DNA of 64,000 nt, from NCBI RefSeq assembly GCF_029945705.1, contig NZ_JAQSDC010000059.1, forward strand, positions 1 to 64,000, written 5' to 3'. Made by a program: the position numbers and the translations under genes. The notes under the pieces are model-generated. The model was given only the letters and a program-made list of their open reading frames with translations. It was not told where the DNA came from and did not search any database. Source of the stretch: Methylotenera sp. (GTDB lineage: Bacteria > Pseudomonadota > Gammaproteobacteria > Burkholderiales > Methylophilaceae). Positions 1 to 64,000 of the stretch are shown piece after piece (positions within the stretch are counted from its first letter, which is position 1; every line of letters starts with the position of its first letter).

Positions 1-424
1 CAAAAGTATCAGCAAAAAACCTTAGCAAGTGTGGCAGTTTGTTAGACCATTACACGCAGGCATCCATGAAACTTTAGAGAAGCTCGCAGAGGGTTACCAA
101 ACCCATATTGGTGAACACGGCACAGGTTTAAGTGGTGGGCAGAAGCAACGCATGGCGATTGCACGCGCCTTACTCAGACAACCCAATATCTTAATCTTTG
201 ATGAAGCGGTCAGTAATCTAGATCAACACACCGCAGAACAGTTTGCGCAGACCATTAACCAGCTTAAAGGCAAGGTCACTATTCTGTTTATTACGCATCA
301 GATACCGAAAGGCCTAATGGTGGATGAGGCGGTGCTGTTGGGGAAAGATGCATCTGAAACCAACAAGCAGCAGCAAGAAACAAAACTGGATCAAACTGAT
401 ATTGAAGTGAAGCAACAGGAATGA
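1..424 (+). pseudogene. C-terminal fragment of an HlyB/LapB-type ABC exporter, probably frameshifted
   Basis: This is the distal half of an ATP-binding domain of a type I secretion or peptide-exporter ABC protein; the rest lies outside the window. The signature LSGGQKQRMAIARALL, a Walker B ILIFDEAVSNLD and the switch histidine in ITHQIP are intact, and a Lys/Gln-rich tail ends at 424. The open frame begins at a GTG at 29 only because a TAG stop lies in the same frame at 23-25. The frame one base over (from base 3) reads KVSAKNL and then fails, whereas the frame after 26 reads QVWQFVRPLHAGIHE, which suits the family. That pattern suggests a one-base deletion near 20-28. Either the gene is disrupted in this genome or the read is wrong there. 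The Sel1 gene follows 34 bases later. Confidence 0.6.
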
Positions 425-458
425 CTCAACTGAACAAAAACAACTGGAGAGTGCTGAA

Positions 459-1985
459 ATGAACAAAACTCATAATAGGTATTTCAAAAGCAAACTCAAA
501 GCAATGCTAGCAGCCAGCATTGCACTACTTTGCCTCACTGCAACCACTGCCCATGCAGACTTCCGCAAGGCGTTAGATGCTTTGCAGGCTCAAGATGGTA
601 ATAAAATTTTGATGGAAATCAAAGATGCGTTGGATCATAAAAATGATGACGGCATTATCTTATTTCTTGGAATTCTCAAGCAATACCCAAAAACATGGCG
701 ACCAAATCTCACTGAGCCTCAACAAAACGAACTATTTGATTACCTAGAAAAAGCCACAACACAAAGTAGCTTACAAGCGCAATATCGTTTAGCTGTTATA
801 TCAAGGCTGAATGATTATCCTAAACCAAACTCACCAGAAGCTATTCATGAAGAACAAGCACTCATCCAGAGACTAGAACCAATAGCAAATAAAGGTTATG
901 CGCCAGCTGCTTATCATTTATATGAACATCGATCACCAAAAAGTAAAGATGACCAAGAAAACGCTCTTAAATGGCTCATTAAAGCGGCAGAGCTCGGCAG
1001 TACAGAGGCCGCATTCAAATTAGGCATGAAATATTTAAACGTGGTGGATGATTATTACGGTTGCATGAGTAATGAACCTAGCTTATGTCTGCCGAAAGAC
1101 GAAACCAAAGGCTGGTATTGGATGCAAAAAGCGGCCATGCAAGCGAATGAACGCAATATCAGACTTGGGGATTTTGCATACGAGATGGGAAATTTATATC
1201 GTCGAGGTATTGCTGGAAATAAGCCGAATTTAGAGCAAGCTTATTTGTGGTATGTGTTTGGTATAGATAAAGTAAGTCTTATTTCATCAACGAATTTTGG
1301 ATCTTCTGAAGCATTAAATTACAAAATAAACCTAAAACTTGCTGAAATGCAACAAATGGGCGGGCTGAAAGAAATAAACCAACAACTAGATAGGTTATGG
1401 GCTAATGCAACAGAAAGAACCCATATTTTAGCCTTAGAAAATCAAGTGAAGATTCCCAAGTTATTTGGGAAAAAAGATAAGAAAATTAAAGATAAGCCCG
1501 TATTTTCGAAATTTGAAGCGAATGGTACTGAGAAGCTTCTAGACGTATATGCGGATGGTCGAGTTAACTTTACACACGACCATCTTCCAACAGACATGGA
1601 AAATACCGAAACTTTGCGAAAAATAGACCCTAGAAAAGTTAAAGAGTTTTTAAATAAAATGGTTGGTTTAGGTTTTTATAATGCGCCATTAACTAACTAC
1701 GAACCTTTCTCTGATGAGGTTAGGTTGCGTTCTATTTATTTATTGACTATTCGGAATAGTAAAAATCAGCGAAGCTTGTTCAGGTACAACCCTGGTACAT
1801 ATTATGATGCAATATTAGATATTTCCTTGGCTGGTTTTCTGGGATTAGCAGAAGCCTATTTCCCAACAGCTAAAATAAATTGTAGCTTGTCGCCAAGTGA
1901 TTTTCTGCAAAGTAAATGCTTTAAATTTCATGATGAAATCCACAAAAACTCAAAACAGGTGAATCAAAATGACCACTACTTTTAG
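459..1985 (+). CDS. Secreted Sel1-repeat (SLR/TPR-like) protein with a DUF6438-like C-terminal domain
   Basis: A 508-residue exported protein. A signal peptide is clear at the N-terminus (basic MNKTHNRYFKSK, hydrophobic core to about residue 30, cleavage near AHA-D). Residues about 95-290 carry Sel1-like helical repeats, with patterns such as ALKWLIKAAELGSTEAAFKLG and TKGWYWMQKAA. The last 170 residues are a different domain with a dYADGRV strand and a helix rich in K/E, resembling my memory of DUF6438. A ribosome site ctggagag precedes the ATG. Sel1 proteins are usually protein-interaction scaffolds in the periplasm or outer membrane, but no specific partner can be named. It may be transcribed with the damaged ABC exporter just upstream. 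Confidence 0.7.
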   Translation: MNKTHNRYFKSKLKAMLAASIALLCLTATTAHADFRKALDALQAQDGNKILMEIKDALDHKNDDGIILFLGILKQYPKTWRPNLTEPQQNELFDYLEKATTQSSLQAQYRLAVISRLNDYPKPNSPEAIHEEQALIQRLEPIANKGYAPAAYHLYEHRSPKSKDDQENALKWLIKAAELGSTEAAFKLGMKYLNVVDDYYGCMSNEPSLCLPKDETKGWYWMQKAAMQANERNIRLGDFAYEMGNLYRRGIAGNKPNLEQAYLWYVFGIDKVSLISSTNFGSSEALNYKINLKLAEMQQMGGLKEINQQLDRLWANATERTHILALENQVKIPKLFGKKDKKIKDKPVFSKFEANGTEKLLDVYADGRVNFTHDHLPTDMENTETLRKIDPRKVKEFLNKMVGLGFYNAPLTNYEPFSDEVRLRSIYLLTIRNSKNQRSLFRYNPGTYYDAILDISLAGFLGLAEAYFPTAKINCSLSPSDFLQSKCFKFHDEIHKNSKQVNQNDHYF

Positions 1986-2004
1986 CCCGCGTAGGATGCA
2001 ATTC

Positions 2005-2085
2005 GTAGGGCGCCAATAACTGAAAGGCATTGCGCCGCATGGGAACTCACTTTGGTGCAATGCGCTTCGCTTATTGTCACCCTAC
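2005..2085. repeat. Nested palindromic repeat (REP/MITE-like), copy A
   Basis: An 81-base imperfect palindrome lying 15 bases beyond the RAYT stop. The outer arms are gtagggcg.caataa and ttattgtcaccctac; the inner arms are cattgcgcc and ggtgcaatg. Nearly the same sequence recurs at 59966-60045 and, in part, at 60048-60107. Position next to a RAYT gene and the palindromic form suggest a REP-type element mobilised by that transposase family. Confidence 0.75.
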
Positions 2086-2100
2086 AAGGTATTAATGGTG

Positions 2101-2634
2101 CTAACTTTCCTCATAATCTATCAATAACTCACCGTTACCTGCCCAATCTAATGGATAAACGCCCTGCTTTACTAAACGATGAAATGTTGAGTATGGCCAA
2201 TCTTTAACCGCATTTACTACGCCATGCTTTAATGGGTTGATGTGCACATAATGCATGTGTGCGGCGTAATCGGCTTCATCTCTAATTAAATGTTCCCAAT
2301 ATCGACGCTGCCATATACCCCGCTCACCCCTTGCATTGCGGACTGCTGTAAGCCGTTCTGTTTTAGGAACCCCTTTAGAAAAGTTGCTTTTAATCAACCT
2401 CAAGCGTAAGGCAAAGTTACTATCACCTTACGGTAACTCTATCATGCAATGCATATGATCTGGCAATACCACCCAACTATGAATAATAAACGGGTGAGAT
2501 TGCCGTACACTTTTAATGACAGCCCGCAAATGCTCAATATTGCTGGTTAACAATGTATTATTTTTACGCTGTAACAAGTTGATGGTAAAGAAATAGGTGC
2601 CGCCCAAACACCATGCACGCCGATAATTAGCCAT
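2101..2634 (-). pseudogene. RAYT (REP-associated tyrosine transposase, Y1/HUH family), interrupted by an in-frame stop
   Basis: The intact reading frame would be 177 codons. The N-terminal part opens [16 protein letters not shown] and reaches the HUH metal motif DHMHCMIEL. A single TAA at 2430-2428 then interrupts it, after which the same frame continues without a shift through GDSNFALRLRLIKSNF, IWQRRYWEHLIRDE and the family motif YVHINPLKHGVV. RAYTs normally read LP-x-GD at this point, so one codon (for example GAA to TAA) appears to have mutated. The start ATG overlaps the uvrB stop by one base (TAATG), so the element sits exactly against uvrB. A palindromic repeat lies just past its 3' end. 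Without suppression the protein is inactive, since the second half would only start at a TTG. Confidence 0.85.
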
Positions 2635-4682
2635 TATTCAATCGTATCTGGCATCTCCGCTCCATAAAACTTAACTCTGAGCTTTTTCAACTGATCTCTA
2701 AAATCAGCGGCTTTTTCAAACTCAAGGTTTTTCGCGGCATCATGCATGGCTTTTTCTAAGCGCTTCATTTCTTTGGCGATTTGTTTTTCACTTAGCGATT
2801 CATAATTCGCTTGATCTTGTAGCACTTTACGCTCACGTAGCGCTTCGTCTTTATCATAAACGCCGTCGATAATGTCTTTGATGCGTTTTGAAATTCCTCT
2901 TGGAACGATGCCATTTGCTTCATTGAACGCGAGCTGTACCCCTCTTCTTCTTTCCGTTTCATCCATGGCAGCTTTCATGCTACGGGTGATTTTATTGGCA
3001 TAAAAAATTACTTGACCGTTTAGGTTACGGGCTGCGCGACCTGCGGTTTGAATTAGACTGCGCTCTGAGCGTAAGAAGCCTTCTTTATCAGCATCCAATA
3101 CCGCAACTAAGGATACTTCTGGAATATCTAAACCTTCGCGCAATAAGTTAATGCCAACCAGCACATCAAACTCGCCAAGGCGCAAATCGCGAATAATCTC
3201 AACGCGCTCTACCGTATCAATATCGCTATGCAAATAGCGTACTTTTACGCCATGCTCGCTTAAATAGTCGGTTAAGTCTTCAGACATGCGCTTAGTGAGA
3301 GTAGTGGCTAGCACGCGCTCGCCAACGGCTACACGAAGTTTAATTTCACCGAGCAAATCATCTACCTGCGTATCGGCCGGTTTAACGGTAATTTGTGGGT
3401 CGACTAAACCTGTTGGTCGCGCAATCATTTCAACGACTTGTTGCTGATGATTTGCTTCGTATTCTGAAGGTGTGGCAGATACAAACACGCACTGGCGCAT
3501 TATTCGCTCAAATTCTTCAAATTTTAGCGGGCGATTATCCAGCGCAGAAGGCAAACGCCAGCCATAATCGACCAAATTTTCTTTGCGCGAGCGGTCACCT
3601 TTATACATAGCGCCAATTTGTGGCACCGTGACGTGGCTTTCATCAATAATCATGAGCGCGTTATCGGGCAAATAATCAATTAAGGTGGGTGGCGGATCGC
3701 CTGGGTTGCCGCCTGATAAATGACGTGAGTAGTTTTCAATGCCTTTACAGAAACCAATCTCGTTTAACATTTCTAGGTCAAAGCGTGTGCGCTGTTCAAT
3801 GCGCGCGGCTTCTACCAATTTACCCGTTTTAATGTAAAAATCTACGCGGTCTTTAAGTTCGTGTTTAATTTTTTTCATGGCACGAATCGTTGTTTCGCGC
3901 GGTGTCACATAGTGACTTGATGGATAAACTGTGTAACGTGGAATCTTATTAAAAATCTGCCCAGTAAGTGGATCAAACAAAGTAATGGATTCGATTTCAT
4001 CGTCAAACATTGAGATGCGTACAGCGGTTTCATTATTTTCTGCAGGGAATACATCAATGACATCGCCCCGTACTCTGAACGTACCGCGCGAGAAATCAAA
4101 TTCGTTACGGTCGTACTGCATGCCCACCAAACGCGCAATCATATCGCGCTGCGGTATTTTCTCGCCCTGCTGCAAGTGCAGCACCATGCCATGGTAATCA
4201 GTCGGGTCACCGATACCGTATATCGCTGAAACCGTCGCGACAATAATGCTGTCTTCGCGCTCCAACAACGCCTTAGTGGCTGAAAGCCGCATCTGTTCAA
4301 TGTGCTCGTTAATACTAGAATCTTTTTCAATGAATAAATCACGCGAAGGCACGTAAGCTTCTGGCTGATAATAATCATAGTAAGAAACGAAATATTCAAC
4401 CGAGTTATTCGGGAAAAACTCTCTAAACTCACTATATAACTGTGCGGCTAGGGTTTTATTTGGCGCCATCACAATAGCGGGTCGGCCCGTGCGGGCAATC
4501 ACATTCGCCATGGTGTAAGTTTTACCAGAGCCAGTCACCCCAAGCAAAGTTTGAAACTTCAAACCATCATCGATACCTTGCGTGAGCTTATCGATGGCTT
4601 GCGGCTGGTCGCCAGCGGGCGGAAATGGCTGGTTTAACTGATATTTACTATTGGGGAAAGTAACGAACACATTGCTCTTCAT
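2634..4682 (-). CDS. uvrB: UvrABC excinuclease subunit B
   Basis: UvrB is the damage-verifying helicase-like subunit of nucleotide excision repair; it receives damaged DNA from UvrA and recruits UvrC. The 682 residues match the usual length. Visible are Walker A GVTGSGKT near residues 48-55, the beta-hairpin region [15 protein letters not shown] near 101-115, DESHVTVPQ, helicase motif SATPSEYE, motif [11 protein letters not shown], and a C-terminal UVR motif ([23 protein letters not shown]) that binds UvrC. The ATG at 4682 gives the normal N-terminus. The upstream 180 bases hold no convincing LexA box. Downstream the RAYT pseudogene starts within the stop codon. Confidence 0.98.
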
Positions 4683-4865
4683 TGAATTTAACGTTTTATT
4701 CTAACAGTATATTTAATGAAAATTGCGAATAATTAGTTTGTAAGCCATTGAGAACTTTGCAAGATTATTACAGTCATTAAACAAACGGTTGCATCCAGAA
4801 AGCTATGTAACTCGTAATAAAGTTAATCGTTCGAAACTAAACTAAAGTCATGATTGGGAATTACT

Positions 4866-5888
4866 ATGCCTAGACTCACTACGCGACTCGTTCTACTTGC
4901 AGCTTTATTAGCCTTTGCCCAGAACGTATTCGCAATCGACCAACAAAAAGTACTCAGTGCATTGCAAACCGTTGTAATGGTGCGCGGCTACAACGATACA
5001 GGTGGCTTGTCTTACGGCTCTGGCGTAGTCGTTGCTCAAAATAAGGTCATGACCAATTGCCACATATTTCGCAGTACCAAGCAACCTTGGATAGCGCATG
5101 GTGAAGATACATACGATGTGTTTTCAGTACAAGCAGACAGATGGCATGACTTATGTTTATTAACTACATCTAACTTACCATTTAAACCAGCCAATATTGT
5201 AATGGGGCATGACCTAAAACGTGGTCAAGATATTATATCTATCGGCCATTCAAACGGTGCGCCATCGCCTTTAACTTCAGCTGGCGTCATCAACTCCACT
5301 TACACATTTGAAGGTGGACGTGTGATTAGAAGCAATGCCGCGTTCCGTATGGGGGCTAGTGGTAGTGGTATTTTTGATGTGGAAGGCAACTTACTTGGAA
5401 TCAATACATTTAAAACACCTGGTCGGCATGCATATTTCTATTCACTACCCATCGAATGGTTAGCCGATCTTGAGAAATTACCTGTTGAAACCACTTTCCC
5501 TATTAAAGGTAAAGCATTTTGGGAAGAAGATGACGATAAAAAGCCGTTTTTTATGCAAATTGCACTTCCAGAAATCAATCAGGACTGGCCTAAACTCGCC
5601 AAAATTGCACAAAATTGGATCAATAGTGATCCTAATAATTCTGATGCTTGGTACGAGTTAGGCAACGCACAAGAAAATATGCAACAAACTGAAGAGGCAA
5701 AAGCGGCATACAAAAAATCTGTAATGCTTGATGGCTCTAATACTGATTCCTTGTTTAGACTTGGCGCTATCGCCCAATCGGCTGGAGATAAAGCGGTAGT
5801 GCATGATATTAATGTAGCCATTGCCAACATCAGTAAAGATTTAGCACAAGAATACAGCCACATGCTGGGCTGTGACATGGAATGCTAA
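4866..5888 (+). CDS. Exported trypsin-like serine protease with C-terminal TPRs
   Basis: A secreted S1-type protease of about 340 residues. The signal peptide ends near NVFA-IDQQ. The catalytic triad can be read as His in MTNCHIF, Asp in WHDLCLL and Ser in GASGSGIFD, the order and spacing of chymotrypsin-fold enzymes. After about residue 215 two TPR-like helices follow (SDAWYELGNAQENMQQTEEAKAAYKKS and DSLFRLGAIAQSAGDKA), which probably bind a partner. I prefer the ATG at 4866 to the in-frame TTG at 4854 because the signal peptide begins there. It is monocistronic and ends in a strong hairpin terminator. Substrate unknown. It lacks a PDZ domain, so it is not a Deg protease. Confidence 0.85.
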   Translation: MPRLTTRLVLLAALLAFAQNVFAIDQQKVLSALQTVVMVRGYNDTGGLSYGSGVVVAQNKVMTNCHIFRSTKQPWIAHGEDTYDVFSVQADRWHDLCLLTTSNLPFKPANIVMGHDLKRGQDIISIGHSNGAPSPLTSAGVINSTYTFEGGRVIRSNAAFRMGASGSGIFDVEGNLLGINTFKTPGRHAYFYSLPIEWLADLEKLPVETTFPIKGKAFWEEDDDKKPFFMQIALPEINQDWPKLAKIAQNWINSDPNNSDAWYELGNAQENMQQTEEAKAAYKKSVMLDGSNTDSLFRLGAIAQSAGDKAVVHDINVAIANISKDLAQEYSHMLGCDMEC

Positions 5889-5912
5889 GTTTTACACGCC
5901 AATAAATCACTC

Positions 5913-5947
5913 AAGTTAAGTGGCTTAAACACAAAGCCACTTAACTT
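5913..5947. terminator. Rho-independent-type hairpin after the serine protease
   Basis: A perfect 14-bp inverted repeat (aagttaagtggctt at 5913-5926, its complement at 5934-5947) with a 7-base loop, 24 bases past the protease stop. A T-rich stretch follows on the plus strand. Confidence 0.8.
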
Positions 5948-6079
5948 TGAAGTTTTCCTCAGTACATACTTTCTGCAACTACGTGATAACTCACGATAAA
6001 TCATTCCTAAACCGCATTTTTATGCGTAAAATAGCGCCCATTCAATTAATTGCAAAAATTTGTTTTAAGGAAGCATATT

Positions 6080-7300
6080 TTGTCATCAGCAGCTCATCAG
6101 GCATCCGTTTTATCTAAACGCGTCCAATCAATCAAAGAATCTCCTACGCTAGCGATTACTGCAAAAGCAGGTAAATACAAAGCTGATGGCCGCCCAATTA
6201 TCGGCTTAGCGGCAGGCGAACCAGACTTTGATACGCCACAACACATTAAAGATGCTGCAAAAACGGCGATTGACAATGGCTTTACAAAATACACACCTGT
6301 CGCAGGTATTCCAGGGCTTAAAAAAGCTATCGTCAACAAATTCAAAAATGAAAATGGTTTTGACTATGCATTAAACGAAGTGATTGTTGGCGTTGGCGGT
6401 AAACAAACCATATTCAATTTATGTCTTGCAGTGCTGAATAAAGGTGATGAAGTCATCATCCCAGCACCTTACTGGGTGTCTTATGCAGACATTGCATTAG
6501 TGGCTGAAGCAACGCCAGTCATTATTGAATGCGGCATTGAGCAAGGTTTTAAATTACTGCCTGCTCAGCTAGAAGCTGCTATCACCCCAAAAACTAAAAT
6601 TTTTATGATTAACTCCCCTTCCAACCCGACTGGCGCAGTTTACAGCTTAGCTGAGTTACAAGCCTTGGGCGAAGTGTTACTTAAACATCCACATGTATTA
6701 GTCGCCACAGATGATATGTACGAGCATGTCAACTTAACTGGGGACAAGTTCTATAACATTCTAAATGCAACACCCGCGCTAAAAGATCGTTGCATTGTAC
6801 TTAATGGCGTTTCCAAAGCTTACTCAATGACAGGCTGGCGCATCGGTTATGCTGCAGGCCCTGCTTATATCATCAAAGCGATGGAAATTTTACAGTCGCA
6901 ATCTACCAGCAATGCAACCTCCATCTCTCAAGTCGCCGCGCAAGCTGCACTTGAAGGCTCACAAGACTGCATCACGCCGATGGTCACGGCATTTAAAGAA
7001 CGTCACACTTACGTGGTTAACCGTTTCAATACAATGCCAGGCTTAAGTTGCTTAATGGCTGGTGGCGCTTTCTATGCATTCCCAGACGCGCGCGGTGCCA
7101 TTGACAACCTGTACAAAGCTGGAAAAATTAAAGCGGCTACAGACATGGCATTGGCTGAATATCTACTTGAGGAATTTGACGTGGCTGTAGTACCAGGTTC
7201 CGCCTTCGGTGCTGAAGGCTATTTCCGCATTTCATTCGCCACTTCTATGGAAAATCTAAGCAATGCGCTAGATAGAATTGAAAAAGCACTCAATATTTAA
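6080..7300 (+). CDS. aspC: Aspartate/aromatic-type aminotransferase, class I PLP enzyme
   Basis: A fold-type I PLP aminotransferase of about 406 residues, most like the AspC/AspB Ib group that moves the amino group between aspartate and 2-oxoglutarate. Conserved parts are the N-terminal substrate motif AGEPDFDTPQH, PYWVSY, NSPSNPTGAVY with the PLP-contacting Asn, DDMYEH with the pyridine-binding Asp/Tyr, and the Schiff-base lysine in SKAYSMTGWRIGY. I place the start at a TTG at 6080, seven bases after an AAGGAAG ribosome site at 6067-6073, rather than at 6050. A tRNA gene follows. Exact substrate preference (Asp versus Glu/aromatic or prephenate) cannot be settled by eye. Confidence 0.9.
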   Translation: MSSAAHQASVLSKRVQSIKESPTLAITAKAGKYKADGRPIIGLAAGEPDFDTPQHIKDAAKTAIDNGFTKYTPVAGIPGLKKAIVNKFKNENGFDYALNEVIVGVGGKQTIFNLCLAVLNKGDEVIIPAPYWVSYADIALVAEATPVIIECGIEQGFKLLPAQLEAAITPKTKIFMINSPSNPTGAVYSLAELQALGEVLLKHPHVLVATDDMYEHVNLTGDKFYNILNATPALKDRCIVLNGVSKAYSMTGWRIGYAAGPAYIIKAMEILQSQSTSNATSISQVAAQAALEGSQDCITPMVTAFKERHTYVVNRFNTMPGLSCLMAGGAFYAFPDARGAIDNLYKAGKIKAATDMALAEYLLEEFDVAVVPGSAFGAEGYFRISFATSMENLSNALDRIEKALNI

Positions 7301-7317
7301 AAAAAAGCATTTTGACG

Positions 7318-7346
7318 TTGACCAAGTACCGCTAAGTCATTAATAT
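7318..7346 (+). promoter_or_regulatory. Sigma-70 promoter of tRNA-Asn
   Basis: TTGACC at 7318-7323 and TAATAT at 7341-7346 are separated by exactly 17 bases, near consensus. The region after the -10 is GC-rich (agcggc), the kind of discriminator common in stringently controlled stable-RNA promoters. The expected start, about 7352, coincides with a 9-bp hairpin. Confidence 0.75.
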
Positions 7347-7351
7347 AGCGG

Positions 7352-7377
7352 CTTCACAAAATCAACGGTTTGTGAAG
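7352..7377 (+). other. Hairpin at the start of the tRNA-Asn leader
   Basis: Perfect 9-bp inverted repeat cttcacaaa / tttgtgaag with an 8-base loop. It lies at the predicted transcription start of the tRNA precursor, so the primary transcript may begin with this stem. It could instead be a leftover terminator of the aminotransferase gene, although no T-run follows. Confidence 0.5.
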
Positions 7378-7406
7378 AAATAGAAGCGGTAAGAAAAACC
7401 GAATAT

Positions 7407-7482
7407 TCCTCGATAGCTCAGTCGGTAGAGCAACGGACTGTTAATCCGTGTGTCCCTGGTTCGAGCCCAGGTCGAGGAGCCA
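7407..7482 (+). tRNA. tRNA-Asn (anticodon GTT)
   Basis: A full cloverleaf with a perfect 7-bp acceptor stem (tcctcga / tcgagga), D-arm agctcagtcggtagagc, anticodon stem acgga/tccgt with loop ctGTTaa (anticodon 7440-7442), T-arm ggttcgagcc and an encoded CCA at 7480-7482. Confidence 0.97.
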
Positions 7483-7490
7483 AATACATT

Positions 7491-7520
7491 AAAAAGCCCT
7501 ATAGCAATGTGGGGCTTTTT
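7491..7520 (+). terminator. Terminator of tRNA-Asn
   Basis: Stem aaaaagccc (7491-7499) and gggcttttt (7512-7520) ending in six T residues, nine bases past the CCA end: a textbook intrinsic terminator. Confidence 0.9.
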
Positions 7521-7592
7521 TGCTTTAGGTCTAAATTACTAAGCTACACATACAAATTACTTTGTTAGCTTCTCTAAATTTGGTGGATAAAA

Positions 7593-7874
7593 TTGAAAAA
7601 TTACTACGAAGTTTTAGGACTTACCGCTAACGCAACCTTAGCTGATATAAAAGCCACCTATCGCAAGATGGCATCTCAATACCATCCTGATAAAAACTCA
7701 GCAAGTGACGCCCCTGCAAAGTTTAGGCAAGTGCAAGAAGCCTACGAAATACTTTCCGACACGGACAAAAGAAAAACATACGACGAAAACCGCAGACGTA
7801 GCTTATTGGATAGCCCAATAGACACGGCACGTGAACTTTGGCAGTACTACATAGATGGAATATTAAAACAATGA
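7593..7874 (+). CDS. Small J-domain protein (DnaJ-like)
   Basis: A 93-residue protein that is little more than one J domain. J domains stimulate the ATPase of DnaK-type Hsp70 through the HPD loop, present here as SQYHPDKN near residues 29-36, with helix IV FRQVQEAYEILSD and a basic DKRKTYDENRRR stretch. There is no Gly/Phe region, zinc finger or substrate domain, so it is a specialised co-chaperone rather than DnaJ itself. It starts at TTG 7593 with ggtgga upstream. Its stop overlaps the next gene's start (ATGA), so the two are translationally coupled. The partner it delivers to Hsp70 may be one of the three following proteins (inference). Confidence 0.85.
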   Translation: MKNYYEVLGLTANATLADIKATYRKMASQYHPDKNSASDAPAKFRQVQEAYEILSDTDKRKTYDENRRRSLLDSPIDTARELWQYYIDGILKQ

Positions 7875-8362
7875 GAATATCGCGCTACTTTACTGACCTA
7901 ATGGCTACTTATGTAGCTGATATTAACGACTTTAAAACTGACTCTGGCGGTGAAGATGTACTGGCAGATCGTCTTGAAGAAAAACGCACGCAGATACCTG
8001 ATTTGATGCCGATGATAAAGACCAACCCTGAGATGATGGCGGTTATTTTTCATAAAAGCGTTGTGATTAAACAACCCAAAATCATCATGAGTTATCTTGA
8101 TAAAGAACCTGCTATGTTTCCAGCATGGGATGATATATCGTCTAGCGTGGAGTTTCAGCCATGGGCAGCAAGTATCATTGAAAAGCTAAAAGTTGAAGCT
8201 GGTGGTGAACACTTTTTATTAACTACCGTCATGCTAGAGCATCTTTATGCACTATACGAGATAAGTGAAGATGCGGTTGAAGAAATGGAAACTGAAGAAT
8301 CTGATGACCTTGCTGAATCTGGCGGCGAATGGCTTTCTGAGCATGGATTCGATAGTCATTAG
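7871..8362 (+). CDS. Unrecognised acidic protein in J-domain operon
   Basis: A 163-residue cytoplasmic protein starting at the ATG at 7871 that overlaps the J-domain stop as ATGA. No signal peptide or membrane segment is visible. It is acidic, with a helical middle part (FLLTTVMLEHLYALYEISEDAVEEME) and a strongly acidic tail. I recognise no family. Translational coupling to the J protein suggests a joint function. Confidence 0.7.
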   Translation: MRISRYFTDLMATYVADINDFKTDSGGEDVLADRLEEKRTQIPDLMPMIKTNPEMMAVIFHKSVVIKQPKIIMSYLDKEPAMFPAWDDISSSVEFQPWAASIIEKLKVEAGGEHFLLTTVMLEHLYALYEISEDAVEEMETEESDDLAESGGEWLSEHGFDSH

Positions 8363-8403
8363 AAGCTTTCGCAGTATAATTTAGTCAATACAATAGGATA
8401 AAA

Positions 8404-9072
8404 ATGACACATTTAGTCGTTGTAGAAGCAACTAACCTTATTCAATCTGGCGACATTGTGAGAGCCGAGGCTATTCTCACCGCCCTAGTGGAAACTGAGG
8501 GTGATCATGCGTTGATAGAGGTGCTTGATGATATTCCAGCTAAGGATTTGTTAGCGGTGATTCGTGAGTATGATTCATCTAAACAGTCACTATTGAATTT
8601 ATTGATTACTCCTGAGCAATTTGCACGCTTAGTTGTTTTAGAGCGCCTTTATAAAGATATGTCGCACGAACAACTTCGTGGAATGATGAACTCAGTCATT
8701 TTCCGTGAAGATGCCGATGCAAACGAGTTCATTGAAGCAATCGCCGAGCTTGAGTTTGGTTATGAGACATTCGCCGATTACCTGTCAGATCGCGCAGAAG
8801 AGGTTGTAGGAGAGACATTTGCTGCACTCGATACTGAGGATATATCTCGCTCAGAAATTAGCGACCATGACTGGAAGGAACTGACTTGGTTGCTACGTCA
8901 TGAACATTCAGATATTTATAATATTGTGCTCGTTCTATTAAAAGCCAAATTGCAAGAGAGAATCATCCCTGAAGTTATGCATGCAGGTGAAGATGATGAT
9001 GAGGTAATTGAGAGCGCTACTCCTGAAGAAAAAACACCTAAAGAGGAAGAAGATGAAGACTCAGCGATTTAG
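8404..9072 (+). CDS. Unrecognised acidic helical protein
   Basis: A 222-residue protein, predicted all-helical from its Leu/Ala/Glu pattern, with a run of Asp/Glu and Lys at the C-terminus (EEKTPKEEEDEDSAI). The first 35 residues (AEAILTALVETEGDHAL) look like a TPR-style helix pair, but the repeat is not clear. It sits 41 bases after the previous gene with an aggata ribosome site. It probably belongs to the J-domain operon. No family recognised. Confidence 0.65.
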   Translation: MTHLVVVEATNLIQSGDIVRAEAILTALVETEGDHALIEVLDDIPAKDLLAVIREYDSSKQSLLNLLITPEQFARLVVLERLYKDMSHEQLRGMMNSVIFREDADANEFIEAIAELEFGYETFADYLSDRAEEVVGETFAALDTEDISRSEISDHDWKELTWLLRHEHSDIYNIVLVLLKAKLQERIIPEVMHAGEDDDEVIESATPEEKTPKEEEDEDSAI

Positions 9073-9119
9073 GCACTCTTCAGTCAATACGCAGCTTTTA
9101 CATCATTAAATAACCACTA

Positions 9120-10382
9120 ATGGCAATCACTCAAAACATTCATTCTGTTACAGCCTATGATAATGCGCCCTTCTTTGAAAAAGCGCTTAAACATGCAGTT
9201 CAGAACAACTTCATTGATCAGGTTAGATTAGCTGAATTGATCAATGACGCAGCCACAGGCTCGCTACAAATAGCAGAATATTTTGATGAATCCACTCACC
9301 TGAGACAAAATCTAGAAGTCTCTATGAGGCGCATGGTGAGTTTGGTCAGCCTATATCTTGAAGATACAACGGATGGTGAGCTAGATAAAGCCGCACAACT
9401 TTTAAAAGATAAACCATTTCGAGCGCTTTCTCGTGGTGGATCACAAATGCTAAAAGCGCTCTACAGCATGCCAGAAGATGAGCATTTTGGTTCATCACGA
9501 CTCGATACTGAGCGCGAATTCTTAAAAAAATGTTTAAGCAAAGAGTTGTCTACTGCAAAATACAGACAAGAATTTAAAGATTGCGAGCGCTATAAAAGCC
9601 AAATCAATTTAGCCACATTGCTGGTTAAGAAACTTGGGGCCACTGTCAGTGAATTAAACGACATGCATGCATCAACTCAACATGTCATTCGTACATCGTT
9701 ACTATCTTTAGCATTTGGCGCAAAAAAAGCCATCGCAAGCAAAACCAAATTTCCTGACGAAGCTACTTTATACGAGATATTCACCTCAATGCGTAAAGAA
9801 TGGGCGCTTCTAGGTGATGTAACTTACTCAAGCAAGTTTATAGAGGATGTACCAGCTGAATTTCAGGTCAATATCAAAACCACCCTCCAGAGCATTAAAA
9901 ATGAAGATATTCCTAAAATAGTGAATCAGTCCGTTAGCCTAGAGTCGGTGTTAAATGACCTTAAACATAGTAAATATTTTTACTTGCACGATCAGTTAAA
10001 TGAAGTAAGTCGATTCGACAAAGCGCTTGCAGCGGACTGGTTTTCGCTTATAGGCAATACTGATGCAAGTAGTACTAATGAGGATTCATCGCTTCTCACC
10101 CTATTTCTTTGCGTAGCGGCTGGGGTAGCTCGTAAAAGCACTTTAAAAGCTTTCGAAGCTAAAAAAGCAGTGTTAAACATACGCGAAAATGGTCTTTTAC
10201 AAAATGAAGTGCTTAATCTAATTAAGACTGCGCCACACGATGATATAAATCAACTCATGTCTTTATGGGATGACTTTATAGATGAAGCATCACCCTACTT
10301 GCTAGACAGCTCAGATGAAAATTTACATGAAGTCATGAGCTATTTAACTGATCGCTGCAATATACAAAAAGCCAAGAAATAA
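9120..10382 (+). CDS. Unrecognised 420-residue cytoplasmic protein
   Basis: A long helical protein without signal peptide, membrane segment or motif I can name. Composition is ordinary, with many Lys/Glu and Leu heptad-like stretches. It follows 47 bases after the previous gene and has no obvious Shine-Dalgarno before its ATG, so translation may be weak, coupled or started further in. It is the last gene of the J-domain group; a 472-base gene-free stretch follows. It has no transposase, nuclease or toxin signature. Confidence 0.65.
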   Translation: MAITQNIHSVTAYDNAPFFEKALKHAVQNNFIDQVRLAELINDAATGSLQIAEYFDESTHLRQNLEVSMRRMVSLVSLYLEDTTDGELDKAAQLLKDKPFRALSRGGSQMLKALYSMPEDEHFGSSRLDTEREFLKKCLSKELSTAKYRQEFKDCERYKSQINLATLLVKKLGATVSELNDMHASTQHVIRTSLLSLAFGAKKAIASKTKFPDEATLYEIFTSMRKEWALLGDVTYSSKFIEDVPAEFQVNIKTTLQSIKNEDIPKIVNQSVSLESVLNDLKHSKYFYLHDQLNEVSRFDKALAADWFSLIGNTDASSTNEDSSLLTLFLCVAAGVARKSTLKAFEAKKAVLNIRENGLLQNEVLNLIKTAPHDDINQLMSLWDDFIDEASPYLLDSSDENLHEVMSYLTDRCNIQKAKK

Positions 10383-10854
10383 CATGACTAAAGCGGCGAC
10401 TCAGTAAAGACGGATTACAAGATTAAGTAACATTAACAGCCGAGTTAAAATAATATTGAACCGTCTCGCTAACTGCAACATCTACCTTCCCAATTCTCCA
10501 ACTTTAATTTATAAAACGTTGAGTCACTAGCTTGTATTCGTGGTTATCTAGTACGGTTAATAAATATTTTTATAGCACCCTAAAGTTTCTCAAAAAATTG
10601 ACGTCATTGATTTAGTGCGGATGATTAATAAATATGGGTGTTTTATTAAGCTGCACTTAAATTTCTGTTATGTTATTTTTATGACTAGTTACACGCATTC
10701 TTACTAGCAAAGAAATCAACTCAAAACTAAATGATGCATTGTAGAAAGTTTTACGATACGATTTTTAACCAGCTGGGTTATATTGTTGGACTAACATTAA
10801 GATTAATATAGATTTTTAACACTTACTAACTTGGCTTAAAAGCTGGAGAATTAT
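10383..10854. other. Gene-free AT-rich stretch
   Basis: No ORF above 30 codons with a ribosome site, no RNA gene and no strong hairpin seen. It presumably carries the promoter of the secreted protein at 10855, but no -35/-10 pair with good spacing stood out. Confidence 0.4.
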
Positions 10855-12069
10855 ATGTTTATTAGAAAAACCATATTCAAAACAAATTTGATGGCCATTT
10901 TACTTGTATCTGTTTATTCGACAGCTAATGCAGCGACTATTTATGGCTGTCAAGATAAAAATGGCAAGATGAGCTTTTCTAATAGCGCATGTAGCTCAAA
11001 CTACAAAGAGTTGTTTAAAAAGTCTATTCCAGGCTCCGATAAAGCTGCAAATACAGTCAAGCCACCTGCACAAAACAATACAACGACGCCAGTCATTACA
11101 CCTTCGCAAGCAACTGCCACCTTACCACCAGTACCTTCTGTACTGCCAAAATCTGATATATTTTTTGCAAAAAATAGCTTTTGGTACACACCTTTACCAG
11201 TTAATGCCCCTTTAGCAATTAATTCAGCTTTGCTTACACAAGAGTTGATTAGACAAAAGACTACCTATTACGGAACCATAGGATTGAATGTGAGTACCTC
11301 GTATTCAAGTCCTGTTTACTATGTTGATGCAAGTGTACCTAAGGTTAAAGTCACACCATTAGACTGCAGCAAAAAAGGATATACAGATTATAGTTTAGGT
11401 AAACAATGGGAAGCTGTGCCAATGCCCAATTACGCAAGACAAGCAGACGGAACTGATGCTGAGATGACTGTTTATCAGGCCTCTACAGACACAATATGGG
11501 AGTTTTGGAAAGCTAAGAAAGATGCTAACGGTAAGTGGGGGGCTTGCTGGGGGGGGCGTATGCAAAATGCATCTTTAAGTGATGGAGTGTTCCCTACATA
11601 TTACGGCACCACGGCAACAAGCTTACCTTTCTTAGGTGGTCAAATCACCGCAGAAGAATTAGCTCGGGGAGAAATTAAACATGTGATTGGCATCGCATTA
11701 GTTGATACAGCAAATTGGAATGTAGTCTCATGGCCAGCTCATCGTTCAGATGGGGTCAATCCTAAAGGGCTACCTGATCGTATCGCAGAGGGGCAGCGCT
11801 TTAGACTAGACCCTAGCATTAATGTAGATACTTTAAAGATGGGTAAGGCTGGGAAGGTGATCGCTAAAGCCGCTCAGAAGTATGGTTTTGTTGTTTGGGA
11901 TCGAGCTGGCGCAGTAGTATTACGTGCGCAAAACCCACTGAGTTATACGACACAAGGGTTAGCAGATCCATATCCATCTGTGCTTGAGGGTAAAAAATCG
12001 TGGGATGTTTTGACTGGCTTTCCGTGGGATAAGCTGCAATTCTTACCGATTAGTTACGGTAAATCATAA
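10855..12069 (+). CDS. Secreted protein with N-terminal DUF4124 and an unnamed C-terminal domain
   Basis: A 404-residue exported protein. The signal peptide ends near ANA-ATIYG. Residues about 26-50 form a DUF4124-like module (IYGCQDKNGKMSFSNSAC, two Cys probably disulfide-linked). A Pro/Thr linker (NTTTPVITPSQATATLPPVP) leads to a large domain rich in Trp and Gly. That domain has motifs MTVYQASTDTIWEFWKA, ACWGGRMQNASLSDG and WPAHRSDG, reminiscent of hypothetical secreted proteins in other bacteria; I cannot give an activity. It is monocistronic with an aaaagctggag ribosome site and faces the PAP2 gene across a hairpin. Confidence 0.7.
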   Translation: MFIRKTIFKTNLMAILLVSVYSTANAATIYGCQDKNGKMSFSNSACSSNYKELFKKSIPGSDKAANTVKPPAQNNTTTPVITPSQATATLPPVPSVLPKSDIFFAKNSFWYTPLPVNAPLAINSALLTQELIRQKTTYYGTIGLNVSTSYSSPVYYVDASVPKVKVTPLDCSKKGYTDYSLGKQWEAVPMPNYARQADGTDAEMTVYQASTDTIWEFWKAKKDANGKWGACWGGRMQNASLSDGVFPTYYGTTATSLPFLGGQITAEELARGEIKHVIGIALVDTANWNVVSWPAHRSDGVNPKGLPDRIAEGQRFRLDPSINVDTLKMGKAGKVIAKAAQKYGFVVWDRAGAVVLRAQNPLSYTTQGLADPYPSVLEGKKSWDVLTGFPWDKLQFLPISYGKS

Positions 12070-12099
12070 TTATCAGCTAAAGACACAAATCTGCAACTA

Positions 12100-12138
12100 C
12101 TTTAAGTTTATTTAAAACAGTTTATTCTAAACTTAAAG
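12100..12138. terminator. Bidirectional AT-rich hairpin between convergent genes
   Basis: Perfect 11-bp inverted repeat (12100-12110 and 12128-12138, core tttaagttta) with a 17-base loop. It ends one base before the stop of the PAP2 gene on the other strand, the usual place of a shared terminator. Confidence 0.55.
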
Positions 12139-12792
12139 TTAACTTGGAGTTTTGGCTTTGATAAAGTATGCGCGCGTAAATGGCTGGTTATGTCCCGATA
12201 AATATAGGGCTAGTTTGATCGACATGTCATGTGCTGGAATATAGTTTGGTACAGTTGAGCAAAATGTAAGCAGTAGACACAATGCTAGTATCTGTAGATA
12301 AACTAAGCCCTGACGGTGACTTTTAATGGCGAATATAGCCACGCTACATACCACCAACCCCAAAGCCCAGCCTGCGACTACTTCACTGATGCTGTGCATA
12401 CCAAGTACGATGCGAGATACACCTACCGCAAAGCCAAGTAACAGGCCAAACCATAAGCCTATATTTCGTAATTTGGTTTGTGCGCCTCCGCCGACTGAAA
12501 AAAACAAGATGGGAAGAATGGAAGTGGCTAATAAGGTATGTCCACTAACACCGGTAAAATCTAATGATGCAATGCCTATTCCCCAGCCGAGGAAAAGCAA
12601 CTTAGTGGTGAGCGTAACAGTGACGGCTAAGGTAAGCGCTGTAAGCCATAAATAAATAGCCGCTTTCTGATTAGATATCCAAAGCGTAGCCACCGATATA
12701 GCTAACACAGGAAATAGTAAGCTTGATGAGCCAAGCTGCGTGATTAGCTGCCAGTATGCGCCTGTTGTTTGCATTGATATTTGCGAAATCAT
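12139..12792 (-). CDS. PAP2-family membrane phosphatase
   Basis: A 217-residue polytopic membrane protein with about six hydrophobic segments. The PAP2 (type 2 phosphatidic acid phosphatase) signature is present as GVSGHTLLA (motif 2) and SRIVLGMHSISEVVAGW (motif 3, with Arg and His). Motif 1 (KxxxxxxRP) is weak or absent at its usual place. Relatives dephosphorylate phosphatidic acid, phosphatidylglycerol phosphate or undecaprenyl pyrophosphate at the periplasmic face; which one applies is unknown. A perfect palindrome lies about 93 bases upstream of the start. Confidence 0.75.
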   Translation of the reverse strand: MISQISMQTTGAYWQLITQLGSSSLLFPVLAISVATLWISNQKAAIYLWLTALTLAVTVTLTTKLLFLGWGIGIASLDFTGVSGHTLLATSILPILFFSVGGGAQTKLRNIGLWFGLLLGFAVGVSRIVLGMHSISEVVAGWALGLVVCSVAIFAIKSHRQGLVYLQILALCLLLTFCSTVPNYIPAHDMSIKLALYLSGHNQPFTRAYFIKAKTPS

Positions 12793-12884
12793 AAAATAGC
12801 TTTAGTCATGAAAAATATAGCCTACTGCTGAGTTTGGCTTGAAAGGCTACATTGTACGTCATTATAAAATGACTGACTTGTAGC

Positions 12885-12910
12885 ATCTACACTTAATATT
12901 TAGTGTAGAT
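12885..12910. other. Palindrome upstream of the PAP2 gene
   Basis: 9-bp perfect inverted repeat atctacact (12885-12893) and agtgtagat (12902-12910) around an AT-rich 8-base centre. It lies between the stop of the gene at 12977 and the start of the PAP2 gene, both on the minus strand. It could be an operator or a weak terminator; no T-run follows on the minus strand. Confidence 0.35.
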
Positions 12911-12976
12911 ATTTTGAAAGTAATTTGTGGAAAAGGTGACTTGTAAATATTGTCAACTCTACCCTCATTCTTAAAG

Positions 12977-13399
12977 TTAATTAATGGGTGTAAATTCGCG
13001 ACCTCGGCAACGTCCAATCACAATTTCGTCATTGACCTTTTTAAAGCGCTTGATGACAGATAGAAGTCTATGATCATGAATAAGTGTGCTGAAATTCTCA
13101 GAATTCAATTCTGAGGATATGCTGTCTAGGTGCTTATTGGCCTTATCTTGGAATATGTCACTAAAGTATTTTAAGTCTACAATATGGTTATTCATCATTA
13201 CGCAGATGGCATAACACTCTTGTTCATCGTCTCTAGCGAGCTTAGCAGGAATTTCAAATTGATTCGCCGCAGATGCAAGTTGCGAATATTTGTTTTGAAA
13301 GAAACGCCCTAGATGATCGCTGCAATAATCTTTACCTAACTCCAGCAAGTTAGTAAGTTGCATTGTGCTGTCTAAATGAGAGCGTGCCATGATTGCCAT
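12977..13399 (-). CDS. Unrecognised small helical protein
   Basis: A 140-residue soluble protein with two possible ATG starts (13399 and 13390). Mostly helical by composition, with several His/Asp pairs (FSTLIHDHRLLSVIKRF) but no spaced metal motif that I can assign. It ends in the basic GRCRGREFTPIN. No signal peptide and no family recognised. It is flanked by gene-poor DNA on both sides. Confidence 0.55.
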   Translation of the reverse strand: MAIMARSHLDSTMQLTNLLELGKDYCSDHLGRFFQNKYSQLASAANQFEIPAKLARDDEQECYAICVMMNNHIVDLKYFSDIFQDKANKHLDSISSELNSENFSTLIHDHRLLSVIKRFKKVNDEIVIGRCRGREFTPIN

Positions 13400-13625
13400 A
13401 TATTTACTACCTTTAGCTTGTCAATAATTTGAAAAACTTAATTTTCATGAGCTCATATTGCATGTCTTTGCTTACAGGAACCTGACACAGGTATAAAAAG
13501 TTATTTTTAATTGACTTGTCTGTTGTAAATACCTCAGCACTAAGACCTCTCTTAGAAATACGGTAGTTTTTCTTTTCTGATAAAATGCCGCTGAATTTTA
13601 CGCTTCAAAATGAAGCAGATTAAAC
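13400..13625. other. Gene-free stretch before the ASCH leader ORF
   Basis: AT-rich divergent spacer between the gene ending at 13399 (read leftward) and the ASCH unit. I see no RNA gene or strong repeat; promoters for both sides must lie here. Confidence 0.35.
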
Positions 13626-13727
13626 ATGTTCAATACCCCTACCATTAGATATATGAAAATGCATATGCAAAAATTAGCTCAAAAAATTGCAGAAGTCACT
13701 GACATATCATTGTCGCAAGTATGCTAA
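13626..13727 (+). CDS. Possible 33-codon upstream ORF coupled to the ASCH gene
   Basis: ATG at 13626 to TAA at 13725-13727, encoding a basic, Met-rich peptide (MFNTPTIRYMKMHMQKLAQK...). Its last codons overlap the ASCH start ATG at 13721, so reading through it could deliver ribosomes to the ASCH gene, which has no good ribosome site of its own. Too short for a family assignment; it may be chance. Confidence 0.3.
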   Translation: MFNTPTIRYMKMHMQKLAQKIAEVTDISLSQVC

Positions 13728-14188
13728 GCACCCTACTTCCTCAAGGCATCACAAAAGCACTTTCGCTCAAGCAGCCTTATGCATGGCTGATTGCAAATGG
13801 CTATCTGCTAGTGGATGATCGTACTTGGGGAACACAGTATCGCGGACCTGTGCTAATTCATGCAAGTAAAGGTCTCTACGAGGTGTATTACGACTACCTT
13901 AAGTTACATACGGATATCCCATTACCCGATAAAGACAAACTTGAGTTCGGTGGTGTGGTCGGCATCGCTAATTTAGTGCTTTGCTGTCGGCCAGGAGAGC
14001 TGCCTAAAGGTATTAGTCGTCAGCAACGTGCGCATTTTGGTGGCGTTCATCAGGAGTACTTCGGCTTTCTGTTTGAACAAGCACGACCTTTAGCACTGTT
14101 GCCATGTCGTGGCAAGCTTGGCATTTTTGAGCTTGATGTAGACGAGCTTTTAGCCGCGCCGCCCGCAGCACAAGCTGAATTATTTTAA
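13721..14188 (+). CDS. ASCH-domain protein
   Basis: A 155-residue protein whose first 125 residues form an ASCH domain, a beta-barrel related to PUA that binds RNA or acts on modified nucleosides. Typical parts are the opening ALSLKQPYAWLIANGYL, the WGTQYRGPVLIHASKG segment with conserved GP-LIHA, the strand FGGVVGIANLVLC, and GKLGIFEL near the end. In this subgroup the WRT-x-YRG-x-hhIHAS pattern is diagnostic. A role in RNA binding or as an amidohydrolase (as in YqfB) is possible but not shown here. Its ATG lies inside the end of a short upstream ORF. Confidence 0.8.
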   Translation: MLSTLLPQGITKALSLKQPYAWLIANGYLLVDDRTWGTQYRGPVLIHASKGLYEVYYDYLKLHTDIPLPDKDKLEFGGVVGIANLVLCCRPGELPKGISRQQRAHFGGVHQEYFGFLFEQARPLALLPCRGKLGIFELDVDELLAAPPAAQAELF

Positions 14189-14291
14189 GCTCGGCGCAGT
14201 CATATTTGATATAAACGCTTCTAATCTTTGAAGTGAGTGGTTATTATCAAAGCTAATAAATATCCCAGTAATTTAGTAAGGATTAAACCAA

Positions 14292-15791
14292 TTGAAAGCG
14301 ACAGAAAAAGACTTAAATGAAAGCCCTGCAATATCATCTGGCTGGAATTTTGATAATAGCTACACGCGTCTAGTCAACACTTTTTTTGTGAAGCAGAAGC
14401 CAACCACTGTTAAAGCGCCCAATATCGTAGTATTTAATCAGCCATTAGCCATCTCACTTGGGTTAAATATGGAGGCTTTATTAAAAAATGATGCTAACTT
14501 TATTTTCTCGGGCAACACAATACCTGTAGGTGCAGAGCCTATCGCACAGGCATATGCGGGGCATCAGTTTGGCCATTTGAACATGCTTGGCGATGGTAGA
14601 GCCATACTGCTCGGGGAGCATATTACGCCAGAGGGCAGTCGCTATGATATTCAGCTGAAAGGTGCAGGCGTTACCGCGTTTTCACGCCGTGGTGACGGTC
14701 GTGCAGCGCTTGGCCCAATGCTTAGGGAATATATCATCAGTGAAGCGATGCATGCGCTGGGTATACCCACTACACGCAGCTTGGCTGTGGTCACAACAGG
14801 CGAACTCGTTTATCGTGATAGCGCACTGCCTGGCGCCATTTTAACGCGAGTAGCTGCTAGTCATATTCGAGTTGGTACATTCCAATTTGCCGCATCACAT
14901 GACAATACAGAGCTTGTAAGGTCTTTGGCTGATTACACTTTAAATCGACACTTTCCAACTCTTGTAAACTCTGAAAATAAGTATTTATCGTTACTAAATG
15001 CCGTGATTGAAAATCAGGCCAAACTCATTGCACAGTGGATGCAAGTTGGATTTATCCATGGCGTGATGAATACAGACAATATGTCAATTTGTGGCGAAAG
15101 CATTGATTTTGGTCCTTGTGCGTTTATGGATAACTTTGACTCTGCGACCGTATTTAGTTCTATTGACCAGCAGGGTCGATACGCTTTTGGTAACCAGCCG
15201 CAAATCGCGCAATGGAATTTAACGCGATTTGCTGAAACATTATTGCCGCTATTACATCAGGATTTAGATGAATCTATACGAATTGCACAATCTGCGCTTA
15301 GCGTATTTGCAGATAAATATCAGCAGTATTGGCTAACTGGCATGCGGAAAAAGTTAGGCTTATTCACAGCAGAGCCTGATGATCTTGCATTGGTGGAAGA
15401 GCTGTTGAGTTGTATGAAAAAATACCGTATGGACTATACCAACACCTTTCGCGACTTATCTTCAGGTTTAGCTATAGGCTTTAATGAAGAAGAAAATAGT
15501 GACACGCCCGATTTCATCACCTGGCATCATCAATGGCGTCAACGATTATCAAGCCAGACTGAAAGTCTAGATGATGCGGTTGCATTAATGTCAAAGACTA
15601 ATCCTGTAGTGATTCCACGCAACCATCAAGTAGAAGCTGCATTAAGCGCTGCAGAATCAGGTGATTTCACAGTGCTAGAAAACTTGCTTAAAGTACTGTC
15701 GCAGCCGTTCAAAGAGGATGCTAACTACATGAGTTATCGTGCGCCGCCGATACCATCAGCAATGCCTTACAAAACATTCTGCGGTACTTAG
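14292..15791 (+). CDS. selO: SelO/YdiU-family protein adenylyltransferase
   Basis: SelO is a pseudokinase-fold enzyme that transfers AMP from ATP to Ser/Thr/Tyr of other proteins; bacterial homologues are tied to oxidative stress. The 499 residues match the family. Seen are AQAYAGHQFGHLNMLGDGRAILLGE, QLKGAGVTAFSRRGDGRAAL with the nucleotide-binding Lys and Arg residues, HGVMNTDNMSICGESIDFGPCAFMD with the catalytic-loop Asn and DFG-like Asp, and the redox-sensitive end YKTFCGT. It starts at TTG 14292, with aagga at 14278-14282. It stands alone between unrelated genes. Confidence 0.95.
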   Translation: MKATEKDLNESPAISSGWNFDNSYTRLVNTFFVKQKPTTVKAPNIVVFNQPLAISLGLNMEALLKNDANFIFSGNTIPVGAEPIAQAYAGHQFGHLNMLGDGRAILLGEHITPEGSRYDIQLKGAGVTAFSRRGDGRAALGPMLREYIISEAMHALGIPTTRSLAVVTTGELVYRDSALPGAILTRVAASHIRVGTFQFAASHDNTELVRSLADYTLNRHFPTLVNSENKYLSLLNAVIENQAKLIAQWMQVGFIHGVMNTDNMSICGESIDFGPCAFMDNFDSATVFSSIDQQGRYAFGNQPQIAQWNLTRFAETLLPLLHQDLDESIRIAQSALSVFADKYQQYWLTGMRKKLGLFTAEPDDLALVEELLSCMKKYRMDYTNTFRDLSSGLAIGFNEEENSDTPDFITWHHQWRQRLSSQTESLDDAVALMSKTNPVVIPRNHQVEAALSAAESGDFTVLENLLKVLSQPFKEDANYMSYRAPPIPSAMPYKTFCGT

Positions 15792-15939
15792 TTAGAATAC
15801 CTAACTTGCAACAATAACCCGCCCTAAATCATTCTAGAGCAGATGCCGCTGGTATGACCTTATTTTGGAATTAGCTATAATGCTATCTTTCACTAAACTA
15901 ATTATCTAAAAGCATTAATGCAAAAACCTTAGGAAGAAA

Positions 15940-16239
15940 ATGACCGCAACAACCAATATTGCACTAAAAGTACCATTCAATGAGAAAGACCAAGCCAAAT
16001 CGCTAGGCGCACGCTGGAATGCAGAATCAAAACACTGGTATGTACCACAAGGCGTTGATGCTGCACCTTTTGAAAAGTGGTTCACAAACTCGCCCACTCC
16101 CGCCCAGACCCAATCAGCATCAAAACCAACTGTAAAATCTGATAAAACAGTGCCGAATCAGTCTTCTGATGATGACATAGATGCTATTAACGCAAGATTA
16201 CGTGATGCCTATGAAGCTCATGATGGTGATGCATTTTAA
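15940..16239 (+). CDS. DUF5710-domain small protein
   Basis: A 99-residue protein. Residues about 7-45 are a DUF5710 module (KVPFNEKDQAKSLGARWNAE, then KHWYVPQGVDAAPFEKWF), a fold often attached to primases and mobile-element proteins and presumed to bind nucleic acid. The rest is a flexible Gln/Ser/Pro stretch ending in an acidic tail. A second small nucleic-acid-type protein follows 35 bases later. Function not known. Confidence 0.75.
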   Translation: MTATTNIALKVPFNEKDQAKSLGARWNAESKHWYVPQGVDAAPFEKWFTNSPTPAQTQSASKPTVKSDKTVPNQSSDDDIDAINARLRDAYEAHDGDAF

Positions 16240-16274
16240 TCATCTATATTATTAATCACCTATATTAATCAAAT

Positions 16275-16601
16275 ATGTCTCGCCGTTCACATCACAACGT
16301 TTATGTTATTGAGTTATCCAAAGACGTACTGTTTGAGGCAAAGTTCATCAAATGCAATCCCAACTACATCAGCGGAAAGCCATGCGTCTATGTTGGAATG
16401 ACAGGTTTAGACCCTGATGTACGTTTTGATAAACATAAAGCTGGCATTCAATCTAACCGATATGCAAAACAATATGGCTTACGTTTACTGCCAGACTTGT
16501 ATGAAGGTTTTAATCCTATGACTTATGATGAAGCTAGTCGCATGGAGGTTGAGATTGGCATCGATTTACGCAGTGCTGGTTTTGGTGTTTGGCAGGCATA
16601 A
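16275..16601 (+). CDS. GIY-YIG-like small protein
   Basis: A 108-residue protein in which VYVIEL (GIY equivalent) and KPCVYVGMTGLDPDVRFDKHKAG (YIG equivalent, YVG) lie about 30 residues apart, with a downstream Arg and Glu (ASRMEVEIGIDLRSAG). This is the layout of GIY-YIG nuclease-superfamily proteins that cut or bind DNA. The longer loop between the two halves differs from UvrC or SLX1. The catalytic Tyr, Arg and Glu seem present, but activity is not certain. It is probably co-transcribed with the DUF5710 gene. Confidence 0.65.
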   Translation: MSRRSHHNVYVIELSKDVLFEAKFIKCNPNYISGKPCVYVGMTGLDPDVRFDKHKAGIQSNRYAKQYGLRLLPDLYEGFNPMTYDEASRMEVEIGIDLRSAGFGVWQA

Positions 16602-16611
16602 TTTAAAATAT

Positions 16612-17214
16612 CTAAATAGTAGCTTCATAAGCGATAGCGCCAATATATCCATCACCTAAAGCTAACCTACAAACAGGTATGCTTTTGAGCTTTTCATCTC
16701 GTGCAGCACTCCACTCAACTAAAGCTTCACCTCTCACCTTCAAACCTGCTTCAAATTTCGTCCAAGCCATTGCAAAAGCTTCTTTATGCTCTCGTGTCGG
16801 CTTGCTAAGAATAAGCTCCGCAGCCTTTACGCCAAAATATTCAATAGCTAGTGTACGCAACTCAGCATCTTCAGGAACACTACTTATTGCCATCACATCA
16901 ACACCAACAGCACCATACATATTGATTGCGACTAGCGACAACCCAACTTCATGACTAATAGAAAGTCCAATATTATGCTGTGCATTTAACAACTTAACTG
17001 CCTGACCCGCTTGAGAAAGCAAGTCAATTTCACTGACGTCGCAATAAAGCAACAAAGCTAATACTTCTTGGATAGCCAACCTAATAAGCTGCCTAGCTTC
17101 TTGGCGTTGCATGGTTGGCGGTGTTTTTAATGCAATAACGAGCAAGCCATTTTCTAGGCTTAACTTGCCTGCATCGTTCGGCCACTCAAATACAGAAAGC
17201 CGCTGCTGTAGCAT
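16612..17214 (-). CDS. 4'-phosphopantetheinyl transferase (Sfp-like) for the Pls-like synthetase
   Basis: A 200-residue Sfp/EntD-type enzyme that converts an apo carrier domain to its holo form using coenzyme A. The two diagnostic motifs are present: GVDVMAISS with the Mg-binding Asp, and AMAWTKFEAGLKVRGEAL, equivalent to W-x-x-K-E-A-x-x-K. Its ATG at 17214 overlaps the stop of the preceding gene (TAATG), so it is translated with the Pls-like synthetase. That synthetase carries one carrier serine (Ser562) as its obvious substrate. The protein is shorter than Sfp and begins without the usual N-terminal helix. Confidence 0.85.
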   Translation of the reverse strand: MLQQRLSVFEWPNDAGKLSLENGLLVIALKTPPTMQRQEARQLIRLAIQEVLALLLYCDVSEIDLLSQAGQAVKLLNAQHNIGLSISHEVGLSLVAINMYGAVGVDVMAISSVPEDAELRTLAIEYFGVKAAELILSKPTREHKEAFAMAWTKFEAGLKVRGEALVEWSAARDEKLKSIPVCRLALGDGYIGAIAYEATI

Positions 17215-20200
17215 TATGTTCTATCTGGAATCGCTGGACAGCCCCACCAACGCGAATTAGCTGGAATACTTTCGCCTTTCATCACCAATGTGAGCGGTCC
17301 TAATTTAACATTATCTGCCACGTAAGCGCTGTAAAGAACGGTGCTACGCGCGCCGATACTCACTCGCTTGCCGATATTCACATGATCAATTTTCATAATA
17401 CGATCTTCAAACAGATGGGTTTGTGGACATACCAGCGCGTTGAGTTCGCTGAATTCGCCTATCGTTACACAGTCAAACTCGGTCAAGTCAGTGGTATCTA
17501 AATACACGCCTCGCCCGATATGACAGCCTAATAAATTAAACGCCATTGGCAACCATGGAGTGCCGCGTAAGTAACGCATAAAATTAGGTACTACAAGGCC
17601 TTCATAAAGATTAGTAATGCCTTCAGACATCCATACAAATGATGTCCACATTGGTTGAGAGCGCTTGTCGTAACGGAATATTAATGTCCATTTAAGAATG
17701 GCAATAAAAATAAAACCACCTAGGCCATATAACAGACCTGCTGCAATTAAATGTAAAGCCACAATGCCCCATTGCTCTGCAGCTGCATATGGCATGGCAT
17801 TAAGCACCACAGTATAACCAACGGCTATCACCACTGCGTGTGGCGTCACAATACGGTAAGCTTCTACTAATGCGCGCCCTATTCTGCGTAAAATTGAAGG
17901 GTGGAATGTAAGTGATTCGGGAAACAAACCGACAGTTTCTTCTCGCGCAGATAGATTAATGGCTGGCGAACCAAGCCACGTATCACCCTTGCTCATCGCT
18001 TCATTACTTGGCGCACGTGAATGAACTCCTATCAAGACATTTTCAGGAATGATTGTTCCATCAGGAATGTATGCACCATTACCAACAAAGCTGCGTTTTG
18101 AAATTACGGTGGGTCGGGTTTGCATCCAACCGCCTTGTATAGACTCATCACCAAGCATCACACCATCGGCAATAAACGACTCATCACCCAAAGTGAGTAA
18201 ATCTGGCACCACACCTTGTGCTGTAGAGATTTCAGCATCTCGTCCGACTTTTGCACCTAATAAACGGTACCAAAATGGCGCATATACAGTCGCATAAACA
18301 CCATGCAGAATGTTTAAACTTGACTCTTGAATTTGATTCACCAACCAGCGACGGCAATATACATTGCTATGTACAGGCCATCGACCAGCCTTTACACGCA
18401 TCAAGACAATCCAACGCAATGCGGCTGAAATCAAAGCCGTACAGATAATAAGCACCGCAATAGCAGGAAATGCTAAGAAGAAATATTTAACCAATTGAAA
18501 CGACGTGCTGCCATGCTCAAGCCATGGATAACTTTCATCCATACGATCAACCAACATCATGCTTGGGAAAATAGGGATGAAAAACAATACTGCTGTAACT
18601 AGTACGCCAAATATAAAAAATAGTGCTTCTAAAATTAAACGGATTTTAGAAACCGCAGGACGAGGCACATGCAAACTTTCATCAAAAGTGCCTAACTCTT
18701 TTGCTGGCGAACCACCCCAAATACGTTTTGCTGGCACGTGCATGCCATCACTAAGGGCAGATAGCCCTTCAACACGAGCGTATTCGCCTACACTGGTATT
18801 ACCTTCTAATATGGCATAAGAGTCCACACAGGCTTCTTTTGCTATAAAAATGTTACCTAAAACTAACTCACCATGCTCCACCCTAGCATTTTCTAAATTG
18901 ACTGCATTGCCAATACTGACGCCATCTGAAATCTTTAATAAATCATGAGCACGTAAGCTCAATGAGCCAATATTAACCTCGCTTCCAACTTTTGCTCCAA
19001 GCGCTCGCAGCCACCACACATATAACGAAGAACCGCCCAACATATATAGCGGAGCACCTTCAATTAGGCGGTCAGAAAGCCACCAGCGGAAATATGTAGC
19101 GCCCCACAGCGGATAGCGTCCTGCTTTAAGTTTGCCTGCTACCAACCATTTACCAACGATTGCGATGACAAAACTAAGCACTGTGACCAGTAAAAAAACA
19201 CCTATAGAGGCCGCAACGGCTTTAGCAATAGAGTCACCTGGGTCGCCAGTAAAGAAATGATAAGTAAAAAATGAAGCCAGCCACTGTGACATGCGCAGCA
19301 ACACCAACATAGGCACCACTAAAGCTTGCGCCGCACCACATAGCCATCGCTTAGTCGTGGATGGCGGTACCCAAGTTGACTCTACAACAGGCAAATTAAC
19401 AGGCGTTTCATTTAAAATTTCAGCGATACGTCCAATTTGGCGATATTGATAAATATCTCGCACAGTAAAACTAGAAAACGTTTCACTAGCTCGTATTGCC
19501 GAAGCTAATCTCGCCGCCAATAAAGAGTGTCCACCTAAATCGGTAAAAAAATCTGCTTCACGCCGTATCGGTTGACCAGGAAAAAGTCTATTTAGGGCGG
19601 TAAACAACACTTCTTCAGCTTGATTATCTGGGCTATCTGAATCACTATTTTCGTTAGTTGAGATGCTTAAAGGTAAAGCACGTAGCGCTTTACGATCAAT
19701 CTTACCTGAAGTGAGTCGCGGCATTTCTGTAAGTATCACAAAATAAGCAGGCACCATATAAGGCGGTAAAGTTTCGGCTAAAGCTGCACGTAATTGAGAT
19801 GTAGCAATATCATCACCATTTTCGCTTACGATATATGCAACCAAACGCTCTAGGCCATCATCTTGCCGTAAAATGACTGCGGCTGTTCCTATGTGATTTT
19901 GGGCAGAAAGTGCCGCTTCAATCTCACCTAGTTCTACACGAAAACCTCTAATTTTGACTTGATCATCAGTTCTTCCTAAACATTGAACTCGACCAGCCTC
20001 GTCAATTCTCGCAAGATCACCCGTACGATAAAGCCTTTGGTCATGCAGCCCAGTTGCAAATGGATTGGTTAAAAATTTTTCAGCGGTAAGTTCTGGTCGT
20101 CCAAGATAGCCAATCGCCACACCTGGGCCACTGATGCATAGTTCCCCTGTTTCGCCAAGATCAAGTAAACGCAAGCTAACTGTTGGATCAGGATCCACCA

Positions 20201-21209
20201 CAAGCAGTATGTAGTTTGGCAGTGGCAAGCCGATAATCACAGGCTCGTTCGCTTGTAATTGAGCCAATGAAGCAGAGACCGTCGCCTCTGTTGGCCCGTA
20301 AGTATTGAACATTTTGCGTTCAGGAGTAGCCCATTTATTGGCCAGCGATTCAGGACAAGCCTCTCCACCAAGATTAATAATACGTAGATTTGGCAGCTCT
20401 CGATTGAACAATGCAAGCAAAGTTGGCACTGCATGCAGTACAGTCACCTTTTGCTCAAATAAAGCTTGTGGTAACGCCTCAGGGTCGGTTGCTAACTCTT
20501 TGGGTGCAATCCACAACGTAGCACCCACTAGATAGCTAATCCATATTTCTTCAAAAGACATATCGAATGCTACGGAGAAACCCTGATAGACAAGGTCTGA
20601 GGCGATAACGCCTAATCGACTGTTTTCACTACGCAAAAAATGGCAAATTGAGCCTTGGTTCACCAGAATGCCTTTAGGCTTACCTGTAGAACCAGAGGTG
20701 TAAATCACATAAGCAGGATGTTCTGGCAAGGCGCCAACACGTCTTTTTATTGTGCCCTTAGTTGGAGTAAGTAAGCTATCTGAACTCCATAACGCACTAG
20801 ATAAAGCTGCAGAAGTTAAATCAGCTAACTGCTTGATATTCGTATCACAACTAATTAAGCCAAAAGCACTCGCATCACCCAAGCAAACTGCAACACGCTC
20901 GGCTGGCGTATCTGCATCAAAGGGTAACCAAGCAGCACCTGTCTTGGCTATTGCCAACTGCATCACTAGTAACTCTATGCCCCGTGGTAGCCAGAGACCA
21001 ATAATCTGCCCTGTAATAACACCATGGTCGATCAAATTTGAAGCTACTAGATCTGCTCGATCATTCAGTTCAGAATAGCTAAGCTTGTGTTCGCCAAAAA
21101 TCAAAGCCGTTTGATTAGGTAAACGCTCTGCAGTTGCTTCAAAAATATCAGCAAGAATCTCAGTTGCTATTAACTCAGGTTGGTTATGTCCAAATAAAAT
21201 ACTGGGCAT
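17214..21209 (-). CDS. Pls/PosA-type single-module polyamino-acid synthetase (A-T-membrane/beta-helix)
   Basis: A 1331-residue membrane NRPS. An adenylation domain (about 20-510) has A3 YTSGSTGKPKG (170-180), the amino-acid carboxylate/amine site region FDMSFEEIW with Asp216 (the residue that marks alpha-amino-acid substrates), A5 FNTYGPTEAT, A7 YRTGDLA, A8 GRTDDQVKIRGFRVE and A10 SGKIDRKAL. A carrier domain follows with LGGHSLLAARL (Ser562). From about 630 on, about six transmembrane helices alternate with three hexapeptide (left-handed beta-helix) domains near 730-830, 970-1080 and 1210-1320. That layout and length match epsilon-poly-lysine synthetase Pls of Streptomyces (about 1319 residues), which joins amino acids without a condensation domain. 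Substrate here unknown; coupling to CphA-like genes suggests a poly- or oligo-amino-acid product. Confidence 0.9.
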   Translation of the reverse strand: MPSILFGHNQPELIATEILADIFEATAERLPNQTALIFGEHKLSYSELNDRADLVASNLIDHGVITGQIIGLWLPRGIELLVMQLAIAKTGAAWLPFDADTPAERVAVCLGDASAFGLISCDTNIKQLADLTSAALSSALWSSDSLLTPTKGTIKRRVGALPEHPAYVIYTSGSTGKPKGILVNQGSICHFLRSENSRLGVIASDLVYQGFSVAFDMSFEEIWISYLVGATLWIAPKELATDPEALPQALFEQKVTVLHAVPTLLALFNRELPNLRIINLGGEACPESLANKWATPERKMFNTYGPTEATVSASLAQLQANEPVIIGLPLPNYILLVVDPDPTVSLRLLDLGETGELCISGPGVAIGYLGRPELTAEKFLTNPFATGLHDQRLYRTGDLARIDEAGRVQCLGRTDDQVKIRGFRVELGEIEAALSAQNHIGTAAVILRQDDGLERLVAYIVSENGDDIATSQLRAALAETLPPYMVPAYFVILTEMPRLTSGKIDRKALRALPLSISTNENSDSDSPDNQAEEVLFTALNRLFPGQPIRREADFFTDLGGHSLLAARLASAIRASETFSSFTVRDIYQYRQIGRIAEILNETPVNLPVVESTWVPPSTTKRWLCGAAQALVVPMLVLLRMSQWLASFFTYHFFTGDPGDSIAKAVAASIGVFLLVTVLSFVIAIVGKWLVAGKLKAGRYPLWGATYFRWWLSDRLIEGAPLYMLGGSSLYVWWLRALGAKVGSEVNIGSLSLRAHDLLKISDGVSIGNAVNLENARVEHGELVLGNIFIAKEACVDSYAILEGNTSVGEYARVEGLSALSDGMHVPAKRIWGGSPAKELGTFDESLHVPRPAVSKIRLILEALFFIFGVLVTAVLFFIPIFPSMMLVDRMDESYPWLEHGSTSFQLVKYFFLAFPAIAVLIICTALISAALRWIVLMRVKAGRWPVHSNVYCRRWLVNQIQESSLNILHGVYATVYAPFWYRLLGAKVGRDAEISTAQGVVPDLLTLGDESFIADGVMLGDESIQGGWMQTRPTVISKRSFVGNGAYIPDGTIIPENVLIGVHSRAPSNEAMSKGDTWLGSPAINLSAREETVGLFPESLTFHPSILRRIGRALVEAYRIVTPHAVVIAVGYTVVLNAMPYAAAEQWGIVALHLIAAGLLYGLGGFIFIAILKWTLIFRYDKRSQPMWTSFVWMSEGITNLYEGLVVPNFMRYLRGTPWLPMAFNLLGCHIGRGVYLDTTDLTEFDCVTIGEFSELNALVCPQTHLFEDRIMKIDHVNIGKRVSIGARSTVLYSAYVADNVKLGPLTLVMKGESIPANSRWWGCPAIPDRT

Positions 21210-21273
21210 AGTGTGTTGACCTCTAGTGGAGTTCGTAAAATCTCGGGGCCTGATTGTAACAAGTTTAGTTGAA

Positions 21274-23844
21274 TTAAGCTTGTGAGATTTGCTGTGCTAT
21301 ATAAGCCAGCGCCTCATCAACCTGATCAATTAGGATGAGGCATAAATCGCCCTTTTCCAAACGTGACAATGCCGCATCAATCGCCACAAACTCTCCACGT
21401 ATTTCATCTACTCTTTTAGTGCGTCTAGCATTTGACAGGCCGCTTCTTAATAGCGCAAGCACCTCACCATCTGCGCGACCGCGTTGGCATTGGTCTTCAT
21501 AGAGTATCACTTCGTCAAAAGCATCACCTAAAATTTCTGATTGACGGCTGATGTCTACGTCTCTGCGGTCTCCAGCGCCACTAATCACTACCATACGTTT
21601 ATTTGCTGGGATATTTTCAATCGCACTGACTAGCGCTACAATCGCATCTGGATTATGTCCGTAATCAGCAATGACGCTGGCGCCACGATATTCAAAAAAG
21701 TTAAAGCGGCCTGGTGCGGTTTGCGCATCGTTAACAAAAGTTGAGACGCCTTGAAGAATAATATCCCACTTAACGTTTAACGCCCATGCAGACGCAATTG
21801 CAGCCATGGCATTCTCAACTTGAAAGCCTATCGTACCGTTCCGAGTCAATGGAATTTTCGCTAGATCAATACGATATTCATTGTGCTGTTGTGCGGCAAC
21901 TATCTGCCCACCTTCAACATACACCACACGATGCCCATGGGCGCGGTGGGTAGCAATCACAGGTAGCTGACCATTTTGTGCAAAGAAAGTCACAGCGCCA
22001 GGACATGCTGCAGCCATATTCACAGTCATTGGATCAGCAGCATTTAATACAGCCATGCCGTTAGGCGCAACATTTTGCACAACGACTCTTTTAACGACGG
22101 CTAAATCTTCCACGGTGGTGATATAGCTTAATCCTAAGTGGTCGCCCATACCAATATTCGTCACCACCGCGACATTGCAACGGTCAAACGCTAAACCTTC
22201 ACGTAACACGCCGCCTCTGGCCGTTTCTAACACAGCAGCATCTACATCTGGATGCATTAATACATTACGGGCGCTTTTTGGACCACTGCAATCACCAGTA
22301 TCAATTCGTCGGCCTTCAATATAAACGCCATCTGAGTTAGTCATGCCAACTCTCAATCCTTGGCAAGTGAGGATATGCGAAATTAAACGTACCGTTGTTG
22401 TTTTACCATTGGTACCTGCAACAGTCACCAGTGGAATTCTGCCATCTTCATCAGCGGCAAACATAGTAGATAAAATAGCGCCCCCTACTTTGCGACTTTT
22501 GCCATAAGAAGGCTGCAGATGCATGCGCAAACCTGGCGCGGCATTCACTTCTACAATGCCACCACCTTGCGCTTCAAGTGGATGCAATACGCTATCGCAC
22601 ATCACATCTACACCGCAAATATCTAAACCTATCATTTGCGCAGCGGCCACTGCGGTAGCGGCTAGTTCAGGGTGTACGTCATCTGTAACATCGGTTGCTG
22701 AGCCGCCTGTACTCAAATTAGCGTTACTGCGCATCACCACGCGCTGACCTTTGCTAGGCACTGAGTCTGCATTTAAGTTTTGTTCGGCTAAGCAGCCTAA
22801 TGCAATATCGTCTATGCGAATTTTAGTGAGCGAAGTCGCATGACCAGAACCACGACGTGGGTCGCTATTTACCTGCTCGACCAAAGCGCGAACAGTGCGC
22901 ACACCGTCTCCCAACACAATCGGCGGGTCGCGTCTTGCTGCCGCAACCATTTGATTGCCAACAACCAGCAATCGGAAGTCACTACCTGTGATAAAACGCT
23001 CAACCAATACTTCTGAACTAATTTTAGATGCCGCAATAAAAGCATCATTAAGCTGTTCACGTGTGACTATATTCACCGTCACACCTTTGCCCTGATTTCC
23101 ATCTTTCGGCTTAACAACAACAGGCCCCGCAATTTCAAGCATGGCGGCCCATGCTTCTTCTATCGTGGAAACTTCCCGACCAAATGGTACTGCTACTCCA
23201 GCCGCATCGAGTAATTTTTTTGTTAAATGTTTATCTTGCGCAATCGCTTCGGCAATCGCACTACTGCGATCTGTTTCAGCGGCTTGAATGCGACGCTGAC
23301 GACTACCCCAGCCAAACTGTACCAAACTACCTTCAGTTAATCGTCTGTATGGTATTCCTCTAGCTACTGCAGCTTGCACAATAGAATCGGTACTAGGTCC
23401 TAGACGGACATCTTCATCGAGGTCTTTCAACGCTGTGAGTGCAGCATCCAAATCAAATGGCGTATCTGCCACTGCAGCTTGGCAAAGACTTTCCGCTAAC
23501 TCAAGCGCCCTACGACCAACTTCTTCTTCGCTATATTCAAACACGACTTGAAACACGCCAGGTTCCGGTGTTGCCGTGGTACGACTAAAAGTCACTAGGC
23601 TTCCCGATTGAGCTTGTAGCGCCAAGGCGGTAAGTTCTAACACATGCGCCATCGTCACAGCTTCAGTATGACCGCCTAGTTGCAACATACCAATCTCAGG
23701 AAAGCGCTCACGAAGTCGCACTTCAAAACCGCTGATATTGGCGATGCAGCGCTCTAGCTCGTCACAAGACACAACCGCTTCAATAGAGGTATGTCGGCTC
23801 CATAAATTAGGACCGCGAAGTGCTCGAACACGATTGACTTGCAT
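21274..23844 (-). CDS. cphA: Cyanophycin synthetase (CphA1-type, full length)
   Basis: CphA builds the branched polymer multi-L-arginyl-poly-L-aspartate from Asp, Arg and ATP. The 856 residues carry an N-terminal domain (1-160), an ATP-grasp domain (about 190-460; VVVKPKDGNQGKGVT and VEVNAAPGL) for Asp addition, and a complete Mur-ligase-like domain for Arg addition, with intact P-loop GTNGKTTTVRL at 477-487. The C-terminal lobe includes PGRFNFFEYRGASVIADYGHNPDAI (711 on). It lies 57 bases after the second cphA-like gene and 64 before the Pls-like gene on the same strand. Product identity (true cyanophycin or a variant) rests on family only. No cphB cyanophycinase is nearby. Confidence 0.92.
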   Translation of the reverse strand: MQVNRVRALRGPNLWSRHTSIEAVVSCDELERCIANISGFEVRLRERFPEIGMLQLGGHTEAVTMAHVLELTALALQAQSGSLVTFSRTTATPEPGVFQVVFEYSEEEVGRRALELAESLCQAAVADTPFDLDAALTALKDLDEDVRLGPSTDSIVQAAVARGIPYRRLTEGSLVQFGWGSRQRRIQAAETDRSSAIAEAIAQDKHLTKKLLDAAGVAVPFGREVSTIEEAWAAMLEIAGPVVVKPKDGNQGKGVTVNIVTREQLNDAFIAASKISSEVLVERFITGSDFRLLVVGNQMVAAARRDPPIVLGDGVRTVRALVEQVNSDPRRGSGHATSLTKIRIDDIALGCLAEQNLNADSVPSKGQRVVMRSNANLSTGGSATDVTDDVHPELAATAVAAAQMIGLDICGVDVMCDSVLHPLEAQGGGIVEVNAAPGLRMHLQPSYGKSRKVGGAILSTMFAADEDGRIPLVTVAGTNGKTTTVRLISHILTCQGLRVGMTNSDGVYIEGRRIDTGDCSGPKSARNVLMHPDVDAAVLETARGGVLREGLAFDRCNVAVVTNIGMGDHLGLSYITTVEDLAVVKRVVVQNVAPNGMAVLNAADPMTVNMAAACPGAVTFFAQNGQLPVIATHRAHGHRVVYVEGGQIVAAQQHNEYRIDLAKIPLTRNGTIGFQVENAMAAIASAWALNVKWDIILQGVSTFVNDAQTAPGRFNFFEYRGASVIADYGHNPDAIVALVSAIENIPANKRMVVISGAGDRRDVDISRQSEILGDAFDEVILYEDQCQRGRADGEVLALLRSGLSNARRTKRVDEIRGEFVAIDAALSRLEKGDLCLILIDQVDEALAYIAQQISQA

Positions 23845-23901
23845 TAAACAGTTTTCCTTATTGTATTGATTTTATGATGTTAATGATGATTGTTTTAGTT
23901 G

Positions 23902-26070
23902 TTAGATTTTAGCAAGGTTGGCAGGTTTAATTATGAACGTGTTGATACCTGTAACAATAAGATCGGGTGAAATACCAAGCGCCCATGCAGCGCCTGCGGC
24001 AGCCAAGAAACTTGTAATCTCTACTGTTGCGGGTTGATTATTCAATGCTGGAATAACCGCCAAACTCACCAAAGGCGTTTGCACTCCCCCATGGGCAAGT
24101 ACGATATATCCATCCTTTAATATCACCGCCCGCCCAGCATTGGCTAAATGCTCACTTACTATTTCACATTCAGCATTTTGCGCAAAAAATATCACTTCGC
24201 CATCACACAACTCCGCCATCATGGCCACTAGTGGATCTTCAGCATTCAATACAGCCGCGCCGTTATCCAATACTACATCAACTTGTGTGCGCATCACATT
24301 GTAAACTTGCTCAATCGTTTCTATGTAATATTCTCCAAAGTGTTTCTCTGGTTCAATATTAGTAATAATACCTACCTGGCAACGGTCGTAGCCCAAGCCT
24401 TCACCCAAAATGGTAGCGGCGCTACTCTCAATCACCGCCGCTTGCACTTTGCGATTCATGAGTAACTTTTGGGCAGCAGTCCAATTAGCACAATCTTTTT
24501 TATCTAATTGACGCTCATCTACATACAAACCATCCGCGCAAGCTAGTCCCGTATGTAAACCACTGAGCTGAATTAAGCTTGCCACTATTTGGGCAACTTG
24601 AGATTTTCCATGAGTACCTGCAATGCCTACCAGTGGAATTCGACCAGAGTCTTCACTACTAAATAAGCTTTCAACAATCGCTTTACCTACTGGGCGTGCC
24701 TCGCCTTGCGCAGGTTTAAGATGCATTAACAAACCTGGCCCTGCATTCACTTCAACAATCGCTGCACCTTGCTCGGCTAGCGGGCGAGAAATATCTTCCG
24801 CAACCATATCAATACCGGCGATATCAAGGCCGACAATGCGTGCGGCCAAGGCAGCTACGGCAGCAACTTCTGGGTGAACTAAATCAGTCACGTCAATAGC
24901 CACATTGCCATTACGTTGCACAATAATAGAAACATTTTTTGACAAAATTGAATCAGGCGTATGCCCTTGCCGGTTAATCTCGAAAATAACAGATGGCGTT
25001 TTATCAATCAGTAGCGGCTCCAATGGAAATTCTTCAGCCTCACCCCTTCTAGGATCTGTATTGACTTGCAGGTCAATTAACTGGCGAACCGTAGACACGC
25101 CATCGCCAATCACCGAAACGGATTCTCCACGCGCGGCGGCGGCTAATTTTCCACCTACAACTAACAGGCGATGCTCATTACCACGTATAAATCGCTCGAC
25201 AATGACCTCACTACCCTCTTCGTCAGCAAGTTTGAATGCTGCCTCAACGTCAACGCGCGTCATCAGTTCGGTAGAAACGCCACGGCCATGGTTACCATCA
25301 CTTGGCTTGACGACAACAGGTAAGCCTATATCTTCAGCCGCTTCCCAAGCATCTTCTGGGCTTTCTACAATACGGCCTTCAGGTACTGGCACGCCGCAAT
25401 TTTGTAACAGTTGCTTAGTTAAATCTTTATCACGTGAAATGCCTTCAGCAATCGCGCTAGTCATATCCGTTTCGGCGGTCCAAACACGATGTTGAGCTGA
25501 GCCATAACCAAGCTGCACTAAATTGCCTTCAGTCAAACGGATAGAGGGAATGCGTAACTCTGTAGCGGCATCTACAATGCAAGCGGTGCTGGGGCCTAAG
25601 CAATAGTCATCCACCAGTTCGCGCAGGGTTGCAACGGTGCCAGCGACATCAAATGGCTTGTTTTCTATCGCAGCCATAATCAAGTCGCGCCCTGCATTTA
25701 GTGCTGCTCGACTGACTTTTTCATTACGTGAACGTACAACAACTTTGTAGATACCTCGCACAGAGGTGCTGCGCGCTTTACCAAAGCCGCCCTGCATACC
25801 TGCTAAGGTTTGCAACTCAAGCGTAACGTGTTCTAGTATGTGACCAGCCCAAGTGCCCTCTTTTACGCGCAACAAAAATCCACCGCGCTCACCTATGCCA
25901 CAACGATGCTCAATGAGCGAAGGAAGCCATGAACTGAGACGTTCATAAAAACCTGGGATGGTATTGGATGGTGAGTCTTCTAACGCACCAATATCTAGCC
26001 ATACCTCTAACACTGGACGATACGTCCATATATTTGGGCCATGCAGAGGTAATATTTTGAGAAATTGCAT
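23902..26070 (-). CDS. Truncated cyanophycin-synthetase-like protein (CphA2/CphA1'-type)
   Basis: A 722-residue paralogue of the neighbouring CphA and first gene of the operon. The N-terminal and ATP-grasp domains are well kept (VVVKPSDGNHGRGVSTE, VEVNAGPGLLMHLKP). The Mur-like domain is present only to TGINTFIIKP and then stops, so the whole C-terminal lobe that closes over the ligase site is missing. The P-loop reads GTHGKSQVAQ at 485-494 instead of GTNGKTTT, losing the canonical Thr pair. The protein therefore probably adds only one of the two residues, or acts as a primer-maker or partner of the full-length enzyme (inference; cyanobacterial CphA2 is likewise shortened). Start ATG 26070 preferred to the TTG one codon earlier. 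Confidence 0.88.
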   Translation of the reverse strand: MQFLKILPLHGPNIWTYRPVLEVWLDIGALEDSPSNTIPGFYERLSSWLPSLIEHRCGIGERGGFLLRVKEGTWAGHILEHVTLELQTLAGMQGGFGKARSTSVRGIYKVVVRSRNEKVSRAALNAGRDLIMAAIENKPFDVAGTVATLRELVDDYCLGPSTACIVDAATELRIPSIRLTEGNLVQLGYGSAQHRVWTAETDMTSAIAEGISRDKDLTKQLLQNCGVPVPEGRIVESPEDAWEAAEDIGLPVVVKPSDGNHGRGVSTELMTRVDVEAAFKLADEEGSEVIVERFIRGNEHRLLVVGGKLAAAARGESVSVIGDGVSTVRQLIDLQVNTDPRRGEAEEFPLEPLLIDKTPSVIFEINRQGHTPDSILSKNVSIIVQRNGNVAIDVTDLVHPEVAAVAALAARIVGLDIAGIDMVAEDISRPLAEQGAAIVEVNAGPGLLMHLKPAQGEARPVGKAIVESLFSSEDSGRIPLVGIAGTHGKSQVAQIVASLIQLSGLHTGLACADGLYVDERQLDKKDCANWTAAQKLLMNRKVQAAVIESSAATILGEGLGYDRCQVGIITNIEPEKHFGEYYIETIEQVYNVMRTQVDVVLDNGAAVLNAEDPLVAMMAELCDGEVIFFAQNAECEIVSEHLANAGRAVILKDGYIVLAHGGVQTPLVSLAVIPALNNQPATVEITSFLAAAGAAWALGISPDLIVTGINTFIIKPANLAKI

Positions 26071-26124
26071 CAATCTATCCAGATTAATATTATTGAAATA
26101 ATGTCATTCGATTTTATCGTATTT

Positions 26125-26143
26125 AGCTGACATAAAGCTGACA
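26125..26143. promoter_or_regulatory. 8-bp direct repeat in the divergent promoter of the polymer locus
   Basis: AGCTGACA at 26125-26132 and again at 26136-26143, an 11-base period that puts both copies on one face of the helix. It sits in the 116-base gap between the cphA-like operon (leftward) and the ABC/DUF1854 operon (rightward), so a regulator bound here could control both. Confidence 0.5.
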
Positions 26144-26186
26144 GACTGCCACACAGTAACAGATTTATATTTATTTGTAAGGCTCG

Positions 26187-28529
26187 GTGATTGTAGTAAA
26201 CTCAGCAGCCGTGAACAAGCAAATACAACATTTAAACTCCGCCCTAAAGCCACTACCTGATGATTGGCAAGCAAACGTGTCTGCACGATTAATGAGTGCT
26301 GAAACGATGCATGGCTGGCTGGAAATCAACTTGGATAACAAGCTTTATTTTAAAAAAAGTTTGTTGGTCATTACCAATCAACGTTTACTTCATATTGAGC
26401 CGCAAACGCTGGAAACCAAAGCGCAAACAGCAGAGTTTCAATATGACGTAAATTTAAAGCTCGAGTATCGCGACCATGCTGGCGTAGGAAAAATCGAGCT
26501 ATTTGAGCAAGGAAAAAGAACCGCCTACTGGTTTTTGACTTTAGAAAATAATACCGCAACTTTACGTTTTGTTAAGCAGTTTGTGCAACAAATCAACAAG
26601 CTTGTGACTGGGCAGGCTATCAGCATAGAGCCAACAGAACCGTGCCCAAAGTGTCAGTTTGCCATGACAGCTGATCAGGATGAGTGCCCACAATGTAGCC
26701 GCACCTTAGATGCGCCGCCTTCGACTTGGACATTATTTAGGTTGTGGCGCTTTGCAAAGCCTTACCAATGGCAACTGCTTGCGGGATTTTTGCTGATGCT
26801 AGCGTCAACCGCTGCGACTTTGGTGCCGCCTTATTTAACCATTCCACTGATGGATAAGGTATTAATTCCTTATCAAAATGGCGTGCCTATTGATAAAAAC
26901 ATGGTTTCTTTGCTACTTGTCGGCTTACTAGGCTCGGCACTATTGGCTTGGAGCTTAGGCTGGGCGCGCACTTACATTCTGGCTCTAGTGAGCGAACGTA
27001 TCGGTGCCGACCTCAGAACCATCACCTACGAACATCTACTTCGACTTTCCTTAGAGTATTTTGGCGGAAAGCGTACAGGTGATTTAATGGCGCGAATCGG
27101 CTCTGAATCTGACCGAATCTGTGTATTTTTATCCTTACATTTACTCGACTTTGCTACCGATGTCCTGATGATCATCATGACAGCAGCGATTTTAATTTCC
27201 ATCAATGCCAAGCTAGCGCTCATCACCCTGCTACCACTACCCATCATTGCCTGGATGATTCACCTAGTGCGCGACCGCCTACGCACCGGCTTTGAAAAAA
27301 TTGACAGGGTATGGTCACAAGTAAGCAATGTGTTGGCAGATACCATACCGGGCATTCGCGTGGTGAAGGCTTTTGCACAAGAAAATCGTGAAGCCACCCG
27401 CTTCCGTGAAGCCAATCAACAAAACTTGATAGTGAATGACCGTATTAATAAAATCTGGTCGCTATTCTCGCCCAGCGTAACTTTACTAACGGAAATTGGC
27501 TTGTTATTAGTCTGGGCATTTGGCATTTGGCAAGTATCCCGTAACGAAATCAGCGTGGGCGTATTAACCGCTTTTCTCGCCTATATTAGCCGCTTTTATA
27601 CCCGCTTAGATTCTATGAGCCGTATTGTTTCAGTGACGCAAAAAGCTGCCTCTGGTGCCAAGCGTATTTTTGATATTCTTGATCATGTTTCTAGTGTTCC
27701 AGAAGCCACTAATCCAGTGCATTTGAACAATGTTACAGGAAAAATTGAAATTACTAATGCAGGCTTTCGATACGGCAATCGCACTGTGATTAAAAACATC
27801 AACCTAACTATACAACCAGGCGAAATGATAGGCTTGGTTGGTCATAGTGGTTCTGGCAAAAGTACGCTGGTCAATCTCATGTGCCGTTTTTATGATGTTT
27901 CTAGTGGCTCAATCAGCCTAGATGGTGTCAATATTCGCTCTCTGCCTATTTCAGAATATAGGCGTAATATTGGGCTGGTATTACAAGATCCATTCTTATT
28001 CTTTGGCAGCATTGCAGACAATATTGCTTACGGAAAACCTGATGCAAGTCGCGCCGAAATTGTCGCTGCGGCACGAGCTGCGCATGCACATGAGTTTATT
28101 TTACGGCTGCCGCATGGTTATGACTCCTTAGTTGGAGAACGTGGTCATGGCTTATCTGGTGGTGAACGCCAACGCATTTCAATTGCACGAGCATTGCTCA
28201 TAGATCCGCATATTTTGATATTGGACGAAGCAACCGCTTCAGTCGATACAGAAACTGAAAAAGAAATTCAAAAAGCACTCGATAATTTGGTTCAGGGTCG
28301 TACAACTATCGCCATTGCGCATCGCCTTTCTACCTTGCATAAAGCCAATCGCCTAGTAGTGTTAGACCAAGGCGAAGTGGTTGAAATTGGCAGCCATGAT
28401 GAATTAATGGCAAAAGAAGGCGCTTATTACCGACTTTACCAAGCACAGGCTAGAAATGTGGATACGGATCTAGATGACTTAAGTGCTGATGATAAGATTG
28501 CCAGCAAAGAAATGAACACATCATCATGA
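26187..28529 (+). CDS. Zinc-ribbon ABC exporter of the cyanophycin-type locus
   Basis: A 780-residue half-transporter. Residues 1-145 are an unusual soluble N-terminal domain with several beta strands. A zinc ribbon follows (CPKC-x10-CPQC, Cys153/156/167/170), then the six-helix exporter membrane domain (about 195-480). The ATPase has Walker A GHSGSGKS, signature LSGGERQRISIARALL, Walker B ILILDEATASVD and the switch His in AIAHRLS. Start GTG 26187 has TAAGG four bases before it. It reads away from the cphA operon and is coupled by ATGA to DUF1854. As I recall, this pair is commonly found beside cphA genes, which suggests it moves a substrate, primer or product (inference). Confidence 0.85.
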   Translation: MIVVNSAAVNKQIQHLNSALKPLPDDWQANVSARLMSAETMHGWLEINLDNKLYFKKSLLVITNQRLLHIEPQTLETKAQTAEFQYDVNLKLEYRDHAGVGKIELFEQGKRTAYWFLTLENNTATLRFVKQFVQQINKLVTGQAISIEPTEPCPKCQFAMTADQDECPQCSRTLDAPPSTWTLFRLWRFAKPYQWQLLAGFLLMLASTAATLVPPYLTIPLMDKVLIPYQNGVPIDKNMVSLLLVGLLGSALLAWSLGWARTYILALVSERIGADLRTITYEHLLRLSLEYFGGKRTGDLMARIGSESDRICVFLSLHLLDFATDVLMIIMTAAILISINAKLALITLLPLPIIAWMIHLVRDRLRTGFEKIDRVWSQVSNVLADTIPGIRVVKAFAQENREATRFREANQQNLIVNDRINKIWSLFSPSVTLLTEIGLLLVWAFGIWQVSRNEISVGVLTAFLAYISRFYTRLDSMSRIVSVTQKAASGAKRIFDILDHVSSVPEATNPVHLNNVTGKIEITNAGFRYGNRTVIKNINLTIQPGEMIGLVGHSGSGKSTLVNLMCRFYDVSSGSISLDGVNIRSLPISEYRRNIGLVLQDPFLFFGSIADNIAYGKPDASRAEIVAAARAAHAHEFILRLPHGYDSLVGERGHGLSGGERQRISIARALLIDPHILILDEATASVDTETEKEIQKALDNLVQGRTTIAIAHRLSTLHKANRLVVLDQGEVVEIGSHDELMAKEGAYYRLYQAQARNVDTDLDDLSADDKIASKEMNTSS

Positions 28530-29002
28530 ATCAAACTTTCGAAGACTTCAAACTAATACGCAATCCCGCAGGACAATTGCAACTCACCACGCGTAACAAT
28601 GAGGTTCACAACGGCGTGTATCCAGTCCGCGCTTTCCCAATCTCAGCCGCGAATGAAGGACTGTCATTACTCAATCGTGAAGGTCATGAACTGGCTTGGA
28701 TTAATCAACTTTCAGACTTGCCAGAAGATATACGCATACTTATCGCAGAGGAATTGGCGCAAAGAGAATTCATGCCAGAAATTCATCGCATCATACACGT
28801 CACTAGCTTTGCCACGCCTAGCACTTGGCAGCTGATGACGAATCGCGGCGAAGCAACACTCACCTTGAAATCTGAAGATCATATTCGCCGATTAACTCCT
28901 ACCAGCCTGCTTATTTCTGATAGTCATGGCATTGATTTCTTGATTCCTGAAATAGACCAATTAGACAAAGCCAGTAGAAAACTTCTGGATCGTTTTTTAT
29001 AA
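28526..29002 (+). CDS. DUF1854-family protein
   Basis: A 158-residue soluble protein with the full DUF1854 pattern: VYPVRAFPISAANEGLSLL, GHELAWINQLSDLP, the invariant-looking REFMPEIHRII and DSHGIDFLIPEIDQLDKASRKLLDRFL at the end. Its biochemical activity is not known. Its start overlaps the stop of the ABC exporter (ATGA), so the two are made together, and the family name is often attached to cyanophycin loci. It may regulate or bind the transporter. Confidence 0.85.
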   Translation: MNQTFEDFKLIRNPAGQLQLTTRNNEVHNGVYPVRAFPISAANEGLSLLNREGHELAWINQLSDLPEDIRILIAEELAQREFMPEIHRIIHVTSFATPSTWQLMTNRGEATLTLKSEDHIRRLTPTSLLISDSHGIDFLIPEIDQLDKASRKLLDRFL

Positions 29003-29003
29003 C

Positions 29004-29240
29004 ATGACTACCACTACACCTACTCAACACAACAACCCGTTACATGGTATTAAACTAGAGCAAATAGTGACGGACTTAGTAAACCATTATGGCTGGAATG
29101 GCTTAGCAGATCGCATTCCTGTCAACTGTTTCAGCAATGATCCTAGCATACAATCCAGCTTAAAATTCTTACGCAGAACGCCATGGGCACGCGATAAAGT
29201 TGAAGCGCTTTATCTGGCTATGCTGACTAAGAATAGTTGA
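29004..29240 (+). CDS. VF530 (DUF2132) family DNA-binding-like protein
   Basis: A 78-residue protein matching the VF530 family: NPLHGIKLEQIVTDLVNHYGW, then INCFxxxPSIQSSLKFLRRTPWARDKVEALYL (here VNCFSNDPSIQSSL). A homologue structure suggested DNA binding by this small helical fold, but its role in cells is unknown. It starts two bases after the DUF1854 stop and ends the ABC operon. Confidence 0.85.
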   Translation: MTTTTPTQHNNPLHGIKLEQIVTDLVNHYGWNGLADRIPVNCFSNDPSIQSSLKFLRRTPWARDKVEALYLAMLTKNS

Positions 29241-29293
29241 AAATAATAAGTTCAAATATGAGATTTTGATTTAATCAGTATAATATTCATACA

Positions 29294-29692
29294 ATGCTCA
29301 AGCTTAGTAAAAACTGTTTAATGCTGTGTTTAGTCATGTTGCAATTTTTTGCACCGTTTATACACGCGCATGCCTATGGTTTGGACGACTCTAAAGTGCA
29401 TGGCTTTCACATACATTCCAATGAAGTTAGTCCTACAAGTAATAATCAAGTGATTGCCAATACACAGTTAAGCGATCAACCTAGCATTGGTGCAATTGTA
29501 ACTGTTGCAAATGGCATTAAAGTATCAAAAGCCGATGATATTGATGACAACCTTGCAATGTTGGCTGTTTTGTTCACAATTATTTCAATCGTATTTAATA
29601 AAGCCAGCCCATTAAAACCTAGCTTTCTGCAAACTTCTAAGTACCGTCACACCCCCTACTCACTTCAAAGTCCCCGTGCGCCGCCTTACTAA
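29294..29692 (+). CDS. Small His-containing exported/membrane protein at the head of the metal-efflux operon
   Basis: A 132-residue protein with a signal peptide (LMLCLVMLQFFAPFIHAHA), a histidine-rich segment just after cleavage (HAHAYG, HGFHIHS) and one hydrophobic segment (MLAVLFTIISIVF) near residue 90. Short His-rich proteins of this kind often precede CzcC in efflux operons and may bind metal in the periplasm, but I know no proven role. It is 79 bases before the TolC-like gene. Confidence 0.6.
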   Translation: MLKLSKNCLMLCLVMLQFFAPFIHAHAYGLDDSKVHGFHIHSNEVSPTSNNQVIANTQLSDQPSIGAIVTVANGIKVSKADDIDDNLAMLAVLFTIISIVFNKASPLKPSFLQTSKYRHTPYSLQSPRAPPY

Positions 29693-29771
29693 TTAAATCA
29701 CTTAAGCTGGGCTTAATAATAGCTAACTATTATTTGGTTGTTTTAATCAGTCGATTTAATTAGGAGTTTTT

Positions 29772-31022
29772 ATGTTTAAACCACATTACTTGGTGTGGGC
29801 ACTATTTTTATCCTGTCTCTTTAATAGCGCTTTATCACGCGCTGAAGAAATGCAGCATGAAGATACATTGACCTCAGACAGCACCCTTACCCTACATAAT
29901 TTGGTAGAAAAATCTCTACCAAATTATCCCAATAGCCAATTACTCAACGCTAAAAAGCTAGAGCTTGAAGCGCGTCAAATTCATGCTAAAGGCTTATTAC
30001 CTGCTGCGCCTAGCATAATGCTGCGCAATCAAAATGACCAATTATTGAGCCGCAATGGTGAAAGCGAATGGGAGCTTGGCGTTGAGTTACCAATTTGGTT
30101 AAGTGGTCAGCGAAAAGCGCGCGAGGCGATTGCAAATGCGTCATTACAAAACCTAAATAGCCATACACAAAATATACGATTGCAATTAGCTGGCATGGTG
30201 CGAGACGCGCTGTGGGAAATTAAGCTAATGCAAGGTTTAGCTGATATTGCCAACAATAAATATGACGCTGCAAGCCAATTACAGCGAGATATTGAAAAAC
30301 GCGTAACACTTGGTGATATGGCGCAAAAGGATTTACTAGTCTCTCAGACTGAAACCTTACAAGCTGAATCTGAAAAAATTTATGCAGAAGCCGAAGTTCA
30401 GCATGCTAAGTTCCGCTATATCAATTTAACGGGTTTGAAAGTGATTCCTGCTGAGTTTACGGAAATGAAATCCGACAAAAATGACTTAGACCAAACACAC
30501 CCAGCCTTGGTTGAGGCTAACGATAAAATCGCGCTTAGTGAACAGCGTAGCAATTTAACCAAAATTGAGTCCCGCGACAACCCAACTGTGATCATCGGAA
30601 CGCGTAGTTTACGCGGTGCCTCTGATGCGCAATTTAATAACAGTCTAGGCATCACTTTGCGTATTCCATTACAGACTGAATCGCGCAACGCGCCTTTATT
30701 GGCTGCTGCCGAAATGCAACATGCGGAGCAACAGGTTAATCTAAGTCAATTAAAACAATTACTTGCAGCAGCCATGCACGAAGCTGAACACAACTATGAG
30801 ATTGGCATCATTCAATTAGATGTCCTTTTGAAACAAAATAGCATCGCACATCAAAGTTTAAATGTTACTCGTAAAGCCTTTCAATTAGGTGAGCTAGATT
30901 TAAGCGACTTAATGCGCGTTCAGGCACAAGCATTCAATGCAGACAGAAGCCTAAAAAACCAGCAAATTCAACAACTTTGGAATACTGCGCGCTTTAATCA
31001 AGCAGTAGGAGAACTACCATGA
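29772..31022 (+). CDS. czcC: Outer-membrane factor of heavy-metal RND efflux (CzcC/CusC-like)
   Basis: A 416-residue TolC-fold protein with a signal peptide to about residue 24. It forms the outer-membrane channel of a tripartite pump. The two-fold repeat of long helices is visible (residues about 45-225 and 235-415, rich in Gln/Ala/Leu with heptads such as LEARQIHAKGLLPAAP). The C-terminal helix ends RFNQAVGELP. It overlaps the adaptor gene by ATGA. Length is typical. CzcC and CusC cannot be told apart reliably by eye. Confidence 0.85.
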   Translation: MFKPHYLVWALFLSCLFNSALSRAEEMQHEDTLTSDSTLTLHNLVEKSLPNYPNSQLLNAKKLELEARQIHAKGLLPAAPSIMLRNQNDQLLSRNGESEWELGVELPIWLSGQRKAREAIANASLQNLNSHTQNIRLQLAGMVRDALWEIKLMQGLADIANNKYDAASQLQRDIEKRVTLGDMAQKDLLVSQTETLQAESEKIYAEAEVQHAKFRYINLTGLKVIPAEFTEMKSDKNDLDQTHPALVEANDKIALSEQRSNLTKIESRDNPTVIIGTRSLRGASDAQFNNSLGITLRIPLQTESRNAPLLAAAEMQHAEQQVNLSQLKQLLAAAMHEAEHNYEIGIIQLDVLLKQNSIAHQSLNVTRKAFQLGELDLSDLMRVQAQAFNADRSLKNQQIQQLWNTARFNQAVGELP

Positions 31023-32119
31023 GATTCACGCTATATTTCACTTTATTAGTACTTTATTGCGGCCAAGCGATCGCTGCAGATGTTATGAAAATGACAGCAA
31101 TACAACAAAAGAACTTGAACGTTAAAACCGTAAAATTACAAGCGGAAACCAAGGCTTCAGGTCAAGTTTACCCTGCGGAAGTCGTCGTGCCAGTCAACCA
31201 AATTCGTGTAGTAAGCAGTGCTTATGCAGGGTTGGTTGATCAGTTACAGGTAACGGCAGGTCAAACGGTTAAAAAAGGCCAAGTACTGGCACATATTGTT
31301 AGCCCAGAACTCATTAGTATGCAGCGAGAATATCTACAAAGTAATGCGCAAAGACGTTTGGCTAGGCAGTCGCTAGACCGAGATGAAGCATTATTTAAAG
31401 ATGGCATCATTGCCGAAAAGCGCTTGCAAACATCACAAAATAGTCACTTTGAAACAGCAGCGCAGATGAATGAGCGCCGTCAATTACTTAAGCTCTCTGG
31501 CATGGGTGATGGAGCAATTAATCAACTTGAAAAAGGTGGACACTATCAGAATGGCATTGCGTTAATTGCGCCAATTTCTGGCGTAGTGCTAGAGCAAATG
31601 GTTACACAGGGGCAGCGCATCGAGGCAGTAACGCCATTGTTGAGAATTGCACAATTAAACCCACTTTGGATTGAGGCGCATGTGCCGTTGACTGATCTTA
31701 AAAATAACCCTATTCAAAAAGGGGCGTTAATTACCATTAAAGACCTAGATGCATCAGGCACAGTGATGACAGTGCTGCCTAGCATGCGTGCACAAGACCA
31801 AACTGCAATCGTTCGTGCTGAAGTACGTCATGGCGTTAATCAGTTATTTCCCAGCCAAATGGTGGATGTCATCATTTCATCCGTTTCGGGTGCAAACGTG
31901 AATAGCTTTAAAGTACCAACAAGCGCGTTGGTGAATCATCAATCACGCGTAGTGGTGTTCGTGCAAACAGGCACTGGCTTTGAAGTGCGTGAGGTAAAGG
32001 TGCTGAATACTCAAGGTGAGGTTACTAGCATTACTGGTGAATTTAACGGCACTGAAGAAATTGTGATCAGTGGTACGGCTGGCATTAAAGCTAGTTGGCA
32101 AGGCTTGGGTGGAGAATAA
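31019..32119 (+). CDS. czcB: Periplasmic adaptor of heavy-metal RND efflux (CzcB/CusB-like)
   Basis: A 366-residue membrane-fusion protein with a signal peptide (cleavage near AIA-ADV). The barrel-sandwich hybrid halves are present (VSSAYAGLVDQLQVTAGQTVKKGQVLAHIVSPEL and IALIAPISGVVLEQMVTQGQRIEAVTPLLRIAQ), separated by a coiled-coil hairpin (about 95-165). A beta-barrel and membrane-proximal domain follow. It links the inner-membrane pump to the channel. The next gene starts two bases after its stop. Confidence 0.88.
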   Translation: MRFTLYFTLLVLYCGQAIAADVMKMTAIQQKNLNVKTVKLQAETKASGQVYPAEVVVPVNQIRVVSSAYAGLVDQLQVTAGQTVKKGQVLAHIVSPELISMQREYLQSNAQRRLARQSLDRDEALFKDGIIAEKRLQTSQNSHFETAAQMNERRQLLKLSGMGDGAINQLEKGGHYQNGIALIAPISGVVLEQMVTQGQRIEAVTPLLRIAQLNPLWIEAHVPLTDLKNNPIQKGALITIKDLDASGTVMTVLPSMRAQDQTAIVRAEVRHGVNQLFPSQMVDVIISSVSGANVNSFKVPTSALVNHQSRVVVFVQTGTGFEVREVKVLNTQGEVTSITGEFNGTEEIVISGTAGIKASWQGLGGE

Positions 32120-32121
32120 CC

Positions 32122-35100
32122 ATGAATAAACTGATTGAAATTTCGCTTAAAAATCCACTACTTACTTTAATATTCACCGCCTGTATTTTATTCGGTGGGC
32201 TATATGCAGCAAAAGAACTGCCGATCGATGCATTTCCTGACGTCTCAAGTACGCAGGTAAAAATCATTATGAAATCACCTGGTTTAACGCCGGAGGAAGT
32301 CGAAGCACGTATTACTGCACCGCTTGAAATTGAAATGTTAGGCTTGCCGAATCAAACCATGTTGCGCTCAGTAGCTAAATATGGGCTTACCGATATTACA
32401 ATCGATTTTGCTGATGGCACTGATATATATTGGGCGCGCAACCAAGTAGCAGAACGCATTAATGCTGTGCGTGGCGACCTACCGAGCGATGCCACCGGTG
32501 GAATTGCGCCTATGACTACGCCGCTGGGTGAAATGTTGATGTTTACTGTAGAAGGTGGTGGCTTAAGCCTAACCGAGCATCGCAGCCTATTAGACTGGGT
32601 GATTAGACCTCAACTGAGAGGCTTAGAGGGTGTAGCAGATGTAAATTCACTGGGTGGAAAAGTTAAAACCTTTGAAATAGTACCTGATTTAAACGCCATG
32701 CAAGCACGTGGCATTACTTTAGATAGCTTACAAACGGCACTAGTGCGTAATAACCGCAACGATGGTGCAGGACGACTCAGTCAAGGTGAGGAAGCTATTA
32801 TTGTACGCAGTGAAGGCCGTATCAATGCACTGAGTGATATTTTAAATACTGTAGTGAAAGCAGATGCTAACCTTGTGGTTAGAGTTAAAGATATTGCTAG
32901 CGTGAATATTAGCAACCTAACACGTAATGGCTCTGTCAGCCACAATGGACAAGGTGAAGTAGTCGAAGGCTTGGTGCTGGGTTTGCGTGGTGCAAATGCA
33001 CAAAAATTAGTCGAAAGTGTAAAAACTAAATTAGCTGAAATTGAACCTACTTTGCCCAAAGGCATAAAACTGAATGTCTTTTACAACCGTGGTAATTTAG
33101 TCGATAAAGCAATTCATGGCGTTTCTAAAGCCATGCTTGAAGCCATTGTGCTTGTGATGATTTTACTCATGTTATTTTTGGGTAATATTCGCGCGGCGAT
33201 TACCGTAGCTTTAGTATTGCCTCTTTCTGCATTAGTGACGTTTATGTTGATGCGCTATTTTGGCGTAAGCGCTAATTTAATGAGTCTAGGTGGGCTGACG
33301 ATTGCTATTGGTATGCTGGTAGATGCAGCCGTTGTCGTGGTTGAAAATATAGAATCTAAACTTGCTCATTACGATGGAAAGAGCAATAAGGTTGCCTTGA
33401 TTTTACAAGCAGTCAAAGAAGTTAGTACGCCTGTCATCTCAGGCATTGTGATTATTATTGTCGTATTTTTGCCATTGCTCACCTTACAAGGCTTAGAAGG
33501 CAAGCTATTTGCGCCTGTAGCACTCACTATTGTATTTGCCTTGGCTGCATCGTTACTATTGTCGCTCACAGTTATTCCTGTATTTGCTGCGATGTTGATT
33601 ACCAAAAAGCATCATGCAGAGCCTTGGCTAGTGCGCCAAGCTTTACGAGCTTACACGCCAGTTTTAAAGATGGCGTTGAAGCGAAGTAAACTTGTGATGA
33701 TAATTGCAATCATATTTTTGATTTTGACTGCGCTCATTTATACGCAAATTGGTAAAACCTTTATGCCAACCATGGATGAAGGTGACATTATTATGGGAAC
33801 AGAAAAACTGCCTTCCATTACCTTAAACCAAAGCGTTGCGATTGATGACGCCATACAAAAAGCCATTCTAAAAGAGGTGCCAGAAGTTGCTCAAGTAGTA
33901 TCACGAGTAGGTTCTGATGAACTGGGTTTAGATCCAATGGGCTTAAATCAAACCGATAACTTTTTGATTTTAAAGCCGCGTGACCAATGGCGAACACAAA
34001 ATAAAGACGACATTATCGATAGTTTGCGTAAAGTCATGGCAAATTTTGCAGGCATAGATTACAGTTTTACACAGCCCATTGATATGCGTGTGAATGAGAT
34101 GATTTTAGGCGTTCGAGGCGACTTAGCCATTAAGTTATATGGTGCAGACTTAAAAATACTGGGAGAAAAAGCCGAAAAAATAAAATCGATATTAGAAGGT
34201 ATTCAAGGTGCGCAAGATGTCTACACGCCAGAAAATAATGGTGTGCAATACTTATCTGTCAATATCGACCGCGAAAAAGCGGGTAGATTAGGTTTTGATA
34301 TTGCACATATTCAAGATGCCCTTCGAGTTCAAGTTGAAGGCTTGCAAATGGGAATTGTGCAAGAAGCTGAGCGCCGCACACCGCTGATTATTAAAGGCGC
34401 AGAGGGCTTACGTCTCTCCCCTGCCGACTTTGCTAACATTCGTATCACCTCAAGTGAAGGCGTCAGCGTGCCACTTGCCACTTTGGCTAATCTACAGCGT
34501 GTAGAAGGACCCGTGAAAATTGATCGAGAACGCGCAAGCCGTATGATAGTAGTCACAAGTAATGTGAAAGGCCGTGATCTAGTAAGCTTTGTTGAGGAGG
34601 CTAAACAAAAAATTACTAGCCAAGTCAAGTTAGAGTCTGGCTACCGTATTCAATTTGGCGGTCAGTTTGAAAATCAACAACGCGCGGCACAACGGCTTTC
34701 TATTGTTATTCCTATTGCCATCTTGATGATCTTTATTTTGCTATTCTCAACTTTTCACTCTATTCGCCAAACGGTGCTCATTTTAGCCAACATTCCATTT
34801 GCCATGATTGGTGGTGTATTCGCACTATGGGTTTCAGGTGAGTATTTATCTGTGCCAGCTTCAGTGGGATTTATTGCATTGCTAGGCATTGCCGTACTGA
34901 ATGGTGTAGTGATGATGACCTACTTCAATCAACTAGAAGACGAAGGTTTACCGTTAATTGATGTGGTAATGGAAGGTGCAAAACGTAGATTACGACCCGT
35001 GCTAATGACTGCGACTATCGCAGCTTTTGGTTTGGTGCCATTATTATTTGCCAGTGGGCCGGGGTCGGAAATTCAGAAACCCTTAGCCATAGTAGTCATT

Positions 35101-35178
35101 GGCGGCTTATTCACTAGCACTATTTTAACGTTGATTCTGTTGCCGATGCTATATCAGCGATTTGGCAGTCGCAGATAA
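32122..35178 (+). CDS. czcA: Heavy-metal RND permease (CzcA/CusA-type)
   Basis: A 1018-residue proton-driven pump of the HME group, with two large periplasmic loops and twelve transmembrane segments. The N-terminus (LIEISLKNPLLTLIF) and the HME-typical DFADGTDIYWARNQVAERI are clear. The TM4 proton site reads LTIAIGMLVDAAVVVVENIESKL with a single Asp, closer to CusA (copper/silver) than to CzcA, which has two. Whether Cu, Ag, Zn, Co or Cd is exported remains open. I choose ATG 32122 over the earlier GTG because ggagaataacc lies just before it. Confidence 0.9.
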   Translation: MNKLIEISLKNPLLTLIFTACILFGGLYAAKELPIDAFPDVSSTQVKIIMKSPGLTPEEVEARITAPLEIEMLGLPNQTMLRSVAKYGLTDITIDFADGTDIYWARNQVAERINAVRGDLPSDATGGIAPMTTPLGEMLMFTVEGGGLSLTEHRSLLDWVIRPQLRGLEGVADVNSLGGKVKTFEIVPDLNAMQARGITLDSLQTALVRNNRNDGAGRLSQGEEAIIVRSEGRINALSDILNTVVKADANLVVRVKDIASVNISNLTRNGSVSHNGQGEVVEGLVLGLRGANAQKLVESVKTKLAEIEPTLPKGIKLNVFYNRGNLVDKAIHGVSKAMLEAIVLVMILLMLFLGNIRAAITVALVLPLSALVTFMLMRYFGVSANLMSLGGLTIAIGMLVDAAVVVVENIESKLAHYDGKSNKVALILQAVKEVSTPVISGIVIIIVVFLPLLTLQGLEGKLFAPVALTIVFALAASLLLSLTVIPVFAAMLITKKHHAEPWLVRQALRAYTPVLKMALKRSKLVMIIAIIFLILTALIYTQIGKTFMPTMDEGDIIMGTEKLPSITLNQSVAIDDAIQKAILKEVPEVAQVVSRVGSDELGLDPMGLNQTDNFLILKPRDQWRTQNKDDIIDSLRKVMANFAGIDYSFTQPIDMRVNEMILGVRGDLAIKLYGADLKILGEKAEKIKSILEGIQGAQDVYTPENNGVQYLSVNIDREKAGRLGFDIAHIQDALRVQVEGLQMGIVQEAERRTPLIIKGAEGLRLSPADFANIRITSSEGVSVPLATLANLQRVEGPVKIDRERASRMIVVTSNVKGRDLVSFVEEAKQKITSQVKLESGYRIQFGGQFENQQRAAQRLSIVIPIAILMIFILLFSTFHSIRQTVLILANIPFAMIGGVFALWVSGEYLSVPASVGFIALLGIAVLNGVVMMTYFNQLEDEGLPLIDVVMEGAKRRLRPVLMTATIAAFGLVPLLFASGPGSEIQKPLAIVVIGGLFTSTILTLILLPMLYQRFGSRR

Positions 35179-35200
35179 ACTAATTATAAGTAGATTTATA

Positions 35201-35294
35201 TTTAAGATGAAAACAATTAACTGTTAGAAAACTCTCTTAAAAAAACATATATAAGTTATTGTTTTTATTTTTAGCAGTTAATCTTCATCTTAAA
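35201..35294. repeat. Long inverted repeat between convergent operons
   Basis: tttaagatga (35201-35210) and attaactg (35216-35223) are matched by cagttaat (35275-35282) and tcatcttaaa (35285-35294), giving an 18-bp bulged stem with a 51-base AT-rich loop. It lies between the convergent efflux and c-di-GMP operons and probably ends both transcripts. Confidence 0.5.
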
Positions 35295-35317
35295 TTTATT
35301 TTTTGTTAATTAGTATT

Positions 35318-38215
35318 TCACATCAATTTTATCTGAGCTTCAAACTGCTCGATTGGCATAGGCTGTCCAAATAGAAATCCTTGAAAGCAAGTGCAACCAC
35401 TATTGATTAGTACGTTGTACTGTTCACTGGTCTCAACACCTTCAGCCATCACCTCTAAGTTTAATGTTTGTGCCATCACGATGGTTGTACGCACTATTGC
35501 TTGATCGCTACTATCTTCAGCAATGTCGTGTACAAAAGATTTATCAATTTTCAATTGGGTAAGCGGCAATTGCTTTAGATACTGTAATGATGAGTAGCCA
35601 GTTCCAAAGTCATCAAGTGAAAATTGTATGCCCATTTCTTTTAGAATATTCATGGTTTTAATCGTGTCTTCGATATTGTCTAACAACATACTTTCGGTCA
35701 ACTCTAACTTTAGCATTGCTGGGTTGATTGCGTGATATGTTATGGCCGTCTTAACTTGTTTAATGAAATCTGCTTGATGAAACTGTTTCGCGCTTACATT
35801 AAGCGAAAGCTTGAGGTTACAAGTGCTAGCATTTAACGCCCAAGCTTTAAGCTGAGCACAAGCTTTATCCAGAACCCATTTCCCAATAGTAAAAATCAGA
35901 CCATTGTCTTCGGCTAATGGAATAAATATGGGGGGCAATATTGCCCCATGTTCAGGATGAATCCAACGAATCAGCACCTCAGCACCCAATGCTTGACCTG
36001 TAATATCAACTTGAACTTGAAAATACAATTGAAACTGTTGCTGCTCAATCGCTACGCGCAATTCACGGTCTAAACTCACGAGTTGGTTAATCGCATCTTG
36101 CATCTTGGGGTCAAAAAATCGGATTGCATTACGCCCCGCTTTTTTTGCTTGATACATAGCGATATCAGCCTGTTTTAACAACTCTTCTATACCCGACTGA
36201 TGATCAGTAAACAACGTAACGCCAATGCTTGGTGAGCTAAGGCACACATACGTAGAAAGCATATAAGATTCATTAAGTATGCTTAAATACTTATCACATA
36301 TCACTTTCGCATGTTCAGCAGCTTCAATGGACTTATCGCTTAAATTTTCTAAAATTACGACAAATTCATCGCCCCCTATGCGCGCAATCGTATCCTCTTC
36401 ACGAGAGGTATCAGATAAACGCTTAGCAACTTGTTGCAAGAGCAAATCACCGACATCATGACCAAGCGTGTCGTTAAGTGTCTTAAAGTTATCTAAATCA
36501 AGAAATAAAACTGCGCCGAACATTTTACTGCGAGCACTGGCTGCCAAGGCATGTTTAAGCCTATCAATCAGCAATCTCCGGTTAGGTAAACCTGTAAGCG
36601 AATCATAAAATGCAAGGTTTCTGATTTCTTCTTCAGCAGCTTTGCGCTGAGTAATATCTATTCCAGAACCGACATAATGACTGACTACCCCGTCCTTTCC
36701 GCTGACCGCAGAAATAGTGAGCCATTTGGGATAAACCTCACCATTCTTACGCCGAGCCCAAACCTCCCCTTGCCATATACCAGTTTTATGAATGGAATCC
36801 CACATCTCTACATAAAAATTCGCAGGATTCAGATTTGATTTAAACATATAAGCACTTTTACCAATGACCTCATCGGCTGCATAGCCTGTAGATTTGGTAA
36901 ATGCCTGATTAACTCGTAATACTATGCAATTAGCGTCTGTAATTAATAAACTCTCTTGCGATTGAAATGCTGTCGCTGCAATTTTGAGTTCAGATTCAGC
37001 CCTATCACGCTCAATAGCAATACTAGCCAAATCTGCATATTGCTCCATGATGGCAATATCCGCGCCTTTAGGGCTCATGGGCTCATTGAAATAGACAGAA
37101 AATACGCCCTGAACTTTTCCTGTCGAAGAAATTACTGGATGTGTCCAACATGTAGTTAACCCTACTTTATTGGCAAGGTCTTTATAGCTATTATCATAAG
37201 GATGTAACTGAATATCTTTAACAATGACACGCTTGCCAGTAGCTACGGCCAACGCACATGGACTCATACTATTGCTAAGCTTCATCTCTTTTATAAAATC
37301 TACATAAAAATCAGGTAGCTTAAGAGATATGTTTCGATAAAACTGCGTACTATCATTGTTGAGCAACCAGAAACAACAAATTGCACCTTTATTAGAATAC
37401 TCAGTGTTTTCAGAAAACCCGCTACTGACAATAGCTTCAAGCACATCAGTTAATGGCTTGTCATTAGCCAACATGCGCATAATGTTACTTTGTGACGCTT
37501 CTCGAATTTCAGCAAGTTGCATCTGCTCTAACATTTCATTAAAACCAGTCGCCAGCTCTCCTACTTCATCGCTAGAAATATGATCCATACGCCCTGAATA
37601 GTCTATATTCTTGGTGATGTGGCGCATCATATAATTCATATTCAGAATTGGCTGTGTAATTGAGCGTATCAGTGGGCGAAGCATAAGCATTGCAAAAGAA
37701 AGCGCTACAACAACGGCAAGTAAGGCAATTCCGCCATACAAAAATATATGTTGATAAAGCAGATTGAAGTTAGCTTCAAGTACAAGCTGCCCAACAGAAC
37801 TACCTTTAAACTTAATATCTTCCGACAATATCATCTTAGTCCACGTGTATTGAGCGCCATACCAAGTTGGTCTCACTAACGTTTCTGACTGCTTTAGGTT
37901 TGGCTTACTGTATTCCGCAAAAAGAGTGCCATCATGTAAAAAGATTATCGCCCTATCTAGGCTAGGTGAGGTATGCAAAGCAGAAAGCACTTCATTTGTT
38001 GCAACTGGGTCGCTAAAGGCTAAAGCCGTAGCACTATTATCAGCAATGATGTTTGATTGAACCGATAAATCAACGGACTGATTTTGCCTAAAAAAATAAA
38101 ACTCGTATGACATCATCACGATAAGCATAATAAGCATCGCGGATATAATTGAAACCAGACTAATCGTAGTTAATTTGGTTTTAATCGATAAAAAATGTTT
38201 TTGTCTATTCATCAT
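35318..38215 (-). CDS. CHASE8-HAMP-GAF-PAS-GGDEF-EAL c-di-GMP protein
   Basis: A 965-residue inner-membrane signalling protein. Order: TM1 (about 12-32); periplasmic CHASE8-like domain (QSNIIADNSATALAFSD); TM2 (about 155-178); HAMP; GAF (about 235-395); PAS (about 405-525); GGDEF (ARIGGDEFVVIL with an RxxD inhibitory site REED five residues earlier); EAL (EVLIRW in place of EAL, with DDFGTGYSSL present). Both synthesis and breakdown of c-di-GMP are possible; the intact GGDEF and I-site argue for a regulated cyclase. It is the last gene after the YfiR-like and TonB-receptor genes, seven bases from the former. CHASE8 is what YfiN uses to receive YfiR. Confidence 0.88.
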   Translation of the reverse strand: MMNRQKHFLSIKTKLTTISLVSIISAMLIMLIVMMSYEFYFFRQNQSVDLSVQSNIIADNSATALAFSDPVATNEVLSALHTSPSLDRAIIFLHDGTLFAEYSKPNLKQSETLVRPTWYGAQYTWTKMILSEDIKFKGSSVGQLVLEANFNLLYQHIFLYGGIALLAVVVALSFAMLMLRPLIRSITQPILNMNYMMRHITKNIDYSGRMDHISSDEVGELATGFNEMLEQMQLAEIREASQSNIMRMLANDKPLTDVLEAIVSSGFSENTEYSNKGAICCFWLLNNDSTQFYRNISLKLPDFYVDFIKEMKLSNSMSPCALAVATGKRVIVKDIQLHPYDNSYKDLANKVGLTTCWTHPVISSTGKVQGVFSVYFNEPMSPKGADIAIMEQYADLASIAIERDRAESELKIAATAFQSQESLLITDANCIVLRVNQAFTKSTGYAADEVIGKSAYMFKSNLNPANFYVEMWDSIHKTGIWQGEVWARRKNGEVYPKWLTISAVSGKDGVVSHYVGSGIDITQRKAAEEEIRNLAFYDSLTGLPNRRLLIDRLKHALAASARSKMFGAVLFLDLDNFKTLNDTLGHDVGDLLLQQVAKRLSDTSREEDTIARIGGDEFVVILENLSDKSIEAAEHAKVICDKYLSILNESYMLSTYVCLSSPSIGVTLFTDHQSGIEELLKQADIAMYQAKKAGRNAIRFFDPKMQDAINQLVSLDRELRVAIEQQQFQLYFQVQVDITGQALGAEVLIRWIHPEHGAILPPIFIPLAEDNGLIFTIGKWVLDKACAQLKAWALNASTCNLKLSLNVSAKQFHQADFIKQVKTAITYHAINPAMLKLELTESMLLDNIEDTIKTMNILKEMGIQFSLDDFGTGYSSLQYLKQLPLTQLKIDKSFVHDIAEDSSDQAIVRTTIVMAQTLNLEVMAEGVETSEQYNVLINSGCTCFQGFLFGQPMPIEQFEAQIKLM

Positions 38216-38221
38216 ATCAAT

Positions 38222-38740
38222 CTACTTTGCTAGCCTCACCAGCCTAGAACTTAAAGTTAAATGAGCATGCTTTGCAGAATCGATATTGACGCTAAAAACC
38301 AATCGCCGATTTTCGGGAAACATATTGATCATGACACCTGACTTAACCAAATCTAAGTTATCACTAATCGTCAGGACAGGTGAATCTCCGAGCTTGTTAA
38401 GAATATTTGGAATATCTATTGAATCAGCTTCACCTATGTAAAGCACATCACAGCCATCTACGTTAGAAAAGCTCGACAAATGCATTATTTTAATATGCCG
38501 CTTATTGGCCTCGGCGCCATCGATATCATTAATTGCATCATCTATGCCGCTTTTCCCAATAACACAAACACGTAAGGCTTCATTCACTGTATTAGGCCAT
38601 TCTGTTAATAGAATAAAGTTATAAAGGAACGCTGCTTTTAATTTGTATTCTGGAGCGGGATTGGCTTGACAGCTTTGACCCCAAGGTAAACCCAGCAAGC
38701 TTGCAATAAAACACTTATAAATTAAAGGTTTTATTTTCAT
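38222..38740 (-). CDS. YfiR-like periplasmic protein (DUF4154)
   Basis: A 172-residue exported protein of the YfiR family, which in Pseudomonas holds the diguanylate cyclase YfiN inactive from the periplasm. The signal peptide ends near CQA-NP. Family marks are YKLKAAFLYNFILLTEWP, VCVIGKSG and the C-terminal SGVMINMFPENRRLVFSVN. Cys residues suggest a possible disulfide. It overlaps the TonB-receptor stop (ATGA) and precedes the CHASE8 cyclase by six bases, matching a partner role with it. Confidence 0.88.
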   Translation of the reverse strand: MKIKPLIYKCFIASLLGLPWGQSCQANPAPEYKLKAAFLYNFILLTEWPNTVNEALRVCVIGKSGIDDAINDIDGAEANKRHIKIMHLSSFSNVDGCDVLYIGEADSIDIPNILNKLGDSPVLTISDNLDLVKSGVMINMFPENRRLVFSVNIDSAKHAHLTLSSRLVRLAK

Positions 38741-40689
38741 TTGAAGGAATAATCAACTTGTAGCCAAAAATTACGGCCATCCATCTGGAGCGTATCCTGC
38801 ACTAAACCGACTGGCGCCACTGAAACGTAATGGCGATCGAACAGATTTTTAATACTAAAAGAGGCATTCAAGCCATTAACTGGATGTTCAGAACTGAACG
38901 TTAAATTTGCTACTGTGTAACCTGCTGCCAACATTCTTTTTTCTGTGTAGCGAGAGCTGGTAGTTTGCACCTCAACCCCAGTTCGAACAGAGTTTTGCAA
39001 CATAGGGAAAGTTAAATTGATTTTTGCAAGATCTTTTGGAGAGTTCACCATGCGCAATCCATCTGAATCTGTTGAAAATTGCTTCGCATAACTACCGTGT
39101 AGTCGCACACCATTATCCCAGAGTCTCTGCACTTCAAGCTCTAAGCCATTAGCATGTCCACCTCCCGAGTTAACATTTTGACTCAGTCCAGAAGGTAAAG
39201 CCATACTAGTAATAATATCGCTTGTTTGGTAATGATAAAGAGATGCGATTGCCCGCATATTCCTAGAAAACTGCTGCTGAACTGTGAGTTCAGTTGATTT
39301 AACGAACTCTGGACCTAGCGTTGGATTAATTGCCTGTGTGCCATCATGATAAAACTGTTCGTATGCAGATGGCCTTCTGAAAGCAGAGCTATATGAAAAC
39401 TTAATTGTGGTAGGGTTAAATGGCGTATAGATTAGAGCCGCTCTAGGGCTAATATTTGTGCCTAACCCAGTGCTGTTCTCAATTCGACCACCAAGGTTAA
39501 ACTTCAAATTGTCAGTGACAATCATTTCATCTTGAGCATAAAGACTTAGTGTTTCTCGGCTGTAGTCTGAAGTGCCAAAGTGATTTTCAAAGCTTATTTC
39601 AAAGTCATTACGATATTCCGCACCAAACACTAATTTGTGATGATCAAACCAATTGCCAACAAACTTAACATCACCGCCAACCCATTGACCACGGTTATGT
39701 TCATGTATAAAACCTAGTGTTGGGTCAGTTAACGCAGTTCGATCTAAATAATATCCGTAATACACATGGCTAGAAGCTTTTACGTGAGAACTAATATCGT
39801 TATCTGATTTTAGGCTAACAAATCCATTGGTGTCCCAATCCCATGTTAAAGCATTAAATACCGTACCATATGCCCCTGTTGGATTAGCGTGTCTTCTGGA
39901 GACGTATCCGCCTTCAACACTTATGCCTTCAAACTGTAATTTGCCAAATACGCGTTGACTACGTTCAAAGTCAAGACTAGCTGCTACGCCGTAATTACTT
40001 GTTGGGTTATTGAACTCAGGATAGTAAAAGTCTTGTCCATCGCTGTGTAATGCAGACGCAGACAGCAAAATATCCGCACCATTATCAAACCGTTTGCCGT
40101 AGGTAACTCGGCCTTTTTTCCCACCAAAACTGGCGATCTCGCCTGACACCTGGGTACCGTCAAAATCATGTCCTTTTTTTGTAATGATATTAATGATGCC
40201 AAAGAAAGCGTTATTTCCGTAGATGGCCGAACCAGAGCCAGGCACATACTCTACTCGATCAATAAGCTCCGTATCCAGCAAGCCATCATTGCCAATATAG
40301 GCCTCATCATAAATATTATCATTTGTGGCATAGCCATCAATCATCAACAATATACGACCAACATAATCGCCTGAGCGACCAAAACCACGTCCACCAAGAT
40401 AATAGATACTGCCGTCATACGGCGTATAAAGCCCGCGCATGCTGTTAACTATTTCAGCCATACTACGATAGCCGTAAGCACGAATATCATCGGCGGTGAC
40501 AATTGAGATAGCAGTATTTGCATCGCTAATTTGATTAGCAATTTTAGCTGCCGAAACATACTCCACATCAAGAAGCTGCTCTAACTCCATACGAGTTAAA
40601 TCTACTTGATTATTAGTACTTTTTTCTGCGCCAACTGCCTGACCTGCTGAAGAGAACAGGATTGTTGTTAACAAAACTATATAGCGCAT
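38737..40689 (-). CDS. TonB-dependent outer-membrane receptor
   Basis: A 650-residue receptor with a signal peptide (about 1-22), a plug domain (SDANTAISIVTADDIRAYGYRSMAEIVNSM, GGRGFG, VEYVPGSGSAIYGNNAFFGIINIITKKG) and a beta-barrel ending in the aromatic VDYSFK. Start ATG 40689 is chosen over TTG 40704 because gaggaaag lies between them. It may pass on the presence of a ligand to the YfiR-like/c-di-GMP genes with which it overlaps (inference). The ligand cannot be told: no siderophore genes are near, and no iron box was seen upstream. Confidence 0.88.
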   Translation of the reverse strand: MRYIVLLTTILFSSAGQAVGAEKSTNNQVDLTRMELEQLLDVEYVSAAKIANQISDANTAISIVTADDIRAYGYRSMAEIVNSMRGLYTPYDGSIYYLGGRGFGRSGDYVGRILLMIDGYATNDNIYDEAYIGNDGLLDTELIDRVEYVPGSGSAIYGNNAFFGIINIITKKGHDFDGTQVSGEIASFGGKKGRVTYGKRFDNGADILLSASALHSDGQDFYYPEFNNPTSNYGVAASLDFERSQRVFGKLQFEGISVEGGYVSRRHANPTGAYGTVFNALTWDWDTNGFVSLKSDNDISSHVKASSHVYYGYYLDRTALTDPTLGFIHEHNRGQWVGGDVKFVGNWFDHHKLVFGAEYRNDFEISFENHFGTSDYSRETLSLYAQDEMIVTDNLKFNLGGRIENSTGLGTNISPRAALIYTPFNPTTIKFSYSSAFRRPSAYEQFYHDGTQAINPTLGPEFVKSTELTVQQQFSRNMRAIASLYHYQTSDIITSMALPSGLSQNVNSGGGHANGLELEVQRLWDNGVRLHGSYAKQFSTDSDGLRMVNSPKDLAKINLTFPMLQNSVRTGVEVQTTSSRYTEKRMLAAGYTVANLTFSSEHPVNGLNASFSIKNLFDRHYVSVAPVGLVQDTLQMDGRNFWLQVDYSFK

Positions 40690-40704
40690 TAATACTTTCC
40701 TCAA

Positions 40705-41038
40705 ACTATGCCTATAAGTTTTTATAGTAATAATGATGTTGAAAAAACTCGTCTTTGAGCTTAATTATATCTAACAATAAACGTGGTTAAATATTTTATC
40801 TACCATGGTAGTATGTTTGATTGCTCATATTCTGTTAAATATTAATGGCTTTATCTTTGTAAAGTGAAGCCCATAAATATGTAATAAAATGTAACATAAA
40901 ACCTACATTTAGTCGCCCAATATCTTTAGGTAAGTGGCTCTGTTGCAAAATTAACTACATAACTTATAGTATCAAAAACTCGCTCCCATATTCATGCCGT
41001 ATACTAAGTTAACTAAAATTATTTAGAACGAAGTAAAT
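40705..41038. other. 334-base divergent spacer with IS6-end-like sequence
   Basis: Between the TonB operon and the membrane-protein gene. It contains a perfect 10-bp palindrome taccatggta (40801-40810) and ggctctgttgcaaa (40936-40949), which equals the terminal inverted repeat I remember for IS6-family elements. No transposase accompanies it. Confidence 0.4.
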
Positions 41039-41638
41039 ATGAATGAGCGCGTCCAACAGTTACTTAATCAGATGAATGTACTAGAGGACGAGCTACGTAC
41101 AGCCTTAAGTGAACAACAATCAACGATGTTTTTTCAAATAAAAGGTAAGCGCGTTGAGTTTGAACAATCCATTAAAGCAACACACCGCAAACTAAAAATA
41201 AATTTCTTTCGCTGGTTGGTTACAGACCGCCCACAAAACCTGATTACAGGGCCTATTATTTACTCGATGATTGTTCCCCTGCTCGTCACCGACCTTTTTG
41301 TTAGTTTTTACCAATTTACTTGCTTTCCAATTTACGGCATTAAGAAAGTAAAACGTGCCGATTACATCATTTTCGACCGCCAGCATTTAAGTTATTTAAA
41401 TTTCATCGAAAAATTTCATTGCACGTACTGCGCTTACGGCACTGGCATGGTGGCCTATATCAGCGAAATTATCGCTAGAACTGAACAATACTTTTGCCCA
41501 ATTAAACATGCAAGAAAGGTATTGAGCACGCATGCCCGTTACTCTAGGTTTTTAGACTTTGGGGACGCAGAAAACTACGAAGCTAAACTCGAAGAATATA
41601 GGCGTGCATTATCGCCAGATAGAATCGATAAAAAGTAG
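41039..41638 (+). CDS. Conserved hypothetical membrane-associated protein
   Basis: A 199-residue protein with an N-terminal coiled coil (1-45), two hydrophobic stretches in the middle (LITGPIIYSMIVPLLVTDLFVSFYQ) and a Cys/His-rich soluble part with CTYCAYGTGMVAY, then EQYFCPIKHARKV. I have seen similar proteins as hypotheticals in proteobacteria but know no function. The C-x-x-C and second Cys-x5-Arg could bind metal. It is followed 74 bases later by ycaO. Confidence 0.6.
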   Translation: MNERVQQLLNQMNVLEDELRTALSEQQSTMFFQIKGKRVEFEQSIKATHRKLKINFFRWLVTDRPQNLITGPIIYSMIVPLLVTDLFVSFYQFTCFPIYGIKKVKRADYIIFDRQHLSYLNFIEKFHCTYCAYGTGMVAYISEIIARTEQYFCPIKHARKVLSTHARYSRFLDFGDAENYEAKLEEYRRALSPDRIDKK

Positions 41639-41712
41639 TCATTTTATCGGCTTACTTTCGCTGTTTTAGCTCCGCATGATATTCTGTAGGTTTTTAGCCA
41701 AGAGCCTGCAAA

Positions 41713-43464
41713 ATGACTGCCAACTCCACTACCACAGAAACCTTTATCCCTAGCAAGGATGCCTCACTAGAGTCATCCATCCGCACACTACAAGGCAAGC
41801 TAGAAGCGCTAGGCATACAAGTAGAAGAAAAGTCATGGTTGAATGAGATTGAAGGCATTTGGTCTGTGCATGTGATTGACCGCGACTGCACTCGCTTATT
41901 TACTAACGGTAAAGGCGCTTCTCAATTAGCAGCGCGCGCCAGCGCCTTGGGCGAATATTTCGAGCGCTTAAGCACCAACTATTTTTGGACACATTTTTAC
42001 CTAGGCGAAAACATCGCTAATAAAGACTTTGTTCACTATCCAAATGAGCAATGGTTTCATCTCAAGGGTGATAAATGGCCAGCTGGCTTGCTTACACCTG
42101 AATTGCAAAAATTCTACAACCCAGAAAACACAGCAGTCGCCAGTCAATTGATTGATTTGAACTCAGGCAATAAAGAGCGTGGCATTTGCGCAATTCCATA
42201 CAAGCGTCTGCGTGACGACAAAACCGTATACTTTCCAGTCAACCTAATCGGCAATCTATATGTAAGTAACGGTATGAGCGCTGGCAACACCTTAATGGAA
42301 GCTCGCACACAAGCACTTGCAGAGATTTTTGAACGCGATATTAAATACAAAATCATTCGTGAAGGCATTTGCTTGCCAGATGTACCAGAGGCCGTGATTA
42401 ACCGTTACCCACGTATCGCTGCAGGCATTAAAGGGTTACGTGACGCTGGTTATGGCATTTTAGTAAAAGACGCTTCATTGGGTGGACAATACCCAGTCAT
42501 GAACGTCACCTTGCTACACCCAGAAGACCAAGGTTGCTTCGCCAGTTTTGGAGCACACCCACGCTTTGAAGTGGCGCTTGAACGCGCACTGACCGAGCTA
42601 TTACAAGGCCGCGCGCTGGGTAGCTTAAAAGGCTTTGTTGCACCAGGTTTTGATATGGAAGAAATTGCTGACTCGCAAAACTTAGAAATCCATTTTGTGG
42701 ATTCTAGTGGTGTAATTAGCTGGGATTTCTTACGTAGTACCCCAGACTACGAATTTGTCGCTTGGAACTTCGGTACAACCACAGAAGAAGACTACAACTG
42801 GTGCGTTAACACCATTCACAATAGCGGACATGATATGTACATTGCCGACTTTATGCATTTAGGCGTCTATGCTTGCCGCATTTTCATACCAGGTATGAGT
42901 GAAATCTACCCTGTTGAAGAATTGGAATGGGAAAACAATACGGTAGGTAATTTAGTGCGCCCTTTCGCATTGCGACTACAAGAATTACAGCAAGAAGAGT
43001 CAGCAGCATTACTAGAAACGCTACTTGATTTAGATTTAGCTGATGAATTACCAGTGACCACGCTCATTGGCCTGTGCGCCGATGCTGGTACAACATGGGT
43101 GGATTTGCGCGCAGGTGAACTTAAAACTTTAGCCGCGCTTGCCGCAGGTGATACCGACAATATCTTAGACGGTTGCGCTTGGATTGCGCAATTTAATGAG
43201 TTGCCGCCTGCACGCGCCAAAGTTTACCGCTGCATTGCCAACTTAGTACAGATTGAAGAAGAGTTAGAGAATGGCGACACGGCTTTATTTGAAGAAAATT
43301 TAGCGCTTATGTATGGCAAAGAAACCTTGGCACAAGCACGGCGCTTAGTGAATCAAGAAGAACAATACTTTGGTTTAGAAAATTTAGGCGCCAATATGGA
43401 AGCTAGCAAAATGCATCAACAATTGCTAGCTGCTTATCGTAAAGTATGGAAACAACTTAACTAG
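41713..43464 (+). CDS. ycaO: YcaO-family protein (E. coli YcaO-type)
   Basis: YcaO proteins use ATP to activate peptide amides; E. coli YcaO is linked to RimO methylthiolation of ribosomal protein S12. The 583 residues are close to the E. coli length (586) and colinear with it as I remember. The ATP-binding region includes GKGASQLAARASALGEYFERLS, EARTQALAEIFERDIKYKIIREG and ALERALTELLQGRA. The C-terminal third is helical (TPR-like). There is no precursor peptide or partner protein of an azole pathway nearby, so this is the stand-alone form. Confidence 0.93.
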   Translation: MTANSTTTETFIPSKDASLESSIRTLQGKLEALGIQVEEKSWLNEIEGIWSVHVIDRDCTRLFTNGKGASQLAARASALGEYFERLSTNYFWTHFYLGENIANKDFVHYPNEQWFHLKGDKWPAGLLTPELQKFYNPENTAVASQLIDLNSGNKERGICAIPYKRLRDDKTVYFPVNLIGNLYVSNGMSAGNTLMEARTQALAEIFERDIKYKIIREGICLPDVPEAVINRYPRIAAGIKGLRDAGYGILVKDASLGGQYPVMNVTLLHPEDQGCFASFGAHPRFEVALERALTELLQGRALGSLKGFVAPGFDMEEIADSQNLEIHFVDSSGVISWDFLRSTPDYEFVAWNFGTTTEEDYNWCVNTIHNSGHDMYIADFMHLGVYACRIFIPGMSEIYPVEELEWENNTVGNLVRPFALRLQELQQEESAALLETLLDLDLADELPVTTLIGLCADAGTTWVDLRAGELKTLAALAAGDTDNILDGCAWIAQFNELPPARAKVYRCIANLVQIEEELENGDTALFEENLALMYGKETLAQARRLVNQEEQYFGLENLGANMEASKMHQQLLAAYRKVWKQLN

Positions 43465-43522
43465 TCTTAAAACCAGCCTTAAAAAACAGTCTTAAAAAAA
43501 TAGATGCAATTTTATTAAAAGT

Positions 43523-43549
43523 TGCATCTAAAAACTACTGTGTTGCGTA
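43523..43549 (+). promoter_or_regulatory. ECF-type promoter of the sigma/ChrR operon (TGCATC-N17-CGTA)
   Basis: TGCATC at 43523-43528 and CGTA at 43546-43549, 17 bases apart. Exactly the same pair occurs before the lipid operon and before the DUF3034-globin operon, which is why I read it as the sigma factor's own promoter. The TGCATC lies in the right arm of a perfect 9-bp inverted repeat (43501-43509 / 43522-43530). Confidence 0.6.
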
Positions 43550-43585
43550 ATGCTTCATATGATAGTTAATTTGATTAAAAATACT

Positions 43586-44185
43586 ATGGTTGAACTTATG
43601 TACGCTACACCTACGCATCTGCACGACCTCTCGCCGCCATCGGATTTGCTCGCGCTCATTGGCAGAATGGCGAAAAGAGATGAATCATCTCTTGAAGATT
43701 TTTATGATATGACCCTATCAAAAGTTTATGGCCTAGCGCTTAAAATCACTCGCCGCCATGACCTAGCTGAAGATGTTGTGTGCGACACTTACTGGCAGGT
43801 TTGGCATCAAGCAGTGAGGTTTGATATTAATAGAGGCGTGCCCATGGCGTGGCTAATGCTCATTTGTCGATCACGTGCATTAGATGCATTACGTAAGTTA
43901 GACGAAGCTGAATCACACCCTGAACCTAGTGAATTAATTGTTGAGTCTGAATTTTCATGCCCTACACTTGAAAAAATGCTGACCCTAGAAAGAGATTCTG
44001 CGTTACATGTTGCTATGGCAAAGCTTACCGCCATTCAAAGGCAATTAATTGCCCTCGCTTTTTTTAAAGGTTATACACATCAAGAAATTTCTGAACAGAC
44101 TAACTTACCCTTAGGTTCTGTTAAATCTCATATTAAACGTGCGCAGGCGTCGCTAAAAGACGCGCTATCGCATCAGGAGGCCTAA
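43586..44185 (+). CDS. ECF sigma factor (RpoE/ChrR-partner type)
   Basis: A sigma-70-family ECF factor of about 200 residues. Region 2 is LEDFYDMTLSKVYGLALKITRRHDLAEDVVCDTYWQVW. Region 4 is KLTAIQRQLIALAFFKGYTHQEISEQTNLPLGSVKSHIKRA. Together with the adjacent ChrR-like cupin it belongs to the group that answers singlet oxygen or lipid damage in other proteobacteria. An ATG exists at 43550, but the predicted -10 (43546-43552) would place that codon upstream of the transcript, so I prefer ATG 43586 (or 43598). The anti-sigma gene follows two bases after the stop. Confidence 0.9.
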   Translation: MVELMYATPTHLHDLSPPSDLLALIGRMAKRDESSLEDFYDMTLSKVYGLALKITRRHDLAEDVVCDTYWQVWHQAVRFDINRGVPMAWLMLICRSRALDALRKLDEAESHPEPSELIVESEFSCPTLEKMLTLERDSALHVAMAKLTAIQRQLIALAFFKGYTHQEISEQTNLPLGSVKSHIKRAQASLKDALSHQEA

Positions 44186-44187
44186 TC

Positions 44188-44637
44188 ATGGCTAAAGATA
44201 AAGACTTAAATGTTTTAGAAGGACTAGATATAACCGTAGCTGGCGCAGTGGCATCAAGCCTACTACCAACCATTCCTGCGCCTGAAGTAGCGCATAGAAT
44301 GAAAGAAACCTTACTTAATAGAATTAAGACTTCTGAAACTAGTCATCGCTTTATGTTTGCCGACCAAGGCGACTGGCGAACCATTGCAGAAGGTGTGCAA
44401 GTTAAGATACTAAGACAAGATTCTGACAGTCGCTCAGCTTTAGTTAAAATGGCCGCAAATAGCTGCTTGCCAGCACATGATCACCATTTTGATGAAGAGG
44501 CTATCGTGCTCGAAGGTGAGGTTTGGCTCGAGGACATTCTGTGCGGCATTGGTGACTATCATCTCGCCCATGCAGGCAGCGCGCATCGCGAGATTCGTTC
44601 TGACCATGGTTGCTTACTATTTATCAGAAATGCTTAG
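44188..44637 (+). CDS. ChrR-like cupin (putative anti-sigma factor)
   Basis: A 149-residue protein with a ChrR cupin. The metal-binding cluster is LPAHDHHFDEEAIVLEGEVWLED with a third His in HREIRSDHG, in a region predicted to form a beta-barrel. In Rhodobacter ChrR a separate N-terminal domain with a His-x3-Cys-x2-Cys zinc site holds the sigma factor. Here the N-terminus (about 1-55) has neither the Cys pair nor the spaced His, so sigma binding must use another surface, or be weak. It is coupled to the sigma gene. Confidence 0.85.
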   Translation: MAKDKDLNVLEGLDITVAGAVASSLLPTIPAPEVAHRMKETLLNRIKTSETSHRFMFADQGDWRTIAEGVQVKILRQDSDSRSALVKMAANSCLPAHDHHFDEEAIVLEGEVWLEDILCGIGDYHLAHAGSAHREIRSDHGCLLFIRNA

Positions 44638-44674
44638 TTCTTAAGTCACATATAGAACACCTCTGATAAATACC

Positions 44675-45763
44675 TTGAACAAATATAACTTAGTTTTTAT
44701 GATGATATTTGGGTTTATGGCAACGCCAAGTGTGGCTGAGGAGGCATATTCAGCACCGTTTTGGTTGCCTAGCGGACACCTGCAAACTATTTATCCAGCA
44801 GTATTCACGGCTAAACAACAAGTTAAGTATCGTCGTGAGCGCTGGGAATTAGATGACGGTGACTTTATGGATGTCGATTGGATAGATAACGAGAGTAACG
44901 TTGTAAAAACTAGCGATAGTGAAAGCACTCCAACTGTTGTGCTATTCCACGGCTTAGAAGGCAGTTCAAAGAGCCACTATGCTTTAGCGTTAATGGCTAA
45001 TTTGCAAGCCAAAGGTTGGCATGGCTTGGTAGTTCACTTCCGTGGCTGCTCAGGTGAAAACAATCGTTTACCACGTGCATATTTTGCTGGAGATAGCGCT
45101 GATATAGAAATGGCATTATCTCGCGTTAAAAAAACTGTGGGCAATGCACCCGTCTATGCAGTTGGCGTTTCATTAGGTGGCAATGCACTGCTGAAGTGGT
45201 TGGGTGAATCAGGTGAACATGCAGCTGAAATCATTCAATCGGCAGCGGCTATTTCAGCCCCAACAGACTTGGCCGCCTGCGGAGAAGCATTAGATAAAGG
45301 GCTTAATCGCCTGCTTTATACTCCTATGTTTGTTAACAGTATGCGTCCCAAAGCCATTGAAAAAGCACGCCAATTTCCAGGTTTGTTAGATGAAGAAAAG
45401 ATTAAATCAGCAAGGACTATTCGCGAATTTGACACTTATGTCACTGCCAAGCTACATGGGTTCAAAGATGCTGACGATTACTGGGCTAAAAATGCCGCAA
45501 AACCATGGTTACCTTACATTAAAATCCCAACGCTGATGCTTAACGCAAAAAACGACCCCTTTATTCCTGCTGAATCTTTACCTGATCAATCATCCGTATC
45601 AGATGCAGTGACATTAGAAGTGACTGAAGAAGGCGGACATGTTGGGTTTATAAGCCTCCCCTTCCCTGGCAATAACAATTGGCTACCGCAACATATCATT
45701 CATTACTTTGAATCCTTACAGTTAAAAAGTACGCTTACTGGTCAAACAACAGATAACCAGTAA
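44675..45763 (+). CDS. YheT-family alpha/beta hydrolase
   Basis: A 362-residue hydrolase of the YheT/ABHD family. Family marks are FWLPSGHLQTIYPA, LFHGLEGSSKSHYAL (oxyanion HGLEG), VHFRGCSGENN, the nucleophile elbow GVSLGGNALLKWLGE and the late His of GGHVGF. The first 20 residues look like a signal peptide (LVFMMIFGFMATPSVA) and are not usual for YheT, so the enzyme may be exported or may begin later. TTG 44675 is the only upstream start with that segment. It follows the sigma/ChrR pair by 37 bases and probably belongs to the same transcript. Likely acts on an ester lipid (inference). Confidence 0.8.
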   Translation: MNKYNLVFMMIFGFMATPSVAEEAYSAPFWLPSGHLQTIYPAVFTAKQQVKYRRERWELDDGDFMDVDWIDNESNVVKTSDSESTPTVVLFHGLEGSSKSHYALALMANLQAKGWHGLVVHFRGCSGENNRLPRAYFAGDSADIEMALSRVKKTVGNAPVYAVGVSLGGNALLKWLGESGEHAAEIIQSAAAISAPTDLAACGEALDKGLNRLLYTPMFVNSMRPKAIEKARQFPGLLDEEKIKSARTIREFDTYVTAKLHGFKDADDYWAKNAAKPWLPYIKIPTLMLNAKNDPFIPAESLPDQSSVSDAVTLEVTEEGGHVGFISLPFPGNNNWLPQHIIHYFESLQLKSTLTGQTTDNQ

Positions 45764-45771
45764 GCGTACTT
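45727..45771. terminator. Bidirectional hairpin between YheT and globin genes
   Basis: Perfect 16-bp inverted repeat (45727-45742 and 45756-45771, core gtacgcttactggt) with a 13-base loop, overlapping the last codons of the YheT gene and lying 22 bases before the convergent globin stop. Confidence 0.85.
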
Positions 45772-45792
45772 CAAATCTAATGCTTATATTGA

Positions 45793-46323
45793 CTATTGAG
45801 CCGATAAAGTGGTTGGAGGAACTGCCACACCATTAGTCGTCTCAACTTCACGGTACATAGGTGCTAACTTAGCTAACAACTTGTTTTGCGCGGAAAATGG
45901 CACGTTATGCTTATCCATAGCAAATTGAAACTGCTCCACAAGTGCATTAAAAGCCTCACGATTTACTTTCATATTTGCGTGTGCCGTGGTCATATCGCGA
46001 CCTGGATATTTACAGCCCCCATTCATTAGCTCGCACATTTGTTCAACTAACATTGCCTTAATAAAGTCTTTTTTAGGATTATCAAAAAATGGTTTTGTGC
46101 GCGGATCTGCAATTAAACCAATCATAAAATCATCCATTATTTTAATTAAACCTTCTTTACCACCAAAGGCTTTAAAGGTTTCTGTGCCTTCCATAGGCGT
46201 ATTACCCAAATTTGGACTGCCAACAGGCGCCATCGCTTTTTCTGCACTCATTGCGGGTATTGCTTGCATGAGCGATGCACTAGTAAATAGTGCAACTAGT
46301 AATATTTTTACTTTAAAATTCAT
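45793..46323 (-). CDS. Exported truncated haemoglobin (group I)
   Basis: A 176-residue protein with a signal peptide (MNFKVKILLVALFTSASLMQAIPAMSA) ahead of a globin of the trHb1 type. Helix-B/E features FGGKEGLIKIMDDFMIGLIADPRTKPFF, then helix E with VEQMCELMNGGCKYPGRDM. The proximal helix is NREAFNALVEQFQFAMDKHNVPFSAQNKLLAKLAP, where His of MDKH is the likely haem ligand. Of three tandem ATGs after AAGGA I choose the third (46323) for spacing. Periplasmic location suggests handling of NO or O2 there. It follows the DUF3034 gene in one operon under a predicted ECF promoter. Confidence 0.85.
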   Translation of the reverse strand: MNFKVKILLVALFTSASLMQAIPAMSAEKAMAPVGSPNLGNTPMEGTETFKAFGGKEGLIKIMDDFMIGLIADPRTKPFFDNPKKDFIKAMLVEQMCELMNGGCKYPGRDMTTAHANMKVNREAFNALVEQFQFAMDKHNVPFSAQNKLLAKLAPMYREVETTNGVAVPPTTLSAQ

Positions 46324-46348
46324 CATCATTCCTTGTTCAATCGTTAAT

Positions 46349-47314
46349 TTAGAAGCCAATCTGAGCGGATAAGTACACTGAGTCTTGTTTGCCGTAATTT
46401 GCGCCCACCGCGTTAACTGTCGCGATATTGCCTAAATTGACATAAGCCACTGTGAGTGAAATGTTTTTAGATGGCGCATAAGCTACAAAAACATCAAATG
46501 CATCATCTTCTTTGAGGTCAACAGCACCACCAACGGTGTTGTCTAAATTGTGAGGTTTCGTGCGATACTCAGCACCAACAGCAAGGTTTTTAGCTAACAA
46601 ATAAGCAGCTGATAGTTCAAGTTCAGGGCTGTAACTATCATGCCTATCCCCACCAAAGCCTAAAAGACCAAACTGGTTAGCTTTAGTCATGCGTACAGTA
46701 CCGTTTAACAATAAATTTTTGTCTAATAACAATTTAGTAGCTGCTACGTAGAAATCCACACCATGATCTTTTTTAGCGCCTATCACGCCGCCAGTTACAA
46801 AATCACCATCATGATTTTTTTTGTATTGCATTCCCACTGCTACTTGAGGAATCCAGCTGTTGGCATCTAATACTGCCTCACCTAAAACACGAACTTTTGC
46901 ACCAATAATAGTTTGTTCAACCTCATCACGACCAATCGCATCAGCCCCAAGTCCTGCTTTCACCTTGCCTCTTAAGTCACGCACATCGAATGATTGCTGC
47001 GCAACTGAAAGCTCAAACCGATCATAAAAGCCTAGGGTTACACCGTAGGTATCTAATTGAAAGTCGTTTGTTTTAGCATAGGTATAATGTACATTGCCGC
47101 CAATTTCGTTGTTTGTACCATAGCCGCCGATAACAGCCCACGGCGTCAATCCGCCACCTGCCGCACCTTCAACCTGAGAAACACCGCCAGTTAAAAGTAG
47201 TTTGTTGCTATAAGTTTCCGCTTGAGTAGTGGATGAACTAAAGCTCACCCCCAGCGTAATGGTCGAAACTACTGTTGCTAGTAGTCGCTTTTTGAAGCGA
47301 GTTTGCTTGTTCAT
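46349..47314 (-). CDS. DUF3034-family outer-membrane-type protein
   Basis: A 321-residue exported protein with a signal peptide (cleavage near TQA-ETY) and DUF3034 pattern: NKLLLTGGVSQVEGAAGGGLTPWAVIGGY, LDTYGVTLGFYDRFELSVAQQSFD, and a last strand ending in QIGF. Alternating hydrophobic strands and the terminal Phe fit an outer-membrane beta-barrel. Function unknown. It is the first gene of the operon with the exported globin; its upstream region has TGCATC-N17-CGTATA. Confidence 0.85.
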   Translation of the reverse strand: MNKQTRFKKRLLATVVSTITLGVSFSSSTTQAETYSNKLLLTGGVSQVEGAAGGGLTPWAVIGGYGTNNEIGGNVHYTYAKTNDFQLDTYGVTLGFYDRFELSVAQQSFDVRDLRGKVKAGLGADAIGRDEVEQTIIGAKVRVLGEAVLDANSWIPQVAVGMQYKKNHDGDFVTGGVIGAKKDHGVDFYVAATKLLLDKNLLLNGTVRMTKANQFGLLGFGGDRHDSYSPELELSAAYLLAKNLAVGAEYRTKPHNLDNTVGGAVDLKEDDAFDVFVAYAPSKNISLTVAYVNLGNIATVNAVGANYGKQDSVYLSAQIGF

Positions 47315-47384
47315 ATATTCTCCAAAAGTAAAAGATCGTGACGAACAATCCTTTCCTTAGGAATTGAATTGATCACTCAGGAGA

Positions 47385-47413
47385 TATACGCTGCATCGAT
47401 ATATTTAGATGCA
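47385..47413 (-). promoter_or_regulatory. ECF-type promoter of the DUF3034-globin operon
   Basis: On the minus strand TGCATC (47413-47408), 17 bases, then CGTATA (47390-47385). Same elements and spacing as the promoter before the sigma gene. A start near 47378 gives a leader of about 65 bases to the ATG at 47314. Confidence 0.6.
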
Positions 47414-47468
47414 GAAAAGACTAGTTATATGCCAATAACACCAAGTACCTTAAATTCATCTAAATTAT

Positions 47469-47498
47469 TGCATCCATCAGCGTAAACACCACGTATAA
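47469..47498 (+). promoter_or_regulatory. ECF-type promoter of the lipid operon
   Basis: TGCATC (47469-47474), 17 bases, CGTATAA (47492-47498). Third copy of the motif, back to back with the DUF3034 promoter; the leader to the first gene at 47593 would be about 90 bases. Confidence 0.65.
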
Positions 47499-47592
47499 GA
47501 GATGAATTTGTTTTAAACAAAGGAACCTAGTCTAGCCAGTTACGTCTATTTATTGGTAGATAATATTCAATTTAAAAATAACAAGGGTAATA

Positions 47593-48651
47593 ATGCAATT
47601 AACAAGTTTAGCTATAAAGTTGGCTGAAAAAGGTTTAGTTCCTGATAGCGCAATCAGGGCTGGCATTAGGCAGCTATCAGAAACACGGCTTAAAGAAATA
47701 CGTGCGGATAATTGCGAAGCTGGTTCGAAAATTGAAGCTGATTTCGTAGCTGCTATGAACCTAGCGCCTATTGCCTTAGTGCCAGAATTGGCAAATGCAC
47801 AACATTACGAACTGCCTACAAAATTCTTTGAATTATGTTTAGGAAACCATCGCAAATACAGTAGCTGTTTTTGGTTACCTCAAACATCATCATTAGATGA
47901 AGCGGAAGCTAATGCATTGCAGATGAGTTGTGAGCACGCAGACTTAAAAGATGGTCAACATATTTTAGAGCTAGGCTGCGGCTGGGGCTCACTGACATTA
48001 TGGATGGCTGCGCATTACCCGAATAGCCAAATCACAGCGGTTTCTAATTCAAACTCACAGCGCGAGCATATTACTACTACAGCCGCACAGCGCGGACTTA
48101 AAAATATTTCCGTGATTACTTGTGATATGAATAATTTTTCGCCGAGTGCATTTTCGATAAACAAAGCATTTGACCGCGTAGTCTCGGTTGAGATGTTTGA
48201 ACACATGCGTAACCACAAACTTTTATATGGTAAGGTGCATGATTGGCTAGTGCCAGGCGGTAAGTTTTTTATGCACATATTTGTGCATCGCTCAACGCCC
48301 TACGCGTTTGAAGTACAAGGTGACGACGACTGGATGAGTCAGTTTTTCTTCTCTGGCGGCATGATGCCTAGCGATGATTTGCCTTTACATTTTCAACAGA
48401 AGTTAAAGCTGAACAAGCGCTGGCGCTGGGATGGCACACATTATGAAAAAACTGCCAATGCTTGGCTGGAGAATATGGATAAACATGAAAGCACCATCAC
48501 ACCAATTTTAAAAGATACCTACGGCGTTGATGAGGCCGTTAAGTGGCGTAATCGCTGGCGCATATTCTATATGGCATGTGCAGAGTTATTTGGTTATAAA
48601 AACGGTCAAGAATGGTGGGTTTCACATTATCAATTTGAGCGCCCTGCTTAG
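47593..48651 (+). CDS. CFA-synthase-like SAM methyltransferase
   Basis: A 352-residue class I methyltransferase of the Mycolic_acid/CFA group. The SAM motif is ILELGCGWGSLTLWMA (about residue 120), with downstream VVSVEMFEHMRNHKLL. Proteins of this type methylate double bonds of membrane acyl chains. It begins the long lipid operon and differs from the second, more typical CFA synthase at the operon's end, so the two probably act on different steps or positions. In Rhodobacter the RpoE/ChrR regulon includes such a gene. Confidence 0.88.
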   Translation: MQLTSLAIKLAEKGLVPDSAIRAGIRQLSETRLKEIRADNCEAGSKIEADFVAAMNLAPIALVPELANAQHYELPTKFFELCLGNHRKYSSCFWLPQTSSLDEAEANALQMSCEHADLKDGQHILELGCGWGSLTLWMAAHYPNSQITAVSNSNSQREHITTTAAQRGLKNISVITCDMNNFSPSAFSINKAFDRVVSVEMFEHMRNHKLLYGKVHDWLVPGGKFFMHIFVHRSTPYAFEVQGDDDWMSQFFFSGGMMPSDDLPLHFQQKLKLNKRWRWDGTHYEKTANAWLENMDKHESTITPILKDTYGVDEAVKWRNRWRIFYMACAELFGYKNGQEWWVSHYQFERPA

Positions 48652-48663
48652 GGAAAATCACTC

Positions 48664-49206
48664 ATGATAATGATTAACTTCATTTTGTTTCAACTAGCCT
48701 GGTTTGCTTGCGTGATAGGCGCTGCAAAAGGTATGCCTTGGCTAGGTGTCATAGTCACCTTACTTGCGTTGAGTTGGCATCTATATCAAGCAAAAAATGT
48801 AAAGTATGAAGTGATTTTGATGTTGTATGCTCTGCTCATTGGCGCCGCATATGACCAATCTATGCTTTCTTTAGGTTATATTAGCTATCTCAATAATGGT
48901 TGGAGTAATGCCATTGTGCCAGTCTGGATTCTCGCGCTTTGGCTAGGTTTCACCAGCACGCTAAATGTAAGTTTGCGCTGGATGCGCGGTAAATATGTAA
49001 TCGGTATTATATTTGGCGCGATTGGTGCCCCGCTAGCTTACTTAAGTGCGGAAAAGTTGGGTGCAGTAGTGCTTCACGGCGCAACTAGTTATATAGCCTT
49101 GTCGATTGGCTGGGCAATCATCACGCCATTATTACTCTTACTTTCCAGTCGCTATGATGGATTCGCTCATTCTCCTATGAAATCATTTAAAGGCTTATCG
49201 AATTGA
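48664..49206 (+). CDS. DUF2878-family membrane protein
   Basis: A 180-residue polytopic protein, five to six hydrophobic segments, with the DUF2878 pattern (LFQLAWFACVIGAAKGMPWLGV, VPVWILALWLGFTSTLNVSLRWMRG, APLAYLSAEKLGAV). Function unknown; it recurs in lipid operons of this kind. Its stop overlaps the next gene's TTG start (TTGA). Confidence 0.8.
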   Translation: MIMINFILFQLAWFACVIGAAKGMPWLGVIVTLLALSWHLYQAKNVKYEVILMLYALLIGAAYDQSMLSLGYISYLNNGWSNAIVPVWILALWLGFTSTLNVSLRWMRGKYVIGIIFGAIGAPLAYLSAEKLGAVVLHGATSYIALSIGWAIITPLLLLLSSRYDGFAHSPMKSFKGLSN

Positions 49207-49988
49207 ACCATTGGCAACTATACTTCAGTGGTCTACTCAGCATCAGTTTACTGGCATTTGTTGGCTGGTTAATTAGCTTGGTTAGGAAAAATGTGACGCA
49301 TGTAGACAGCATGTGGAGTTTATTCTTAATGATATCTGCCTACAGCTATGCGTTACTATTAAATGAACTCACGCCTCGCATGTTTTTAGTGCTATTTCTG
49401 GTGAGTTTATGGGCCATTAGACTGTGCGTATATTTAACTTGGCGTAATTGGGGGCCGCATGAAGATCATCGCTATGTAGCCATTCGTCAAAACAATGAAG
49501 CGCACTTTAGGTTTAAAAGTATTTATATTATATTTGGCCTACAGGCAGTACTTGCTTGGATTATTTCCATGCCTTTATTCGGTGCCATTGAATCAAAAGC
49601 GTTGTTAACAAGATTAGATGTTTTGGGTGGCATCTTATTTACCTTTGGTTTTGTATGGGAAACCATTGCAGATTGGCAATTAAGTATATTCAAGGCCAAT
49701 GCTAACAATCAAGGCAAAGTACTTGATACGGGGGTTTGGCGCTACAGCAGGCATCCAAATTACTTTGGTGAGTGCTGTGTTTGGTGGGGATTTTATCTCA
49801 TCGCTTTTGCGGGTGGCGCATGGTGGACGATTACTGGGCCAATATTAATGACGCTTTTACTACTTAAAGTGAGTGGCGTTGCGCTGCTAGAAAAAGATAT
49901 TTCAGAACGCCGTCCAGCTTATATAAGCTACATTAAAAATACGAATGCATTCTTTCCATGGTTTCCCAGAAGGTCTTCATCTTTATGA
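49203..49988 (+). CDS. DUF1295-family membrane protein (steroid 5-alpha-reductase-like)
   Basis: A 261-residue integral membrane protein. The C-terminal signature of the steroid-reductase/ICMT fold is plain: DTGVWRYSRHPNYFGECCVWWGFYLIAF, where Arg-His-Pro-Asn-Tyr binds NADPH in relatives. The likely reaction is reduction of a lipid double bond (inference). TTG start is coupled to the previous gene; its stop overlaps the next ATG (ATGA). Confidence 0.88.
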   Translation: MNHWQLYFSGLLSISLLAFVGWLISLVRKNVTHVDSMWSLFLMISAYSYALLLNELTPRMFLVLFLVSLWAIRLCVYLTWRNWGPHEDHRYVAIRQNNEAHFRFKSIYIIFGLQAVLAWIISMPLFGAIESKALLTRLDVLGGILFTFGFVWETIADWQLSIFKANANNQGKVLDTGVWRYSRHPNYFGECCVWWGFYLIAFAGGAWWTITGPILMTLLLLKVSGVALLEKDISERRPAYISYIKNTNAFFPWFPRRSSSL

Positions 49989-50620
49989 ATAAAGCTATAT
50001 GTATTAGTAGAATATTATTGACAAGCCTCTTTTCATCTGGTGTCAGTGCCAAAGAGTGGTCTTTTGATGTGTACTTAGACAAAAATAAAATTGGACAGCA
50101 TGAATTTAAACTGAGCGATTCTAACGAGCTAACCAGTACGGCAAAATTCAACGTCAAAGTGTTATTTATTAACGCTTATCAATATGATCATCAAGCTGTG
50201 GAGCAATGGCAAGGCGACTGTTTAAGTAGTTTAGAGTCACATACTGTAGAAAACAAAGTTGAAACCAATATTAAAGCAAAGCTATCAGGGCAAGACTTTA
50301 CGGTAGACGATGGCAAAGTGAAACAAAAGCTTCCTGCTTGTAGCATGACTTTTGCTTATTGGAACCCTAAAATAATTCAGCAAACTAAACTGTTGAACCC
50401 ACAAAATGGGGAGTGGTTAGATACAAAATTCACTCACCTAGGCACTGAAACAATAGAGGTAAAAAATAAAAAGGTAGAAGCCAATCACTACAAATTAGAC
50501 GGTAGCCTCAAAGGTAAGAGCAAGTTAAAAATTGAGCTATGGTATTCATCTAATAACGAATGGCTAGCACTTAAATCCATTACGCCAGAAGGCTACACTA
50601 TTAATTATAAATTACGTTAA
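49985..50620 (+). CDS. Exported DUF6134-like protein
   Basis: A 211-residue protein with a signal peptide (LLTSLFSSGVSA-KEW) and beta-rich body: WSFDVYLDKNKIGQHEF, KFNVKVLFINAYQYDHQAVEQWQGDCL, with a repeat of strands and two Cys (CLSS, PACSM). It matches my memory of DUF6134. It probably works in the periplasm as lipid-binding or assembly aid; function unproven. ATG 49985 overlaps the DUF1295 stop. Confidence 0.7.
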   Translation: MNKAICISRILLTSLFSSGVSAKEWSFDVYLDKNKIGQHEFKLSDSNELTSTAKFNVKVLFINAYQYDHQAVEQWQGDCLSSLESHTVENKVETNIKAKLSGQDFTVDDGKVKQKLPACSMTFAYWNPKIIQQTKLLNPQNGEWLDTKFTHLGTETIEVKNKKVEANHYKLDGSLKGKSKLKIELWYSSNNEWLALKSITPEGYTINYKLR

Positions 50621-50654
50621 GTTCATATAATAACTAATTGAAAGTTAAATTAAA

Positions 50655-51212
50655 ATGATTCTAGTAAACATTAAAAGAGTATTCATCATGTCAATACTTG
50701 CAAGTATTTTAACCGCCTGCGCAACCACTAAATTACCGTCCATTGCGACAGTGCCCCAAGTAGATTTACCAAGGTTTATGGGTGACTGGTATGTGATCGC
50801 GGCTATTCCAACCATGATAGAAACCCAGTCTTACAACGCCATTGAAAATTATAAACTCAATGCAGATGGCACTATAGCCACTACCTTTACTTTTAATAAG
50901 GGTAGTTTAAACGGCGAGTTCAAAACTTATCAGCCACATGGTTTCGTGATTGAAAATACTGGTAATGCCTTGTGGGGCATGCAGTTTATTTGGCCGATTA
51001 AAGCTGAATACCGTATTGCCTATTTAAACGATGACTACACACAAACTGTGATTGCAAGAAATGCACGTGATTACGTTTGGATTATGGCAAGAACACCCAC
51101 AATCACTGATACAGAATATGTAAAATTAACCAGTTTCATCTCTAACCTTGGTTACGATTTAATTAAATTACGTAAAGTGCCTCACAACACAAGTAAAGCT
51201 ACAAATCCATAA
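50655..51212 (+). CDS. blc: Lipocalin lipoprotein (Blc-like)
   Basis: An outer-membrane lipocalin of about 170-185 residues. A lipobox ILTA-C places the lipid-modified Cys near residue 22. The lipocalin opening FMGDWYVIAAIPTMIE and the later pattern YTQTVIARNARDYVWIMARTP are both present. Bacterial lipocalins bind fatty acids or lysophospholipids, fitting a lipid operon. The start may be ATG 50655 or ATG 50688. Confidence 0.88.
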   Translation: MILVNIKRVFIMSILASILTACATTKLPSIATVPQVDLPRFMGDWYVIAAIPTMIETQSYNAIENYKLNADGTIATTFTFNKGSLNGEFKTYQPHGFVIENTGNALWGMQFIWPIKAEYRIAYLNDDYTQTVIARNARDYVWIMARTPTITDTEYVKLTSFISNLGYDLIKLRKVPHNTSKATNP

Positions 51213-51232
51213 TATTGGAACGCTTAAACACC

Positions 51233-52171
51233 ATGCTTAAAAAGATTATTAAATGGTTTGATAATGAAGCCGTGACCATCCCTGATGATGGTCTGAACTA
51301 TCGTGCCAACTGGCGCCAAATTGATTTGTGGCGTGTTATTCCATTTGTGCTGCTTCACCTAGCTTGCTTCGCCGTATTTTGGGTTGAGTTTAGTTGGTTT
51401 GCACTGGTTTTTGCCATAGCACTGTATGCCATAAGAATGTTTGCAATTACTGGCTTTTATCATCGCTACTTTTCACATAAGGCGTTTAGAACGACCCGTG
51501 TATTTCAGTTTGTTTTAGCTGTATTTGGTGCCACCGCGGTACAACGTGGTCCTTTGTGGTGGGCTTCACATCATCGACATCACCATATTAAGTCAGACGA
51601 GATTGATGATGCACACTCCCCCGTACAACATGGTTTTTTATGGAGTCACTTGGGCTGGTTTCTTTCCAACAAACACTTCGCCACACAAACTGACCGCGTA
51701 AAAGAGCTGGCTAAGTTTGTAGAGTTACGCTTACTTGACCGTTTTGATATTGTTATACCGATACTTTTTGGCCTAAGTATTTATCTATTAGGCGTGTGGC
51801 TTGAGAGCTATTACCCTAACTTAAATACCAATGGCATGCAGCTATTGGTTTGGGGGTTTGCAATCTCCACCGTGGTGTTATATCACGCCACATTTACCGT
51901 CAACTCACTTGCTCACGTGTGGGGAAAAAGACGCTATGCCACTAGTGATCAAAGCCGTAATAACTTATGGATTGCACTTTTAACTTTAGGTGAAGGCTGG
52001 CACAACAATCATCATCACTATCCAGGCTCAGCTCGACAAGGCTTTTACTGGTGGGAAATCGACTTGACCTATTACGGTTTAAAGCTACTCGCCGCCTGTG
52101 GCTTGATATGGGACATCAGAACTGTGCCAAAAACTATTCGCGAATCAAGAAAAATTAACAATAAAGCTTAG
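51233..52171 (+). CDS. Membrane acyl desaturase (delta-9 type)
   Basis: A 312-residue di-iron membrane desaturase. The three His boxes are HRYFSH, HHRHHH and HNNHHH, with four membrane segments. Such enzymes add a cis double bond to acyl chains, which would then be the substrate of the two methyltransferases. ATG 51233 is preferred; a TTG at 51215 would add six residues. Confidence 0.93.
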   Translation: MLKKIIKWFDNEAVTIPDDGLNYRANWRQIDLWRVIPFVLLHLACFAVFWVEFSWFALVFAIALYAIRMFAITGFYHRYFSHKAFRTTRVFQFVLAVFGATAVQRGPLWWASHHRHHHIKSDEIDDAHSPVQHGFLWSHLGWFLSNKHFATQTDRVKELAKFVELRLLDRFDIVIPILFGLSIYLLGVWLESYYPNLNTNGMQLLVWGFAISTVVLYHATFTVNSLAHVWGKRRYATSDQSRNNLWIALLTLGEGWHNNHHHYPGSARQGFYWWEIDLTYYGLKLLAACGLIWDIRTVPKTIRESRKINNKA

Positions 52172-52183
52172 GAAAGTAGTCTT

Positions 52184-53437
52184 TTGAAAATAGCCATTAT
52201 AGGTAGCGGTATTGCAGGCAACACCATTGCATACCACTTAAACAAGCAACACGATGTGACTGTATTTGAGGCAGAAAGCCACACTGGTGGCCACACGCAC
52301 ACGCATCACATCACGCATGAGGGCAATCCATACAATGTGGACACTGGCTTTATCGTATTTAACGATCGTACTTACCCTAACTTCATTGCACTGCTTGATG
52401 AGTTAAAAGTAGCTTGGCAACCGAGTGAAATGAGTTTTAGTGTGCAATGTGAAAAAACGGGTTTGGAATATAACGGCACTAATTTAAACAGCTTATTTGC
52501 GCAACGCCGCAATTTATTTAAGCCATCGTTTCACCAAATGATTCGAGATATTTTACGCTTTAATAAAACTTCACTTGAGTTACTGGCTGATGGCAATGAA
52601 ATTAAATTGGGTGATTATTTAAAACAAGGAAATTACAGCCAGCAGTTTATTGACCAATACATCATTCCTATGGGGTCTGCAATTTGGTCGACAGAAGCGC
52701 GTCAAATGCTAGATTTTCCAGCACGTTTTTTTGTACGCTTTTTCCATCACCACGGCATGCTCACAGTGAATAACAGGCCGCAATGGCGCACCATTACGAA
52801 TGGTTCAGCAAGCTACGTAAGCGCATTGACTGAAAGCTTTAAAAATAAAATTCGTCTCAATACACCTGTAGAAAGTGTGCGCCGATTAGCCGCATCTGTG
52901 CGTGTTAAGCCGCTATATGGCGAAGAGGAAAAGTTTGATTATGTATTTTTCGCATGCCATAGCGACCAAGCATTAAAACTACTTAGCGATAAAAAACCGA
53001 ATGAAATAGAAATATTAAGCGCGATTCCATATCAACAAAATACCATATTTTTGCACCATGATGTTTCTATGATGCCTAAGCGGAAGCTTGCATGGGCTGC
53101 TTGGAACTACCATGTGACTAATCCACATGCTGAGCAAGTGGCCGTGACTTACAACATGAATATTTTGCAGAGCCTAAAATCAAAAGAACCGCTACTTGTG
53201 ACTTTAAATCACACCAAATTCATTAACCCTGCCAAAGTAATTAAACGACTGAAATACATGCACCCTGTTTATACATTGGCTGGTGCAGCGGCACAAGCTA
53301 GGCATGCTGAAATTAGTGGTAAGAACAGAACTGGCTTTGCAGGGGCATACTGGCGCAACGGTTTTCATGAAGATGGTGTGGTCAGTGCTTTAGAGGCTAT
53401 TAAGCATTTTGAACAAGCCAATATTGGTAAAACTTAA
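52184..53437 (+). CDS. FAD-dependent amine-oxidase-like oxidoreductase
   Basis: A 417-residue flavoprotein, starting at TTG 52184 after taggaaag. The N-terminal dinucleotide site is IAIIGSGIAGNTIAYHL with the acidic end VFEAESHTGGH. The middle part has VDTGFIVFNDRTYPN, typical of this 'NAD/FAD-binding protein' group seen with DUF1365 and CFA genes. It may oxidise or isomerise the modified acyl chain. It overlaps no other gene but is one base from DUF1365. Confidence 0.9.
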   Translation: MKIAIIGSGIAGNTIAYHLNKQHDVTVFEAESHTGGHTHTHHITHEGNPYNVDTGFIVFNDRTYPNFIALLDELKVAWQPSEMSFSVQCEKTGLEYNGTNLNSLFAQRRNLFKPSFHQMIRDILRFNKTSLELLADGNEIKLGDYLKQGNYSQQFIDQYIIPMGSAIWSTEARQMLDFPARFFVRFFHHHGMLTVNNRPQWRTITNGSASYVSALTESFKNKIRLNTPVESVRRLAASVRVKPLYGEEEKFDYVFFACHSDQALKLLSDKKPNEIEILSAIPYQQNTIFLHHDVSMMPKRKLAWAAWNYHVTNPHAEQVAVTYNMNILQSLKSKEPLLVTLNHTKFINPAKVIKRLKYMHPVYTLAGAAAQARHAEISGKNRTGFAGAYWRNGFHEDGVVSALEAIKHFEQANIGKT

Positions 53438-54214
53438 ATGTCCAATAGCGCTATTTATCAAGGTTTTGTTACACATCATAGATTCCAGCCTAAGCCACAT
53501 GGTTTTCGCTATAAAGTATTTATGATGTATTTAGATTTAGATGAATTGCCAAACTTATTCAGTGGTTTTAAAAACTGGTCTTATGCAGTTAAAAATTGGG
53601 CATGGTTTAAGCGCTGTGATTACTACGGCGACCCCCAAATACCACTTAAACAAGAGATTAGTAAGCTAGTTTTACAAACCACTGGCTCTGCACCACGTGG
53701 TGCAATCCGACTACTCACCAATATGCGCTACTTTGGTCATTGTTTTAATCCAGTGAGTTTTTATTATTGTTATGAAGCCAATGGCACGACCTTGCAAGCA
53801 ATCGTCAGTCATATCACCAACACCCCTTGGGGCGAAGATTACGCTTATGTACATGACTTTAAAGCAGATAAAACAGTAAAAAATACTAAAAATGGTGAAA
53901 TATCCGTCTTCAAGTTTGATAAACAGTTTCATGTATCACCCTTTATGCCTATGGACATTCAATACGATTGGGCATTTAAGCATGAAGCCAATCAATTACT
54001 TATTCACATGAAAAACTTTAAAGGTGGCGAACAAGTGTTCAACGCCACATTAGCCCTAGAACGCCAAGAAATAACGCAAAGTAACCTCAATTGGATTTTA
54101 ATGACCTATCCATTGATGACCATTAAAGTAGTTGCGGCCATCTATTGGAACGCGCTTTGGCTTTGGATTAAACGTGTGCCCTTCTATTCAAACCCAATAC
54201 AAGTTAACAAATAA
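53438..54214 (+). CDS. DUF1365-family protein
   Basis: A 258-residue protein with the DUF1365 marks YQGFVTHHRFQPKPHGFRYKVFMMYLDLDEL, LLTNMRYFGHCFNPVSFYYCY and VSPFMPMDIQYDW. No activity is established; the family is nearly always beside CFA-type methyltransferases. Start immediately after the flavoprotein stop. Confidence 0.9.
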   Translation: MSNSAIYQGFVTHHRFQPKPHGFRYKVFMMYLDLDELPNLFSGFKNWSYAVKNWAWFKRCDYYGDPQIPLKQEISKLVLQTTGSAPRGAIRLLTNMRYFGHCFNPVSFYYCYEANGTTLQAIVSHITNTPWGEDYAYVHDFKADKTVKNTKNGEISVFKFDKQFHVSPFMPMDIQYDWAFKHEANQLLIHMKNFKGGEQVFNATLALERQEITQSNLNWILMTYPLMTIKVVAAIYWNALWLWIKRVPFYSNPIQVNK

Positions 54215-54216
54215 TA

Positions 54217-55485
54217 ATGATCAATCAAACACTTCAACAAGAAACATTAACTGCTAGCCTAAAGCAAAAAAGTCGCTCCAAATGGGTGGCTGATTTTGCA
54301 AAGTCAAAAATACTTAAACGCTTGCAGCAGCTACAAAAAGGTAGCCTAACCCTTGTTGATGGTGCTGAGCAGCACACGTTTGGCAATCCTGACGGGCTAA
54401 GCGCTAGCATTTACGTACATGACTCACGTTTTTATGGCGAAATCGCTTTTGGAGGCAGCATAGGTGCTGGCGAAGCTTATATGCTGGGTTATTGGACAGC
54501 GGATAATCTTACCGATGTGATTCGCATGATGTGTCTCAATCAATCTGTCATGGATACGCTTGAAGGTGGTTATCAATGGCTAACCAAACCTTTTTTACAA
54601 ATACTGCATTGGTTAAATAGCAATACCACGGAAGGCAGTCGCAAAAACATTGCTGCCCATTACGATTTAGGTAATGACATGTTTGCCTTGTTTTTAGATG
54701 CCACCATGATGTATTCCAGCGCTATTTTTAACGAGAGCACACCGAATCTACAAGCGGCTTCAGAACTTAAACTTAAAACCATTTGCGATAAGCTGGATTT
54801 AAAATCGACAGATCATGTAGTTGAAATCGGCACTGGCTGGGGTGGCTTTGCCATTTATGCAGCAACACACTATGGCTGCCACGTGACCACTACAACCATT
54901 TCTAAACAGCAATATGAACTTGCAAAAGCCAGAGTTAAAGCGGCAGGTTTAGATAGTAAAGTCACGCTATTACTTGAAGATTATCGCCATTTAACAGGCA
55001 CTTTTGATAAGCTTGTTTCTATTGAAATGATTGAAGCGGTCGGGCATCAGTTTTATGACACCTACTTTGCTAAAGTGAGTTCACTGCTTAAAGCCGACGG
55101 ATTAGCTTTGATTCAAGCTATCACCATTGCCGATCAGCGTTATGAAAATGCAAAAGAATCAGTGGATTTTATCCAACGTTATATATTTCCAGGTTCTTGC
55201 ATTCCATCAAACACGGCCATGCTCAATAGCGTGACTAAAGTGAGCGATTTGCGACTATTCGATTTAGAAGATATTGGCCCACACTACGCGACTACATTGA
55301 AGATTTGGCGTGATAACTTTTTTGCCAATATCCAAGAAGTGCGCAAACTCGGTTATTCAGAAGAGTTCATTAAAATGTGGGACTTTTACTTAAGCTATTG
55401 CGAAGGCGGCTTTATGGAGCGTGCGTTAGGTGATGTGCATTTACTTTTAGCAAAACCAGAAAATCGAAGAGATGCGTTAATATAA
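54217..55485 (+). CDS. cfa: Cyclopropane-fatty-acyl-phospholipid synthase
   Basis: A 422-residue enzyme that uses SAM to put a methylene (or methyl) group on the cis double bond of phospholipid acyl chains. The N-terminal lipid-binding domain includes FYGEIAFGGSIGAGEAYMLGYW. The catalytic part has NIAAHYDLGNDMFALFLDATMMYSSAIF, SAM motif VVEIGTGWGGFAIYAA, QQYELAKARV, SIEMIEAVGHQFYDTYF and FIQRYIFPGSCIPS, all family-typical. It ends the operon. Confidence 0.95.
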   Translation: MINQTLQQETLTASLKQKSRSKWVADFAKSKILKRLQQLQKGSLTLVDGAEQHTFGNPDGLSASIYVHDSRFYGEIAFGGSIGAGEAYMLGYWTADNLTDVIRMMCLNQSVMDTLEGGYQWLTKPFLQILHWLNSNTTEGSRKNIAAHYDLGNDMFALFLDATMMYSSAIFNESTPNLQAASELKLKTICDKLDLKSTDHVVEIGTGWGGFAIYAATHYGCHVTTTTISKQQYELAKARVKAAGLDSKVTLLLEDYRHLTGTFDKLVSIEMIEAVGHQFYDTYFAKVSSLLKADGLALIQAITIADQRYENAKESVDFIQRYIFPGSCIPSNTAMLNSVTKVSDLRLFDLEDIGPHYATTLKIWRDNFFANIQEVRKLGYSEEFIKMWDFYLSYCEGGFMERALGDVHLLLAKPENRRDALI

Positions 55486-55533
55486 TTTATAATAATGTCG
55501 AAGTAATACTTAAAACAGACATGAGTAAATGCC

Positions 55534-55986
55534 ATGATTATCGACACGATTGACCAAATACAACGCTATGCAGCCGTTCACCCCTTATTTCCACAAGTGT
55601 TCGATTTCATTAAAACCACCAATTTATTAACGCTACCAAACGGCAAACATGCCATCTTAAACGATGATATTTTTGTGCTTATTCAACGCGGTGTTGGGCA
55701 AAGCAAAACTGAAGCTAAACTTGAATGCCACCGCAAGTATATCGATATTCAATTAGTGCTTGATGGTACAGATAATATGGGCTGGAAACCGCTTGCAGAC
55801 TGCCAACAAGCCATCGATAGCTTTAACACCACCAATGATGTGCAGTTCTTTGAAGATTTACCTCTTAATTGGCTTAACACGCAGCCAAATAAATTCTGTA
55901 TCTTCTTCCCAGAAGACGCGCACTCAGGCATGGTCTCTGAGCATCATCTCCATAAAGCGGTGTTTAAAATTGCGGTTAAGCCTTAA
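55534..55986 (+). CDS. YhcH/YjgK/YiaL-family protein (sugar anomerase-like)
   Basis: A 150-residue single-domain cupin-like beta-barrel. Family motifs are YAAVHPLFPQVFDFI, CHRKYIDIQLVLDGTDNMGWKPL and FFPEDAHSGMV with HKAVFKI at the end. YhcH (NanQ) relatives handle sialic acid or other sugar anomers in E. coli. There are no sialic-acid genes here, so the substrate is open. Confidence 0.9.
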   Translation: MIIDTIDQIQRYAAVHPLFPQVFDFIKTTNLLTLPNGKHAILNDDIFVLIQRGVGQSKTEAKLECHRKYIDIQLVLDGTDNMGWKPLADCQQAIDSFNTTNDVQFFEDLPLNWLNTQPNKFCIFFPEDAHSGMVSEHHLHKAVFKIAVKP

Positions 55987-56017
55987 AATTTAACCTTAAA
56001 ATTAAACTTCAGCTTAT

Positions 56018-56725
56018 ATGCAATCTCCTAGCAATACTGCCAATATCGAATGGCGCGACGGGCAACCCTACGCCAGTGAATTTCAAGATGTTTACTTTTC
56101 TACAGACAATGGTTTGCTAGAAACTGACTATGTGTTTTTGCAAGGCAATGACTTAATGAAGCGCTGGCTTGATGCTGAAATGCAAACTTTCATTATTGCC
56201 GAAACTGGCTTTGGTACTGGCTTAAACTTTTTATGCGCTGTCAACGCATGGCTTGCTACAAGCCCTGAGAATGCAACGTTGCATTTTATTAGCACAGAAA
56301 AATATCCACTGAGCTTGCAAGATATGCGCACAGCATTAAGTTTTTGGCCGCAACTCAAAGCGGTGAGCGAACCGTTTCTAGCTCAGTATGAAAGCCTGAT
56401 TAACGGCGCTAATACCATTGCTCTTTATGATAACCGCGTGCAACTGAGCCTTTTAATTGGCGATGCCACAACAAGTTTAAGCAAAATCACCAGCCAAGTT
56501 GATGCTTGGTTTCTCGATGGTTTTGCGCCCGCTAAAAACCGTGATATGTGGCAAACCGAACTGTTTCAACAAATGGCTAGGCTGTCAAAAACCTCTACCA
56601 CATTTGCAACTTTCACCAGTGCAGGCGACGTGCGCCGAGGTTTAATCAATGCTGGTTTTAATGTGACTAAGCGCACTGGCTTTGGCAAAAAACGTGAAAT
56701 GCTCATTGGAAATTTTATCCCCTAA
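56018..56725 (+). CDS. mnmD: tRNA 5-aminomethyl-2-thiouridine methyltransferase MnmD
   Basis: A 235-residue protein equal to the N-terminal half of E. coli MnmC. It methylates nm5s2U at the wobble base of certain tRNAs with SAM. Opening IEWRDGQPYASEFQDVYFSTDNGLLET; SAM site ETGFGTGLNFLCAVNAW; end region WFLDGFAPAKNRDMW and TFTSAGDVRRGL. The FAD half is a separate gene 20 bases downstream. Confidence 0.93.
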   Translation: MQSPSNTANIEWRDGQPYASEFQDVYFSTDNGLLETDYVFLQGNDLMKRWLDAEMQTFIIAETGFGTGLNFLCAVNAWLATSPENATLHFISTEKYPLSLQDMRTALSFWPQLKAVSEPFLAQYESLINGANTIALYDNRVQLSLLIGDATTSLSKITSQVDAWFLDGFAPAKNRDMWQTELFQQMARLSKTSTTFATFTSAGDVRRGLINAGFNVTKRTGFGKKREMLIGNFIP

Positions 56726-56745
56726 TAAAAATCGCATAACAAATC

Positions 56746-57954
56746 ATGAATTTAACTCCTAAAACAGCAATCATCATTGGTGGCGGCATCGCAGGCTGTA
56801 GCACTGCCTATGCCCTAGCCAGCCGTGGCATTAAAGTTACCCTATTTGAGCGTAACACCCAAATAGCCAGCGAAGCTTCAGGCAACCCACAAGCCATGCT
56901 TTATCCACGTTTAAGTGGCGATGATGATGCCAGCAGATTTGCACTTGAAAGCTATTTGTATAGCTTAGAATTTTTTAAGAATTTAAACCTAAACTCTGAA
57001 GATTTTAACGTTTGCGGCATGCTGCAACTCGGCTTTAACCCCAGAGAATTAGCGCGCATTCAAAAAGTTGCCGCGCAAAATCATGCTGACGATATTCTGA
57101 AATATGTCAATGCTGATGAAGCAAGCAGCCTTGCAGGCGCAACGTTGCCACATGATGCACTGTATTTTCCAAAAGCTGCTTGGGTTAACCCTCAACAACT
57201 CTGCAAGCGTTTAGTTGCTCATGAAAATATTTCAATTAAAACATTAACTAATATCGATAGCTTATTGAAAAATAATGATTTATTTGAAATTTACTCAAAT
57301 GGTCAACTCATAGAAAAAGCGGATATTGCCATTATCGCAAATGCAAATGAAGCACAACATTTAGGCATTAACTTACACCTAAAAACGCAAGCCGTTCGCG
57401 GTCAAGTCAGCATGCTTGAAGCGACAAGTATCAGCCAAAATATAAAATCCATTATCTGTAGTGATGGCTACTTAAGCCCCGCAGAAAATGGTCAACATTG
57501 CTTGGGGGCTACCTTTTCTGTAGATAATTTAGACACGGCATTAGATGAAGAAGACCACCAAGCCAACCTTTTCAAACTAAAAAGCTTTTCATCAGCGCTG
57601 CATGAAAACCTTAAAAACAATATCAAAGGCGGCCGCGTGTCATTCAGATGCACCTCCTTCGACTACTTTCCATTAGTTGGCAAATTGCTCGACAACAAGC
57701 TATTACAAGCCAAGCCGCCCCGTCCAAACGCCAAACCAGAGTCATTGCCTTGGGTTAACGGTCTTTACATCAATGTAGCGCATGGTAGTCGCGGCTTTAC
57801 CAGCGCCCCATTTTGCGCAGAATTACTGGCGCAAATGATTTGCAATGAACCGATTACCATGAATATTGAATTTGCTGAGTTAATGAACCCCAATCGTTTT
57901 GCGTTGCGTAAGCTTGGTTTAAAGCGTTTAGCAAAAATGATTTGTAGCACTTGA
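56746..57954 (+). CDS. mnmC: FAD-dependent cmnm5U34 oxidoreductase (MnmC C-terminal part)
   Basis: A 402-residue DAO-fold flavoprotein, the stand-alone equivalent of the second MnmC domain. It removes the carboxymethyl group from cmnm5s2U so that MnmD can methylate the amine. FAD site AIIIGGGIAGCSTAYALASRGI; mid motif ASEASGNPQAMLYPRLS; VRGQV and the late NVAHGSRGFTSAPFCAELLA. Together with MnmD this is a split form of the fused enterobacterial MnmC. Confidence 0.92.
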   Translation: MNLTPKTAIIIGGGIAGCSTAYALASRGIKVTLFERNTQIASEASGNPQAMLYPRLSGDDDASRFALESYLYSLEFFKNLNLNSEDFNVCGMLQLGFNPRELARIQKVAAQNHADDILKYVNADEASSLAGATLPHDALYFPKAAWVNPQQLCKRLVAHENISIKTLTNIDSLLKNNDLFEIYSNGQLIEKADIAIIANANEAQHLGINLHLKTQAVRGQVSMLEATSISQNIKSIICSDGYLSPAENGQHCLGATFSVDNLDTALDEEDHQANLFKLKSFSSALHENLKNNIKGGRVSFRCTSFDYFPLVGKLLDNKLLQAKPPRPNAKPESLPWVNGLYINVAHGSRGFTSAPFCAELLAQMICNEPITMNIEFAELMNPNRFALRKLGLKRLAKMICST

Positions 57955-58007
57955 ATAAATGGTGGTATGTTAAGCAATATCATCAAAAAATTTGAAGGCT
58001 AAAAATA

Positions 58008-59927
58008 ATGACAAAAAAATTAAGCTTCGTCACTCTACTCGCATTTAGCTTCCCTACCCTCACCCAAGCCGCACCCGACCTAGACCGCGCGATGAAAAAT
58101 CCCAACAACTGGGCATATCCACGCGGTCAATACAATAACCAAGGCTATAGCGAACTTAATCAAATCAACACCCGTAATGTGAAAGATTTAAAACTGGCTT
58201 GGACGTTTAGCACGGGTGTTAATCGTGGTCACGAAGGCGCGCCTTTAGTGATTGATGGCGTGATGTATCTACACACTGCCTTTCCTAATAACGTCTATGC
58301 ACTCGATTTAAACAATGACCAAAAAATACTCTGGTCTTACTTTCCTAAACAAGAACCTAACACCCAAGCCGTATTGTGTTGTGATAACGTTAATCGCGGC
58401 TTAGGCTTTGGTGATGGCAAAATCTATCTACAACAAAACAACGGCATGCTCGTTGCGCTGAATGCCAGAACAGGCAAGCTAGAATGGCAAGTACAAGTCA
58501 ATGACCCGAAAACAGGCGCGACCAACACCAATGCCCCGCAAGTGATTAAGGATAAAGTGCTCACGGGCTGTGCAGGTGGTGAGTTTGGCGTGCGTTGCTT
58601 TATGGCAGCCTATTACTTAAAAGATGGCGCACTCGCTTGGAAAGCCTATTCCACAGGCAGTGATGCCGATGTACTGATAGGCAATGACTTTAACCAAGCT
58701 AACCCACAATACAGTGCGTTAAGTGTCTATCAAGACGTGAATGGTGGTAACAAACAAGGCGGTTCATTTAAGCCTTTAGCCAATGAACAATTAAAAATTG
58801 GTGAGAAGGAGTTAGGCATACGCACTTGGTTAAAACCACAACAAGAGAAAGACGGCTGGCAAAACGGCGGTGGCGCAGTCACAGGTTATTTCTCTTTTGA
58901 TGCTAAAACCAATTTAGTCTATTACGGCACTGGCAACCCAGGGGTTTGGAACCCAGATGTACGGCCAGGGGATAACAAATGGGCAAGCAGTGTATTTGCA
59001 CGAGATGTGGATACTGGTCAAGCCAAGTGGGCGATGCAAACCACCCCGCATGATGAGTGGGATTATGACGCGACCAATGAAGTGATTTTATTTGAAAACA
59101 AGGGTAAAACTTACGCCACACAGGTGAACAAGAATGGCTTTATTTATACTTGGCAGGCGAATAATGGTAGCTTGATTGCGGCGGAAAAAGTGCATCCGTT
59201 TGTGAATTGGGCGACGGGGGTGGATTTGAGGACGGGGGTGCCTGCGAAGGATGGAAAGTATAGTACCCACCATAATCTTGATACACAAGGCATTTGCCCG
59301 TCACATATGGGTGCGAAAGGTATCAGTCCTGCTGCATATTCGCCTAAAACTGGCTTAACTTATATTCCATTAAACTTAGCCTGTATGTCTTATATGCCAG
59401 TTGAATCAAAATTTAATGCCGGGCAACCTTGGGCTGGAGCATCTAGTTGGTTTTATACAGAAGCATATGCAAAAATTGATAAAACGTGGACTTCATCTGG
59501 GGCATGGACTAATGAAGTTAGAAATGCGTATTTTGAAAATATGGGCGGTATCATAGCAATTAATCCTTTATCTAAAAAAACCTCTTGGATAAATCAAGAG
59601 CAATTACCCATATACAGTGGTCTATTAGCAACTAAATCTAATTTGTTATTTTATGGAACATTAAATCGCTGGATTAAAGCAGTAAATTCTTCAAGCGGTC
59701 ATGAACTATGGAAGTTTCAAGTTAGCTCTGGAGTAGTTAGTAATATTTTTACCTATAGCAATCACGGGAAACAATACGTGGGCTTGCTAACCGGCATTGG
59801 TGGTTGGCCAGGTACATGGTGGTCGCTCTCTAAATGTAATGACTGTTTTGGTTCAAATAAAGCGAATGAAATTGATGAAACTAACGCATTCCCTGGCGGT
59901 GGTTCTATCAACGTCTTCAGCCTATAA
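58008..59927 (+). CDS. xoxF: PQQ methanol dehydrogenase, lanthanide type (XoxF, probably XoxF4)
   Basis: A 639-residue periplasmic quinoprotein alcohol dehydrogenase oxidising methanol (and perhaps formaldehyde). Signal peptide to about 21. The disulfide Cys pair is CC at 124-125; Glu192 (GGEFGVR) and Asn310 (YYGTGNPGVWNP) are metal ligands; catalytic Asp352 and the extra Asp354 in HDEWDYDATN are the signature of lanthanide (not calcium) enzymes, where MxaF has Ala. Compared with my memory of XoxF5 it has an insertion of about 30 residues near 225-275, like XoxF4. No cytochrome xoxG or xoxJ adjoins. Base use changes within the gene (see findings). Confidence 0.93.
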   Translation: MTKKLSFVTLLAFSFPTLTQAAPDLDRAMKNPNNWAYPRGQYNNQGYSELNQINTRNVKDLKLAWTFSTGVNRGHEGAPLVIDGVMYLHTAFPNNVYALDLNNDQKILWSYFPKQEPNTQAVLCCDNVNRGLGFGDGKIYLQQNNGMLVALNARTGKLEWQVQVNDPKTGATNTNAPQVIKDKVLTGCAGGEFGVRCFMAAYYLKDGALAWKAYSTGSDADVLIGNDFNQANPQYSALSVYQDVNGGNKQGGSFKPLANEQLKIGEKELGIRTWLKPQQEKDGWQNGGGAVTGYFSFDAKTNLVYYGTGNPGVWNPDVRPGDNKWASSVFARDVDTGQAKWAMQTTPHDEWDYDATNEVILFENKGKTYATQVNKNGFIYTWQANNGSLIAAEKVHPFVNWATGVDLRTGVPAKDGKYSTHHNLDTQGICPSHMGAKGISPAAYSPKTGLTYIPLNLACMSYMPVESKFNAGQPWAGASSWFYTEAYAKIDKTWTSSGAWTNEVRNAYFENMGGIIAINPLSKKTSWINQEQLPIYSGLLATKSNLLFYGTLNRWIKAVNSSSGHELWKFQVSSGVVSNIFTYSNHGKQYVGLLTGIGGWPGTWWSLSKCNDCFGSNKANEIDETNAFPGGGSINVFSL

Positions 59928-59965
59928 CCCCAACCCGTCATTCCGTCGCAGCCCGCGTAGCCCGC

Positions 59966-60107
59966 GTAGGGCGCAATAACTGAAAGGCATTGCGCCGCAT
60001 GGGAACTTACTTTGGTGCAATGCGCTTTGCTTATTGTCAACCTACAAGGCATTGCGCCGTATGGGAACTCACGTTGGTGCAATGCGCTTCGCTTATTGTC
60101 ACCCTAC
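59966..60107. repeat. Nested palindromic repeat, copies B1 and B2
   Basis: B1 (59966-60045) repeats copy A (2005-2085) almost base for base: gtagggcg.caataactgaaagg, inner hairpin cattgcgcc/ggtgcaatg, end ttattgtcaacctac. B2 (60048-60107) is the inner hairpin plus right end again, and a shorter third start lies at 60109. This looks like serial duplication of a REP/BIME unit. Confidence 0.75.
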
Positions 60108-60133
60108 AAGGCAATGCGCCGTATGAGTGGCTG

Positions 60134-60201
60134 GTGGGCAGATTCTGCCCACGCATGCAGTCGTTCAAATTCACACAAGGTGGGTAAACAAGTTACCCAC
60201 C
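60134..60201. repeat. Two further perfect hairpins
   Basis: gtgggcag/ctgcccac (60134-60152, 8 bp, 3-base loop) and ggtgggtaa/ttacccacc (60179-60201, 9 bp, 5-base loop). They may act as terminators of the xoxF transcript or belong to the same repeat cluster. The remainder of the 59928-60341 interval holds no gene that I can support. Confidence 0.55.
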
Positions 60202-60341
60202 CTACATCTCATAAAAAGCTACATTCGGCACAATACGCAATATTAATAACTCCATTCAATCCACTCCTAACTAATCTTGGGAAAATAACGAAGTTTTTAG
60301 TTTATTGGTCAACCGCCTATGTTTTCAATTAAAATTACAGC

Positions 60342-62300
60342 ATGCAAACTTCAAACGAAATCGCGCTTAAACATTACCAGCAAGCTTTATTGCACAACCC
60401 CAAAGATACCGTTGCGCAAATCAATTGCGGCAACTTGTGTGTTGAGCTGAAACGCTTTGAAGAGGCGGCTGGCTATTTTAGGCGGCTGCTGCGGATATTC
60501 AAAAACAATGAGAATATCCGCAATGCCTTAAGCTACGCCTTGCAAGAGCTTGGTAACGAATCTCATGCGCAGGGTCGGTATGGGACAGCGGAGGCTTGTT
60601 TTCAAGAGGCTTTGCAGAATCAACCTAGGAATGCGGCTTATTTGTATAACTTAGGTAATGCCCAACGTGAGCTTGGTAAAGCTAAAGAAGCGGCTTTGCA
60701 GTATCAAAAAGCCATTCAGCTTAGCCCTGATGATGCAGATATTTACAACAATTTAGGCAATGTACAACGCGAATTAGGTCAGCTAGATTTAGCAATTGCA
60801 AGTTACCTAAAGGCCTTAGATTTAAACCCCAAGCTTTACCATGCCAAAGTACATTTAGTGCATCAAAAACAGCATATATGCGACTGGGAAGGCTTAGAAG
60901 CTGATATTTCAAGCATTCGCGATTGGTTGAAAAACGTGCCAGAAGCGCAAATCTCGCCTTTTGCTTTTCTAGCCATGCCAACGACGACAGCGGAAGAACA
61001 AAAGTTGTGTGCTAACAATTGGGTGAATAATCGTTATGCTGGTTTGATTAAACAAGCTGAAACGCTCAATTTCCAAAGACCACTTATAGAAGCTTGTCAC
61101 CCCGTGTCTGACACGGAATCCAGTGACTTAAAGGCTCTGGATTCCGACTTTCGTCGGTATGACGGTGCTGGAAAAATAAGGATTGGTTATCTATCTGCGG
61201 ATTTTAGGTTGCATCCGCTCGCATTCTTAATCAGTGAACTCATTGAATTACATGACCGTTCAACATTCGAGATTGTCGCTTTTTCATACGGCGTGAATGA
61301 CAAAAGCCGTGCCCGAGTTCGGCTAGAAAAGGCTTTTGACGAGTTTCATGATATTCGCCAGCTATCTGAAGTTGATGCGGCGAAGAAAATCAACGCACTC
61401 CAAATCGACATTTTGGTGGATTTAACAGGTTTTACTCAAACCAGCCGCAGCGGCATTGCCGCTTTGCGTCCTGCGCCTATCAATGTGAACTGGCTTGGCT
61501 TTCCGGGCACCATGGGAATGATGAGTGATAACAAACCTTTGTTCGATTACATATTGAGTGACAGCTTTATCACCCCCGCTGAAACAGCAAACCACTACGC
61601 TGAGCAACTCGCGCTATTACCGCATTGCTATCAGCCCAACGACCGTAAACGCCCCATTGGCAAGCCACCTACCCGTGAAAGCTGTCATTTGCCAGAGGGT
61701 GCTTTTGTGTTTTGCTGTTTTAACCAAACTTTCAAAATCACGTCTGAGTTTTTTAGCGTGTGGATGCGTTTGTTAAAAGCCGTACCAAACAGCGTGCTTT
61801 GGCTGTTAGACAGCAATCAATGGGCTAAGCAAAACTTAATCAACCAAGCTACAAAAAACAATATTGCGGCTGAACGTTTGATTTTTGCGCCTCGCATGAG
61901 CATTGCAGACCATTTGGCACGTCACGCTCATGCTGACTTGTTTTTAGATACATCGCCCTACAACGCCCACACCACTTGCAGCGATGCTTTATGGATGGGT
62001 TTGCCAGTATTAACCTGCGTTGGTGATACATTTGCAGCGCGGGTGGCGGGCAGTTTATTAAGCGCGGCAGATATGGCAGAGTTAATCACCTATTCACTGG
62101 AAGAATATGAAAATAAAGCAGTTCATTTGGCTAATAAACCTACAGAACTTGAAGCCATTAAACAGAAGTTGCTTGCTACTAAGCTTACTTCGGCTTTATT
62201 TAATACCAATCAATTTGCGCGGTCATTAGAGAATGTTTACCAATCGATGTGGCAGCAATATTTAATCACATCAGAATCTAATGATAAAGCTGCTAAATAG
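60342..62300 (+). CDS. TPR / O-GlcNAc-transferase-like glycosyltransferase (GT41)
   Basis: A 652-residue protein. Residues about 1-180 are TPRs (YLYNLGNAQRELGKAKEAALQYQKAIQLSP, DIYNNLGNVQRELGQLDLAIASYLKALDL). The rest is the GT41 catalytic region of OGT/SPY: RIGYLSADFRLHPLAFLI, DILVDLTGFTQTSRSGIAALRPAPINVNWLGFPGTMG, FCCFNQTFKITSEFFSVWMRLL and the UDP-site stretch TCSDALWMGLPVLTC. It probably glycosylates a protein, as bacterial OGT-like enzymes do. Residues about 251-275 (HPVSDTESSDLKALDSDFRRYD) come from a REP-like palindrome inserted in frame. Confidence 0.9.
   Translation: MQTSNEIALKHYQQALLHNPKDTVAQINCGNLCVELKRFEEAAGYFRRLLRIFKNNENIRNALSYALQELGNESHAQGRYGTAEACFQEALQNQPRNAAYLYNLGNAQRELGKAKEAALQYQKAIQLSPDDADIYNNLGNVQRELGQLDLAIASYLKALDLNPKLYHAKVHLVHQKQHICDWEGLEADISSIRDWLKNVPEAQISPFAFLAMPTTTAEEQKLCANNWVNNRYAGLIKQAETLNFQRPLIEACHPVSDTESSDLKALDSDFRRYDGAGKIRIGYLSADFRLHPLAFLISELIELHDRSTFEIVAFSYGVNDKSRARVRLEKAFDEFHDIRQLSEVDAAKKINALQIDILVDLTGFTQTSRSGIAALRPAPINVNWLGFPGTMGMMSDNKPLFDYILSDSFITPAETANHYAEQLALLPHCYQPNDRKRPIGKPPTRESCHLPEGAFVFCCFNQTFKITSEFFSVWMRLLKAVPNSVLWLLDSNQWAKQNLINQATKNNIAAERLIFAPRMSIADHLARHAHADLFLDTSPYNAHTTCSDALWMGLPVLTCVGDTFAARVAGSLLSAADMAELITYSLEEYENKAVHLANKPTELEAIKQKLLATKLTSALFNTNQFARSLENVYQSMWQQYLITSESNDKAAK
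61095..61167. repeat. REP-like element inside the GT41 reading frame
   Basis: Three consecutive perfect hairpins: ccgtgt/acacgg (61102-61116), ggaatccag/ctggattcc (61115-61145) and ccgac/gtcgg (61144-61157). The boundaries carry gtca and tgac. The insert keeps the reading frame, adding about 25 residues between the TPR linker and the first catalytic strand. Confidence 0.7.
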
Positions 62301-62372
62301 TGTAAAAAATTATGCTAAAGTCACGCTGATAAGATTTTTACTTACGATTATAAAAATAAATAGGGTTAAATT

Positions 62373-63467
62373 ATGGCAGCAATCGACATCAGTCCAATCT
62401 TAAAATTCATGCTGGATAAAGGCGGCTCAGACCTCTTTTTTAGCACAGGTGCAATCATTCATATTGAAGTTGAAGGCGATACATTGCCTATCAATAACCA
62501 AATAATGACGCCTGGCATGATTAAAGAAATTGCTTACTCAATGATGACGGCAGACCAAATCACAGAGTTTGAATCAACGCTAGAGTGTAATTTTGCCATT
62601 AGTAAGAAAGATGTCGGTCGGTTCCGCGTAAATGTATTCAAGCAACGCGGTGAAGTGGGTATGGTGGTACGTCATATTAAAACGGACATTCCATCCATAG
62701 ACTCATTAGGCCTTCCTGCAGTATTAAAAGATTTGATTTTACGCAAGCGCGGTTTAATTCTTATTGTTGGTGCAACGGGTTCTGGTAAAACCACTACCCT
62801 CGCCTCTATGATTGATCATCGAAATGCAACGACAAATGGCCACATACTTACACTTGAAGACCCTATTGAATTTATTCACCCACATAAAAAATCAATAGTT
62901 GACCAACGCGAAGTTGGCATTGATACATTATCTTTTGAAAATGGCCTTAAAAATGCCATGCGCCAAGCGCCAGATGTGATTCTAATTGGTGAGGTGCGTG
63001 ATATGGAAGGCATGAAAAACGCCATGGCTTATGCTGAAACTGGCCATTTGTGCCTGGCTACATTGCATGCTAATAATGCCAACCAAGCACTTGAACGGAT
63101 CATTTCATTCTTTCCAGAAGACGCCAGAGCGGGACTACTACTTGGCTTGTCAATGAACCTAGTGTCTATTGTTTCGCAACGACTTATTACTGGCAAACTC
63201 AGCAAGCGTGTTGCAGCAATTGAGGTGATGATTAATACGCCCTACATTTCAGAGCTTATTCAAAAGCAAAAAATGAGCGACATGAAAGATACCATGGCTG
63301 ATAGTAATGACATTGGCATGAATACTTTCGATCAATCTTTATTCAGACTATTTAGCAACGGTAAAATTGATGAGGAAAATGCGTTGTCAAATGCCGACTC
63401 ACGCAATGACTTATCATTAAAAATTCGCTTTGCGGCTGAAGGTACTCGTAACTCTAGCTTTGGTTAA
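62373..63467 (+). CDS. pilU: Type IV pilus retraction ATPase PilU
   Basis: A 364-residue PilT/PilU-family hexameric ATPase that helps depolymerise pili for twitching. Walker A VGATGSGKTTTLASMI, Asp box EDPIEFIHPHKKSIVDQREVGIDT, Walker B DVILIGEVRDMEGM, His box ATLHANNANQALERI. The 'IVDQREVGIDT' and EDARAGLLLGLSMNLVSIVSQRL forms and the longer C-terminus favour PilU over PilT. pilT is not in the window. Confidence 0.9.
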   Translation: MAAIDISPILKFMLDKGGSDLFFSTGAIIHIEVEGDTLPINNQIMTPGMIKEIAYSMMTADQITEFESTLECNFAISKKDVGRFRVNVFKQRGEVGMVVRHIKTDIPSIDSLGLPAVLKDLILRKRGLILIVGATGSGKTTTLASMIDHRNATTNGHILTLEDPIEFIHPHKKSIVDQREVGIDTLSFENGLKNAMRQAPDVILIGEVRDMEGMKNAMAYAETGHLCLATLHANNANQALERIISFFPEDARAGLLLGLSMNLVSIVSQRLITGKLSKRVAAIEVMINTPYISELIQKQKMSDMKDTMADSNDIGMNTFDQSLFRLFSNGKIDEENALSNADSRNDLSLKIRFAAEGTRNSSFG

Positions 63468-63492
63468 GCTGCGCTTTGGTCAATCAACATAT

Positions 63493-64000
63493 TTAATCAT
63501 GATGATTCAATGCGGCAAATATGGAGGCAGCTACAATTAAGCTGCCGCCTATCCATTCGTTTATTTCCATTGTTTCGTGTGCTAGAAAATAAGAAGTAAT
63601 AGCGGCAACCACCAACTCAAACAAAAATAACACTGAGGCGCGTGTCGCTGGCATTTGCGTAATGCCGTATTGTGTTAGTAAGGTAGCCGCAATGAGTGAA
63701 AGTGCGATGACCAAAATTACCAAGCCATCATTAAGGCTAAAGAAGCTAGGTGTGGGAATAGTTTCGTTCACAAATGGCATGGCTAGAATCGCCATTAAAA
63801 ACACCCCTGCCCATACTGCAAAGGATTTACTGCGTATGGTTAAGTGAGTAGATTTTCTAGTAATCACATTGCTTATGGCAAACGTAATACCAGATGTTAG
63901 TGCAAACCACTCTGCAGTATTTCTAGGTAACGGCCAAGCGCTGGCTTTGCCTGTTAAGTCAGTCAGCATAATAAACGCCCCCAACAGGGATAGCGCCATA
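63493..64000 (-). CDS. EamA-family (DMT) transporter, partial
   Basis: The C-terminal 168 or more residues of a drug/metabolite-type permease; the start lies beyond the window edge. About five membrane segments are visible with EamA features (AEWFALTSGITFAISNVITRKS, LVILVIALSLIAATLLTQYGITQMPATRASVLFLFELVVAAITSYFLAHE). Substrate unknown. Convergent with pilU. Confidence 0.85.
   Translation of the reverse strand, partial: MALSLLGAFIMLTDLTGKASAWPLPRNTAEWFALTSGITFAISNVITRKSTHLTIRSKSFAVWAGVFLMAILAMPFVNETIPTPSFFSLNDGLVILVIALSLIAATLLTQYGITQMPATRASVLFLFELVVAAITSYFLAHETMEINEWIGGSLIVAASIFAALNHHD

Follow-up and report, generated by a model that had tools for sequence, protein, structure and literature searches.

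Three sites carrying the motif TGCATC-N17-CGTA in the 64,000-nt stretch of Methylotenera sp. DNA analysed here (hereafter the window) are very probably promoters of an ECF sigma factor held by a cupin protein, which would drive its own operon, a DUF3034-globin gene pair and a nine-gene lipid operon (Table 1); a site before a bufferin operon appears to be of the same type. This explanation, the best of those weighed, draws on sequence, position, conservation and co-occurrence, and we infer from it binding by the cupin-associated factor, sequestration by the cupin protein and the stimulus. According to the mechanism that we propose, the sigma factor encoded at 43586-44185 would recognise the three sites as its -35/-10 promoters and would be held in check by the short cupin protein of the adjoining gene; upon sensing a stress, by analogy an oxidative or photo-oxidative one, the cupin protein would free the sigma factor, leading to transcription of the sigma-cupin-hydrolase genes, of those for DUF3034 and the exported globin, and of the lipid operon, the fourth promoter of this type being that of a distant BufA2 bufferin operon.

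Table 1. Motif sites and genes of the putative regulon in the window
Feature	Position	Strand	Evidence or remark
TGCATC-N17-CGTA promoter site, sigma operon	43523..43549	+	exact match; site <=500 bp upstream in 11/12 family genomes with the sigma factor
ECF sigma factor, 199 aa from ATG 43586	43586..44185	+	Pfam Sigma70_r2 and r4
Short cupin protein, 149 aa, anti-sigma candidate	44188..44637	+	PF12973, 58.3 bits (cut-off 27)
Alpha/beta hydrolase, sigma operon gene 3	44675..45763	+	NF008218 (PRK10985), 287.3 bits (cut-off 267)
Bac_globin-family protein, signal-peptide-like N-terminus	45793..46329	-	PF01152, 33.5 bits; signal-like stretch read by eye
DUF3034 protein, first gene of DUF3034-globin	46349..47314	-	PF11231, 325.6 bits
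TGCATC-N17-CGTA promoter site, DUF3034-globin	47387..47413	-	exact match and family comparison
TGCATC-N17-CGTA promoter site, nine-gene lipid operon	47469..47495	+	both boxes kept in 4/4 aligned congeners
CMAS-family methyltransferase, lipid operon gene 1	47593..48651	+	PF02353, 127.7 bits
Lipid operon genes 2-6: DUF2878, DUF1295, DUF6134, lipocalin, fatty acid desaturase	48664..52171	+	gaps -31 to 34 bp
Lipid operon genes 7-9: amine oxidase-like flavoprotein, DUF1365, CMAS	52184..55485	+	
Fourth exact TGCATC-N17-CGTA match, upstream of trypsin/TPR protein gene	4790..4816	+	probably no regulon member

The sigma factor and its cupin partner

The likely start of the sigma gene lies 36 bp from the CGTA box, the longer open reading frame (from 43550) having a start that would fall directly at the -10 box. 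Among solved structures the protein is about equally near SigK (6.6e-23, the nearest) and R. sphaeroides RpoE (3.1e-21), and it scores 129.5 with the SigK family model of NCBIfam, whose cut-off is 226. The initial annotation took the partner for ChrR. It is a ChrR-type cupin, with the C-terminal cupin domain of ChrR and the metal-ligand pattern HxH-x(3,4)-EE that occurs in 13 of 13 cupins, though it is not ChrR by definition, because the HxxxCxxC zinc anti-sigma motif is missing and the curated models stay below their NCBIfam cut-offs (NF051881, 33.9 against 300; TIGR02451, 24.9 against 124.5). All 12 cupins encoded beside the sigma factor in the family, and one from outside it, lack this motif, and their first 60 residues contain no Cys. 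The inference of a response to singlet oxygen is weakened as a result. Single-sequence fold predictions were uninformative, at a mean pLDDT of 38.6 for the cupin protein and 28.7 for DUF3034.

Within the family, a site stands no more than 500 bp upstream of the sigma gene in 11 of the 12 genomes with the sigma/cupin pair (at -426 in one of them, G007), which speaks for the autoregulation that had been presumed. The twelfth, G106, has its sigma gene after DUF3034-globin, at whose head we find TGAATC-N16-CGTA. In all 12 genomes, our own included, the cupin gene is followed by an open reading frame that resembles the hydrolase, as judged by its N-terminus. In other families of the order, the motif was found upstream of 7 of 16 loci combining a cupin match and an ECF factor, a count that allows a spacing one base wider and depends on uncertain starts of reading frames.

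The putative target operons and the identity of the sigma factor

The proposal that DUF3034-globin belongs to the regulon gained ground from comparison. The CGTA box lies 72 bp from the DUF3034 start (ATG 46329, 46326 and 46323 being candidate starts of the globin gene), and DUF3034 orthologs of at least 70% identity have a site upstream in 10 of 10 cases, against none of the 20 paralogs examined, a subset of 31 other listed places. Of 23 genomes encoding an ECF factor of cupin or RskA type, 10 have such an ortholog; of the 97 others, none does. In four relatives the locus moreover adjoins an ECF pair: DUF3034-globin directly precedes the genes for a sigma factor and its anti-sigma factor, co-directionally, at L071, L167 and L169, and so does the DUF3034 locus of G095 by coordinates only, the globin being presumed.

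The lipid operon, whose first gene starts 97 bp from its CGTA box, places two CMAS genes, a flavoprotein and DUF1365 (a domain of UfaO, according to the part of PMC7380195 available), that is, the core lipid genes of ECF11 regulons, behind a promoter of this type. Within the genus, all 4 congeners that have the sigma factor carry the operon's site, and none of the 8 without the factor does (Fisher 0.002). In the g19 genomes with the cupin-type ECF factor the operon is intact yet without the site in 6 of 6, and the regulon is thus not fixed across relatives. A self-defined regulon of three promoters, as first described, may be too narrow a picture: its extent varies in this manner and may be larger by the bufferin operon.

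That all three sites answer to one sigma factor was also claimed at the outset; they do look like one ECF-type regulon, and the motif is shared by relatives with RskA-type ECF factors, where it precedes DUF3034, the factor's own gene or the lipid operon. Since these factors accompany the same motif, the motif is not private to the cupin-associated factor and cannot by itself name the sigma factor. One may therefore ask whether the sites are promoters of another ECF factor of this genome, in which three further ECF matches exist, and adjoin the cupin-associated one by coincidence. We regard this as improbable: a search of this genome at E 1e-20 returned no RskA-type ECF factor, the cupin-type factor's gene itself stands behind the motif in 11 of the 12 genomes that have it, and the site of the congeners' lipid operon follows the presence of that factor. 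The cupin-type and RskA-type sets occupy separate parts of the tree.

Structure and statistics of the motif

All three sites turned out to be exact matches at the places where the initial annotation had put them; the T given after CGTA occurs at two and is missing at the sigma site, which reads CGTAATG. Across the 28 sites collected, which were gathered with TGMATCY-N15/16-CGTA and are partly related by descent, the base after TGMATCY, on which no selection was made, is A without exception (28 of 28), compared with 8 of the 21 TGCATCY matches from genomes with neither ECF type. The consensus is TGMATCYA-N14/15-CGTA(T). The reversed pattern has no match in 113 upstream stretches, three of which, those of the truncated loci L198, L257 and L269, sat off their intended place and hold no motif site when re-read at the right one. 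Scored with a weight matrix built on 10 sigma promoters, the lipid-operon site of the window reaches 6.3, against a mean maximum of 11.3 in shuffled windows, which counts against our reading, while the lipid-operon sites of three congeners reach 18.8-26.8; because the matrix over-weighted the spacer, box consensus and conservation were used in its place.

The conserved TGMATCYA and CGTA, with fixed spacing and orientation, also bear on whether the boxes are rather TGCATC/GATGCA inverted repeats serving as operators of a repressor or activator. Such repeats exist as TGCATC-N10-GATGCA within the DUF3034 site and, at the sigma site, as GATGCA-N14-TGCATC with its end in the -35 box, but none is present at the lipid-operon site, and among the 28 sites only the DUF3034 sites of our genome (G000) and G027 contain one by eye, which makes operators a very improbable substitute for -35 boxes.

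Four exact matches occur in the window, the one at 4790-4816 being absent from the initial annotation, where chance would give a mean of 0.13 and none of 100 shuffles reached four. The genome-wide scan that had been suggested, with random frequency to count against the regulon, came close to that outcome for the bare ten-base pattern: TGCATC-N16-18-CGTA has 25 matches in our genome (2.93 Mb, 60 contigs) against 12 for its reverse, with N17 in 11 of the 25 and 17 of the 25 inside open reading frames of at least 90 aa. Taken over the whole genome, this bare pattern has no diagnostic value; what decides is where a match lies and whether it is conserved. The longer TGCATCY-N16-CGTA has 8 matches against 0 reversed in our genome, 59 against 8 in 12 genomes with the cupin-type factor and 21 against 16 in 12 genomes with neither type. 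If 11 matches were placed at random, the probability of three lying within 3973 bp would be about 0.001 (0.00026 for 3 of 8; 0.012 for 3 of 25). The match at 4790-4816 was rejected as a further local promoter, its boxes being intact in G096 and broken in G027 and G090. Chance as the source of the sites, for which this loss in two of three close relatives and the roughly twofold excess of the bare pattern might be pleaded, is contradicted by clustering, position, conservation and co-occurrence and can be set aside with near certainty.

Relation to known ECF systems

The RpoE-ChrR systems (ECF11) of Rhodobacter, Shewanella, Pseudomonas syringae and Vibrio cholerae, as described in the available parts of PMC5507510, PMC4336711, PMC5241685, PMC6852236 and PMC7380195, resemble the present one in having a gene for a cupin protein behind that of the sigma factor, in the CGTA -10 and TG..ATC -35 boxes with a site ahead of the sigma gene, and in a regulon with lipid genes such as CMAS-type genes and DUF1365/UfaO. 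They differ in that the anti-sigma candidate here has about 149 aa and lacks the HxxxCxxC zinc domain, and in that the targets here are DUF3034, the exported globin and possibly the bufferin operon. The promoters differ as well: the published ECF11 motif is TGATC(C)-N16-18-CGTA in the parts of PMC5241685, PMC5507510 and PMC4336711 available, whereas 28 of 28 sites here, gathered with TGMATCY-N15/16-CGTA, read TGMATC. The -35 box is TGMATCY here versus TGATCC, with an equal distance from the -35 end to CGTA, and the -35 region of TGATCC-N16-CGTA, as published in those parts, is one base shorter than in our consensus. SigK-RskA shares with our system the structural proximity of SigK and, in relatives, an RskA-partnered ECF factor within a DUF3034-globin-lipid operon carrying the same motif; it differs in the partner, which is a cupin protein here.

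In titles and abstract beginnings of the open-licence literature we found neither the motif nor DUF3034 or the globin as an ECF target, which is weak evidence of absence; the DUF3034 titles were unrelated, and the letters TGCATC in PMC6664582 are part of a primer. A search of genome contigs for related loci returned 11 distant ones (ten from Bacillota, one actinobacterial) and no near relative. We consider it an evenly balanced question whether there exists, in several families of the order, a class of ECF factors with cupins free of the zinc domain as anti-sigma factors and with its own -35 code, TGCATCYA, that couples membrane-lipid remodelling, exported globin, DUF3034 and a bufferin metallophore, cupin and RskA pairs having been swapped over the same promoters and operon. 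If our reading is true, DUF3034 and the exported globin would be placed in a membrane-stress response under ECF control, and the family would be a case of an ECF regulon whose promoters persist as one type of sigma/anti-sigma pair gives way to another. For the zinc site of ChrR a reaction with singlet oxygen has been proposed (available parts of PMC6852236 and PMC6432622), so that a ChrR-like protein lacking the zinc anti-sigma domain would be of use in asking which half of ChrR acts as the stress sensor.

A possible fourth target

Elsewhere in our genome lies a bufferin operon with a BufA2 precursor (NF050166, 107.5; cut-off 60) and a BufB maturase (NF050167, 387; cut-off 310), preceded by a TGMATCY-CGTA-type site downstream of another conserved element. 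This operon for a metal-binding peptide is a possible fourth member of the regulon. The site occurs at 4 of 15 bufferin loci in genomes with either ECF type and at 0 of 15 in genomes without, a difference that is not significant (P about 0.1). In Caulobacter, DUF692/DUF2063 operons are likewise under an ECF sigma factor, that of sigmaF-NrsF, according to the part of PMC3511200 available; unlike them, the operon here is of BufA2 type and has an added TGMATCY-CGTA site. The survey PMC12452194, in the part available, places sigma-factor genes in Buf1 and not in Buf2 clusters, and the BufA2 of NCBI presumably corresponds to its Buf2. The TGTAAGG-CGACTAA element is whole in 9 of the 13 bufferin loci inspected.

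Distribution of the features discussed along the window
Feature	Position	Strand	Remark
TGCATC-N17-CGTA site, sigma gene	43523-43549	+	exact match
TGCATC-N17-CGTA site, DUF3034-globin	47387-47413	-	exact match
TGCATC-N17-CGTA site, lipid operon	47469-47495	+	exact match
TGCATC-N17-CGTA, additional match	4790-4816	+	exact match
ECF sigma gene	43586-44185	+	ATG at 43586
DUF3034-globin	45793-47314	-	two genes
Lipid operon	from 47593	+	CMAS, DUF2878, DUF1295, DUF6134, lipocalin, desaturase, amine oxidase-like flavoprotein, DUF1365, CMAS
YcaO protein gene	41713-43464	+
GAACTT, then ~16 bases on TCA(T)	about 4751-4780	+
Trypsin/TPR protein gene	4854-5888

A variant promoter signature

Our comparison, on which this reading is based entirely, points to what looks like a real ECF regulon in which both the promoter and the anti-sigma candidate are variants. 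The three TGCATC-N17-CGTA sites that the initial annotation had proposed are all present and a fourth match lies at 4790-4816, against a chance expectation of 0.13 matches on average in shuffled windows. One precedes the sigma gene, behind which lie genes for a cupin protein of 149 aa and for an alpha/beta hydrolase; the others form a divergent pair, facing DUF3034-globin in one direction and, in the other, the lipid operon of nine co-directional genes. UfaO of furan fatty acid synthesis has the DUF1365 domain that this operon also encodes (PMC7380195). The sigma operon is directly preceded by a gene for a YcaO protein, and in three congeners by a similar ORF.

The initial annotation had also called for a genome scan and held that a motif occurring at random frequency, unconnected with stress genes, would speak against the regulon. 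The bare TGCATC-N16-18-CGTA came near that frequency (25 matches versus 12 for the reversed pattern) and, since 17 of the 25 also lie within ORFs, is a poor genome-wide detector, whereas TGCATCY-N16-CGTA proved cleaner, with eight matches versus none. Five of these eight stand upstream of a gene in the correct orientation, namely before the sigma gene, DUF3034, the lipid operon and the bufferin operon (contig C36) and at 4790, and the remaining three fall within ORFs. Admitting TGAATC gives nine matches versus three reversed, the extra one within an ORF.

A check on the motif comes from 28 promoter sites (sigma gene, DUF3034, lipid operon, bufferin operon), partly related by descent, that were gathered after several near-identical ones had been excluded. 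The base after TGMATCY, which was not a selection criterion, is A in all 28, and A in 8 of the 21 matches from 12 genomes without either kind of ECF described below; T follows CGTA in 21 of the 28. In other families of the order, 7 of the 16 cupin+ECF loci, whose ORF starts are uncertain, carry the motif ahead of the ECF when one extra spacing base is allowed. The promoters described for ECF11 follow TGATC(C)-N16-18-CGTA (PMC5241685, PMC5507510, PMC4336711), compared with which the -35 box here is one base longer.

The sigma factor and its partner

Among 120 genomes of the family, 12 encode the cupin-type sigma (E 1e-92 or better), 11 a second ECF kind (E 1e-34 to 1e-38) and 97, part of them incomplete assemblies, neither at E 1e-20. 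We call the second kind RskA-type after a Pfam match of the partner in one genome (PF10099, 62.9 bits); in the other ten the downstream protein has a similar N-terminus. The motif occurs within 500 bp upstream of the sigma gene in 11/12 cupin-type and 3/11 RskA-type genomes. The twelfth cupin-ECF genome (G106) has the order DUF3034-globin-sigma-cupin-hydrolase, with TGAATC-N16-CGTA before DUF3034. A thirteenth cupin match (G055, E 2.6e-7) shows no motif at its locus, in a genome without an ECF of either kind. The ECF tree has 48 rows, several of them on long branches, and 20 of its 45 inner branches are open; in it the cupin-ECFs of the family group together (95/97) and share one part with the cupin-ECFs of the order, the RskA-type ECFs standing apart.

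The short cupin gene sits beside the sigma gene in all 12 genomes. Its product resembles ChrR in this position and in its cupin domain but, contrary to the ChrR identity first assumed, lacks the zinc motif in 12/12 and scores far below the ChrR model cut-offs. Anti-sigma domains that do without the zinc motif are known in general (PMC7406223). By position and domain the protein may work like ChrR, though we do not class it as ChrR.

Proposed members of the regulon

The membership of DUF3034 and globin is well supported, as had been proposed. DUF3034 has two forms in the family: orthologs (at least 70% identity) occur in ten genomes, five with each ECF kind, and all ten have TGMATCY-N15/16-CGTA upstream, while the paralog (~50% identity) has no site in 20 places examined of 31 listed. 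Gene order ties DUF3034-globin to ECF control without recourse to the motif, because DUF3034, globin, ECF, RskA-type anti-sigma and lipid genes run consecutively in the same direction in G059 (L167) and G116 (L169), G095 has the order DUF3034-ECF-CMAS by its coordinates, and in another family of the order (L115:210-1956) a Bac_globin gene encoding a signal-like N-terminus lies directly upstream of a cupin-ECF sigma gene.

The lipid operon is a predicted member here, though not in all relatives. In the best 30 of the 84 genomes having its first gene, the site is found in 5/5 with the cupin-ECF, 1/8 with the RskA-ECF and 0/17 with neither; within the genus it occurs in 4/4 genomes with the sigma versus 0/8 without, and outside the best 30 it is present in G106. 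In RskA-ECF genomes such as G059 and G095, the operon's first gene stands behind the anti-sigma gene in place of having its own site. Counting against membership, all six cupin-ECF genomes of one group of relatives (g19) keep the operon elsewhere without a site there. Their second site precedes DUF3034-globin-DUF4394 in G019 and, in the five without a DUF3034 ortholog, lies ~300 bp before a DUF4394-like gene, so called from a scan of one of these proteins.

The bufferin operon, encoding BufA2 (107.5 bits, cut-off 60) and BufB (387, cut-off 310), is a possible further member. Thirteen upstream regions were inspected by eye, the one taken for G061 covering a different stretch. TGTAAGG then CGACTAA is whole upstream of bufA2 in nine (L254-L256, L258, L259, L261, L262, L264, L265), varied in G002 and G025 and present by its second half only in the stretch inspected of G101. 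This element, perhaps the promoter of another ECF sigma, occurs with and without a cupin or RskA ECF in the genome. TGMATCY-N16-CGTA lies downstream of it in G000, G027, G090 and G022; G101 differs by one base, and in G059 both boxes are spaced further apart. We read this as a putative second, tandem promoter on the basis of sequence conservation, not of presence counts (4/15 where the genome has an ECF of either type versus 0/15 where it has none, best 30 loci).

Other observations

Among the RskA-type ECF loci L167, L169, L174 and L175, a quinoprotein-like gene is divergent from the DUF3034/globin/ECF/lipid run in L167 and L169, and TGAATCC-N16-CGTA lies upstream of a gene resembling a MerR regulator in L174 (both by eye). 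In G090, TGAATCTA-N15-CGTA (L316, G090:C1:2066979-2067005) stands 70 bp before an 87-aa ORF, with no counterpart among the matches of three congeners. Upstream of the trypsin/TPR protein gene of the window, GAACTT and TCA(T) form what looks like an RpoE-type promoter; in the genus alignment, 10 of the 13 rows again contain AGAACTTTGC from this region.
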